A DNA stretch of 39,530 bases from Nitrospira sp. (GTDB taxonomy: Bacteria > Nitrospirota > Nitrospiria > Nitrospirales > Nitrospiraceae): positions 1-39,530 of the forward strand of contig JANDJJ010000010.1 in the NCBI GenBank assembly GCA_024330945.1, given 5' to 3'. The notes beneath the pieces were generated by a model that was not told the DNA's origin, did not search any database, and was given only the letters and a program-made list of their open reading frames with translations. Each line of letters opens with the position of its first letter. Position 1 is the first letter of the stretch. Both the position numbers and the translations under genes were made by a program. Positions 1-39,530 of the stretch are shown piece after piece.

Positions 1-242
1 TAGGGTTTAATTTGCCGGCGACGGGGGCGTCGTTGGCGCAGGTCCAGATTCGGTTTGGGTCGGTGCCGACAGGGACGGGGCAGGCGTTTAGTGGGATTCA
101 AGGTGGTGGAGCGTTAGCGGTGACGGACAGTCCGTCGCATGGGGTGCCGGAGCCGGAGGCAGTGTTGTTGTTGGCTCTGGGCATGTTGGGACTGGTGCTG
201 TGGAAGAGGTTTTATACGGAGGGTGGCTCACATGCGTCGTAA
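1..242 (+). CDS. PEP-CTERM sorting-domain protein, C-terminal part (5' end outside window)
   Basis: The reading frame is open from the first base and ends at TAA 240-242, so only the last ~80 residues are present. The tail has a glycine-rich stretch (AFSGIQGGGAL), then VPEPEA at about 144-161, a hydrophobic segment and a short basic cluster (WKRF). This is the PEP-CTERM signal recognised by exosortase in exopolysaccharide-producing Gram-negative bacteria. The segment is closely similar to the C-terminus of the next gene (shared LGFNLPATG and AFSGIQGGG), so the two are tandem paralogues. Unusually, about nine residues follow the basic cluster, where PEP-CTERM proteins normally end. The stop overlaps the next start by 11 bases. 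The function of the mature domain is unknown; the likely role is a secreted or surface protein. Confidence 0.85.
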   Translation, partial: GFNLPATGASLAQVQIRFGSVPTGTGQAFSGIQGGGALAVTDSPSHGVPEPEAVLLLALGMLGLVLWKRFYTEGGSHAS

Positions 243-945
243 TTCCATGCTGATAAAAGATCGTTCTAGAGGATGGTATCGGCTTGGACTGGGGCTCGCG
301 TTTGCCGGCGCGATGGGATTTTCGACGGCTACAGAGGCCAACGCCCTGCCGATTGTGTTTGAATTTGGTTTTGGAGGTACGGTTTCGTACAGCGGCGGTG
401 CGAACCCGTTGGCCACGACAGGCGGAGTTGTAACCGCTGTCAACAATGGGACGACAACACTGTCGATCGGCAGTGGGATTCTCAATTTTTCAACAGGGAA
501 TTACACAGGAGGAACCTCTACTCTTACCGGATTTCAGAATAACTATGGAGGGGGAGGGACCCTGACTATCACTGGAAATCTGGGAAGCGGGGTCACGACC
601 CTGTTGTCAGGAGATTTCTCAGGATCTTCCATCTTTGATTGCTGTGCCAGTGGGGTCTCTTCATTCAGCGGACTGCTCAACATCTACACCGTTGATTCGA
701 CGTTAGCCTCCACTTTAGGGTTCAACTTGCCGGCGACGGGAGGATCCATTGCTCAGGTGCAAATTTTCTTTAGCGGGTCTGCACCGACTGTTGCGGGGAC
801 TGCATTTTCTGGAATCCAAGGTGGAGGGTCTTTGACCGTGAGTGATAGCGCGGCGGGGGTTCCAGAGCCGGGGGCTCTGCTTTTGCTTGGGCTAGGGTTG
901 CTGGGTGGCGTGGCGTATCGAGCGAAGGTGGAGAAAAAAGCGTAA
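232..945 (+). CDS. PEP-CTERM sorting-domain exported protein
   Basis: A 237-residue protein. I chose ATG 232 because GGAGGG at 218-223 lies eight bases upstream; a longer frame reaches back to 139 but would run through the upstream gene. The N-terminus has a basic stretch followed by a hydrophobic signal segment (LGLGLAFAGAMGF) ending near NALP. The middle is rich in Gly, Ser and Thr, as in beta-structured extracellular proteins. The C-terminus has Pro-Glu-Pro at residues 211-213, a leucine/glycine hydrophobic segment and a final basic cluster (YRAKVEKK), the exosortase/PEP-CTERM signal. It is a tandem paralogue of the preceding gene, and its ribosome binding site lies inside that gene, so translation is probably coupled. 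The convergent TPR lipoprotein gene next door belongs to a family often found with PEP-CTERM systems. No exosortase is in the window. The mature function is unknown. Confidence 0.88.
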   Translation: MRRNSMLIKDRSRGWYRLGLGLAFAGAMGFSTATEANALPIVFEFGFGGTVSYSGGANPLATTGGVVTAVNNGTTTLSIGSGILNFSTGNYTGGTSTLTGFQNNYGGGGTLTITGNLGSGVTTLLSGDFSGSSIFDCCASGVSSFSGLLNIYTVDSTLASTLGFNLPATGGSIAQVQIFFSGSAPTVAGTAFSGIQGGGSLTVSDSAAGVPEPGALLLLGLGLLGGVAYRAKVEKKA

Positions 946-986
946 ACGGCTTTTAGAAAAACTGCGCAGCCGCTGATTGAAAAATT

Positions 987-1029
987 AACGGGGCTGACCT
1001 TCGTAAGAAGGTCAGCCCCGTTCTTTTTG
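987..1029. terminator. Bidirectional rho-independent terminator between convergent genes
   Basis: Perfect 15-bp inverted repeat (987-1001 and 1008-1022) around a six-base loop, followed on the plus strand by TCTTTTT. On the minus strand the same hairpin is followed by a T-rich run (complement of GAAAAATT at 979-986). It lies between the end of the PEP-CTERM gene (945) and the end of the convergent TPR gene (1053), so it can stop transcription from both sides. Confidence 0.93.
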
Positions 1030-1052
1030 ATCGTCGGAAAATGAATGGCAAG

Positions 1053-3338
1053 CTAGAGTTCTGATAAGACTTGTTGAGCTTCTTGAGCACCAGGGAAGTT
1101 TCGATCGAGTTTCAAGGCGAGGAGAAGTGACTTTTTTGCTCCGTCTTTGTCGCCGTTTTTATATTGGGCCATGCCCAAGTGATAGTGAACGACCGGATTC
1201 GTTGGCAGTTTTTCAGCGGCTTCCTTCAACAGGCTCACAGCCAGTACATAGGCGTTTTTCTTGTAATACAGCCATCCGATTGTATCCGCGATAGCCGGAT
1301 CATTCGGCTGTTGCTCGCGGGCCGTTTGGGCGTAGTTCAGTGCTACGTCGAGGTTGCCCCCCTGTTCGACCAGGAGCCAGGCCAAATTGTTGGCCGCCGG
1401 CGCGAATTTTTGGTTGAGAGAGAGAATTTTTTCATAACGAGCCTTCGCTTTCTCATATTCGCGTTTTTGTTCGTGGATGACGCCTAACATCATGTGGGCC
1501 TGAATGGCTTGTGGTTCCTTGTCAACGACTGCCTGATATTCAGCGGCAGCCTGATCCATTTTCTCAGTTTGATAATAGAGTTGCCCAAGGTTCATGTAAG
1601 CTGCAAGAAGGGAGTTATCGAGTTCGATCGCCTTCTTAAAAGACCGTTCCGCCTGGTCCATGTCTCGTGTCGCCAGCCACAGCTCGCCGAGCAAGTTTTC
1701 GTGCTGGGCGCTCTGGGGCGCTGCGGCCATCTGACGGAGCAGCCGTTCACGCCCCTCCAGCGGTTTCCCCTGCGCGACTTTGATTGCCGCAATTTGGACG
1801 ATCGGCTCAATGGCGCTCGGTTTGAGCGACAAGGCTTCCTCGAAATAGGCGATGGCCTTTGAATCGTTCTTCTCGGCTCTGGCGACAAGACCGAGGCTGT
1901 AGGGGACCAGGGCTTCCTTTGGCAAGGCTTTGCCGATCGCTTCGTACACCTGTTTGCTTTTGGCAAAATCACCCTTGCGAAGATACACGTCTCCTGCGAG
2001 AAACGCCGCTTGCATGTTCCGTGGGTTCAATTGCACAGCCGCTTGGGCATGCTCCAACGCCAAGTCAAACGACCCTTCGTTGAGAAAGAGTTCGGCCAAG
2101 GCCGTGCGGGCTTCAGGCATGGCGGGGTTCAGCTTGACGGCTTGAGTCAAGGCTCCTCGCGCCTGAGCGATCTGGCGGTTTTTTAGATGGGCGATGCCGA
2201 GAAAATAATGGGCCGGCGCAAATTGCGTTTCTTCATTCGCGAGTGTTTGGAACAGCGTGATGGCTTCTTCAACCTTTCCTCTGACCAGGGACAGTCTAGC
2301 GTTGAAAAACCGGCCGGAGAGATCGCGAGCATTTTTCGCAAGAATGGATTTGATTTGCGCTTCCGCCTCATCCGCTTTGCCGAGATCAAGCAGCAGGGCG
2401 ATCAATTTGTCGCGGGCGATAGTCGATGAAGGAGTCACTCGCAAGGCCTGCCGATAGCCGGCCAAGGCCTTGTCCTGCATACCCAGCGAGGTAAAGAAAT
2501 CGCCCAAATGCAGGTGCGGCCGTTCGTCCTGAGGATAGGCCGTAGCCCACTGCTGTAAGACGGCCTCTGCATCGGTCGGCTTGTTGGTCAGTTGGTAGAG
2601 ATTGGCAAGTCTCAAGCGAGCCGGTTCGTTGTCCGGGGCAATGCCGATCACCCGCTTGAACATGGTCTCCGCCTGATCCGGTTTGCCGGTCGAAAGCTGA
2701 AGATCTCCGATCGCCAACATGAGGTCAAGGGAGCTCGGATTGGCCGTGAGCCCCTGGCGGAGGATATCTTCCGCGGCGGCTCGGTCGTTGGCAAAAAAGT
2801 AGGCCCGTGAAAGTTCGATGTACACACCAGGGTCGGAAGGATCGAGGGCCAGCAGTTTTTTGAGCTCCACGATTCCTTCTTGAAAGCGTCTTTCATTGAT
2901 CAGGCTGCGGCTGCGGATCGCCAGTGCAGCACGATCTTGGGGAGCGGACGCCAAGATGAGATCGGCTTGCTCCCTGGCTTTCGCCGGTTCGTTCCCCACC
3001 AAATACAGCTCGCCGATTTTGAGTCGGGCATCGCGGTTGTCTTTGTTGAGTTCAAGCGTCCGGCTCAATTCCGCGAAGGCCTTTTGCAGGTTGGTGATGC
3101 CGCCAAGCTTCAAGTGAATGAGTGCCATTTGATAGTAGGCGTCGGCATGGCTTGGATCGGCCTTGGTCACGCTCATGTACTCGATCAACGCCTCGTGAAG
3201 CTGACCTTTTTCCAGGAAACTCGCGGCCCGTTCGAGGTGCTTGGCCTTTTGGGCTTCCGGCGAGCCGGAGTTGCACCCCAGCACGACAAGCACAAGAACA
3301 AAGGAGAGTTTCCACAGAGCGCTCGTGCTTCTTATCAT
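1053..3338 (-). CDS. TPR-repeat lipoprotein, PEP-CTERM/exopolysaccharide (PrsT-like) type
   Basis: A 761-residue protein. The N-terminus is a lipoprotein signal: hydrophobic stretch followed by VVLGC, with Cys22 as the expected lipidation site and Asn at +2, which suggests outer-membrane retention facing the periplasm. The remainder is almost entirely tetratricopeptide repeats of about 34 residues. These show the alternating small/large pattern (for example A-Y-Y-Q-M-A and P-x-x-x-A-x-x-x-L-A) from about residue 30 to the C-terminus, roughly twenty units. Such repeats bind partner proteins. The architecture fits the TPR lipoproteins (PrsT) found in PEP-CTERM/exosortase loci, and the neighbouring PEP-CTERM pair supports this. 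A general TPR lipoprotein of polysaccharide export is the alternative. PrsT proteins are usually somewhat longer. Confidence 0.82.
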   Translation of the reverse strand: MIRSTSALWKLSFVLVLVVLGCNSGSPEAQKAKHLERAASFLEKGQLHEALIEYMSVTKADPSHADAYYQMALIHLKLGGITNLQKAFAELSRTLELNKDNRDARLKIGELYLVGNEPAKAREQADLILASAPQDRAALAIRSRSLINERRFQEGIVELKKLLALDPSDPGVYIELSRAYFFANDRAAAEDILRQGLTANPSSLDLMLAIGDLQLSTGKPDQAETMFKRVIGIAPDNEPARLRLANLYQLTNKPTDAEAVLQQWATAYPQDERPHLHLGDFFTSLGMQDKALAGYRQALRVTPSSTIARDKLIALLLDLGKADEAEAQIKSILAKNARDLSGRFFNARLSLVRGKVEEAITLFQTLANEETQFAPAHYFLGIAHLKNRQIAQARGALTQAVKLNPAMPEARTALAELFLNEGSFDLALEHAQAAVQLNPRNMQAAFLAGDVYLRKGDFAKSKQVYEAIGKALPKEALVPYSLGLVARAEKNDSKAIAYFEEALSLKPSAIEPIVQIAAIKVAQGKPLEGRERLLRQMAAAPQSAQHENLLGELWLATRDMDQAERSFKKAIELDNSLLAAYMNLGQLYYQTEKMDQAAAEYQAVVDKEPQAIQAHMMLGVIHEQKREYEKAKARYEKILSLNQKFAPAANNLAWLLVEQGGNLDVALNYAQTAREQQPNDPAIADTIGWLYYKKNAYVLAVSLLKEAAEKLPTNPVVHYHLGMAQYKNGDKDGAKKSLLLALKLDRNFPGAQEAQQVLSEL

Positions 3339-3495
3339 CGACTCTCTCCCATTTTGCTCGGAAAAAGAAGCGGTTATCCCGGCCCGCTGGCATTATTGAG
3401 CCAGGGGGACCTTTAGTCAATGAGGATTTGCTTCTTGGATAGATGACGGTTCGTTGTTTGCTCGATGTGATTGCGATTTTCCCCGCATTGGTGCA

Positions 3496-3523
3496 TTGTA
3501 CCAGGCGGCTGTCTTAATAGGAT
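3496..3523 (+). promoter_or_regulatory. Weak sigma70-like promoter candidate for the ABC permease gene
   Basis: TTGTAC (3496-3501), 16-base spacer, TAGGAT (3518-3523), about 28 bases before ATG 3552, in the 213-base divergent gap between the TPR lipoprotein and the permease. Each box matches the consensus at only four of six bases, so this is tentative. I saw nothing else convincing in this gap. Confidence 0.25.
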
Positions 3524-3551
3524 TAGCCGATTGCTTCGGATTGCAGGGACC

Positions 3552-4790
3552 ATGTCTCGGTTCGTTTTTCTGACCGCCGTCAACTCCTTCCGCGTTCTCC
3601 AGCGAAACCGATTACAGGCCGGTCTGACGATGTTGGGTATTACGATTGGTGTCGGCGCCGTCATCATGATCGTTGGAATCGGACAAGGAGCGCGCTCCAC
3701 GGTCCAGGCGCAAATAGCAAGCATGGGAGCCAATGTGATCCTCATTTTGCCGGGCGCGACGACGGTGGGAGGCGTACGGACCGGGCTGGGCGGCGCGGCG
3801 ACACTGACGGTGGCGGATGCGAGGGAGATCAAAAGTCAGGTGCCTCGGTTACGGGAGGCGGCATGGATCAAGCGGAAGGGGCTCCAGGTCGTCCGTGGCG
3901 GACGAAACTGGAGAGTCAATGTCTACGGAGCTTCTTCCGGATTTTTCTTGGTCCGACAATGGCCCGCCGAGAGCGGGACGGTGTTCTCGGATGCCGACGT
4001 GGAATCCATGAGCCGAGTTGCCGTGCTCGGTCGAACCGTGGTGGAGAATCTGTTCGATTCCGGGGAGGATCCAGTGGGAGCCATCGTCAGAATAGAGAAC
4101 GTTCCCTTCCGTGTCATCGGTGTCTTGGCCGCCAAAGGACAGTCGGCCGAAGGAGGAGATCAAGATGACGCGGTGTTCATTCCGTTTTCCACGGCGGAGC
4201 GGCAGGTGTTCGGCGTACAATTCTTCGCCGGTTTAGTCGGGGCTGTTCTGACCGCCACGGAACGTGAAGAAGACTTGGACGCGGCAGTGAGTGAAATCAG
4301 ACTGATTTTGCGCCAACGACATCGCTTAAGCGAGGAACAACCCGATGATTTCACCATCCGAACCCAACGGGATATCGCCCAAGTTCAAGAGGAAACCAGC
4401 CAGACCATGATGGGCATGCTGCTGGTGGTCGCCTCCGTCTCGCTCTTGGTAGGCGGAATAGGAATTATGAATATTCTCTTGGTTTCCATTACCCAGCGGA
4501 CCAGGGAGATCGGAATTCGCATAGCCGTCGGAGCGAAGCGGTACCACATTCTTCTGCAATTTCTCGGCGAAGCCTTGATCTTGAGTCTGCTGGGGAGTCT
4601 TTTGGGGGTCTTAGTCGGCCTTGCCGGCTCTCGGTTGGTGACGCAGATGGCCGGCTGGCCGACGGCGGTTCCTCGTGACGCTCTCGCAATGGCCGTCTTG
4701 ATCTCGATGGGAACCGGGCTCTTCTTTGGGCTGTATCCGGCTCAGAAAGCGGCCAAGCTGAATCCCATCGAGGCGTTGCGATATGAATGA
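3552..4790 (+). CDS. MacB/FtsX-family ABC transporter permease
   Basis: A 412-residue protein of the MacB/LolC permease type. I took ATG 3552 (preceded by AGGGA) instead of the longer TTG-initiated frame from 3471, because MSRFVFLTAVNSF matches the usual family N-terminus. One transmembrane helix lies near residues 20-42 (LTMLGITIGVGAVIMIVGIG). It is followed by a ~230-residue periplasmic MacB_PCD-type domain that starts with SMGANVILILPGA. The C-terminal FtsX domain (about 280-405) has three helices, with GGIGIMNILLVSITQRTREI as the family signature. The end (AAKLNPIEALRYE) is also typical. These permeases form dimers with a separate ATPase and act in mechanotransmission, lipoprotein release or export. 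No ATPase is adjacent, so the partner must be encoded elsewhere. The stop is one base from the convergent dehydrogenase stop. Confidence 0.9.
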   Translation: MSRFVFLTAVNSFRVLQRNRLQAGLTMLGITIGVGAVIMIVGIGQGARSTVQAQIASMGANVILILPGATTVGGVRTGLGGAATLTVADAREIKSQVPRLREAAWIKRKGLQVVRGGRNWRVNVYGASSGFFLVRQWPAESGTVFSDADVESMSRVAVLGRTVVENLFDSGEDPVGAIVRIENVPFRVIGVLAAKGQSAEGGDQDDAVFIPFSTAERQVFGVQFFAGLVGAVLTATEREEDLDAAVSEIRLILRQRHRLSEEQPDDFTIRTQRDIAQVQEETSQTMMGMLLVVASVSLLVGGIGIMNILLVSITQRTREIGIRIAVGAKRYHILLQFLGEALILSLLGSLLGVLVGLAGSRLVTQMAGWPTAVPRDALAMAVLISMGTGLFFGLYPAQKAAKLNPIEALRYE

Positions 4791-4791
4791 G

Positions 4792-6087
4792 CTAGAGCCT
4801 CCAGTACTTGATAAAGGCTGGCAGTTCCGTCGGATTGAGGATGCTTTTGACATCGACGACAACGCCGTATCGGTTGTTGCGAAGCAGCCGGAGCAACTCC
4901 GCCGGTTTCATGTCTTTATACGGCTGGTGGGCGACCGCGATGACGATGCCGTCAAGCTCGTTCATTCGGCTCCAATCGGCCAGATGAATTCCATATTCGG
5001 CAACGGCTTCCTCCGGTTCGGCCAAGGGATCATGGACCAGCACGTTGATTCCATATTCACCCAGCTCTTTCACGATGTCGGGTACCTTGCTGTTGCGGAG
5101 GTCCGGTACATTTTCCTTGAATGTCAGCCCCAGCACTCCCACTTTCAATTCATTGACGGGGCGTGAAAGTTGGGAGAGCAACTTGACGGTATGTTCGGCG
5201 ACGAATTTTCCCATCCCGTTATTGATGCGCCGTCCTGCCAGAATGACCTGCGGATGGTAGCCGACCGATTCAGCCTTGGCGGTCAGATAATAAGGATCGA
5301 CTCCGATGCAGTGGCCGCCGACCAGCCCGGGAGAAAATTTAAGAAAATTCCACTTGGTCCCTGCCGCGTCCAACACGGCTTTGGTGTCGATGCCGAGCCG
5401 GTGGAAGATCAGCGCCAGTTCGTTCATCAAGGCGATGTTCAGGTCACGTTGCGTGTTCTCAATGACTTTGGCCGCCTCCGCCACCTTGATGCTGGGAGCT
5501 CGGTGGATTCCCGCCTTGACCACCAGCCCATAGGTTTGAGCCACGATTTCCAAGGACTCTGCGTCTTGAGCCGCCACCACCTTGATGATCTTTTCAAGGG
5601 TGTGTTCTTTGTCGCCGGGATTGATTCGCTCCGGGGAATAGCCGACCTTGAAGTCCACTCCTCCCTTCATGCCGGACGTTTTTTCTAAAATCGGAAGGCA
5701 GATTTCTTCCGTGACGCCAGGATAGACGGTCGATTCATACACGACGATCGTGCCCCGCGCCATGTTGGTACCGATCGTTTCCGATGACATCCTAAGGGCT
5801 TTGAGATCCGGTTGAAGCGCTTCGTTGATGGGGGTAGGAACGGCAACGATGATGAAATCGGCTTTCTTCAGATCCGCCGGATCGGAGGTATAGTGCACGC
5901 GCGCGGCTTGTAAATCTTCTTTTGTCACTTCTCCCGTTCGATCAACCCCGTTCTTGAGTTCTTCGACCTTGGATCTGTTGACGTCGAATCCAATGACAGG
6001 GGCCAGTTTTCCAAAGGCGATGGCGATGGGTAATCCGACATAACCCAATCCCACGACCGCAATCGACCGGTTCAAATTCTGTGTCAT
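4792..6087 (-). CDS. tviB: UDP-N-acetylhexosamine 6-dehydrogenase (TviB/WbpA/WecC-type nucleotide-sugar dehydrogenase)
   Basis: A 431-residue protein of the UDP-glucose/GDP-mannose dehydrogenase family. It would oxidise C6 of a UDP-N-acetylhexosamine to a uronic acid with two NAD+ in the cytoplasm, giving a building block for capsule, O-antigen or exopolysaccharide. ATG 6087 is preceded by GGAGGTGG at good spacing; the longer frame to 6153 adds 22 residues before the Rossmann fold. Visible motifs are the NAD-binding GLGYVGLP (13-20), VPTPINE, ESTVYPG, the central helix KVAEAAKVIENTQRDLNIAL and the catalytic-cysteine motif GGHCIGVDPYYL (Cys260). The sequence resembles Vi-antigen TviB more than plain UDP-glucose dehydrogenase. 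The exact hexosamine (gluco, galacto or manno) cannot be read from sequence. The neighbouring PEP-CTERM/TPR genes fit an exopolysaccharide role. Confidence 0.9.
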   Translation of the reverse strand: MTQNLNRSIAVVGLGYVGLPIAIAFGKLAPVIGFDVNRSKVEELKNGVDRTGEVTKEDLQAARVHYTSDPADLKKADFIIVAVPTPINEALQPDLKALRMSSETIGTNMARGTIVVYESTVYPGVTEEICLPILEKTSGMKGGVDFKVGYSPERINPGDKEHTLEKIIKVVAAQDAESLEIVAQTYGLVVKAGIHRAPSIKVAEAAKVIENTQRDLNIALMNELALIFHRLGIDTKAVLDAAGTKWNFLKFSPGLVGGHCIGVDPYYLTAKAESVGYHPQVILAGRRINNGMGKFVAEHTVKLLSQLSRPVNELKVGVLGLTFKENVPDLRNSKVPDIVKELGEYGINVLVHDPLAEPEEAVAEYGIHLADWSRMNELDGIVIAVAHQPYKDMKPAELLRLLRNNRYGVVVDVKSILNPTELPAFIKYWRL

Positions 6088-6230
6088 TTTTCGACCACCT
6101 CCAAATGCGTAGAATTGAGTAAACGAAGGAAACTTAGAAAAAACCTGTCCCACTGTGCCATATGTTTAAGAAATCAGCAAGCATCTGCTCTGTCCAGGGA
6201 ACATAATTCATTAAGGGAGACAATGGCGCC

Positions 6231-6259
6231 TTGACGACTCGAGGGAGGAGGAGTATTCT
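6231..6259 (+). promoter_or_regulatory. Sigma70-type promoter for proA
   Basis: TTGACG (6231-6236), 17-base spacer, TATTCT (6254-6259), about 52 bases before ATG 6312. The -35 box matches at five of six bases and the spacing is ideal. It lies in the divergent gap between the sugar dehydrogenase (minus) and proA (plus). Confidence 0.55.
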
Positions 6260-6311
6260 TCGCGATACGTTCCCGCTGCAATCGCCGTAATAGACTCACC
6301 CTCTACTTCAC

Positions 6312-7610
6312 ATGGAATCAAACGCTTCGAGCCAATCTTCCGAATCAATCCGACAATCGGCTTCTGAATACATCGTGAAGCTGGTTGCCAAGGCCAGGCA
6401 GGCGTCTGGAAAGCTGGCATCTTTATCGACATCCGTTAAGAATCAGGCGTTGCATGCCATGGCGGAGGCGCTTGAAGCCAACACGGAGGAAGTGCTGGAG
6501 GCCAATAATCGCGATCTTGACGCCTTTGGGAATGCCCCGGACAAAAAAGCCATGGCGGACCGTCTGCGCCTGACACCGCAACGGGTTGCAGAGATGGCCG
6601 GCGGGATCCGCGAAGTGGCAAAACTGCCAGATCCGGTCGGCGTGATGCCGTCGATGTGGATGCGGCCCAATGGGATGAAGGTGGGCCGGGTGCGCGTGCC
6701 AATCGGCGTGATTGGCATCATCTATGAGTCGCGCCCCAACGTCACGGCGGATTCCGCGGCTCTCTGCCTGAAATCGGGAAACGTCTGTATTCTTCGGGGA
6801 GGAAGCGAAGCGATCCATTCCAATACGGTGATTGCCGCCATCCTCTCCGAAGCGGCCGAAAAATTCGGGGTGCCGTCAGGCGCCATTACCTTTATAGACC
6901 GGCCCGATCGCGATTTGGTCCCGGTGTTGCTCAAGCAGGATCGTTTTATCGATTTGATCATTCCCCGAGGGGGTGAATCCCTCATGCGGTTGATTGCCGA
7001 ACACTCGACGATCCCGGTGATCAAACATGACGCAGGGGTGTGCCATATCTATGTCGATGTGTCGGCGGACATTGAGATGGCTCATGCGATCTGTGTCAAT
7101 GCCAAAGTGCAGCGCCCCTCGACGTGTAACGCCATGGAGACGTTACTGGTCCATCAGACCGTGGCCCGGACATTGTTGCCGAAGCTTGTCCACAGTCTGC
7201 TGTCGGCCAAAGTCGAAATTCGCGGATGCCCTAAGACCTGCCAATTGATTCCAGAGGCGAAGCCAGCAAGCGACCAGGACTACGGAAAAGAATTCCTTGA
7301 TCTGGTCTTGGCGGTCAAGGTGGTCAAAAATATCGACGAAGCCATGGACCACATTGCACGGTACGGATCGCGGCATACGGAAGCGATCGTCACCTCGGAT
7401 TACGGACGGGCGATGCGTTTTCTCAAAGAAGTCGATGCCAGTGCAGTGCTGGTCAACGCCTCCACCCGCTTGAACGACGGTTACCAATTCGGTCTCGGGG
7501 CTGAGATCGGGATCAGCACGTCCCGTATCCATGCCAGGGGCCCGATGGGCCTGGAAGAATTGACCTGCTTCAAATTTATTGTGCTGGGGAGCGGCCAACT
7601 CCGCACGTGA
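6312..7610 (+). CDS. proA: Glutamate-5-semialdehyde dehydrogenase (gamma-glutamyl phosphate reductase)
   Basis: A 432-residue protein of the usual ProA length. It reduces gamma-glutamyl phosphate with NADPH to glutamate-5-semialdehyde, the second step of proline synthesis, in the cytoplasm. Diagnostic stretches are PIGVIGIIYESRPNVT, the LKSGNVCILRGGSEA cofactor region, IPRGGESL, the catalytic-cysteine motif QRPSTCNAMETLL (Cys272) and the terminal GPMGLEELT. The partner proB (glutamate 5-kinase) is not in the window. A sigma70-like promoter lies at 6231-6259. The next gene starts on the base after the proA stop, so the two are probably co-transcribed and translationally linked. Confidence 0.97.
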   Translation: MESNASSQSSESIRQSASEYIVKLVAKARQASGKLASLSTSVKNQALHAMAEALEANTEEVLEANNRDLDAFGNAPDKKAMADRLRLTPQRVAEMAGGIREVAKLPDPVGVMPSMWMRPNGMKVGRVRVPIGVIGIIYESRPNVTADSAALCLKSGNVCILRGGSEAIHSNTVIAAILSEAAEKFGVPSGAITFIDRPDRDLVPVLLKQDRFIDLIIPRGGESLMRLIAEHSTIPVIKHDAGVCHIYVDVSADIEMAHAICVNAKVQRPSTCNAMETLLVHQTVARTLLPKLVHSLLSAKVEIRGCPKTCQLIPEAKPASDQDYGKEFLDLVLAVKVVKNIDEAMDHIARYGSRHTEAIVTSDYGRAMRFLKEVDASAVLVNASTRLNDGYQFGLGAEIGISTSRIHARGPMGLEELTCFKFIVLGSGQLRT

Positions 7611-9383
7611 ATGTCGTCCGATCCGGTCTCCTTCGCTCTGCGGAATCCCGATCATCTCTGCTTTCCATCCACTCGTTGGCTTGCCGAGCACTTTGAAACC
7701 GGCGGAGGGCGGGTGGCTGTTCGCCCGACGGGGCACCTGGTTTTTTACCGCCCCGACGGCCGGCGGTTTTTGGCGACGGATCCTGCCGGTCATCCGCTGC
7801 ATGAGTGCGAATGGCGGTCGAACGATGACGGAACGGTCGCGCTCGCAAGGGCCCGTATTCGGCTTGATTGGGGACGATGGATCGGACTTCTGCCCGGCGG
7901 CTTGGTGAATGAAACGAGCCTGGATCTGGCTCGAAAGCCCGGTTGGGAACGGCTTGTGCCGGATGATTTGCGCGCCATGGCGGCCCGCACGCTGGGGGTG
8001 TCGATCGAGGAAATTCGGGCATTTTATGATGATGACGATCTCAGCATCGACGCGCGCGGGATTGCGACCATCCGCCATAGAAAAGACGCCCTTTACGTGT
8101 TGGACGATGGGACGTTTGCATCGGCTCGCTTCATGGCCTGTATGGGAGCCATGCACTGGGACCGGATAGATTTTCTTCCCGTCGTTGAGCTCTTTCAGTC
8201 GCTGTTGCCGGGAACCGGCTCGGCGGTCTTTGAATTGATTCGTGGGCTCTACGATGATCAGAACGAAGGGGCGCACAGCCCTCGTCCGCTCCGTTACCGG
8301 GGCATCCCGACCTATCCGTCCAAAGCGGCCTGGCTCTTGTTCTCCAGATTTTTCGTGCCTCATGCGCCGATGGGAGCGGATGCGGCCGCTATTTTTATGG
8401 ATCAAGTTCGTGCCCATGAGATTATGTGGACTCCGGCGCCGGACCCCCCTGTCCGATATTTTTACGACCGGCCGCCGTTGTGTTTGACGGTGCAGGGGAC
8501 AAGTATCGAGAAAGCCACGCTGGCGGATGATGAATCGGGATTATCCTACGTGAATCCGGCAACGCATCGTTTTGCGCCGTGGGATCGAACCGTCACGGCG
8601 CAGAATGGGATCATTGAAATACGTGATCGACAAGATCACAGGCAGATTGCAGTCGGCATCCCAGGAGTTGCTTTATTGTCGTCGGAGGGCACACCGCCTC
8701 TCAGTCCGGTTGATTGGCGGACCGTCTTTCATCCGGTAATGCCGGCGATTGATCCGAACAAGGCATTCGGATCGGTTCCGTTATATCCACAAGATGAAAC
8801 TCTGATCGAGGAAATTGCCGCCCAACCCTTTGTGGCCGATTATCTGCAAGACTTGACGGAGCAGGACCGCGAGATTGCAAAAATTGTCGCTCTAGCCGAT
8901 CGCATCTTGGTTGATAACGGTGATGCCGTCATCGCCGTCTGTCTTCCGTTTGATCGGCCGCGTGATCTGGTCGCCCTCGTCCGCCGACCGGCGTTTGCCA
9001 TGAAACAAGCCCAGCGGATGTGGGCCCTTTGCGCGGAACTCGGACGTTGGGATTGGTTGCGCCGGGCAAGATTTTGCACGGAAGGCGAGCCAACTCCTGT
9101 TGGATGGCAGGCCGATCTCGCCTATGTGTGGCTGCCCTACGAGGACTTCGAAGAGCCGGTCGCTCTGGAGTGCAGCACGGCGTTGTTGCTTCATCGTGTA
9201 AGACGGGGAGGCCATGCGTTTGTCACGGGGCCGGCATGCTACGGGACATGGCTGGCACGAGCCGGTTTTCAGATTTTGTGGGAAGAGGCCGTGGAGCGGT
9301 TACCCACCTTTGCCGTGCACAAGACCATTCTCCCGAAAGCGACGTTGCATCCAGGGCTGACGCTTTTTCAAGTGCACGGCTGA
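7611..9383 (+). CDS. Hypothetical protein of 590 residues, directly abutting proA; family not recognised
   Basis: I do not recognise this protein. Its ATG (7611-7613) follows the proA TGA (7608-7610) with no spacer, which suggests reinitiation-coupled translation. There is no signal peptide and no transmembrane helix, so it should be cytoplasmic. It is rich in Trp, Pro, Arg and Asp and has an acidic patch (AFYDDDDLSID, about 138-148). Residues from about 220 have a conserved-looking block (LRYRGIPTYPSKAAWLLFSR). The last ~60 residues read like the tail of a Rossmann-type transferase (HRVRRGGHAFVTGPACYG, then ARAGFQILWEE), but no SAM-binding glycine loop is evident upstream, so I do not call a methyltransferase. 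Codon usage and GC resemble the neighbours, so recent transfer is unlikely. The long uninterrupted frame with domain-like composition supports a real gene. Confidence 0.85.
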   Translation: MSSDPVSFALRNPDHLCFPSTRWLAEHFETGGGRVAVRPTGHLVFYRPDGRRFLATDPAGHPLHECEWRSNDDGTVALARARIRLDWGRWIGLLPGGLVNETSLDLARKPGWERLVPDDLRAMAARTLGVSIEEIRAFYDDDDLSIDARGIATIRHRKDALYVLDDGTFASARFMACMGAMHWDRIDFLPVVELFQSLLPGTGSAVFELIRGLYDDQNEGAHSPRPLRYRGIPTYPSKAAWLLFSRFFVPHAPMGADAAAIFMDQVRAHEIMWTPAPDPPVRYFYDRPPLCLTVQGTSIEKATLADDESGLSYVNPATHRFAPWDRTVTAQNGIIEIRDRQDHRQIAVGIPGVALLSSEGTPPLSPVDWRTVFHPVMPAIDPNKAFGSVPLYPQDETLIEEIAAQPFVADYLQDLTEQDREIAKIVALADRILVDNGDAVIAVCLPFDRPRDLVALVRRPAFAMKQAQRMWALCAELGRWDWLRRARFCTEGEPTPVGWQADLAYVWLPYEDFEEPVALECSTALLLHRVRRGGHAFVTGPACYGTWLARAGFQILWEEAVERLPTFAVHKTILPKATLHPGLTLFQVHG

Positions 9384-9540
9384 ATCATGTTGAGATGGCA
9401 TCGTGCGGATCGTGTCGTGAAGGGCCGGTTGAGGCTGGTTACTCTGTCTATCGGCCGCTGGCCGTTGGCTGGTGACGCGCCCTAAACAAGGGCTTGGACG
9501 GTCCAGCGCCGATGATCTCCATCGGACCGTGGACTTTGAG

Positions 9541-10674
9541 TTACGCGGTGAGGTATTGTCTCGGAACACGTGGACCGATGGCACAAAGGACTTCGTAGGG
9601 AATGGTCTCGGCCCATTGCGCCACGTCGTGAGCAGTGATCCGCTCATTTCCCTGGCGGCCGATGAGCGTCGCTTCGTCGCCGACCGTGACGCCGGGAATG
9701 TGTGTGACGTCGACCATCATCATGTCCATGCAGACCAATCCCACGATTGGAGCTCGCCGTCCCCGAATCAGAACACACCCGCGATTTGAGAGACGGCGAT
9801 GGATGCCGTCCGCGTAGCCGATCGGTAAGACGGCGATGGTCGTTTTCCGTCGCGCCGTAAAGGTGCCGTTGTAGCCGACTTTCTGTCCGGGCAAGATGGT
9901 GCGGAGTTGCGCGACGGTCGTCCGTAGGGACAGCACCGGTTTTAAGTCCGGAACGGCTATGGAGCTCGGCAGCGTGTGATAGCCGTACAACATGATGCCG
10001 GGCCGAACGAGCGAAAAGCAGGCTTCGGGAAAACGGATTGCTCCGCCGCTGTTGGCCGCATGGATAAGCGGTACTCTGAATCCACTCGTGGTGACGATGT
10101 CGATGGCATCTCGAAATCGGGCCAGCTGTTCCTGTGTCATGTCCGTGGAGGGACCGTCGGTGTCGGCCAGATGAGTCATGAGACCTTCCAATCGGAGGGG
10201 AGGAGGAAACCGACGGCCGCCGAAGAGAGCCGCAAGTTCTTGCTGTGACAGTCCCAGCCGTCCCATGCCGGTTTCTACTTTGAGATGAATCGGATACGGC
10301 GCTGGAAACGACGAGGCCGCCTTTGCCAGAACCGGCAACACCGCGATGTCGCTGACGACGGGGGTAAGCCGGTGAGCCAAAAGGTCTTCGACCTGTTCGT
10401 GGAACAGGGGACCGAGCACGACGATTGGCTGGGTGATGCTGGCATGACGCAGAATGACGCCTTCTTCGATCGAGACGACGGCGACAGAAGACACGCCGTG
10501 ACGTATCAACGTCCTGGCCGTTTCCACCGCGCCGTGACCGTAGGCGTCGGCTTTGATTACCGCCATCATGCTGCAACCAGAAGGGAGACAATTTCGAAAT
10601 TGAGTCAGATTGTGGGTCAGGGCGGTCAGATCGACGGTTGCGGAGGTTGGAAGGAATGTCGAAGGAGTGGGCAC
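9541..10674 (-). CDS. alr: Alanine racemase
   Basis: A 377-residue PLP enzyme that interconverts L- and D-alanine to supply D-Ala for peptidoglycan. The N-terminal barrel carries the PLP lysine in VIKADAYGHGA (Lys41). Further motifs are LKVETGMGRLG, THLADTD, HAANSGGAI and RPGIMLYG. The C-terminal domain has VGYNGTF with the expected catalytic tyrosine, then LPIGYADG and CMDMMMVDVT. The start is GTG 10674, placed about 14 residues before the family's VDLTALTHN; no strong ribosome binding site is visible, so the exact start is uncertain. It lies 27 bases after frr and appears to be the last gene of the rpsB-tsf-pyrH-frr operon, an unusual position for alr. It faces the unassigned 590-aa gene across 157 bases that contain only weak inverted repeats. 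Confidence 0.96.
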   Translation of the reverse strand: MPTPSTFLPTSATVDLTALTHNLTQFRNCLPSGCSMMAVIKADAYGHGAVETARTLIRHGVSSVAVVSIEEGVILRHASITQPIVVLGPLFHEQVEDLLAHRLTPVVSDIAVLPVLAKAASSFPAPYPIHLKVETGMGRLGLSQQELAALFGGRRFPPPLRLEGLMTHLADTDGPSTDMTQEQLARFRDAIDIVTTSGFRVPLIHAANSGGAIRFPEACFSLVRPGIMLYGYHTLPSSIAVPDLKPVLSLRTTVAQLRTILPGQKVGYNGTFTARRKTTIAVLPIGYADGIHRRLSNRGCVLIRGRRAPIVGLVCMDMMMVDVTHIPGVTVGDEATLIGRQGNERITAHDVAQWAETIPYEVLCAIGPRVPRQYLTA

Positions 10675-10701
10675 GCGTGAAAGAAGCCGGAAATCCGAAG
10701 G

Positions 10702-11265
10702 TCAGACTTCCATGATCTCCTGTTCCTTTTTTTTGATGATCTCGTCGATCTTGTGAACGAACTGATCGGTGATCTTTTGTGTTTCTTGTTCGGCCTTGCG
10801 CAGTTCGTCCTCGGTCAGCTTGGCATCTTTCTGAAGTTTCTTCAATTCTTCATTAGCCTCGCGACGAAAACCGCGGATATGTACCTTCGTGTCCTCGCCG
10901 TGTTTTTTACAGATCTTGGTCAGCTCTTTTCGGCGTTCTTCCGTGAGGGGTGGAAGTGGGACGCGGATGATCTTGCCGTCATTGGACGGGGTGATGCCCA
11001 ATCCTGAAGCGGCCAAGGATTTTTCGATTTCTTTAATCAGATTCGGCTCCCATGGCTGAATGGTGATCAATCGCGCCTCCGGCGTCGAAACGTTGGCAAT
11101 CTGTTTCAACGGGGTCATGGTGCCGTAATAGTCCACCCTGATGCCGTCAAGGAGGGCTACGGAGGCTCGGCCGGTTCTGAGACCGGAAAGGTCCCGTTTC
11201 AAATGCTCAACGGCCTGCTCCATCTGATGGATAAGTTTTTGATGAACGGGTGTTGCGCCTGACAT
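10702..11265 (-). CDS. frr: Ribosome recycling factor
   Basis: A 187-residue protein, close to the usual 185. With EF-G it splits post-termination ribosomes from mRNA. The start ATG 11265 has GGAG seven bases upstream; a TTG-initiated extension to 11289 would overlap the pyrH stop and is not needed. Typical motifs are DLSGLRTGRAS near residue 30, LLDGIRVDYYG, LKQIANVSTPEARLI, PLPPLTEERRKEL and the lysine/glutamate-rich helical C-terminus ending KKKEQEIMEV. It follows pyrH by 20 bases in the conserved order rpsB-tsf-pyrH-frr. Confidence 0.98.
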   Translation of the reverse strand: MSGATPVHQKLIHQMEQAVEHLKRDLSGLRTGRASVALLDGIRVDYYGTMTPLKQIANVSTPEARLITIQPWEPNLIKEIEKSLAASGLGITPSNDGKIIRVPLPPLTEERRKELTKICKKHGEDTKVHIRGFRREANEELKKLQKDAKLTEDELRKAEQETQKITDQFVHKIDEIIKKKEQEIMEV

Positions 11266-11285
11266 CGTGAGGCTCCGCGATGAAA

Positions 11286-12011
11286 TCAACGATTGCTCGG
11301 TGTGACCAGCGTGCCGATCGGTTCGCCCATGGCCACGCGTCGGAAATTGCCCTTCACTTTGAGATTGAAAACGATCAACGGCAGATGGTTGTCCATGCAG
11401 AGACTGATCGCCGTTGCATCCATGACCTTGAGATTTTGATTCAAGATCGAAAGAAACGGAATTTCCGAATATTTTTTGGCTTTTGGATTCTTGACGGGGT
11501 CGGCATCGTAAATGCCGTCGACTTTTGTGCCTTTCATGATGACTTGGGCGCCGATTTCCATGGCGCGGAGGGCGGCGGCGGTGTCGGTCGAAAAGTAGGG
11601 ATTGCCCGTGCCTCCTGCGAAAATGACCACTCGATGTTTTTCCAAATGCCGGATGGCCCGCCGGCGGATATAGCCCTCCGCCAGTTGGCGCATTTCAATC
11701 GCGGATTGCACGCGGGTCAAGATGCCGGTGCGCTCCAAAGCATTCTGTAAAGCCAAGGCGTTGAGCACCGTGGCGAGCATACCCATGTAATCGGCTGAGG
11801 CACGTTCCATTCCTGACGCACTGGCGGCGATTCCTCTGAAAATGTTCCCACCCCCGATCACAAGGGCCACTTGGACGCCGAGCTCGACAACGGACTTGAT
11901 TTCTTCGGCCAGACTTTCGAGAACGGAGGGCTGAATTCCGTAACCCTGCTCGCCGGCCAGCATCTCGCCGCTGACCTTGAGAAGGAGACGATGGTACTTG
12001 GCTCCGTTCAT
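11286..12011 (-). CDS. pyrH: UMP kinase
   Basis: A 241-residue bacterial UMP kinase of the amino-acid kinase family. It phosphorylates UMP to UDP with ATP, acts as a hexamer and is normally allosterically controlled by GTP and UTP. Motifs are [11 protein letters not shown] at the N-terminus, [10 protein letters not shown], the region around [36 protein letters not shown] and [13 protein letters not shown]. The ATG overlaps the tsf stop in a four-base ATGA (12008-12011), so translation is coupled to EF-Ts. The length is standard. Confidence 0.98.
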
Positions 12012-12604
12012 GCCTCGCCCAGTTGATAGCGGACGAATCGTCGGATGTTCATGTTCTCTCCGATTTTTGCGATCTTTTGGGCCAGGAGATCCTTGATGGT
12101 GATAGCCGGGTCTTTAATGAAGGCCTGCTCCAGCAAGCAGGATTCCTGATAGAATTTTTCAAGCTTTCCCTCGACGATTTTCGGCCAAGCGGCAGGCGGT
12201 TTCCCCATCTCCTTTGCTTGACCTTCGTAAATCGCCCGTTCCTTTTCGATGAGGTCTTTGGGGATATCCTCTCGTCTCACGTAGAGCGGCTTGGCCGCCG
12301 CGACCTGGAGGGCAAGATCGTTGACGAAGGTTTTGAACTCGTCGTTGCGCGCGACGAAGTCCGTTTCGCAATTGACTTCGATCAACACCCCGATTTTGCC
12401 CCCCATATGGATATATGAGTGGATAAGACCCTGGTTTGTCTCGCGCCCGGATTTTTTGGCCGCCGCCGCCAACCCCTTTTGTCGCAGATAGTCGACGGCC
12501 TTCTCGATATCGTTGCCGTTTTCAGCCAAAGCCTTCTGGCAATCCAGAATGCCGGCACCGGTCTTTTCACGAAGCTCTTTGACCAACTGACTTGATCCCG
12601 CCAT
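12008..12604 (-). CDS. tsf: Translation elongation factor Ts
   Basis: A 198-residue EF-Ts, the GDP/GTP exchange factor for EF-Tu. It is of the short type (about 200 residues) found in many bacteria, compared with about 280 in E. coli. The N-terminal UBA-like helices contain [19 protein letters not shown]. The core includes [19 protein letters not shown], the classic signature that contacts EF-Tu. The C-terminus ([18 protein letters not shown]) matches the family end. It lies 66 bases after rpsB and overlaps pyrH by four bases. AAAGGATG upstream of ATG 12604 serves as ribosome binding site. Confidence 0.98.
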
Positions 12605-12670
12605 AGTCTGTCATCCTTTTTGTGGTCGTTCTGCTGAAACCAGGTCGAGCACGATGAAAGGGTTGTCCGT

Positions 12671-13444
12671 CTACGATGCCGGAACGCTCTCAAGGCGGAC
12701 GGCCTGTTTCTTCTCGCCAGCCTCCGGCACAGCTTGAAATTCCGCCTCGTCTCGTTGGGTTTTGAGATGGGCGCCTTCGATGCAGGCATCGGCGATTTTT
12801 GAAGTAATGAGCTTGATGGAGCGGATGGCGTCGTCGTTGCCGGGGATCGGGTAGGCGATACCGTCCGGATCGCAGTTGCTGTCAAGAATCGCGATCACGG
12901 GAATGTCCAGCCGCATGGCTTCTTGGACGGCGATCCGTTCGATTCTGGTGTCAAGCACGAAGATGGCTCCCGGAAGCGAACGCATGTTTCTGATCCCTGA
13001 GAGGTATTTTTGCAACTTGGCGACGTTCTTCTGCATCAGGAGAATTTCTTTCTTTTTGAGGCCGTGCTCGGCTGGATTTTCCAGGATGGTCTCGAGTTTT
13101 TTCATTTTGTCGATGCTGCGACGGATGGTCTGAAAATTCGTCAGCATTCCTCCGAGCCAACGTTGGTTGACGAAGAACGCGTTGGCGCGTTTGGCTTCTT
13201 CCTCAAGAATTTCGGCCGCCTGCCGCTTGGTTCCGATGAACAAGATTGATTCGCCGGCCGCCACCGTGTCGCGGACGAACGCGTAGGCTTGGTTGAGGCG
13301 ATCGAGGGTTTGTTGCAGGTCAATGATGTAGATTCCATTTCGCTCACCGAAGAGAAATTTTTTCATCTTCGGATTCCAGCGATTCGTCTGATGACCGAAG
13401 TGTACTCCGGCTTCCAATAACTCCTTGATCGTCACCACTCCCAT
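12671..13444 (-). CDS. rpsB: 30S ribosomal protein S2
   Basis: A 257-residue uS2 of the small ribosomal subunit. ATG 13444 is chosen because GGGAGGTGA stands just upstream and [20 protein letters not shown] is the standard N-terminus; an extension to 13462 would read through the ribosome binding site. Key motifs are [50 protein letters not shown] and [14 protein letters not shown]. The C-terminal ~25 residues are a variable tail. It is the first gene of the rpsB-tsf-pyrH-frr-alr operon. Its leader contains two adjacent hairpins that could be part of S2 autoregulation. Confidence 0.98.
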
Positions 13445-13473
13445 GCGTTCACCTCCCTTCAAGGCTTGCAGAA

Positions 13474-13505
13474 CGCCCGTCGAACGGGCGAGGGGAGCAG
13501 CCCCT
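13474..13505 (-). promoter_or_regulatory. Two adjacent hairpins in the rpsB leader
   Basis: Hairpin 1: 7-bp stem 13474-13480 / 13484-13490 (CGCCCGT/ACGGGCG). Hairpin 2: 5-bp stem 13491-13495 / 13501-13505 (AGGGG/CCCCT). On the minus strand they lie about 30-60 bases before the rpsB start. Ribosomal protein S2 is known to repress its own rpsB-tsf mRNA in several bacteria, so this may be the regulatory leader; the link here is inference. Confidence 0.4.
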
Positions 13506-13556
13506 TAGTCTCAAGCCGAGCAGCGCGTACGCTGATGTTAAATTTGAAAAAGTCCG

Positions 13557-13582
13557 GTCTCTTGATCCCAATGGATAGAGAC
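13557..13582 (-). terminator. Possible weak terminator downstream of argJ
   Basis: Bulged hairpin with outer 6-bp arms 13557-13562 / 13577-13582 (GTCTCT/AGAGAC) and inner 4-bp arms 13565-13568 / 13573-13576 (ATCC/GGAT). Read on the minus strand it is followed after six bases by TTTTT. It stands about 180 bases beyond the argJ stop and before the rpsB leader. The stem is not GC-rich, so the call is tentative. Confidence 0.35.
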
Positions 13583-13762
13583 GGGTTGACAAGTCGTCAT
13601 CCGCAAAGCGGAGGCACGCTATCATAGTCGCTGAGCATTTTCAAGCGGTTGAGAGAACATGGTTCCATATCTCGATACAAATGGGATGAATCTAAGTTTG
13701 TCAGCGGTAAGCCAGACGAGGAGCAAGAGAAGAAAGTCGGAGCGCCAGCCTCATTGGAGCCG

Positions 13763-14971
13763 TTAGGACCGGTAGCTGGCGTTAATACGGATGTATTCGT
13801 AAGAGAGATCGGTCGTCCACATGTGTGCGTGGGCCGACCCCTGCCCGAGGTCGATTGAGATGGTAAACTCTCGTTGTTTGAAAACCCGGGCGATTTTTCG
13901 CTCGGCGTCAAGGCCGGTCCCTGTTCCTTTTTTGACCATGACGACGTCGCCGAAACGGACCGTGACTCTATTCGGATCAATGGGAGCGCCTGATCGGCCG
14001 ATTGCCGCCATGACGCGCCCCCAATTGGCGTCTTCTCCGAACAGCGCGGTTTTGACAAGGTTGGATGTCGCGACGGCGGAGGCCACACGTTTAGCCGCGG
14101 CGGCGGTTTTGGCGCCGCTCACCGCAATCTTGACGACTTTGGTCACTCCTTCACCGTCTCGGCATATGGCAAGCGCGAGTCGTTCCGAGGCTTCGCTCAG
14201 CAGTTGCTCAAACGTGCGATAGTGGCGAGTGCCCTCCAGGATCGGCCGGTTTCGAGCCATGCCATTGGCCAGGCACAAGACCATGTCGTTGGTGCTGGTG
14301 TCGCCGTCCACGGTGATACAGTTGAAGGATCGATTGACCGCCGACGTCAGAGCCCGTTGAAGCGTCGCCGGTTCGATGGCCGCGTCGGTGGTGAGAAAGG
14401 CCAACATGGTGGCCATGTTGGGATGGATCATGCCGGAGCCTTTGGCGATTCCACCGATTGTGATGACCGTTCCGTTCACCCTGCCGCGGAGAACGACAGT
14501 CTTGGGTTTCAAATCGGTCGTCAGGATTGCGCGAGCGGCCTGCTTTCCTCCATGGGGACTGAGTCGAGTGATCAGAGTCGGAACGTGGCTGATGATCCGG
14601 TCGATGGGCAGGGGACGGCCGATCACGCCGGTCGAACCAACGAACACCTGGTGGGTGGGAATAGAAAGGGCCTGAGCAACCGCCGAGGCCATGGCTTTTG
14701 CCGCAACAAGTCCATCTGTCCCCGTACAGGCGTTGGCGTTTCCGCTGTTTACGATGATCGCACGACCTTGACGGCGACCGAGGTGGAGGCGGTTGAGTCG
14801 TACAGGAGCGGCCTGAACGCGGTTCTTTGTGAAGACGCCGGCGATCGGTCCGGCGACCTCAGAAACGATGAGAGCGAGGTCGGGAATTCCGTCCTTCTTG
14901 ATTCCGCAGTGGAGGCCGGTTGCTTGAAAACCCGTGGGCGCCGTCACGCCCTGTGCGCGGTCGTTTTTCAC
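13763..14971 (-). CDS. argJ: Bifunctional ornithine acetyltransferase / N-acetylglutamate synthase
   Basis: A 402-residue ArgJ. It transfers the acetyl group from N-acetylornithine to glutamate in the cyclic arginine pathway and in bifunctional members also makes N-acetylglutamate from acetyl-CoA. The precursor cleaves itself: the motif KGSGMIHPNMATMLAFLT contains the Ala187-Thr188 bond, and Thr188 becomes the N-terminal nucleophile of the beta chain. Other typical blocks are GGVTAP-like VTAPTGFQATG at the start, AIIVNSGNANACTG, GSTGVIGRPLP and GEDANWGR. The start is GTG 14971 with a weak GGAAA upstream. It lies 40 bases after argC and forms an argC-argJ unit; the later arginine genes are not in the window. 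Whether it is mono- or bifunctional cannot be decided from sequence alone. Confidence 0.97.
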   Translation of the reverse strand: MKNDRAQGVTAPTGFQATGLHCGIKKDGIPDLALIVSEVAGPIAGVFTKNRVQAAPVRLNRLHLGRRQGRAIIVNSGNANACTGTDGLVAAKAMASAVAQALSIPTHQVFVGSTGVIGRPLPIDRIISHVPTLITRLSPHGGKQAARAILTTDLKPKTVVLRGRVNGTVITIGGIAKGSGMIHPNMATMLAFLTTDAAIEPATLQRALTSAVNRSFNCITVDGDTSTNDMVLCLANGMARNRPILEGTRHYRTFEQLLSEASERLALAICRDGEGVTKVVKIAVSGAKTAAAAKRVASAVATSNLVKTALFGEDANWGRVMAAIGRSGAPIDPNRVTVRFGDVVMVKKGTGTGLDAERKIARVFKQREFTISIDLGQGSAHAHMWTTDLSYEYIRINASYRS

Positions 14972-15011
14972 CGTATGTTTCCAGAGAGAAAGTGGCGGAG
15001 ACCGGTGAATA

Positions 15012-16064
15012 TCACGGATAACTGCTCGGCGCCGTCAACCCGCTGTCTTCGGGAAGCCCCATCATTACATTCATCGCTTGGATAGCCTGGCCGGCCGCAC
15101 CCTTGACAAGATTGTCAAGGGCCGCGACCGTCACGACCCATCCGGTCCGACCGTCCAGATACACGCCGACGTCGCAAAAGTTTGAGCCTTTCAGATAACG
15201 AGGATTGGGGACAATGTCGCCAAACAGCCGGACGAACCGTTCTCCTTTATAAAAGTCCGCGTAGAGGGCCCGGAGTTCGTCGATCGTGGTCGGGCGCATC
15301 AGCTTACAGTAAGCCGTGCTCAGGATTCCTCGATTCATGGGTACCAAATGGGGGGTGAAGGTGACCGTCACCTGCCCCGGTAACCCGAGGATTCCCGCAA
15401 GCTCCTGTTCAATTTCAGGGACGTGGCGATGGGTTCCGATCTTGTAGGGTTCGAGCGATTCATGGGCTTCCGGGAAATGATAGGGTAACGCTGGGCTTCG
15501 CCCTGCCCCGGAAATGCCGGATTTGGCGTCGATGACGATTGTGTCTGGTTGGATGACGCCTTTTGCAACCAGAGGCGCCAACTGAAGAATCGCGGCTGTG
15601 GGATAGCAACCGGGAGAGGCAACCAGTTTCGTCTTGGCAATGGCATGCCGATGGAGTTCCGGTAGACCGTAGACGGCTTTCTTTAATAAATCTGTATGTT
15701 TGTGTGGTGTTTGGTACCAGGATTCATAAGTGGCGGCATTCTTGAGGCGGTAATCGGCGCTCAGATCAACGACAAAGAGACCCGCGCTCACGCAGGAAGC
15801 AACGGGCTCCTGCGATTTGGTATGGGGGAGGGCCAAAAATACGGCGTCGGCTCGTTCGGCCAGCGCCTCGGGTGCCAGCGATTCAAAGCGATGATCGACA
15901 ATGCCCGTCAAGCTGGGAAAGACCGAGGCGATCGGTTGGCCAACCGATTTCTCCGACGTCACGGCGGTGATTTTGTAATGGGGATGGGAGGCGGCAAGCC
16001 GAACGAGCTCGGCGCCGGCATAACCGCTGGCACCTGCAATGGCGACTCGGAATTTCTCGGGCAT
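15012..16064 (-). CDS. argC: N-acetyl-gamma-glutamyl-phosphate reductase
   Basis: A 350-residue ArgC (type 1 length). It reduces N-acetylglutamyl phosphate with NADPH to the semialdehyde in arginine synthesis. The N-terminal Rossmann motif is VAIAGASGYAGAELVRL. The catalytic cysteine is in ASPGCYPTAA (Cys153). Further family blocks are ALPHTKS, VVDLSADYRLK, VYGLPELHR, DAKSGISGAGR, HRHVPEIEQEL and the C-terminal DNLVKGAAGQAIQAMN. It is transcribed with argJ, 40 bases downstream. A terminator at 16117-16147 separates it from rpsI, so it should have its own promoter in the remaining ~50 bases; I see no clear one. Confidence 0.98.
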   Translation of the reverse strand: MPEKFRVAIAGASGYAGAELVRLAASHPHYKITAVTSEKSVGQPIASVFPSLTGIVDHRFESLAPEALAERADAVFLALPHTKSQEPVASCVSAGLFVVDLSADYRLKNAATYESWYQTPHKHTDLLKKAVYGLPELHRHAIAKTKLVASPGCYPTAAILQLAPLVAKGVIQPDTIVIDAKSGISGAGRSPALPYHFPEAHESLEPYKIGTHRHVPEIEQELAGILGLPGQVTVTFTPHLVPMNRGILSTAYCKLMRPTTIDELRALYADFYKGERFVRLFGDIVPNPRYLKGSNFCDVGVYLDGRTGWVVTVAALDNLVKGAAGQAIQAMNVMMGLPEDSGLTAPSSYP

Positions 16065-16110
16065 GCGTTTTACCTCTTATTCGAATTGAGGAACGGAGCG
16101 GTAGGCAGAA

Positions 16111-16147
16111 GAGATAAAAACGGGAAGGCCTTAAACCTTCCCGTTTT
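16111..16147 (-). terminator. Rho-independent terminator after rpsI
   Basis: Perfect 12-bp inverted repeat 16117-16128 / 16136-16147 with a seven-base loop. Read on the minus strand the stem ends in a TTTTT run followed by ATCTC. It stands 25 bases after the rpsI stop and before argC, and closes the DUF151-DUF151-rplM-rpsI unit. Confidence 0.9.
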
Positions 16148-16171
16148 AGAGATCGACACATCTTGTTGACG

Positions 16172-16564
16172 TTACCGTTTGGAGTATTGGAATCGTTTGC
16201 GGGCGCCTTTCTGGCCGTACTTTTTTCGCTCTTTGACGCGCGAGTCTCTCATCAGAAGTCCCTCCTTCTTGAGAGAGGGACGGGCAGACGGATTCATGGC
16301 GACGAGGGCTCTCGCAATGGCATGCCGAAGTGCTCCGGCTTGTCCTGCCGGTCCGCCGCCGTACACGGTTGCATTGATCGAGCACTTGCCAAGAAGCCCG
16401 GCTAACTCGAGCGGAAGTTGAATGATTTGGCGCAAGGTCAGACGGGGAAAAACCTGTTCCAGCGGTTTTTCATTAACCGTGATTTCGCCGGCGGTCCCGC
16501 TCACCCACGCCCTTGCGACCGCGCATTTTCTGCGACCCGTTGCATAGTATGGTGACACTGCCAT
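16172..16564 (-). CDS. rpsI: 30S ribosomal protein S9
   Basis: A 130-residue uS9. Typical motifs are YYATGRRKCAVARAW at the N-terminus, GGGPAGQAGALRHAIARAL, and the basic tail ending GARKRFQYSKR, whose last residues reach the ribosomal P site. GGAG stands upstream of ATG 16564. It follows rplM by 44 bases in the conserved rplM-rpsI pair and is followed by a strong terminator. Confidence 0.98.
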   Translation of the reverse strand: MAVSPYYATGRRKCAVARAWVSGTAGEITVNEKPLEQVFPRLTLRQIIQLPLELAGLLGKCSINATVYGGGPAGQAGALRHAIARALVAMNPSARPSLKKEGLLMRDSRVKERKKYGQKGARKRFQYSKR

Positions 16565-16608
16565 GAGAATTGTCTCCTTCCGTCTATCCTGTCGCGTGAT
16601 TGTTCTCT

Positions 16609-17034
16609 TTATAAAGAAATTGGTTCCGGCTGTTGTGCGTGATGGGGGTGATCTGGGCCGGTGTAGACCCGGAGCTTTCTGGCCATCCCGTTTCCAAGCG
16701 GGTTTTTGGGAAGCATCCCCTCAATGGCTTGAACAAGCAATTGCGAAGGGTCTTTTCGAAACAGGTGCTCGGCCGAAGCGGTCTTCAGGCCGCCGGGGTA
16801 ACCAGTGTGGCGACGGTACAGCTTGGTTTTCATCTTGTTGCCGGTCAATTGAATCTTTTCCGCGTTCACGATAATGACGTGGTCTCCCATGTCGATATGG
16901 GGGGTGAATGTGGAGCGGTGCTTTCCTCTTAAGAGGGCTGCAACTCTGGCTGCGAGCCGTCCGAGGGTTTTTCCTTCGGCATTGACCAGATACCACGTAT
17001 GTCGCACATTGGCCGGTTTTTCAAAGTAGGTCAT
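16609..17034 (-). CDS. rplM: 50S ribosomal protein L13
   Basis: A 141-residue uL13. ATG 17034 (GGAG eight bases upstream) is preferred to the longer frame from 17064. Motifs are TWYLVNAEGKTLGRLAARVA near the N-terminus, DMGDHVIIVNAEKIQLTGNK, the HTGYPGGLK block and AIEGMLPKNPLGNGMARKL. It is normal in length. It is preceded at 39 bases by the second DUF151 gene and followed by rpsI, so all four genes probably share a transcript. Confidence 0.98.
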   Translation of the reverse strand: MTYFEKPANVRHTWYLVNAEGKTLGRLAARVAALLRGKHRSTFTPHIDMGDHVIIVNAEKIQLTGNKMKTKLYRRHTGYPGGLKTASAEHLFRKDPSQLLVQAIEGMLPKNPLGNGMARKLRVYTGPDHPHHAQQPEPISL

Positions 17035-17073
17035 CGGTGTGTCTCCTCGCTCTCGTCTCTCCAAAACGATAAG

Positions 17074-17562
17074 TTAGACTTCCTGCGTTCCGAAATTTTT
17101 TGACTCGACTTTGCTCAACCATGCTTCAAGGTGGTGGCCGCTTCTCCGCTTCCAGACGTCCTGCGTCACGTAGATCGGAGCGTGGCAACGCAACGCCACT
17201 GCGATGGCATCACTCGGTCTTGCGTCAATGGTTCGAGTCACTCCGTTGTGTTCGACGTAAACCGTCGCGAAGTAAGTGTTGTTTTTCACATCCGTGAGGA
17301 CCACCCGTGTCATCGTTATGCCAAGATGGTCCCCGAAATTTTTGATCAGGTCGTGACTCATGGGTCTCGGGGTGACCGAAACGTCCAACCCCCTCCGGAT
17401 CGCTTCACCTTCCGATGCCCCCACCCAGATCATGAGATGTTCCCTGGGAACGTCAGTGCGTGAAAGGACGGCGATGCGAGTGTCGGTGGTCGAGTCGTCG
17501 ACAACACGGTCGACCGACAGTTTGAGCAACGGTTCTGCGGATTCGATCGTCGGTTCAGGCAT
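17074..17562 (-). CDS. DUF151 / bifunctional nuclease-domain protein, second copy
   Basis: A 162-residue protein of the DUF151 family, whose plant members are described as bifunctional nucleases; the role in bacteria is not established. I use ATG 17562, four bases after the upstream stop; a TTG further upstream (17586) would overlap the previous gene. The core motifs are MIWVGASEGEAIRRGL, TPRPMSHDLIKNF, the strand TRVVLTDVKNNTYFATVYVE and the hallmark DARPSDAIAVALRCHAPIYV. The C-terminal ~25 residues form an EAWLSKVESKNFG tail. It is a clear paralogue of the preceding gene (shared RPSDAIA, MTHD/MSHD and NTYFA positions) but diverged, so this is an old tandem duplication. It sits 39 bases ahead of rplM. 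Confidence 0.9.
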   Translation of the reverse strand: MPEPTIESAEPLLKLSVDRVVDDSTTDTRIAVLSRTDVPREHLMIWVGASEGEAIRRGLDVSVTPRPMSHDLIKNFGDHLGITMTRVVLTDVKNNTYFATVYVEHNGVTRTIDARPSDAIAVALRCHAPIYVTQDVWKRRSGHHLEAWLSKVESKNFGTQEV

Positions 17563-17566
17563 GGCC

Positions 17567-18022
17567 TCAGGAATCCAGTTTCCCAAAATCTTCCGGCTTC
17601 AAATTTTCCAACCACTGATCGAGCTCTTCCGAGCTTTGTTTTTTGATGACCGATTCATTGACGAAAATCGGGGCTTCCGACCGAAGCGCCAACGCGATGG
17701 CGTCGCTCGGCCTGGAGTCCACCGTGTATTCCGAATCGCCGTACATCAGGTGGATTTTGGCGAAATAGGTGTTTTCGTTCAAATCAGTGATGACCACGCT
17801 GATGACTTTGGCATTCACCGCATCCAAGTAGGCCTTCATGAAATCGTGGGTCATCGGACGAGGCGGCGCAATGTTCTCCATCGCCAAACTGATGGAACTC
17901 GCTTCCGGTTTTCCGATCCAAATCGGCAGCATTTCCGATTGGTTTTCATCGCGCAAGATCACGATGTAGGCGTTATTGTAGGGATCGAACATCAATCCCT
18001 TGACGTGCATCTGAGTGATCAT
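17567..18022 (-). CDS. DUF151 / bifunctional nuclease-domain protein, first copy
   Basis: A 151-residue DUF151 protein. Visible family blocks are LPIWIGKPEASSISLAMENI, PRPMTHDFMKAYLDAV, VVITDLNENTYFAKIHL and DSRPSDAIALALRSEAPIFV, with an acidic C-terminal helix (SSEELDQWLENLKPEDFG). There is no signal peptide. It is the first gene of an apparent DUF151-DUF151-rplM-rpsI operon. The sequence around its start codon is an exact copy of a 13-base sequence 92 bases upstream. There is no obvious ribosome binding site next to ATG 18022 (upstream GGATTGACAGT), so initiation may be weak or regulated. The biochemical role is not established for bacterial members. Confidence 0.9.
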   Translation of the reverse strand: MITQMHVKGLMFDPYNNAYIVILRDENQSEMLPIWIGKPEASSISLAMENIAPPRPMTHDFMKAYLDAVNAKVISVVITDLNENTYFAKIHLMYGDSEYTVDSRPSDAIALALRSEAPIFVNESVIKKQSSEELDQWLENLKPEDFGKLDS

Positions 18023-18031
18023 ACTGTCAAT
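18019..18031 (-). repeat. 13-base direct repeat, copy at the DUF151 start codon
   Basis: ATTGACAGTATGA on the minus strand, identical to 18111-18123. This copy contains the start codon of the first DUF151 gene (18020-18022). Confidence 0.75.
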
Positions 18032-18092
18032 CCGGCTTCAACCTTTGCTCTTTGCTTTGAGACGACGCCCCGTGGCGAAAAAGAAACAAGCA

Positions 18093-18122
18093 AACGTAGC
18101 ACTTCTCAATTCATACTGTCAA
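18093..18122 (-). promoter_or_regulatory. Candidate promoter for the DUF151-rplM-rpsI operon
   Basis: On the minus strand a perfect TTGACA (18122-18117), 18-base spacer and TACGTT (18098-18093). The -10 is poor (three of six) but the -35 is perfect, and the site lies about 70 bases before the first DUF151 gene. Confidence 0.4.
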
Positions 18123-18123
18123 T
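18111..18123 (-). repeat. 13-base direct repeat, upstream copy
   Basis: Exact match to 18019-18031, offset by 92 bases. This copy contains TTGACA, usable as a -35 box, and an ATG followed by AAT TGA, a two-codon frame. Confidence 0.75.
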
Positions 18124-18216
18124 GAAGGCGCATTCGCGGAAAGGTCTCGACTCATGGAGACGTCAGTGGAAGTCACCGTCAAAAACAAAAACGGAGAGCG
18201 GGTCGGACGACGAAGG

Positions 18217-18245
18217 CGCCGTGCGACAAGCTTGTCGTTACGGCG
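18217..18245 (-). terminator. Strong hairpin directly after the YggX-like gene
   Basis: Arms CGCCGT (18217-18222) / ACGGCG (18240-18245) enclose a perfect 14-base palindrome CGACAAGCTTGTCG (18224-18237). It begins on the base next to the stop codon of the minus-strand gene ending at 18246. There is no T-run after it, so it may be a weak terminator or an mRNA 3' stabiliser. Confidence 0.45.
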
Positions 18246-18530
18246 TTACTGCTGATTGAGGGGCCGGTAGTTTTCCGCCACCTTGGACGAGTCGACGGGC
18301 TCGCCCAGCTTCAAGAAGGCTTTCATCTGTTTTCTGACCAGCTCACGACCGTTTTCATCGCCGAGATTGACGCGGTATTCATTGATGATCATGACCCGCA
18401 TCCCTTCCCATTTTTTCCAGCAATTTTGACAGACCTTAGCTTTCACCTCCGCCTCGAGTTTTCCGAGAAAAAGGGGAGTGGTAATGGCTTCTCCGCTCTG
18501 TCCGCATGTCACGCATGCTACTTCCGCCAT
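18246..18530 (-). CDS. Small YggX-like (Fe(II)-trafficking) protein with two CxxC pairs
   Basis: A 94-residue protein; ATG 18530 has AAGGAG ten bases upstream. The C-terminal two-thirds (CWKKWEGMRVMIINEYRVNL, then GRELVRKQMKAFL) line up with YggX, the small iron-trafficking/oxidative-damage protein. E. coli YggX is 91 residues and has the same tryptophan, the MLINE-like strand and the LxxxMxxFLF-like helix. Unlike E. coli YggX, which has one N-terminal cysteine, this protein has CVTC (Cys6, Cys9) and CQNC (Cys34, Cys37), a four-cysteine set suited to a Zn or Fe site. The function is therefore inferred: a metal-handling or redox protein. It has its own extended -10 promoter. A plain zinc-ribbon protein is the alternative. 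Confidence 0.75.
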   Translation of the reverse strand: MAEVACVTCGQSGEAITTPLFLGKLEAEVKAKVCQNCWKKWEGMRVMIINEYRVNLGDENGRELVRKQMKAFLKLGEPVDSSKVAENYRPLNQQ

Positions 18531-18608
18531 GTCCGTGATACTCCTTGGTTTACGCGAAGTTTTCAAAATGGTGTTGAAGTGTGGATATTTAAATGAGCCA
18601 CGCGATGC

Positions 18609-18629
18609 ACTATAGCAAACCTCGGTTTG
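18609..18629 (-). promoter_or_regulatory. Extended -10 promoter with inverted repeat, YggX-like gene
   Basis: On the minus strand TGC-TATAGT (18617-18609) forms an extended -10 element about 80 bases before the start codon. Directly upstream, overlapping the TG, is the inverted repeat CAAACC-TC-GGTTTG (18616-18629, plus-strand reading), which would lie in the -35/-10 spacer and could be an operator. No good -35 is visible. Confidence 0.45.
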
Positions 18630-18677
18630 GGAAAAAAGGGATGAGGGGCACTTCTCTTCTCTCAGTGACGTCTCTCA

Positions 18678-18706
18678 TTGACCGTAAAGGGCCGTCGTGT
18701 TACAAG
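18678..18706 (+). promoter_or_regulatory. Promoter of tRNA-Leu
   Basis: TTGACC (18678-18683), 17-base spacer, TACAAG (18701-18706), ending 32 bases before the first base of the tRNA. Confidence 0.5.
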
Positions 18707-18738
18707 AGCGTGCCTCGGAGATAGTGCAAAGAATTTAG

Positions 18739-18825
18739 GCCCGGATGGCGGAACTGGCAGACGCGCCGGACTCAAAATCCGGTTCTCGCGAGAGAGTGGG
18801 AGTTCGACCCTCCCTCCGGGCACCA
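18739..18825 (+). tRNA. tRNA-Leu (anticodon CAA)
   Basis: Class II tRNA with a long variable arm. The acceptor stem GCCCGGA (18739-18745) pairs with TCCGGGC (18815-18821), A is the discriminator and CCA is encoded at 18823-18825. The D-arm is GCGGAACTGGCAGACGC. The anticodon stem CCGGA/TCCGG encloses CTCAAAA, giving anticodon CAA at 18773-18775, which reads UUG. The variable arm follows as GTTCTCGCGAGAGAGT-like stem and loop. The T-arm has GGGAGTTCGACCCTCCC. The gene is complete and stands alone. Confidence 0.98.
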
Positions 18826-18853
18826 CGATTTGCAGAAGACGTATCGTCCCCTC

Positions 18854-18882
18854 TTGACAGGGGCACGGAGTTGGCCTAGGGT
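18854..18882 (+). promoter_or_regulatory. Candidate promoter upstream of the exported glycine-rich protein
   Basis: A perfect TTGACA (18854-18859), 17-base spacer and TAGGGT (18877-18882, three of six matches). It would give a leader of about 140 bases before ATG 19032. Confidence 0.35.
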
Positions 18883-18921
18883 TCATCCGATGCACGTGGA
18901 CGAAGATTTGATTAGGTCGAA

Positions 18922-18945
18922 GGTTCTGTAAAGGGTTCTGTAAAG
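18922..18945 (+). repeat. 12-base perfect tandem duplication
   Basis: GGTTCTGTAAAG at 18922-18933 is repeated without spacer at 18934-18945, in the leader of the exported-protein gene, about 90 bases before its start. Confidence 0.85.
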
Positions 18946-19031
18946 ATTGACGATCGTTGTCGCGAAGAAGTTCACAATATCGGCGTATTCTTTTGCACCA
19001 CACCATGCTTTTACTCACAAGGAGGCAGTCC

Positions 19032-19781
19032 ATGCGTAAGGTGTTGGCACTGGGAGCCGCGATTTTATTGGTCGGCTCTGGAGGCGTTGCAAAGGCTCAA
19101 GAGCGCTTGCAGCAATCGTCTGGTGGATCCGCGATGGGCGTGGGAACCGGGGTCGGCGATGTCTCCGGGCACGCAAACCGCGTACAAGCGTTCGATCGGA
19201 ATGCGTTTCTCGATCGCCTTTCATTGCCGGAAACCATCTACGGACGCGTGCTTGCTATCGATTTCCCAGGGGGGAAGATGCATTTGGAGACCGGCGGGAG
19301 CTCGCACGATGAAGGCAGAGCCGGTTTGGGGGCCATGAATTCGCTTGTGGTGTTTTTCGATGAGCGAACCAACATGGATCAAATCCGGACCTTAAATGCG
19401 GGTGATGATATTTCTTTGCAGGTCGTCGAGGCGACGACCAATCACCAGGAATTTGGGACCGGTCGAAAAATCGTTCGTGAAGTCTATGTGCTGCGCGGGA
19501 ATGAGAAGCTGGCGGGGTTCGGTGGCCTGGGGCAGCGCCCCGACCCGTCAACCGAGCGGGGAATTGAAACGAGCAGCGGTAGCATGACGGGCGGTGTCGC
19601 TGGCGGAGTGATACCGGGCAAAATCGGAGGGGTAGTCGACACGACGATCGGCGAATACACGGGATCGGCTCCGTGCTGGAATTGCGAGCCTCAACCTGGC
19701 TGGGGTTATGGATCGAAGCAGACCAAATCAGATTACGGAACCGACCTCGCAAAGCCGAATCTGGTGAAGGGGCTCGAATAG
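19032..19781 (+). CDS. Exported glycine-rich hypothetical protein with CxxC motif
   Basis: A 249-residue protein; ATG 19032 is chosen because GGAGG at 19021-19025 is correctly spaced. Residues 1-22 form a signal peptide (MRKVLALGAAILLVGSGGVAKA, cleavage probably after AKA), so the product is periplasmic or secreted. After a Gly/Ser-rich linker there is a ~90-residue compact region (about 65-155) with repeated beta-strand patterns (IYGRVLAIDF, NSLVVFFDE, DISLQVVEATT, REVYVLRG), as in a small beta-barrel. The C-terminal part is again Gly-rich and contains CWNC (Cys215, Cys218) followed by PQPGWGYG. I do not recognise the family. The CWNC could be a disulphide or metal/haem-handling site, but CxxCH is absent, so it is not a cytochrome c. 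A strong terminator follows. Confidence 0.8.
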   Translation: MRKVLALGAAILLVGSGGVAKAQERLQQSSGGSAMGVGTGVGDVSGHANRVQAFDRNAFLDRLSLPETIYGRVLAIDFPGGKMHLETGGSSHDEGRAGLGAMNSLVVFFDERTNMDQIRTLNAGDDISLQVVEATTNHQEFGTGRKIVREVYVLRGNEKLAGFGGLGQRPDPSTERGIETSSGSMTGGVAGGVIPGKIGGVVDTTIGEYTGSAPCWNCEPQPGWGYGSKQTKSDYGTDLAKPNLVKGLE

Positions 19782-19816
19782 AACAGAACGACCGGACAAC
19801 GAGCGGCTCTGTCGGG

Positions 19817-19848
19817 AAAAGAGGGTGATGTTCATCACCCTCTTTTTT
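19817..19848 (+). terminator. Rho-independent terminator after the exported protein
   Basis: 13-bp stem 19817-19829 / 19834-19846 with loop GTTC, GC-rich core GAGGGTGAT and a following T-run. It lies 36 bases after the stop at 19781. Confidence 0.9.
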
Positions 19849-19986
19849 CTTAACTTGTTTCTTGACTTGGCGAGGTGGTTTTCGGCCAGGGAAAAGCCTG
19901 TGGAGAAGAGGTGCCCACGACTTGGATCCAAGATGTGGAACCTGTCTTTTGCAACATAGATGTGTGGGGGTGAGGTGAACAGTGAG

Positions 19987-20253
19987 ATGAGCGACGGTGG
20001 AAAGCCTCAGGCTCTCTATGAATCGGATGAAGAGCTCGACCTTCGTGGCGTCATTTGTCCCTATAATTTCGTCAAGACGAAGCTCAAGCTGGAAACAATG
20101 AAGCAAGGACAGGTCCTCTCTGTCTTGCTGGATGACGGTGATCCGATCAAAAATGTCCCCAAAAGTGTTGAGAACGAAGGCCATACGGTTCTGGCATTGG
20201 AACAGGTTGATCGGGTTTATCGCGTGCTGATTCGTCGGGAGGACAACGACTGA
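19987..20253 (+). CDS. TusA/SirA-family sulfur-carrier-like protein
   Basis: An 88-residue protein of the TusA (SirA, YeeD) family. ATG 19987 is chosen because GAGGTG stands nine bases upstream; ATG 19960 has no ribosome binding site. The family pattern is clear: ELDLRGVICPYNFVKTKLKL, then LDDGDPIKNVPKSVENEGH and a final strand YRVLIRRE. The active-site cysteine is Cys24. The usual CPxP motif is CPYN here, so the second proline is replaced by Asn27; this variant occurs in part of the family. TusA proteins pass persulphide sulphur to tRNA thiolation, molybdenum cofactor or sulphur oxidation, and which of these applies is not shown. It converges on the RsmI-like gene with a nine-base gap. Confidence 0.88.
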   Translation: MSDGGKPQALYESDEELDLRGVICPYNFVKTKLKLETMKQGQVLSVLLDDGDPIKNVPKSVENEGHTVLALEQVDRVYRVLIRREDND

Positions 20254-20262
20254 TCCAGAATT

Positions 20263-20997
20263 TCAGCCCTTGCGTGCCCGCCCGCAGTCGGTTCTTTTTG
20301 TCCTCCCCCTGATCACGATCGTGATGTCAGAGAGGGCGGGGTGTGACGCCAGCAGATTCTGTATCTGGTGAGCGGTTCCCCTCAGGGTTCGTTGAGAGGG
20401 AGTGGTCAGGTCGCAGGCTAGCGTAAGGTGACGTCGGGGAGCTGTCTGCTCGATCATGCTCAGTGCGCAAGACAGTGAGTCGATCGTGCAGAAGGCGACG
20501 ATTGCGGTTTCATCGGCCAGGTGGTTGGCGAGGACACGACGAAGAGCTCGTTTGGTGTCCGGGAGTTGTCCAAGAAACAGGAAGCAGTCGGTCGGAAGTC
20601 CCGCGACAGAAAGCGCTGCCGTCAGGGCCGATGGTCCGGGAATCGAAACGACGCGAACGTTATGGGCGTGGGCGGATGCCACCAAGATGGAGCCGGGATC
20701 GGCAATGAGTGGTGAACCGCAATCCGATACGAGAACGATTCGTTGGCCCTGTTTCAAGCGATCGACTAAAACCGCTGCTTTCTGTTTGATGCCAGTCGGT
20801 CCGTAGCTTGTCAATGCCGTGTCGATGCCGTGATGGGCCAGTAATCGACGCGTGGCTGCCGGGTCTTCCGAGGCGATGAGGTCGGCATCGCGTAAAACGC
20901 GAAGAGCGCGCAACGTGATGTCGTCGGCGTGCCCGATCGGCACGGCGACAAGATAGAGAATCCCTTCTCTCCTTGGTTGACTCTGCTGAAGGCTCAT
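20263..20997 (-). CDS. RsmI-like tetrapyrrole-methylase-family protein (divergent, shortened)
   Basis: A 244-residue protein of the SAM-dependent tetrapyrrole methylase fold. It aligns over its length with RsmI, the 16S rRNA C1402 2'-O-methyltransferase: LYLVAVPIGHADDITLRAL, DLIASEDPAATRRLL, VLVSDCGSPLIADPG, VVSIPGPSALTAALSVAGLP and FLFLGQLPDTK. Several usual motifs are altered: PTPIGNL reads VPIGHAD, the EDTR site reads EDPA, the HDHNE-like region is YGPTG, DAGTP reads DCGSP, and the FYESxHR motif is missing. The C-terminal ~40 residues of E. coli RsmI (286 aa) are also absent. It may be a true but diverged RsmI or a paralogue with another substrate. The weak start context (GGGAAA) overlaps the divergent haem-operon promoter. 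Confidence 0.8.
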   Translation of the reverse strand: MSLQQSQPRREGILYLVAVPIGHADDITLRALRVLRDADLIASEDPAATRRLLAHHGIDTALTSYGPTGIKQKAAVLVDRLKQGQRIVLVSDCGSPLIADPGSILVASAHAHNVRVVSIPGPSALTAALSVAGLPTDCFLFLGQLPDTKRALRRVLANHLADETAIVAFCTIDSLSCALSMIEQTAPRRHLTLACDLTTPSQRTLRGTAHQIQNLLASHPALSDITIVIRGRTKRTDCGRARKG

Positions 20998-21006
20998 CGA
21001 TATAAT
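20977..21006 (+). promoter_or_regulatory. Strong sigma70-type promoter of the haem operon
   Basis: TTGACT (20977-20982), 18-base spacer and perfect TATAAT (21001-21006), about 60 bases before the ccsA/hemX start. The -35 lies within the first codons of the divergent RsmI-like gene, so the two units may interfere. Confidence 0.65.
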
Positions 21007-21068
21007 TTCCCGCTAATCTTCACAATTTGGCCGCCGGCCAGGAACCGGATTGGGAAAAGGCGCGTCCG

Positions 21069-21872
21069 ATGGCCTCAGTCTGTTTCATGATTACCATGGC
21101 GCTGTATCTCGCGGCTACGGTCTCGTTTCTTGTTTATTTGTTGCGACGTTCCGATGCTTTATCAAACATTTCGCTGGGAATTACAGCCGTAGGGTTTCTG
21201 TTCCATACCGTTGCATTGGCTGCCAAAGCGGCGGTCTCCTCTTCGTCGTCCCACCCCAGCTTCTTTGAAGCGCTGTCCTTTTTTTCCTGGATGATCATCC
21301 TTGTTTTTCTCCTGGTGGAGTTCCGGCATCGTATTCCCGTGCTTGGTTCGTTCATGGTTCCGCTGGCGCTGATGTCGTTGGTCTCGGCGGCCGCGTTGCC
21401 GGAGACCGTTCCCACCCTGAAGCCCGTTTTTAAGACTTTGTGGATTCACGTGGCGTTGAGCATGTTGGGCGCCGTCGGGTTCACGGTGGGATTTGTGGCT
21501 GGGGTGATGTATTTGATTCAAGAGCGCCTGCTGAAATCAAAACGGTTCAATGTGCTCTACAGCAAACTGCCCGCTCTCGATTTTCTGGACCACTTAAATC
21601 AGCAATCCATTGTGTTGGGATTCCCGCTGCTGACGTTGGGGATCGTCACCGGCGCGATCTCCGCCGAATTCTCGCGCGGTTCGTATATGACGTGGAATCC
21701 CGAGCAGACGGGAGCGGTGGTCACCTGGCTATTTTATTTCGTCGTGTTGCTGGGGCGTCTGACGGTCGGATGGCGGGCGAAACGGGCCGCGTATTTGACG
21801 GTGGTCGGATTTGCCTGCGTCATCCTGACGTTGGTCGGAGTCGTGCTGAAGGGCCATGGAGATGTATCGTAA
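21069..21872 (+). CDS. CcsA/HemX-type cytochrome c assembly membrane protein
   Basis: A 267-residue polytopic protein with about eight transmembrane helices, from FMITMALYLAATVSFLVYLL at the N-terminus to VVGFACVILTLVGVVL at the end. ATG 21069 is preferred to the TTG at 21027 because AAAAGG stands upstream and translation begins just before the first helix. Near the C-terminus SYMTWNPEQTGAVVTWLFYF matches the tryptophan-rich WxWDPKETW-like signature of CcsA/CcmC/HemX (Cytochrom_C_asm family), in a weakened form. Histidines in the helices could bind haem. In many bacteria this gene (often called hemX) precedes hemA, as here, where the ORF ends one base before the chosen hemA start. Whether it assembles cytochromes or controls HemA is not settled by the sequence. 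Confidence 0.88.
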   Translation: MASVCFMITMALYLAATVSFLVYLLRRSDALSNISLGITAVGFLFHTVALAAKAAVSSSSSHPSFFEALSFFSWMIILVFLLVEFRHRIPVLGSFMVPLALMSLVSAAALPETVPTLKPVFKTLWIHVALSMLGAVGFTVGFVAGVMYLIQERLLKSKRFNVLYSKLPALDFLDHLNQQSIVLGFPLLTLGIVTGAISAEFSRGSYMTWNPEQTGAVVTWLFYFVVLLGRLTVGWRAKRAAYLTVVGFACVILTLVGVVLKGHGDVS

Positions 21873-21873
21873 C

Positions 21874-23250
21874 ATGCACGTAATTGTTGTGGGATTAAGC
21901 CATAAGACGGCTCCGATTGAGATCAGGGAAAAGTTGGCCGTTCCGGAAAGCCGGTTGGGAGAAGCGCTGGGCCGGCTGTGTTCGTACGAGGGGGTCAGGG
22001 AGGGGATGCTGCTCTCGACCTGCAATCGCGTGGAAGTTTATTCGGTCGTCGAAGACGTGGAAGTCGGACACGAACGCATCCAGGAATTCCTGGCGGATAC
22101 GAACCTGTCGTTGTCCTCGGAACAACTGACGCCGCATCTGTACTGGTATACCGGTGATCGGGCGATCGCTCATTTGTTTCGAGTGGCGGCGAGCCTCGAT
22201 TCAATGGTCGTCGGTGAGTCGCAGATTCTGGGCCAACTGAAAGACGCCTTCAGGGTCGCTCTGGCGCACAAGACGACGGGCGTCATCATGAACAAGATCG
22301 TCAAGAAAGCCATTTCGGTCGCGAAGCGGGTGAGGACGGAGACGAAGATCGCAGAAACGGCGGTTTCCGTGAGTTATGCGGCGGTCGAGCTGGCCAAGAA
22401 GATTTTTTCCAACCTTGACGAGAAAACCGTGATGCTTGTGGGAGCCGGGGAGATGGCGAAGTTGGCTGCGCGGCATTTGATCGCCCAGGGGGTGCGGCAG
22501 GTGCGGATTACGACGAGAACGCCGAAGCACGCGATCGATTTGGCCGACAAGTTCGGCGGAACGCCCGTTCCGTTCGACCATTTCAAAGACGAAATGGCGG
22601 CGGCGGACATCGTGTTGGTTTCCACGGGGGCGTCGCATTATCTCGTCGGTGCGGAAGACGTGCAACGGGCGGTCGATAAGCGGGGGAACCGTCCGATGTT
22701 TTTGATCGACATCTCGGTCCCGCGCAACATTGATCCGGCCGTTCGCCACGTCGACAATGCGTTTTTATTCGACATCGACGACTTGACGCATCGGGTCCAA
22801 CAGAATCGGGAAGAGCGGCTTCAGGAGGCAGAAAAGGCGGAGCGGATGATCGTGGAAGAAGTTGCCGTTGCCGTCGAATGGATGAAATCACTGGAAGTGA
22901 CTCCGACGATCATCGCGTTGCGCAATCGTGTGGACGAAATTAGGCGGATGGAAGTCGAACGGGTCCTTGGCCGATTATCCCATCTCTCGCCGCAAGACCG
23001 TGAATTGGTGGAGGGATTGGCGTCCGCGATCGTGAACAAGTTGATTCATCGAACCCTGGTGACTCTGAAGGCGGAAGTCAATTCGTCGAACGGGCTGGCC
23101 TTTGTCGAAGCTGCCCGCCGGTTTTTCGATCTTGACCGGCCTTCCCCTTCCGATCTGTCCGAAGCGGATCGATCGCGGTACCTCGCCGGCCGGTCTCACG
23201 CTTCGGACCGGGAAGAGTCCGAATCGGTCGCTCACAAGCAGGTTCGTTGA
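21874..23250 (+). CDS. hemA: Glutamyl-tRNA reductase
   Basis: A 458-residue HemA. It reduces glutamyl-tRNA(Glu) with NADPH to glutamate-1-semialdehyde, the first committed step of C5-pathway tetrapyrrole synthesis. ATG 21874 gives the canonical start MHVIVVGLSHKTAP; upstream in-frame ATGs at 21856 and 21862 overlap the previous gene and cannot be excluded. The catalytic cysteine is Cys50 in LSTCNRVEVY, at the same number as in E. coli. Other family blocks are DSMVVGESQILGQLKDAF, the NADPH site VMLVGAGEMAKLAARHL, and FLIDISVPRNIDP. The C-terminal helical dimerisation domain contains LVEGLASAIVNKLIHRTL. The last ~25 residues are a variable acidic tail. hemL, which makes ALA from its product, is not in the window. 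Confidence 0.98.
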   Translation: MHVIVVGLSHKTAPIEIREKLAVPESRLGEALGRLCSYEGVREGMLLSTCNRVEVYSVVEDVEVGHERIQEFLADTNLSLSSEQLTPHLYWYTGDRAIAHLFRVAASLDSMVVGESQILGQLKDAFRVALAHKTTGVIMNKIVKKAISVAKRVRTETKIAETAVSVSYAAVELAKKIFSNLDEKTVMLVGAGEMAKLAARHLIAQGVRQVRITTRTPKHAIDLADKFGGTPVPFDHFKDEMAAADIVLVSTGASHYLVGAEDVQRAVDKRGNRPMFLIDISVPRNIDPAVRHVDNAFLFDIDDLTHRVQQNREERLQEAEKAERMIVEEVAVAVEWMKSLEVTPTIIALRNRVDEIRRMEVERVLGRLSHLSPQDRELVEGLASAIVNKLIHRTLVTLKAEVNSSNGLAFVEAARRFFDLDRPSPSDLSEADRSRYLAGRSHASDREESESVAHKQVR

Positions 23251-23262
23251 GTTGTCGCCGGC

Positions 23263-24234
23263 GTGAACGAAAAAATGGCGGGGATGTCGGTGCCACCAGA
23301 TCGTCGATCGGCTTTAGTCATCGGAACAAGAGGAAGCAAACTCGCACTCCGACAGAGTGAGTGGTTTCGATCGCGCGTTCAAGCCGTCGCGCCGGAAGTT
23401 GATGTGACGTTGCGCAAGATTCAAACGTCCGGTGACAAAATCCTCGATGTGCCGCTGGCCAAGATCGGCGGGAAAGGGCTCTTCGTCAAAGAAATCGAAG
23501 AGGCCTTGCTTGCCGGCGAGATTGATCTGGCCGTTCACAGCATGAAAGATGTGCCGGCTCAAATGCCGGACGGGCTCGACATCCTCTGTGTGCCTTCCCG
23601 TGAAGACGCCCGCGATGCGTTGATCAGTCGAGACGGGCGGAGGTTCAAGGACCTGCCGCCCGGCGCCGTGATCGGCACCGCGAGCCTGCGCCGGCAGGCG
23701 CAGCTCCTCGGCTTCAGATCCGACCTTCGGATCAGCCTGTTGCGAGGCAACCTCGACACTCGCCTCAGAAAGTTGCAAGCAGGAGATTTCGACGCCATCG
23801 TGCTGGCCGCAGCCGGATTGCATCGGTTGGCGTGGGCCGGGGAGATTACCGAGTATCTTGATCCGATCCTCAGCTTGCCGGCGATCGGTCAGGGAGCGTT
23901 GGGCATTCAAGGACGGAGCGATGACAGTTTTGTGCGTTCGATTTTGGAGCCGCTCAACGATCCGGTCACGCGAACGGCCGTGACCGCGGAACGCGCGTTC
24001 TTGCGTCGACTGGAGGGGGGCTGCCAAGTACCGATCGCCGCCCATGCGACGGTGTCCGAGGGACAGGTCCGATTAGATGGACTCGTGGCCAGCGTGGATG
24101 GGAAGACCATCATTCGCGATCAGATTCAAGGCGCGAACGAGAATGCCTTCGCGATAGGTGTTCAATTGGCAGAACGATTGCTTGCGAGGGGCGGTGACCG
24201 AATCCTTCGGGACATTTATGGAACCGCTCAATGA
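23263..24234 (+). CDS. hemC: Porphobilinogen deaminase (hydroxymethylbilane synthase)
   Basis: A 323-residue HemC. It joins four porphobilinogens into hydroxymethylbilane. The fold is recognisable from VIGTRGSKLALRQSEW, GGKGLFVKEIEEALL, DLAVHSMKDVPAQMPDGL, IGTASLRRQAQLL, RGNLDTRLRKL and PAIGQGALGIQ. The dipyrromethane cofactor is attached to the cysteine in LEGGCQVPIA (Cys254 with the start used here). The start is uncertain: GTG 23263, ATG 23275 and ATG 23284 are all possible and none has a strong ribosome binding site. It lies 12 bases after hemA, and its end overlaps cobA-hemD by 17 bases, so translation is coupled. Confidence 0.97.
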   Translation: MNEKMAGMSVPPDRRSALVIGTRGSKLALRQSEWFRSRVQAVAPEVDVTLRKIQTSGDKILDVPLAKIGGKGLFVKEIEEALLAGEIDLAVHSMKDVPAQMPDGLDILCVPSREDARDALISRDGRRFKDLPPGAVIGTASLRRQAQLLGFRSDLRISLLRGNLDTRLRKLQAGDFDAIVLAAAGLHRLAWAGEITEYLDPILSLPAIGQGALGIQGRSDDSFVRSILEPLNDPVTRTAVTAERAFLRRLEGGCQVPIAAHATVSEGQVRLDGLVASVDGKTIIRDQIQGANENAFAIGVQLAERLLARGGDRILRDIYGTAQ

Positions 24235-25810
24235 AGGCCGAAGGAGAAAGGGCAAGGTATATTTGGTCGGCGCCGGACCGGGCGACCCCAAACTGTTGAC
24301 CATTCGCGGCTTGGAGTGCCTCAAACGAGCGGACGTGGTGCTCTACGATTATCTGGCGAATTCTGAACTGCTGAAACACGCGCCGAATGAGGCGGAGCGG
24401 ATCTATGTCGGCCGGCGGGGGCGAGGAAAATATCCCGACCAAGATGAGATCACCCGATTGTTGATCGAACGAGCGCGGCAAGGAAAAGTTGTCGTGCGAC
24501 TCAAAGGCGGAGATCCGTTCGTGTTTGGACGGGGAGGCGAAGAGGCGGAAGCTCTGGCGTCGGCCGGCGTCGATTTTGAAATTGTCCCTGGCGTCACGGC
24601 CGCGATTGCGGCTCCGGCCTATGCCGGGATTCCCGTCACTCACAGAACCATGGCTTCCACGGTGACGTTTGTGACCGGACACGAAGATCCGCAGAAGCCG
24701 TCAACGGGGGTGGAATGGCCTCGGCTCGCAACCAGCCACGGCACGCTCGTGTTTCTGATGGGTGTCAAGAACCTCGCGTCGATTACGGCTAATTTGGTGG
24801 CCGAAGGGCGATCGCCCGACACGCCGGCGGCGGTGATTCGGTGGGGAACCAGGGCCTCACAGCAGACGATCGTCGGGACGTTGGCCGACATCGCTGCCAA
24901 AGCGGAGGCGGTGAAGCTTGAACCGCCGGCGGTGATCGTCGTAGGGGAAGTGGTTCTTCTCCGCTCACAACTCAATTGGTTCGAGACCAAGCCGCTCTTT
25001 GGGAAACGGGTGTTGATGACCAGGGCTCAAGAACAGGCGTGGGAACTGGCCGAGCTGCTGGCCGCGCATGGCGCCGAGCCGATCGAAGCTCCCACAATCC
25101 GGATCATGCCGCCGGCCGAGTGGGAGGCGGTCGATCGGGCCATCGCCGACATTGGTTCCTATGACTGGATCATCTTCACCAGCGTCAACGGCGTGAATCG
25201 ATTCATGACCAGATTACGCGCGAGTGGATTCGACGTACGTTGTCTGGCCGGACGGGTGATTTGTTGTATCGGGCCCCGCACGGCTCAAGAGATCGAGAAG
25301 TTCGGAGTCAAGGCGGACGTCATTCCAACCGATTACCAGGCGGAAGGCATCATCAGCGCCCTGGACGGGTTGGGTGCCCGATCGATGCGCGTTCTTATCC
25401 CGCGGGCGGAAGTGGCGCGCGAGGTGCTCCCGGACGAATTGCGGGCCCGAGGGGCTCATGTCGATGTCGTGTCGGTGTATAGGACGGTGATACCGAACGG
25501 AGACGGTGAACACTGGCGGCGGCTGTTGGCTGAGGGGCAGGTCCATGTGGTCACGTTCACCAGCTCGTCCACGGTCCGCAATTTTGTAACAATGGTCGGG
25601 GGAGCGGAGCAGGCTATCGCCCTCTTGCGATCGGTTGTCGTGGCCGTGATAGGACCGATTACGGCGAGGACCCTGGAGGAGTTCGGCATGACGGCCTCGA
25701 TCATGCCCGATGAAAATACGATTCCGGCATTGGTCGATGCCGTCGTGCGGTATTATGAAAGCCGGCCGGACGTTGCGGCAAGCACGTCGGGGCCGATACA
25801 GCGGCCATAA
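24218..25810 (+). CDS. Fused uroporphyrinogen-III C-methyltransferase / uroporphyrinogen-III synthase (CobA-HemD)
   Basis: A 530-residue two-domain protein. Residues about 13-255 are SUMT/CobA: VYLVGAGPGDPKLLTIRGL, YDYLANSELL, VVRLKGGDPFVFGRGGEEAE, VPGVTAAIAAPAYAGIPVTH and a late GTLVFLMGVKNL. This part methylates uroporphyrinogen III to precorrin-2 for sirohaem and cobalamin. Residues about 265-520 are HemD: GKRVLMTRAQEQAWELAELL, DWIIFTSVNGVNRF, VICCIGPRTAQEIEKFG, VVTFTSSSTVRNF and IGPITARTLEEFG, which cyclises hydroxymethylbilane to uroporphyrinogen III. The fusion order CobA-HemD is known in several phyla and puts the branch point in one polypeptide. I use ATG 24218, inside the hemC 3' end; the longer frame from 24158 has no support. 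The expected neighbour CbiK/CysG-type chelatase is not in the window. Confidence 0.96.
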   Translation: MEPLNEGRRRKGKVYLVGAGPGDPKLLTIRGLECLKRADVVLYDYLANSELLKHAPNEAERIYVGRRGRGKYPDQDEITRLLIERARQGKVVVRLKGGDPFVFGRGGEEAEALASAGVDFEIVPGVTAAIAAPAYAGIPVTHRTMASTVTFVTGHEDPQKPSTGVEWPRLATSHGTLVFLMGVKNLASITANLVAEGRSPDTPAAVIRWGTRASQQTIVGTLADIAAKAEAVKLEPPAVIVVGEVVLLRSQLNWFETKPLFGKRVLMTRAQEQAWELAELLAAHGAEPIEAPTIRIMPPAEWEAVDRAIADIGSYDWIIFTSVNGVNRFMTRLRASGFDVRCLAGRVICCIGPRTAQEIEKFGVKADVIPTDYQAEGIISALDGLGARSMRVLIPRAEVAREVLPDELRARGAHVDVVSVYRTVIPNGDGEHWRRLLAEGQVHVVTFTSSSTVRNFVTMVGGAEQAIALLRSVVVAVIGPITARTLEEFGMTASIMPDENTIPALVDAVVRYYESRPDVAASTSGPIQRP

Positions 25811-25831
25811 GAAGAAAAGGAGGAAGGCGGC

Positions 25832-26227
25832 ATGGTTCCAGTGAAGTCATTCATGATTCCACGAGAAAAATTCGTGACGGTGCAGCGGGATACGGACGCA
25901 CAGACGGCGGCCAGGATTATGCGCGACAAGGGGATCGGCAGCCTGTTCGTGACCAACGAACGTGAGATCATCGGCATTGTGACGGATACGGACATGATGC
26001 GCCGGGTGGTGGCCGCCGGAGCGGATGCCACCAAGACGACGGTGGAACAGATCATGTCCGCTCCGATCATGACCATCGAAGATAACAAAACGCTCCTCGA
26101 CGCCAATGATTTGATGGCTCAGTCTCATGTGCGTCATCTTGGAGTGAGTCGAGACGGAAAACTGGTGGGGATGATTTCCGTCCGCGATCTGGTCGTGTTT
26201 TTGACAAATCTGCCTCGAAAGAAATAG
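25832..26227 (+). CDS. Two-CBS-domain protein inside the haem operon
   Basis: A 131-residue protein made only of two CBS domains, about 8-60 (FVTVQRDTDAQTAARIMRDK, IGIVTDTDMMRRV) and 70-127 (PIMTIEDNKTLLDANDLM, HLGVSRDGKLVGMISVRDLV). CBS pairs bind adenosyl ligands such as AMP, ATP or SAM and act as regulatory modules. There is no attached catalytic or DNA-binding domain and no signal peptide. GGAGG upstream of ATG 25832 is a strong ribosome binding site. It lies 21 bases after cobA-hemD and six bases before hemB, so it is an integral member of the operon. A role in sensing energy state or SAM for tetrapyrrole flow is attractive but is inference from position only. Stand-alone CBS proteins are common in lithoautotrophs. 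Confidence 0.93.
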   Translation: MVPVKSFMIPREKFVTVQRDTDAQTAARIMRDKGIGSLFVTNEREIIGIVTDTDMMRRVVAAGADATKTTVEQIMSAPIMTIEDNKTLLDANDLMAQSHVRHLGVSRDGKLVGMISVRDLVVFLTNLPRKK

Positions 26228-26233
26228 GGCTGC

Positions 26234-27205
26234 ATGGCGTTTCCGATTCAGCGGCTGCGCCGACTCCGGCAACAGGAAGGCTTCCGGCGGATGGTGCGGG
26301 AGACGGCGCTGTCTCCCGCCGATTTTATCGCGCCGTTCTTCGTCGTCGAAGGTCGAGATCGTCGTGAGCCCATCGCCTCAATGCCGGGCCAATACAGGCT
26401 TTCGATCGATCTGTTGGTCGAGGAGGCCGCCGGAATCAAGGCGCTCGGCATTCCGGCGATTATTTTATTTGGCATTCCCGCCCAGAAGGACGAGCATGGC
26501 AGCGCGGGCCTCGATCCGAACGGCATCGTGCAACGGGCGGTCCGGGCGATTAAGGAAACGGTTCCCGGCCTGATCGTCGTCACCGACGTGTGCATCGACG
26601 AGTACACCAGCCACGGACACTGTGGGATTGTTCGCGACGGCAAGATTTGCAACGACGAAACCTTAGATTGTCTCAGGATCATGGCCCGCACCCACGCCGA
26701 AGCAGGGGCCGATATGGTGGCACCCTCCGACATGATGGACGGGCGGGTGGCGGCCATCAGGGATGAGCTCGACCGGGCCGGATTTCCCGACGTCCCGATC
26801 ATGGCCTATGCGGCCAAGTTCGCTTCCTGTTTTTACGCGCCGTTTCGTGACGCGGCATTTTCGAGCCCTCAATTCGGCGATCGGCAATCGTATCAAATGG
26901 ATCCGGGCAACCGGCGCGAGGCGATGCGCGAGATCGAACTGGACGTGGAGGAAGGGGCTGATATTGTCATGGTGAAGCCCGCCTTGCCTTATTTGGACAT
27001 CATCGCCGCCGCGAGAAGCCGCACGCTCCTACCGATCGCCGCCTATCAGGTCAGCGGCGAATACAGTATGATCAAGGCCGCTGCCCAGGCCGGTTGGCTC
27101 GATGAATCGCGTGCGATCCTTGAATCGTTGGTGGCGATCAAGCGAGCGGGCGCCGATCTGATTTTGACCTATTTCGCCAAAGACGCCGTTCGGTTGCTGT
27201 CTTGA
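26234..27205 (+). CDS. hemB: Delta-aminolevulinic acid dehydratase (porphobilinogen synthase)
   Basis: A 323-residue HemB. It condenses two ALA molecules to porphobilinogen. The motifs RRLRQQEGFRRMVRET, FFVVEGRDRREPIASMPGQ, the lysines in YAAKFASCFYAPFRDA and VMVKPALPYLDII (substrate Schiff bases) and YQVSGEYSMIKAAA are typical. The metal site reads DVCIDEYTSHGHCG: Cys120 and Cys130 are kept but the middle zinc cysteine (Cys122 in E. coli) is Asp122, so the site is intermediate between the zinc type (three cysteines) and the magnesium type. It is co-transcribed with the preceding haem genes, following the CBS gene by six bases, and precedes ribF by 17 bases. Confidence 0.98.
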   Translation: MAFPIQRLRRLRQQEGFRRMVRETALSPADFIAPFFVVEGRDRREPIASMPGQYRLSIDLLVEEAAGIKALGIPAIILFGIPAQKDEHGSAGLDPNGIVQRAVRAIKETVPGLIVVTDVCIDEYTSHGHCGIVRDGKICNDETLDCLRIMARTHAEAGADMVAPSDMMDGRVAAIRDELDRAGFPDVPIMAYAAKFASCFYAPFRDAAFSSPQFGDRQSYQMDPGNRREAMREIELDVEEGADIVMVKPALPYLDIIAAARSRTLLPIAAYQVSGEYSMIKAAAQAGWLDESRAILESLVAIKRAGADLILTYFAKDAVRLLS

Positions 27206-27222
27206 AAGGCTGACCGGCGACG

Positions 27223-28179
27223 ATGAAGGTGACGTACGGATATCAGCACGAGATTGCACGACCCTACCCGGTCGTCACGATCGGGAATTTTGATGGTCAT
27301 CACGTTGGGCATCGGGCCTTGTTGCAAGCCGTGGTTGACACGGCTCGAAAAGTCGGAGGTACCGCCCTGGTCCTGACCTTCGACCCGCATCCGGTGAGGA
27401 TCCTGGCTCCGCATGCCAATCTCCGCTTCTTGACCGATCCGGAGGAAAAACTGGGGTTCTTCCAGGCAGCCGGCGTCGATGAGGTCGTCTTCGTGGAATT
27501 TACCCGGTCGTTTGCCGCGCTGCCGCCCGAAGCGTTTGTGGAGCAGGTGCTTGTGCAAGGGTTGCATGCAAAAGAATTGTTCATTGGACGGCACTTTGTC
27601 TTCGGGCACAACCGAGCGGGAACGGTAGAGGATCTGGTGGCATTGGGGGCGCACCATGGTTTTCTCGTTCACCCGATGGATCCGGTTCTGGCCGGCGGAA
27701 CCATCGTCAGTTCGACAAGAATCCGTCAGTTGATTCAAGCGGGATCAGTGGACCAGGCGGCGTCGTTGCTTGGTCGCCGCTATACCATCGCCGGCACGGT
27801 CTCCCATGGGGCGCAGAGGGGACATGAGGTGGGATGGCGAACGGCCAACCTTCGGCTTCCCGCTGATCGCGTCATGCCTCCGGACGGCGTCTATGCCACC
27901 GTCACTTTGTGGAAAGAACGCCGGTATGACTCGATTTCGTATATCGGAACAAGGCCGACGTTTGATGCGGGAGAGCGGTTGCTCGAAGTTCATCTGTTGG
28001 ACGAGGAGCCTGATCTGTATGGAGAACGGATCGTCGTCGAATTCGTCGGGCGGGTCAGAGGCGACGTCCGGTTTTCGGGGGCGGACGCGTTGAGACGGCA
28101 AATCGCGCTCGATGTGGAGTCCGCAAGGGAGTTGCTGCGCAATCTTCAGCCGATGCAGGCGACAATGGAGAAACGATGA
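27223..28179 (+). CDS. ribF: Bifunctional riboflavin kinase / FAD synthetase
   Basis: A 318-residue RibF. It phosphorylates riboflavin to FMN and adenylates FMN to FAD. The N-terminal FAD-synthetase part has the nucleotidyltransferase motif VVTIGNFDGHHVGHRALL (HxGH-like) and FIGRHFVFGHNRAG, followed by ISSTRIR-like VSSTRIRQLI. The C-terminal flavokinase part (about 187-310) starts with YTIAGTVSHGAQRGHEVGWR and continues TANLRLPADRVMPPDGVYAT, then EVHLLDEEPDLYG. In the flavokinase motif GRxLGxPTAN the arginine and proline are replaced (GHEVGWRTAN, with Arg206 in place of Pro). The kinase may still work, since Thr207 and Asn209 remain. Its TGA overlaps the tilS ATG (ATGA), so translation is coupled. 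Confidence 0.96.
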   Translation: MKVTYGYQHEIARPYPVVTIGNFDGHHVGHRALLQAVVDTARKVGGTALVLTFDPHPVRILAPHANLRFLTDPEEKLGFFQAAGVDEVVFVEFTRSFAALPPEAFVEQVLVQGLHAKELFIGRHFVFGHNRAGTVEDLVALGAHHGFLVHPMDPVLAGGTIVSSTRIRQLIQAGSVDQAASLLGRRYTIAGTVSHGAQRGHEVGWRTANLRLPADRVMPPDGVYATVTLWKERRYDSISYIGTRPTFDAGERLLEVHLLDEEPDLYGERIVVEFVGRVRGDVRFSGADALRRQIALDVESARELLRNLQPMQATMEKR

Positions 28180-29645
28180 CGACAGCGGTTTCGCGAGACA
28201 CGGGTCATCCCGCAAGAACGGAGTGGCCTCCCTTGCTCCAGCGGGTCGTCCGGACCATTCGGGCGAGGCACTTGTTCGAACCGGGCCGGCACCTGCTTGT
28301 GGCGGTCTCCGGGGGGCCGGACTCGATGGCCTTGTTATCGTTGCTCAACCGGCTGAAACCCTCCTGGCGGTTGACTCTGACGGTGGTCCATTACAATTAT
28401 GGGTTGCGGGGAGCCGAATCCGACGGCGATCAAGCTTGTGTTGAGGACCTGTGTCGTCGGTGGAATTTGCCGTTGTTCGTTGAGCGGCTGGACGTCGGCT
28501 CTCGCCCGCGAGGAGCCTCTCTGCAAGCGGCCGCCCGCGAATTGCGCTATGAGGCGATGATGAAGAGGGCCCTCGTTTGCGGGGCGGATCGGATTGCCCT
28601 GGGACACACCGCTGAGGATCAGGCCGAAACCGTTTTGCTGTGGATGCTCCGCGGGGCCGGACTGACCGGAGCATCCGGCATGCCGCCTTGTCGAAACCAT
28701 CTCTTTGTCAGGCCGTTGTATGACACGAGACGAGCGGATGTGCTCGCCTACCTTCGCGATGCGGGTGTGCCGTTTCGATGGGATTCCAGCAACGAGAAGC
28801 CCATGTACCTCCGAAATCGGATCAGGCATGAGATTATGCCGGTCTTGGAGAAGGTGGTTCCATCGGCCGTCGGGGCCCTGTGCCGGCTCGCCGATCTTTG
28901 TATGGAGGATGACCGGTACCTCGAAAAACACGTCGTCGCCCTATGTGAGGGGAAGATCACGCGGCTACCCGATGGCAGAAAAGCGGTGGAACGGTCGTTT
29001 TTTAAGAGTTTGCCGCATGCGATTCAGAGACGTCTCGTGAGGAATCTGTGCAAAGAATTCGATGTACTGAGACGGCCGCCCGGCCTCAAGCAAGTGGATG
29101 CTCTTATCCGTGCCGTCGATGGCTTCGCTCCGTTCGCGGTTGTTCGCATGGCGTCTGTCGAGGTGACGGTTGACAAAGACCGGCTGTGTGTTGGTCCACT
29201 GGAAAGCGAGAAAGGCTCCTGTGCCCTCTCGGCGGTCCGGACGGCATCAGTCGCTCTCCCGGTTCCTGGAACCGTTGTGTGGCCTGAGACAGGGGATCGG
29301 ATTGCGACGTATCGGATTAGGAAAGACGACCTTTCCTCATTCGTAGGGAATCGGACGAAGATCGTCGTTGATGCGGGCAGAATTTCCGAGCCGTTGATCG
29401 TCCGGAGCTGGAGGCGGGGAGATCGTTTTTGTCCGTTCGGCATGGGAGGCCGGTCGAAAAAACTCCAGGATTTGTTCACGGACCTGAAAGTGCCGGTTCG
29501 GGAGAGGCGTCGCGTGCCGATCGTAGAGGCTCCGGAGGGTATCGTATGGGTCGTCGGGTACAGACAGGATGACCGGTGGTCCGTTGATGAGGAGACCGAA
29601 TGGTGCGTGGTGCTCAGCGTGCAAGAGCATTTGGAGGGGAGCTAA
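28176..29645 (+). CDS. tilS: tRNA(Ile)-lysidine synthetase
   Basis: A 489-residue TilS. It uses ATP and lysine to convert C34 of tRNA(Ile) CAU to lysidine, changing its identity from Met to Ile. The PP-loop ATP motif is SGGPDS (residues 45-50) within LLVAVSGGPDSMALLSLL. Further family features are VVHYNYGLRG, LGHTAEDQAETVLLWMLRG, VRPLYDTRRADVLAYL and the RNRIRHEIMP motif. The C-terminal substrate-recognition domain ends with WRRGDRFCPFGMGGRSKKLQ, followed by LFTDLKVPVRERRRVPI and WVVGYRQDDR. ATG 28176 overlaps the ribF stop by four bases. hpt follows three bases after the stop, as in many bacteria (tilS-hpt-ftsH). Confidence 0.97.
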   Translation: MTTAVSRDTGHPARTEWPPLLQRVVRTIRARHLFEPGRHLLVAVSGGPDSMALLSLLNRLKPSWRLTLTVVHYNYGLRGAESDGDQACVEDLCRRWNLPLFVERLDVGSRPRGASLQAAARELRYEAMMKRALVCGADRIALGHTAEDQAETVLLWMLRGAGLTGASGMPPCRNHLFVRPLYDTRRADVLAYLRDAGVPFRWDSSNEKPMYLRNRIRHEIMPVLEKVVPSAVGALCRLADLCMEDDRYLEKHVVALCEGKITRLPDGRKAVERSFFKSLPHAIQRRLVRNLCKEFDVLRRPPGLKQVDALIRAVDGFAPFAVVRMASVEVTVDKDRLCVGPLESEKGSCALSAVRTASVALPVPGTVVWPETGDRIATYRIRKDDLSSFVGNRTKIVVDAGRISEPLIVRSWRRGDRFCPFGMGGRSKKLQDLFTDLKVPVRERRRVPIVEAPEGIVWVVGYRQDDRWSVDEETEWCVVLSVQEHLEGS

Positions 29646-29648
29646 AGG

Positions 29649-30200
29649 ATGGAACGATTGTTTGGAAAGCCGATCGTGACACAAGAGCAAATGAGGACCC
29701 GCATCCGTGAATTGGGCAGACAGATCAGCGCGGATTACACCGGCAAAGACCTTGTGTTGATCGGTGTCTTGAAAGGAGCGTATGCTTTCTATGCGGATTT
29801 GGCCAGGGCCATCCGCATTCCGATAAGGGTGGATTTTCTCGTCGTGACCACGGAGAAGACAAAAGGTGGGGCGCCGGGGAAAGCCAAATTGATTTCGGAT
29901 TTGACCGAAACAATCACGGGGAAGGACGTTCTGTTGGTTGAAGATATCGTCGATTCGGGGTTGACGGCTCAGCGGTTGCTCACGACTCTTGCGAAGAAAA
30001 AGCCGCGCAGCATAAACATCTGCGCGCTTCTCAGTAAGCAGGAGGACCGAGTTGTGGACGTTCATGTCGCATACGTCGGATTTACGGTTCCTAATCAATA
30101 CATCGTGGGCTATGGGCTGGACTATCAGCAAAAATATCGAAATCTTCCTTACCTGGCGGTTCTCGATGAGAAGGATCTTGCGAAGAAGAAAAGGAAGTAG
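29649..30200 (+). CDS. hpt: Hypoxanthine phosphoribosyltransferase
   Basis: A 183-residue purine salvage enzyme that converts hypoxanthine (and probably guanine) with PRPP to IMP or GMP. Typical features are IRELGRQISADYTGKDLVLI near the N-terminus, VLKGAYAFYADL, the PRPP-binding motif VLLVEDIVDSGLTAQRLL, and YVGFTVPNQYIVGYGLDYQQ-type C-terminal base-binding region. The ribosome binding site GGAGGGGAG lies at the end of tilS. It is linked to tilS by a three-base gap and is followed after 108 bases by ftsH, the conserved tilS-hpt-ftsH order. Confidence 0.97.
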   Translation: MERLFGKPIVTQEQMRTRIRELGRQISADYTGKDLVLIGVLKGAYAFYADLARAIRIPIRVDFLVVTTEKTKGGAPGKAKLISDLTETITGKDVLLVEDIVDSGLTAQRLLTTLAKKKPRSINICALLSKQEDRVVDVHVAYVGFTVPNQYIVGYGLDYQQKYRNLPYLAVLDEKDLAKKKRK

Positions 30201-30212
30201 GGAGGCGGGGCG

Positions 30213-30240
30213 TTGTTGTCAAGCCGATCGGTGCTATGTT
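30213..30240 (+). promoter_or_regulatory. Candidate ftsH promoter
   Basis: TTGTTG (30213-30218), 16-base spacer, TATGTT (30235-30240), about 70 bases before ftsH. Both boxes are imperfect (TTG and TAT..T kept), so this is tentative. Confidence 0.35.
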
Positions 30241-30308
30241 AACATCACATCAGTTTCGATCGATGAACGGTCCCGTCCAGTTGTCACGTTAGCACGAAGG
30301 AGATCCGG

Positions 30309-32123
30309 ATGAATTCCAGAGTCAAGAACTTGCTCTTCTGGGTTGTCGTCGGCTTGTTCATGATTCTGCTCTTTAATTTGTTCAGCGTGCCGACCCATGC
30401 GCCGGAAGAAGAAGTCATTTTCAGCGATTTTATGGCGAAGCTCGACAAAGGCGATTTCGAAAAGGTCATCATCAAAGGCAATCACATCAGTGGAGTGCTC
30501 AAGGATAAGACCAGAATCCGGACGTACGCGGCCGAATACCCCGAGATGATCAAGACGCTTCGTGAAAAGGACGTTCAGATCGAGGTCAAGCCGCCCGATG
30601 AAAGCCCTTGGTACATTACGTTTCTCATTACATGGGGGCCGTTTATCTTATTCCTCGCGCTCTGGTTCTTTCTCATGCGGCAGATGCAGATCGGAGGGAA
30701 TAAAGCCCTCTCGTTCGGCAAGAGTCGGGCGCGGATGTTGACCGAGGACAGGAAAAAAGTGACATTTGCCGACGTTGCGGGAATCGACGAGGCAAAGGAA
30801 GAAGTCCTTGAGATCATTGATTTTCTTAAAGATCCTCGAAAGTTCCAGAAATTGGGCGGACGTATTCCCAAAGGAGTCTTGGTGGTCGGCCCTCCTGGAA
30901 CGGGAAAGACATTGCTCGCCAAAGCGATTGCTGGAGAAGCGGGGGTACCGTTTTTCAGTATCAGCGGCTCGGATTTCGTCGAGATGTTCGTTGGAGTCGG
31001 AGCGTCTCGGGTTCGAGATCTGTTTGAGCAGGGGAAAAAGCATGCGCCCTGCATCATTTTCATTGATGAGATCGATGCCGTCGGTCGCCTGCGGGGTGCC
31101 GGATTGGGAGGAGGACACGACGAACGGGAGCAAACGCTCAATCAGCTCCTGGTTGAGATGGATGGGTTTGATACGACGGAGGGCATCATTTTGGTGGCGG
31201 CGACGAATCGTCCAGACGTGCTAGACCCCGCCTTGTTACGGCCTGGACGTTTTGATCGTCAAGTTGTCGTGAATCGTCCGGATGTGAGAGGACGATCTGA
31301 AATATTAAAAGTGCATACGAAGAAAGTTCCCATAGCGGCCAACGTCGAGCTTGAAAAGATCGCCCGCGGGACCCCTGGTTTTTCCGGAGCGGATCTTGAA
31401 AATTTGGTAAATGAAGCGGCGCTGTGGGCTGCCCGACAAAATAAAAAAGAAGTCGAGACCGTGGATTTTGAAATGGCGAAAGATAAGGTCTTGATGGGTG
31501 CCGAGCGCAAGAGCATGATTTTGACCGACGAAGAGAAACGGGTTACGGCTTACCATGAAGCCGGTCATGCTCTGATGGCCAAGTTACTGCCGGGAACCGA
31601 TCCTGTGCATAAAGTGACGATCATTCCCCGCGGCCGGGCGCTGGGTCTGACGATGCAATTGCCGACCGATGATCGACACAGTTATTCAAAAGAGTTTCTG
31701 TACAACACCCTGGCGATTCTCATGGGAGGCCGGGTGGCGGAAGAGCTGGTCTTTAAGCACGTAACGACAGGGGCGGGCAATGACTTGGAACGTGCGACGG
31801 ATTTGGCTCGCAAAATGGTCTGCGAGTGGGGGATGAGCGAAAAGCTCGGACCGTTGACGTTCGGGCAAAAAGAAGACGCCGTTTTCCTTGGTCGTGATTT
31901 TGTGGCGAAACGAGATGTCAGTGATCAAATAGCCTTGGAGATTGATCTGGAAATCAAACGATTTGTGACAGAAAATTATGATCGCGCCAAACGTATATTA
32001 AGCGAACAGATGGCCACCTTGAAGGCGCTGGCCGAGGCGCTGCTCGAAAAAGAAGTCTTGGATGCTCCTGAGATCGATCAGATTCTCATGCAGACATCTT
32101 CTCATCAGACGGTTCCGGCATAA
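30309..32123 (+). CDS. ftsH: ATP-dependent zinc metalloprotease FtsH
   Basis: A 604-residue inner-membrane AAA protease, standard length. A first transmembrane helix lies near the N-terminus ([18 protein letters not shown]), then a periplasmic domain, then a second helix ([20 protein letters not shown]). The cytoplasmic AAA module has Walker A GPPGTGKT (from about residue 194), Walker [12 protein letters not shown] and the second region of homology [20 protein letters not shown]. The zinc protease site is HEAGH at 416-420. FtsH degrades membrane and regulatory proteins as a hexamer. GGAG precedes ATG 30309. Downstream, 199 bases lead to folP, with no clear terminator. Confidence 0.99.
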
Positions 32124-32322
32124 TCTCCATCGCCTCAATATCTTTTCAAGGTTGCTCTACTTGCCGCGGGGGGGTGTGGGGGCTCAAATCTTTCGCAACC
32201 TCCTGCTTTTTTCCCAACCTTGCCATGCGCAACAACCTTCGCAATTCCCAATAAAGCGGTTCATCGTTCCTGTTTTGGAGCGACCATTTTCTTATCAGTT
32301 GAGCCGGTGGAGGTGAAGGGGA

Positions 32323-33213
32323 ATGGAGTCGTCGGAGCCCTTGTCTCTTCACTGCTGTGGGCTTTTGGCCAGAGGGCGGTTCATCGCATGTTGTGAGCGG
32401 CCCCTCATCATGGGAGTGGTGAATGTCACCCCTGATTCGTTTTATGACGGGGGTCGGCATAGTAAACCTGAACGGGCCGTCGCGCATGCGTTGGAGTTGG
32501 TGGAGCAGGGCGCCGATATTCTGGATGTCGGCGCTGAATCGACCAGGCCCGGCGCGATACCGGTCGGTGAAAAAGAAGAGCGAACGCGCCTGCTTCCTGT
32601 GGTGACTGAATTGGCTCGCCGGGTTACAGTTCCCATTTCGGTGGACACGACCAAATCTGCGGTCGCGCAGGCCGCTTTGGACGCCGGTGCTTCCATCGTC
32701 AATGACGTCAGCGCGTTGCGATTCGACCCTCGGATGGCGTCGGTTGTGGCGCGATCCGGCGCCGGGGTGGTCCTTATGCACATGAAGGGCACTCCTCTGA
32801 CGATGCAACAGGATCCGCGCTACCGTGACGTTGTCGAGGACGTCGTTCAATTTCTGGAAGAACGCATGCGAACGGCCATGGAAACTGGAATCTCGAAACT
32901 CAACATCATGCTTGATCCGGGCATCGGTTTTGGTAAGCTGCTGGAACATAACCTTGAACTTCTGAACCGGTTGGCCGAGCTGACGAGACTGGGACGCCCG
33001 CTGGTTGTCGGGCCTTCGCGAAAATCCTTTATCGGCCGACTCGTCGGTCGATCGGCTGAACATCGGGAGTGGGGCACGGCTGCGGCGGTTGCGCTCGCCG
33101 TCGATCGGGGCGCTCGGATTCTTCGGGTTCATGATGTGGCGATGATGGCCGACGTCGTCAAAGTGGCGGCGGCCATTGCATCTCGGAAGGCTTCAAACCG
33201 GGCAGGTGCATGA
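32323..33213 (+). CDS. folP: Dihydropteroate synthase
   Basis: A 296-residue TIM-barrel enzyme that condenses 6-hydroxymethyl-dihydropterin pyrophosphate with p-aminobenzoate to dihydropteroate, the sulfonamide target in folate synthesis. Motifs are [74 protein letters not shown] and [20 protein letters not shown] precedes ATG 32323. The stop overlaps the glmM start (ATGA), the typical folP-glmM arrangement. Confidence 0.97.
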
Positions 33214-34562
33214 TGCGAAAATTGTTTGGAACCGACGGAGTTCGGGGAGTGGCCAATCTCCATCCTATGACCAGTGAAATGGCGATGCAGTTGGGGCGGG
33301 CGGCCGCCCATATTTTCATGAGGCGAGCGGGACGGCATCAAATCGTGATCGGCAAAGACACGAGGCTGTCCGGCTATATGCTCGAATCGGCTTTAACGTC
33401 CGGCATCTGTTCCATGGGAGTCGACGTGCTCTTGGTCGGGCCGATGCCGACTCCGGCCATTGCGTTTCTCACGCGCAGCTTGCGAGCCGACGCGGGAGTC
33501 GTCATTTCCGCCTCGCACAATCCCTATCAAGATAACGGCATCAAGTTTTTCTCAAGCGATGGATTTAAATTGCCTGATGAACTGGAGGCTCGAATCGAAC
33601 AGCTCATCGTTTCGGATGAGATTCGCCATCTCCGTCCGACCGCCGATCAGATTGGGAAGGCCTATCGCATCGACGACGCAGACGGGCGATATATCGAGTT
33701 CGTCAAGCGGTCGGTTCCGCGCGATCTTGATTTCCAAGGCATCAAATTGGTCGTGGACTGCGCCAACGGCGCTGCGTACAAGGTGGCGCCGACGGTGCTC
33801 AGGGAGTTGGGCGCCAAGGTCGAGGTGATCGGCAATCAACCCAACGGCATGAACATCAACGCGGAGTGCGGCGCCGTTCATCCTCAGATACTTCAGAAGG
33901 CCGTGTTGGAGACTCGGGCGGATCTTGGCATTGCATTGGATGGAGATGCAGATCGAGCGATCTTTGTCTCGGAGAAGGGAAATATCATCGACGGTGACCA
34001 TGTCATGGCTGCGTTGGGACTCGATCTCCATCGTCAAGGATTGCTGGCCAAGCAGACTGTCGTCGGCACGGTCATGAGCAACTACGGGCTTGAACGTGCG
34101 CTGTCGAAAGCTGGTATTTCCCTGGTGCGGACCCCGGTGGGAGACCGGTACTTGTTGGAGCGTATGCAGGCCGACAGCTATAACTTCGGCGGAGAACAAT
34201 CCGGTCATTTTATCTTTCTCGACCACAATACGACCGGGGATGGCTTGATTTCGGCGTTGCAAGTGCTGTCGCTCATGAAGCGAACAAAACAGCCGTTGTC
34301 GGAATTGGCCGGAGCGATGGAGCCGGTTCCGCAAGTGTTGTGCAATGTCAAGGTGACGAGGAAGCCGGATCTTGAATCGATTCCCGAAATCCAACGGACC
34401 ATGCGGGAAAGTGAACGGCGGTTGAACGGTTGCGGACGACTCCTGGTTCGATATTCAGGAACCGAGCCGTTGTTGCGGATTATGGTAGAGGGCGAGGAAG
34501 ATGCCCTGATTCGGGAAATCGCCGAGGATCTGGCTCACGTGGTGCGTGAACACATCGCATAA
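33210..34562 (+). CDS. glmM: Phosphoglucosamine mutase
   Basis: A 450-residue phosphohexomutase that converts glucosamine-6-phosphate to glucosamine-1-phosphate for UDP-GlcNAc, peptidoglycan and LPS. The N-terminus is [16 protein letters not shown]; either of two adjacent ATGs (33210 or 33213) could start. The phosphoserine loop is [18 protein letters not shown] (Ser102 with the first ATG). The metal loop is [10 protein letters not shown], the sugar loop GGEQSGH, and the C-terminal phosphate-binding motif is [16 protein letters not shown]. The gene follows folP with a four-base overlap and precedes comEC by 26 bases. Confidence 0.98.
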
Positions 34563-34588
34563 GCCGTGATTTTTCACGTAAGGGACCT

Positions 34589-37132
34589 ATGCTGCCATCC
34601 CTCGCCGTCGCATTCCTGCTGGGGCTGGTCTGCGGATCGTACCTTCCGTTTTTCCCCCTTTCGATTTGCGTTTTTCTGGCTGGTTTGGCCGTCGGAGCCG
34701 GTCTGCTCGAACGGGCCGGTTTGATTGAATCGCAACGTGCAACGGTTCTTTACGGTTCACTGCTTGCTGGGGTGTTGTATTGGGTCGCTGCGACTCCATT
34801 CCCTCAGCCTGCCCCCTTATCTCACGACCATCTGATCTCTCCTCGCGCCACCGTCATCGGTCGAATCGTGGCGCCGGTCCAGCACGGCCCAGGCCGGCAG
34901 ACCCTCCTTGTTCGTATTGAGGAGCCGGACTCAGGAGCCCAAATCGTGCGTCTGGTATGGCGGGACCCTGGTCAGGCCGTGCTCTACGGTGATCTGATCT
35001 CGTTTCGGGCGAAGCTTCGTAGGCCGACGGGACTCTTGAATCCCGGCGGGTTTGATTATGCCGCCTATTTGAAATACCAGAGAATCGACGTGACAGCGTC
35101 AGTGAACGGCGTGGAGGCCGTGCAGGTTCTAGCGTCCGGAGCGGAGACGTGGCGCTGGTTTGCAGGCAATCGGATCGACCGATGGAGATCGACGATCAGG
35201 CGAGCGGCGGTGGCGTCCTTGGCTCAGCCGGCGCTCGGGATTTTTCTCGGCATCATCATCGGGGAGCGGGGCTACCTTGAGCAGGATCTGCAGGAATGGT
35301 TCATGACGACGGGCACGGTGCATCTGTTGTCGATTTCCGGGTCGCATTTGGGGCTGGTCGCGGTGGCCGTCTTTTGGATCGTCAAAGAGGGTGTGAAACA
35401 CCTGCCTTTGGCCTCGTTGCTTCACTTGTCCCGTGTCATCACTCCATCGCGGGTGGCGATTCTGGTCACGTGGCCGATCGTGGCGTTGTATGCTTGGTTG
35501 GCCGGAGCCGAGCTGGCGACGATTCGCTCATTGGTGATGATAACGCTGGGCATGATCGCCTTGTGGTTGGGATATGAGCGCCGTTTGTATCATGCAGCGG
35601 CGGCCGCAGCCTTGTTGATCGTGTTGCACAACCCGCATGCGATCTACGACATCTCGTTTCAGCTTTCCTTCGCGTCGGTGTTGATGATCGTTCAATTACT
35701 GGTCTGGCTGGAGTCCAAGCCGGAAAACGAAGCCGACGGTTCGCAACCCCTCTTTCATCAAGCCGTCCGCTACAGTCGCAATGCGCTGCTGACGAGCACG
35801 GCGGTGACTGTGGGGACGGCGCCGCTTGTCGCCCTATATTTTAATCAAATCCCTTGGATGGGGATCGTGACCAATCTCGTGGCGGTTCCGTTTACGGGAG
35901 GGCTGCTGGTTCCGCTGGGATTGCTTGCCGCGGCATGGACGGTCGTCGCCGATACCGGCGGGCTTGTCATGGGCGCGGTGTTGGAACCGTTGCTGGATGG
36001 GCTGGCGCAGGTGCTCCGTTGGTGCGCGGGCATTCCCGGAGGGGCCTGGCACGTGGCCGCGCCTTCCATAGTGTCGATAATCGTCTTCTATATCGGGCTT
36101 GTCGGTGTCATTGCCAGACCGACGCCCCGTCGCCTTCAGATTACGGCCGCGGCTGTCGTTGTCTTTATGATGGGATGGTGGGGCGTGTCGCCTCGTCTGG
36201 GAATGGGCTGGGATCGCTGGCGCGTGACGTTCCTCGATGTTGGCCAAGGAGACAGCGCCGTGATCGAATTGCCGGATGGGCAGACGGTCTTGATCGACGG
36301 CGGCGCCAGGTATGAGCGGTTTGACATGGGGCGGGCCGTCGTGGCCCCCTTCCTCTGGGACAGAGGTATTGATCGCATCGACCACGTCGTCGCAACTCAT
36401 CAACAGCTTGATCATGTCGGAGGGTTGATTTGGGTGCTCCGCCATATGCCGGTCGGACGGTACTGGCACAATGGAACTGAGCGGTCAGAGCCATTTGTTG
36501 CTGACTTAACGGCCGTGCTGGACGCAAAACGGATTCCTCGATCCCTTGCGGCTCGCGGACAAGATCTGGTGCGGTCGGGATCCTGTGCACTGACGGCTCT
36601 CAATCCAAGTCGTGGAGCGTCGAGTCATGGAGCGGAGGAGACTGAAACAAGGCGGCGGGACGGGACGTTCTTGAACAATCAGTCCATTGTCTTACGGTTG
36701 GAGTGTGGGACGCAGTCTTTGTTATTTGCCGCGGATCTTGAGAAGACGGGTATTCGTCAGTTGGGTGAAGAAGGCCGACAGCCGGTGACGGTGGTGAAAG
36801 TGCCCCATCACGGAGCACGCAGTTCGCTTGATCAGGACTGGATCAGGCAGATTCAACCTCGGTATGCCGTCATCTCGGCGGGACGGGGCAACGTCTATGG
36901 CCATCCGGTAGCCGATGTCCTGCAAGCCTATGCCGACGTGCAGGCCTCGGTGTTGCGGACGGATCGGGATGGAGCCATCTGGATCGAGGGCCGGTTGTCG
37001 TCATTTGATCTGACTGTGGTCCGGATGCGAGATCGGCTGTTTCAGCCGGTTTCGCTCCGCCGCTGTCTGTTGAGCTGTGAGGGGGAAAATTGGCGGCGTG
37101 CCTGGCGGCAGTGGATAGATCGGTTGGCCTGA
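34589..37132 (+). CDS. comEC: DNA internalisation-related competence protein ComEC/Rec2
   Basis: An 847-residue polytopic protein, usual length for ComEC. It is thought to form the inner-membrane channel that passes single-stranded DNA during natural transformation. The N-terminal part has two to three helices and a DUF4131-like OB region (to about residue 190). The central Competence domain (about 225-500) carries LLSISGSHLGLVAVAVFWIV and further helices. The C-terminal metallo-beta-lactamase-like domain (about 545-790) has VTFLDVGQGDSAVIELPDGQ and VVATHQQLDHVGGLIWVL, where the HxxxDH metal motif is kept, and VVKVPHHGARSSLDQDWI. AAGGGA precedes ATG 34589. No other com or type IV pilus genes are in the window. 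Confidence 0.95.
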   Translation: MLPSLAVAFLLGLVCGSYLPFFPLSICVFLAGLAVGAGLLERAGLIESQRATVLYGSLLAGVLYWVAATPFPQPAPLSHDHLISPRATVIGRIVAPVQHGPGRQTLLVRIEEPDSGAQIVRLVWRDPGQAVLYGDLISFRAKLRRPTGLLNPGGFDYAAYLKYQRIDVTASVNGVEAVQVLASGAETWRWFAGNRIDRWRSTIRRAAVASLAQPALGIFLGIIIGERGYLEQDLQEWFMTTGTVHLLSISGSHLGLVAVAVFWIVKEGVKHLPLASLLHLSRVITPSRVAILVTWPIVALYAWLAGAELATIRSLVMITLGMIALWLGYERRLYHAAAAAALLIVLHNPHAIYDISFQLSFASVLMIVQLLVWLESKPENEADGSQPLFHQAVRYSRNALLTSTAVTVGTAPLVALYFNQIPWMGIVTNLVAVPFTGGLLVPLGLLAAAWTVVADTGGLVMGAVLEPLLDGLAQVLRWCAGIPGGAWHVAAPSIVSIIVFYIGLVGVIARPTPRRLQITAAAVVVFMMGWWGVSPRLGMGWDRWRVTFLDVGQGDSAVIELPDGQTVLIDGGARYERFDMGRAVVAPFLWDRGIDRIDHVVATHQQLDHVGGLIWVLRHMPVGRYWHNGTERSEPFVADLTAVLDAKRIPRSLAARGQDLVRSGSCALTALNPSRGASSHGAEETETRRRDGTFLNNQSIVLRLECGTQSLLFAADLEKTGIRQLGEEGRQPVTVVKVPHHGARSSLDQDWIRQIQPRYAVISAGRGNVYGHPVADVLQAYADVQASVLRTDRDGAIWIEGRLSSFDLTVVRMRDRLFQPVSLRRCLLSCEGENWRRAWRQWIDRLA

Positions 37133-37220
37133 TGGAAGGAACGGAACCGTCGACCGTGAGTTTTTATTTTAATTGGATGGGGCTTGTACTCCTGCGGCAT
37201 TCTCGCTAGAAGATTCAACC

Positions 37221-38333
37221 ATGGTTCGCACCGTCGAATGGATGAACGGGGTCGTCCGCTTGTTGGATCAGAGCCGACTGCCGGAGACCGTCGGGTTTCT
37301 CGAGTGCCGGGACTATCGGGAAGTCGCCGAGGCGATTCGCAGCTTGAAAGTCCGGGGGGCTCCTGCCATCGGCGTGACGGCGGCATTGGGGATCGCCCAA
37401 GGGGCGCAGGCCGTGGAGGAGAGGGACTATAAATCGTTTGTCAGCGCAGTACATCGCATTTGCGACTGTTTGGCCGCAACGAGGCCGACCGCCGTGAATC
37501 TCTTTTGGGCGATTGATCGAATGAAGCGGAAAATCGAATCGCTCAAGGACCGACCGATTCCGGTAATCAAACAAGCCTTGATTGATGAAGCGTTGGCGAT
37601 TCTTGAAGAAGACATTCAACTGTGCCGGGCAATGGGGCGGCACGGAGCGGAGCTCATCCAAGACGGCCACACCGTCTTGACCCATTGCAACGCCGGGGCG
37701 CTCGCGACGGCCGGCTATGGAACCGCGCTGGGCGTGATCCGCGCGGCATGGGAACAGGGCAAGAAGATCGCCGTCGTTGCGGATGAAACCAGGCCGGTCC
37801 TCCAAGGAGCACGGTTGACCGCGTGGGAATTGATGCAGGATCGGATTCCCGTGACCCTCATCACGGACAATATGGCTGGCGCCCTCATGAGGCAGGGCAA
37901 GATCGACCTATGTGTGGTGGGAGCGGACCGTATCGTGGCCAACGGCGACGTGGCCAACAAGATCGGAACCTATTCGGTCGCCGTGTTGGCCAAAGCCCAC
38001 GGCATTCCCTTCTACGTGGCTGCTCCCTATTCGACCATCGACATGAAGACGAAATCAGGAGCCGACATTCCGATCGAACAGCGCGATCCATTCGAAGTGA
38101 CAACCATCCACGGCGGCCGCTCCATCGCCCCGAAAGGAGTCGCGGTTTATAATCCCGCCTTCGACGTGACTCCGGCGGAGTTCATCACTGCGATCATCAC
38201 CGAACGAGGCGTTTTCAAACCAAATGAACTGGCCGATGCGTTTCGCCGGAGCCTGGTGCGGCCCCACTCGCAGCGTGAGGACGACAATTCCTCGGGCGAA
38301 CGGAAAAACCTTCGAACCCCATCCATTGAATGA
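37221..38333 (+). CDS. mtnA: S-methyl-5-thioribose-1-phosphate isomerase
   Basis: A 370-residue aldose-ketose isomerase of the methionine salvage pathway, converting methylthioribose-1-phosphate to methylthioribulose-1-phosphate. It belongs to the eIF2B-alpha-like superfamily. ATG 37221 gives the family start [18 protein letters not shown]; a longer TTG-initiated frame from 37173 has no ribosome binding site. Key motifs are [14 protein letters not shown], the catalytic cysteine in [19 protein letters not shown] (Cys156), [18 protein letters not shown] and [20 protein letters not shown] with Asp236 as general acid. The last ~25 residues are a variable polar tail. No other methionine-salvage genes are adjacent. 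Confidence 0.96.
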
Positions 38334-38334
38334 G

Positions 38335-38364
38335 TTGCAACCCCTTCCGGGGTCCACTTATAAT
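38335..38364 (+). promoter_or_regulatory. Sigma70-type promoter of ndk
   Basis: TTGCAA (38335-38340), 18-base spacer, perfect TATAAT (38359-38364), about 50 bases before ATG 38416 and just after the mtnA stop. The spacer holds the inverted repeat ACCCC-TTCC-GGGGT (38340-38353). Confidence 0.65.
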
Positions 38365-38415
38365 GCGCCGCGACGTTATTCGTTTTCTTTTATTTTCTGA
38401 AGGAGTTGTCAAGCA

Positions 38416-38835
38416 ATGCAAGAAAGAACGTTAGCGATCGTCAAGCCGGATGCCGTGAGAAAAAATGTGATCGGGGACATTATCAACCGCTATGAAAAAG
38501 CTGGCTTAATGCCGGTCGCGATGAAGATGATCCATATGTCGAAGCCGGTTGCGGAAGGATTTTACGCCGTGCACAAGACACGGCCGTTCTTTGACAGCCT
38601 GTGCACCTTCATGTCGTCGGGGCCGGTGGTTGTGCTGGTGCTGCAAGGCGACAACGCGATCAAAAAAAATCGGGAGCTGATGGGGGCGACGGATCCCGCC
38701 AAGGCCGAGCCCGGAACCATTCGGCATACCCACGGCACGAACATCGAGTTCAATGCCGTCCATGGATCGGACTCTCCTGAAACGGCGAACTTCGAGATTG
38801 GCTATTTTTTCCCGGGCATGGAAATTTTGGGATGA
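38416..38835 (+). CDS. ndk: Nucleoside diphosphate kinase
   Basis: A 139-residue kinase of standard bacterial length that balances NTP and dNTP pools by transferring the gamma phosphate through a phosphohistidine. Motifs are [19 protein letters not shown] at the start, the Kpn-loop region and [20 protein letters not shown] with the active-site His116 in NAVHGSD. GAAGGAG stands upstream of ATG 38416. It has its own strong promoter directly after mtnA. Confidence 0.98.
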
Positions 38836-38879
38836 TCCATCACGAGACTCATTGACCTTCAAGTCGATCGTTCTCTTTC

Positions 38880-38908
38880 TTGACAAAGCCCGGCTGGTCC
38901 CCTACGAT
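38880..38908 (+). promoter_or_regulatory. Sigma70-type promoter upstream of gcvH
   Basis: A perfect TTGACA (38880-38885), 17-base spacer and TACGAT (38903-38908). The leader to ATG 39019 would be about 105 bases; I did not see glycine-riboswitch motifs in it. A second -10-like TATAAC lies at 38990-38995 without a good -35. Confidence 0.55.
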
Positions 38909-39018
38909 CCGCGATCGTCACGGGCAGGAATTTGACCTACAGGGCTGGCGACGAGAAGAAGCGCGCTGCGACGTTCAGGCCATTTGTAATATAACAACCG
39001 TTTCACCGTGGGGTATCC

Positions 39019-39408
39019 ATGATTCCAGCGGATTTACGCTATCACACCGAACACGAGTGGGTTCGGGTTGAGGGCAAGCAAGCGACCATTGGCATCAGCC
39101 ATTTTGCCCAAGACGCCTTGGGTGATATCGTGTTTGTCGAGTTGCCCAAGGTTGGTGCGGTCGTCAAAAGCGGTCAGCAGATTGGCGAGGTCGAATCGAC
39201 GAAGACCACCTCCACAATCTATACACCGGTGAGCGGAACGATCGTGCAAATTAACAACGAGCTCAAAGACCATCCCGAGCTGATGAATTCCGATCCTTAT
39301 GGCAAGGGGTGGATCACCGTCATTGAGCTGGCCGACCCTGAAGAAGTTGAACGATTGATGACGGCGTCGCAGTACCAAACGTTTCTTGCCAGTCACAAGA
39401 CGGGCTAG
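39019..39408 (+). CDS. gcvH: Glycine cleavage system H protein
   Basis: A 129-residue lipoyl carrier that shuttles the aminomethyl group between the P, T and L proteins of glycine cleavage. The start MIPADLRYHTEHEWVRVEG is typical. The lipoyl lysine is Lys62 in VESTKTTSTIYTPVSGTIVQ, a slight variant of the usual ESVKAAS. Further matches are GISHFAQDALGDIVFVELP and LMNSDPYGKGWI. The gcvT, gcvP and lipoylation genes are not in the window. It has a strong promoter of its own. Confidence 0.98.
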   Translation: MIPADLRYHTEHEWVRVEGKQATIGISHFAQDALGDIVFVELPKVGAVVKSGQQIGEVESTKTTSTIYTPVSGTIVQINNELKDHPELMNSDPYGKGWITVIELADPEEVERLMTASQYQTFLASHKTG

Positions 39409-39530
39409 GGTGAAAACGAACGACAAAGGTACTGCGCAACGGACTTCATTCATAAGTCTGGAACCCTGACTCAGATCAGAAGCTGGGGCCTATCAGTTCC
39501 ATCCCGCCATGTCTGATCGCATCCACATCG
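39409..39530 (+). other. Non-coding tail of the window, possible start of a further gene
   Basis: No terminator or convincing gene is visible after gcvH. An ATG at 39509-39511 opens a frame (MSDRIHI) to the window edge, too short to identify. Confidence 0.25.

Follow-up and report, generated by a model that had tools for sequence, protein, structure and literature searches.

Gene content at the locus

The window, meaning the whole stretch of 39,530 nucleotides of Nitrospira sp. DNA that was analysed, lies on contig G000:C11 of a genome of 2.52 Mb in 205 contigs, and carries directly behind proA a gene for a 590-residue protein of an unnamed Nitrospirales family, for which we use the working name X590. 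The features of this locus are:

6312..7610, + strand: proA, encoding ProA1, glutamate-5-semialdehyde dehydrogenase (NF001221, E 7.1e-181; TIGR00407, E 1.5e-146)
7608..7613, + strand: TGA-ATG junction, with the proA stop codon at 7608-7610, the X590 start codon at 7611-7613 and zero bases between
7611..9383, + strand: X590 coding sequence, 590 aa, ATG start, with homologues and a dN/dS of ~0.2
7611..8735, + strand: N-terminal region of X590 (residues 1-375), rich in beta-strands, without a trusted match to a solved fold
8151..8360, + strand: most conserved core of X590 (residues 181-250), with 31/70 positions invariant and a mean pairwise identity of 0.77 among 23 diverse members
8742..9380, + strand: predicted class I methyltransferase fold of X590 (residues 378-590), VIA Z up to 13.6, GxGxG missing
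7143..8417, - strand: open reading frame of 424 aa overlapping proA and X590, probably spurious (single Pfam match at E 0.29, none in NCBIfam)

The first-pass annotation had described an intact reading frame starting directly after the proA stop codon and encoding an unrecognised protein, and both descriptions are borne out, as the ATG abuts the TGA and X590 matched no Pfam or NCBIfam family. Searches against Pfam, NCBIfam, PADLOC and PDB sequences gave nothing convincing, and no clear match to a known family was found; KDM5B (E 0.59) and ToxA (E 1.4, residues 475-564) were matched by profile only weakly, and both were set aside. Inspection by eye showed no long hydrophobic stretch in X590. 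The downstream neighbours in the window encode alanine racemase and ribosome recycling factor, both on the opposite strand. Elsewhere in the window, positions 1053-3338 (- strand) encode a 761-residue protein with many tetratricopeptide repeats.

Distribution and conservation of X590

Homologues of X590 were found in 128 of 395 genomes sampled across the phylum, representing 26 of 169 genera and three families of the same order (f1, f2 and f3, see below for their probable names), with none of the 395 genomes containing X590 outside this order; the suggestion that the protein is lineage-specific is therefore supported. None of the X590 matches listed for this search has internal stops. When 345 genomes were searched with a profile, 110 gave a match, and these too all belong to the order. 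Family f4 lacked X590 in both sets (0/4 among near relatives, 0/3 among the 395 genomes), and the ten of 59 near relatives without a homologue consisted of four from g1, four from f4 and two from f2 (G044 and G053), the other 49 having one. A scan of named genomes identified 178 loci encoding an X590 relative, and the best 80 of these were Nitrospira or Nitrospirota records, with the exception of one labelled uncultured Nitrosospira; the closest relatives among these 80 were Nitrospira MAGs, with up to 93% protein identity. No X590 relatives were present in viral contigs or plasmids. Four genomes gave an X590 profile match at residues 190-215 (E 0.005-0.007), but at 26 residues these matches were considered too short; by eye they resemble NAD-binding epimerase-type proteins sharing GSGSxxFELIRGL.

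Comparison with two close relatives gave dN/dS values of 0.196 and 0.205, and X590 is a real gene under purifying selection.

Domain anatomy of X590

The AlphaFold2 model of X590, based on 58 sequences, has a mean pLDDT of 90.7 and a pTM of 0.90. The transferase-like tail proposed from the sequence corresponds to residues 378-590, for which a class I methyltransferase fold is predicted with confidence: VIA comparison gave 980 of 1000 chains with Z ≥ 8, the best being KMT9 (9fke; Z 13.6, rmsd 2.9 over 167 residues), with N6AMT1 (6k0x), NodS (3ofk) and BezA (7fbh) as further matches. X590 differs from class I SAM-dependent methyltransferases in its fusion to the 375-residue N-terminal region, and in the absence of the glycine-rich motif I (GxGxG) expected after strand 1. 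We searched region 428-450 for this motif and found it in 0/23 and 0/58 aligned sequences, with even GxG present in only 1/23 and 2/58; the family reads roughly [V/I]LI[D/H][N/G][F/G]DA at this position. Furthermore, positions 456-458, at the end of strand 2, have no acidic residue among their five commonest residues, and together these features indicate that the usual SAM site of X590 has been lost. The altered loop is itself conserved, with Asp/Glu438 in 23/23 and Asp in 58/58 sequences, and Cys444 in 17/23 and 58/58, and X590 may bind SAM in a non-standard manner despite the absence of GxGxG. Pfam searches with the 23 members gave weak methyltransferase matches in a few, of which PF13489 was matched by 2/23 (best E 0.0014).

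Modelled alone, residues 1-374 form strands plus helices with a pLDDT of 88.4. With Foldseek, neither PDB nor BFVD contained a match to this region at E ≤ 0.001, which does not prove a new fold. VIA matches, mostly to beta-sheet proteins (Teneurin, CPAP, TarM/GtfA, OspA), were not trusted; the best had a Z of 5.8 over 76 residues, and there was little coverage past residue ~180.

A metallo-beta-lactamase-fold partner adjacent to X590 in family f2

In family f2, X590 is directly followed on the same strand by a gene for a metallo-beta-lactamase-fold protein (hereafter the partner) in 5/5 loci with room for it. The 539-residue partner of G041 (L060) starts 126 bp after X590 and that of G035 (L061) 31 bp after it; the two genes are also adjacent in G038 (L172), where both are broken into frames, and adjacent on the same strand in G051 (L222) and G049 (L221), the partner of the latter being truncated by the contig end. 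In the sixth f2 locus (G047, L223), X590 itself is truncated at the contig end. The genome of the window also encodes the partner, on another contig than X590:

G000:C124:1406-3028: partner, 540-residue metallo-beta-lactamase-fold protein, 65% identical to the f2 protein

The two genes lie apart in the 12 f1 and f3 partner loci that were read. One f1 genome, G192, contains a normal X590 near proA (L058) and a second X590 (L059) that is divergently oriented at 50 bp from a second partner copy. In trees built from 23 sequences of X590 and 15 of the partner, the f2 rows cluster in both, and the second X590 of G192 clusters with f2 (support 88/99), so it may stem from the same event as the f2 adjacency; the second partner forms a single long branch of unsure placement. 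Family f1 does not form one group in either tree drawing, and the trees do not prove a shared history. The f2 adjacency may represent one ancestral event, and the pairing of X590 with the partner is supported by gene context. The publications listed in literature searches included none on this pair.

Three further observations concern the surroundings of these genes. In 12/12 f1 and f3 loci the partner is preceded on its own strand, at no more than ~0.5 kb, by a VOC/glyoxalase gene, which was not found in the four f2 or second-copy loci tested. Genes for a Crp-type regulator and a fatty acid desaturase are located downstream of the second partner copy in L059 (G192:C19), and downstream of the G041 pair, on the other strand, two radical SAM genes that match B12-binding domains stand side by side (L060:8587-12436).

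The partner was detected in 132 of the 395 genomes, and a hand tally gave 120 genomes with both genes, 8 with only X590, 12 with only the partner and 255 with neither; outside families f1-f3 neither gene was found. Within the 140 genomes of these families, X590 was present in 128 and the partner in 132. In 10 of the 12 genomes with only the partner, the sole ProA found was a 42-49% identical paralogue and not the X590-linked ProA1; of the other two, G306 has ProA1 and G391 a partial ProA1. A gene flanking X590 in G113 was also not found in G259, which lacks X590, and had only a 43% match in G325. The absence of X590 from these 12 genomes is likely to reflect missing contigs, and may alternatively be true loss.

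The partner resembles the diiron oxygenase CmlA

Profile comparison of the partner with the PDB gave CmlA as best match (E 1.2e-12), followed by the diiron monooxygenase 8a90 (E 6.1e-11), over approximately residues 213-366. The residues H266, H268, D270, H271, E337 and D363 (HxHxDH, Glu and Asp) have aligned counterparts in CmlA and occur without exception in 15/15 partner sequences; we take the corresponding CmlA residues to be its iron ligands. It is thus the partner, and not X590, that shares a metallo-beta-lactamase domain and these aligned residues with CmlA and 8a90, which makes it a candidate diiron oxygenase, although it might instead hydrolyse its substrate and use a different metal. 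By sequence, the N-terminal domain of the partner does not match those of the two proteins, and its N-terminal 215 residues had no PDB match by profile. A further difference is that no nonribosomal peptide synthetase (NRPS) condensation domain was found in the genome of the window. A condensation domain was found in 2/5 genomes (G021 and G113, but not G000, G041 or G039), and carrier-protein domains were found in 8/8. The available text on CmlA and FrsH describes their substrates as amino acids tethered to NRPS thiolation domains (PMC7794379).

No partner relatives were detected in viral contigs. A plasmid collection contained two distant ones, on the Streptomyces plasmids NZ_CP033582.1 and NZ_CP109155.1, with only 27.8% and 29.2% identity. 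One of them, a 510-aa protein aligned with the partner profile over 292 columns (E 6.6e-19), has 8a90 and CmlA as its own best matches and is encoded beside genes for a lanthionine synthetase C, a GrrM-type radical SAM protein and a lantibiotic dehydratase; the other, aligned over 179 columns, is encoded beside YcaO and DUF692 genes. By analogy, these two peptide-modification clusters point to a peptide or protein as possible substrate of the partner. The hypothetical protein encoded just upstream of the 510-aa protein shows no resemblance to X590.

The putative mode of working has a parallel in MbnB-MbnC, likewise described as an iron-dependent enzyme with a second protein (PMC8888699, PMC10214503, available text). 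The likeness meant here is one of mode of working. MbnB belongs to DUF692, and according to the available part of PMC8788703, one of the methanobactin rings does not require MbnC.

Linkage of X590 to proA in related genomes

The gap between proA and X590, with the leftmost start codon as reference, was determined in three sets of loci: 49 from the genome search (set A), 80 named loci overlapping with these (set B), and 20 selected for diversity (set C). In set A, proA was present in 47/49 loci, always ≤250 bp upstream on the same strand and with zero gap in 45; of the exceptions, L030 lacks proA despite room and L013 showed none. Set B gave a similar result (76/80, all within 250 bp, 61 with zero gap, and the remaining four without room), and in set C proA was present in 16/20 loci, within 250 bp in 14 and with zero gap in 5. 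Linkage was hence retained in most relatives examined, rather than lost in all of them. No proA was found near X590 in L051, L059, L060 and L061 despite room, and the linkage is not family-wide. In two f3 loci proA is located ~2.7 kb from X590, with a subtilase gene between them in one.

We read the proA surroundings of family f2 in one genome, G041 (L217), where proA1 sits with obg, a nadD-like gene and rsfS; by eye, the surroundings of proA in the f4 genome G037 (L218) resemble these. Family f4 has proA and lacks X590 in 3/3 genomes. Since proA of G041 has this other neighbourhood and X590 is located beside the CmlA-like protein, the proA link looks secondary. It is most simply explained as derived, with X590 joining proA in a common ancestor of f1 and f3. 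The tight link to proline synthesis that was noted initially exists in most f1 loci, but is not supported as the clue to function, as f2 places X590 beside the CmlA-like protein.

Further features of these neighbourhoods were recorded. In 12/42 (set A) and 23/70 (set B) loci with room, the gene directly after X590 encodes a protein of 230 residues that matches no Pfam or NCBIfam family (L082:7822-8514 and homologues); it is not found behind X590 in the window, where the alanine racemase gene follows on the other strand. A second ProA paralogue (ProA2), 44-48% identical to ProA of the window, was found in 8/8 f1 and f3 genomes and 0/2 f2 genomes searched. In L214 (G000:C199), L215 and L216, ProA2 is followed by a 416-480-residue protein with a GCGxGI loop in all three, which in L214 and L215 gives matches to methyltransferase families of Pfam; BLASTP detected no relationship between this methyltransferase and X590 (E 1.6). 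In G039 (L216:4500-10567), ProA2 adjoins an apparent rpsB-tsf-pyrH-frr-alr cluster (by eye), and ProA1-X590 of the window adjoins alr and frr.

Possible relation to nitrite oxidation

Nitrite oxidisers and complete ammonia oxidisers are both found among the Nitrospirales, and for many genes that characterise the nitrite-oxidising members no function is known; as far as the available text of the source goes, nitrite oxidoreductase occurs in Nitrospiraceae, UBA8639 and NS-4 and not in UBA2166, and 140 genes are conserved in most nitrite-oxidising genomes (PMC12342949). We infer that f1 is Nitrospiraceae and f4 UBA2166, with f2 and f3 being NS-4 and UBA8639 in either order. As a control of distribution, an NxrA-like query (E ≤ 1e-150) matched 116 of the 140 f1-f3 genomes and 0/3 f4 genomes, and beyond the order it matched 16; among the matches listed there was one from outside the order, at 43% identity. 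The distribution of X590 and its partner follows the nitrite oxidoreductase pattern of the families, but this pattern is that of one clade and a single event, and is therefore not independent evidence for a link with nitrite oxidation. The pair adjoins a divergent NxrA-like gene in G041 (L060, 651-4154) and G049 (L221, truncated by the contig end), both of one f2 genus, and no NxrA-like frame was seen in L061, L172, L222 and L223. It is conceivable, and in our estimation rather improbable, that X590 and the CmlA-like partner constitute an order-wide, chromosomal system for oxidative protein or peptide maturation tied to nitrite oxidation itself, whose target might for example belong to the nitrite oxidoreductase pathway, with two components of which the pseudo-methyltransferase would be the recruiting subunit.

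Proposed role of X590 and alternative explanations

The probable role of X590 is alongside an iron-oxygenase-like enzyme and not in proline synthesis. Our preferred explanation, to which we assign a tentative probability of about 0.4, is that X590 belongs to a CmlA-like oxidative tailoring system of the Nitrospirales, in which it would bind or recruit the substrate as a non-methylating partner subunit. The catalytic member would be the 540-residue partner, which retains the residues aligned with the CmlA metal site and would activate O2 and oxidise the substrate, presumably by diiron chemistry and in a complex with X590. The conserved N-terminal region of X590 may hold or present this substrate, which could be a peptide, a protein or a carrier-bound acyl group, with the degenerate methyltransferase domain serving as a binding platform, and the contact with proA, gained in the ancestor of f1 and f3, would mostly provide shared expression.

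The co-occurrence of the two genes might alternatively reflect shared ancestry only, with X590 being a Nitrospirales core protein of unrelated function and the f2 contact accidental. Both genes are near-universal in one clade and lie apart in f1 and f3, and co-distribution within one clade is weak evidence because 140 genes are typical of nitrite-oxidising genomes, such a pattern being common to many genes (PMC12342949, available text). We nevertheless consider this explanation unlikely, while taking it more seriously than any other alternative, as the pair is adjacent in every f2 locus with room and the second copies in G192 are also paired, in another orientation.

Unlikely as well is that X590 itself methylates a substrate, selected by its N-terminal region, by means of an unusual SAM site, and so provides the step preceding or following that of the CmlA-like enzyme in one pathway. 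This would agree with the well-predicted fold, the weak PF13489 matches and the conservation of Asp/Glu438 and Cys444 in the altered loop, but not with the missing GxGxG and acidic residue, nor with the methyltransferase domain being the less conserved half of X590 (mean pairwise identity of 0.39 for residues 376-590 among the 23 diverse members, versus 0.52).

That X590 regulates or assists proline synthesis by acting on ProA or the product of ProA is what the frequent zero-gap junction with proA in sets A and B would suggest, yet X590 of f2 is located elsewhere and proA of G041 keeps another neighbourhood, f4 has proA without X590, and the two f3 loci tolerate a distance of ~2.7 kb and, in one, an intervening subtilase gene, making such a role very doubtful. 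That X590 is a spurious reading frame behind proA, as might be considered given the many long overlapping open reading frames in all frames of the window, is refuted by the order-wide conservation, the invariant core positions and the low dN/dS.

For an unnamed family typical of nitrite-oxidising Nitrospirales, these results provide a domain layout, the loss of a cofactor motif and a specific enzyme as putative partner, which makes its function testable. If the pair does work together, it would extend CmlA-like oxygenases to genomes in which no NRPS condensation domain was found, and would provide a case of a degenerate methyltransferase functioning as a partner subunit.
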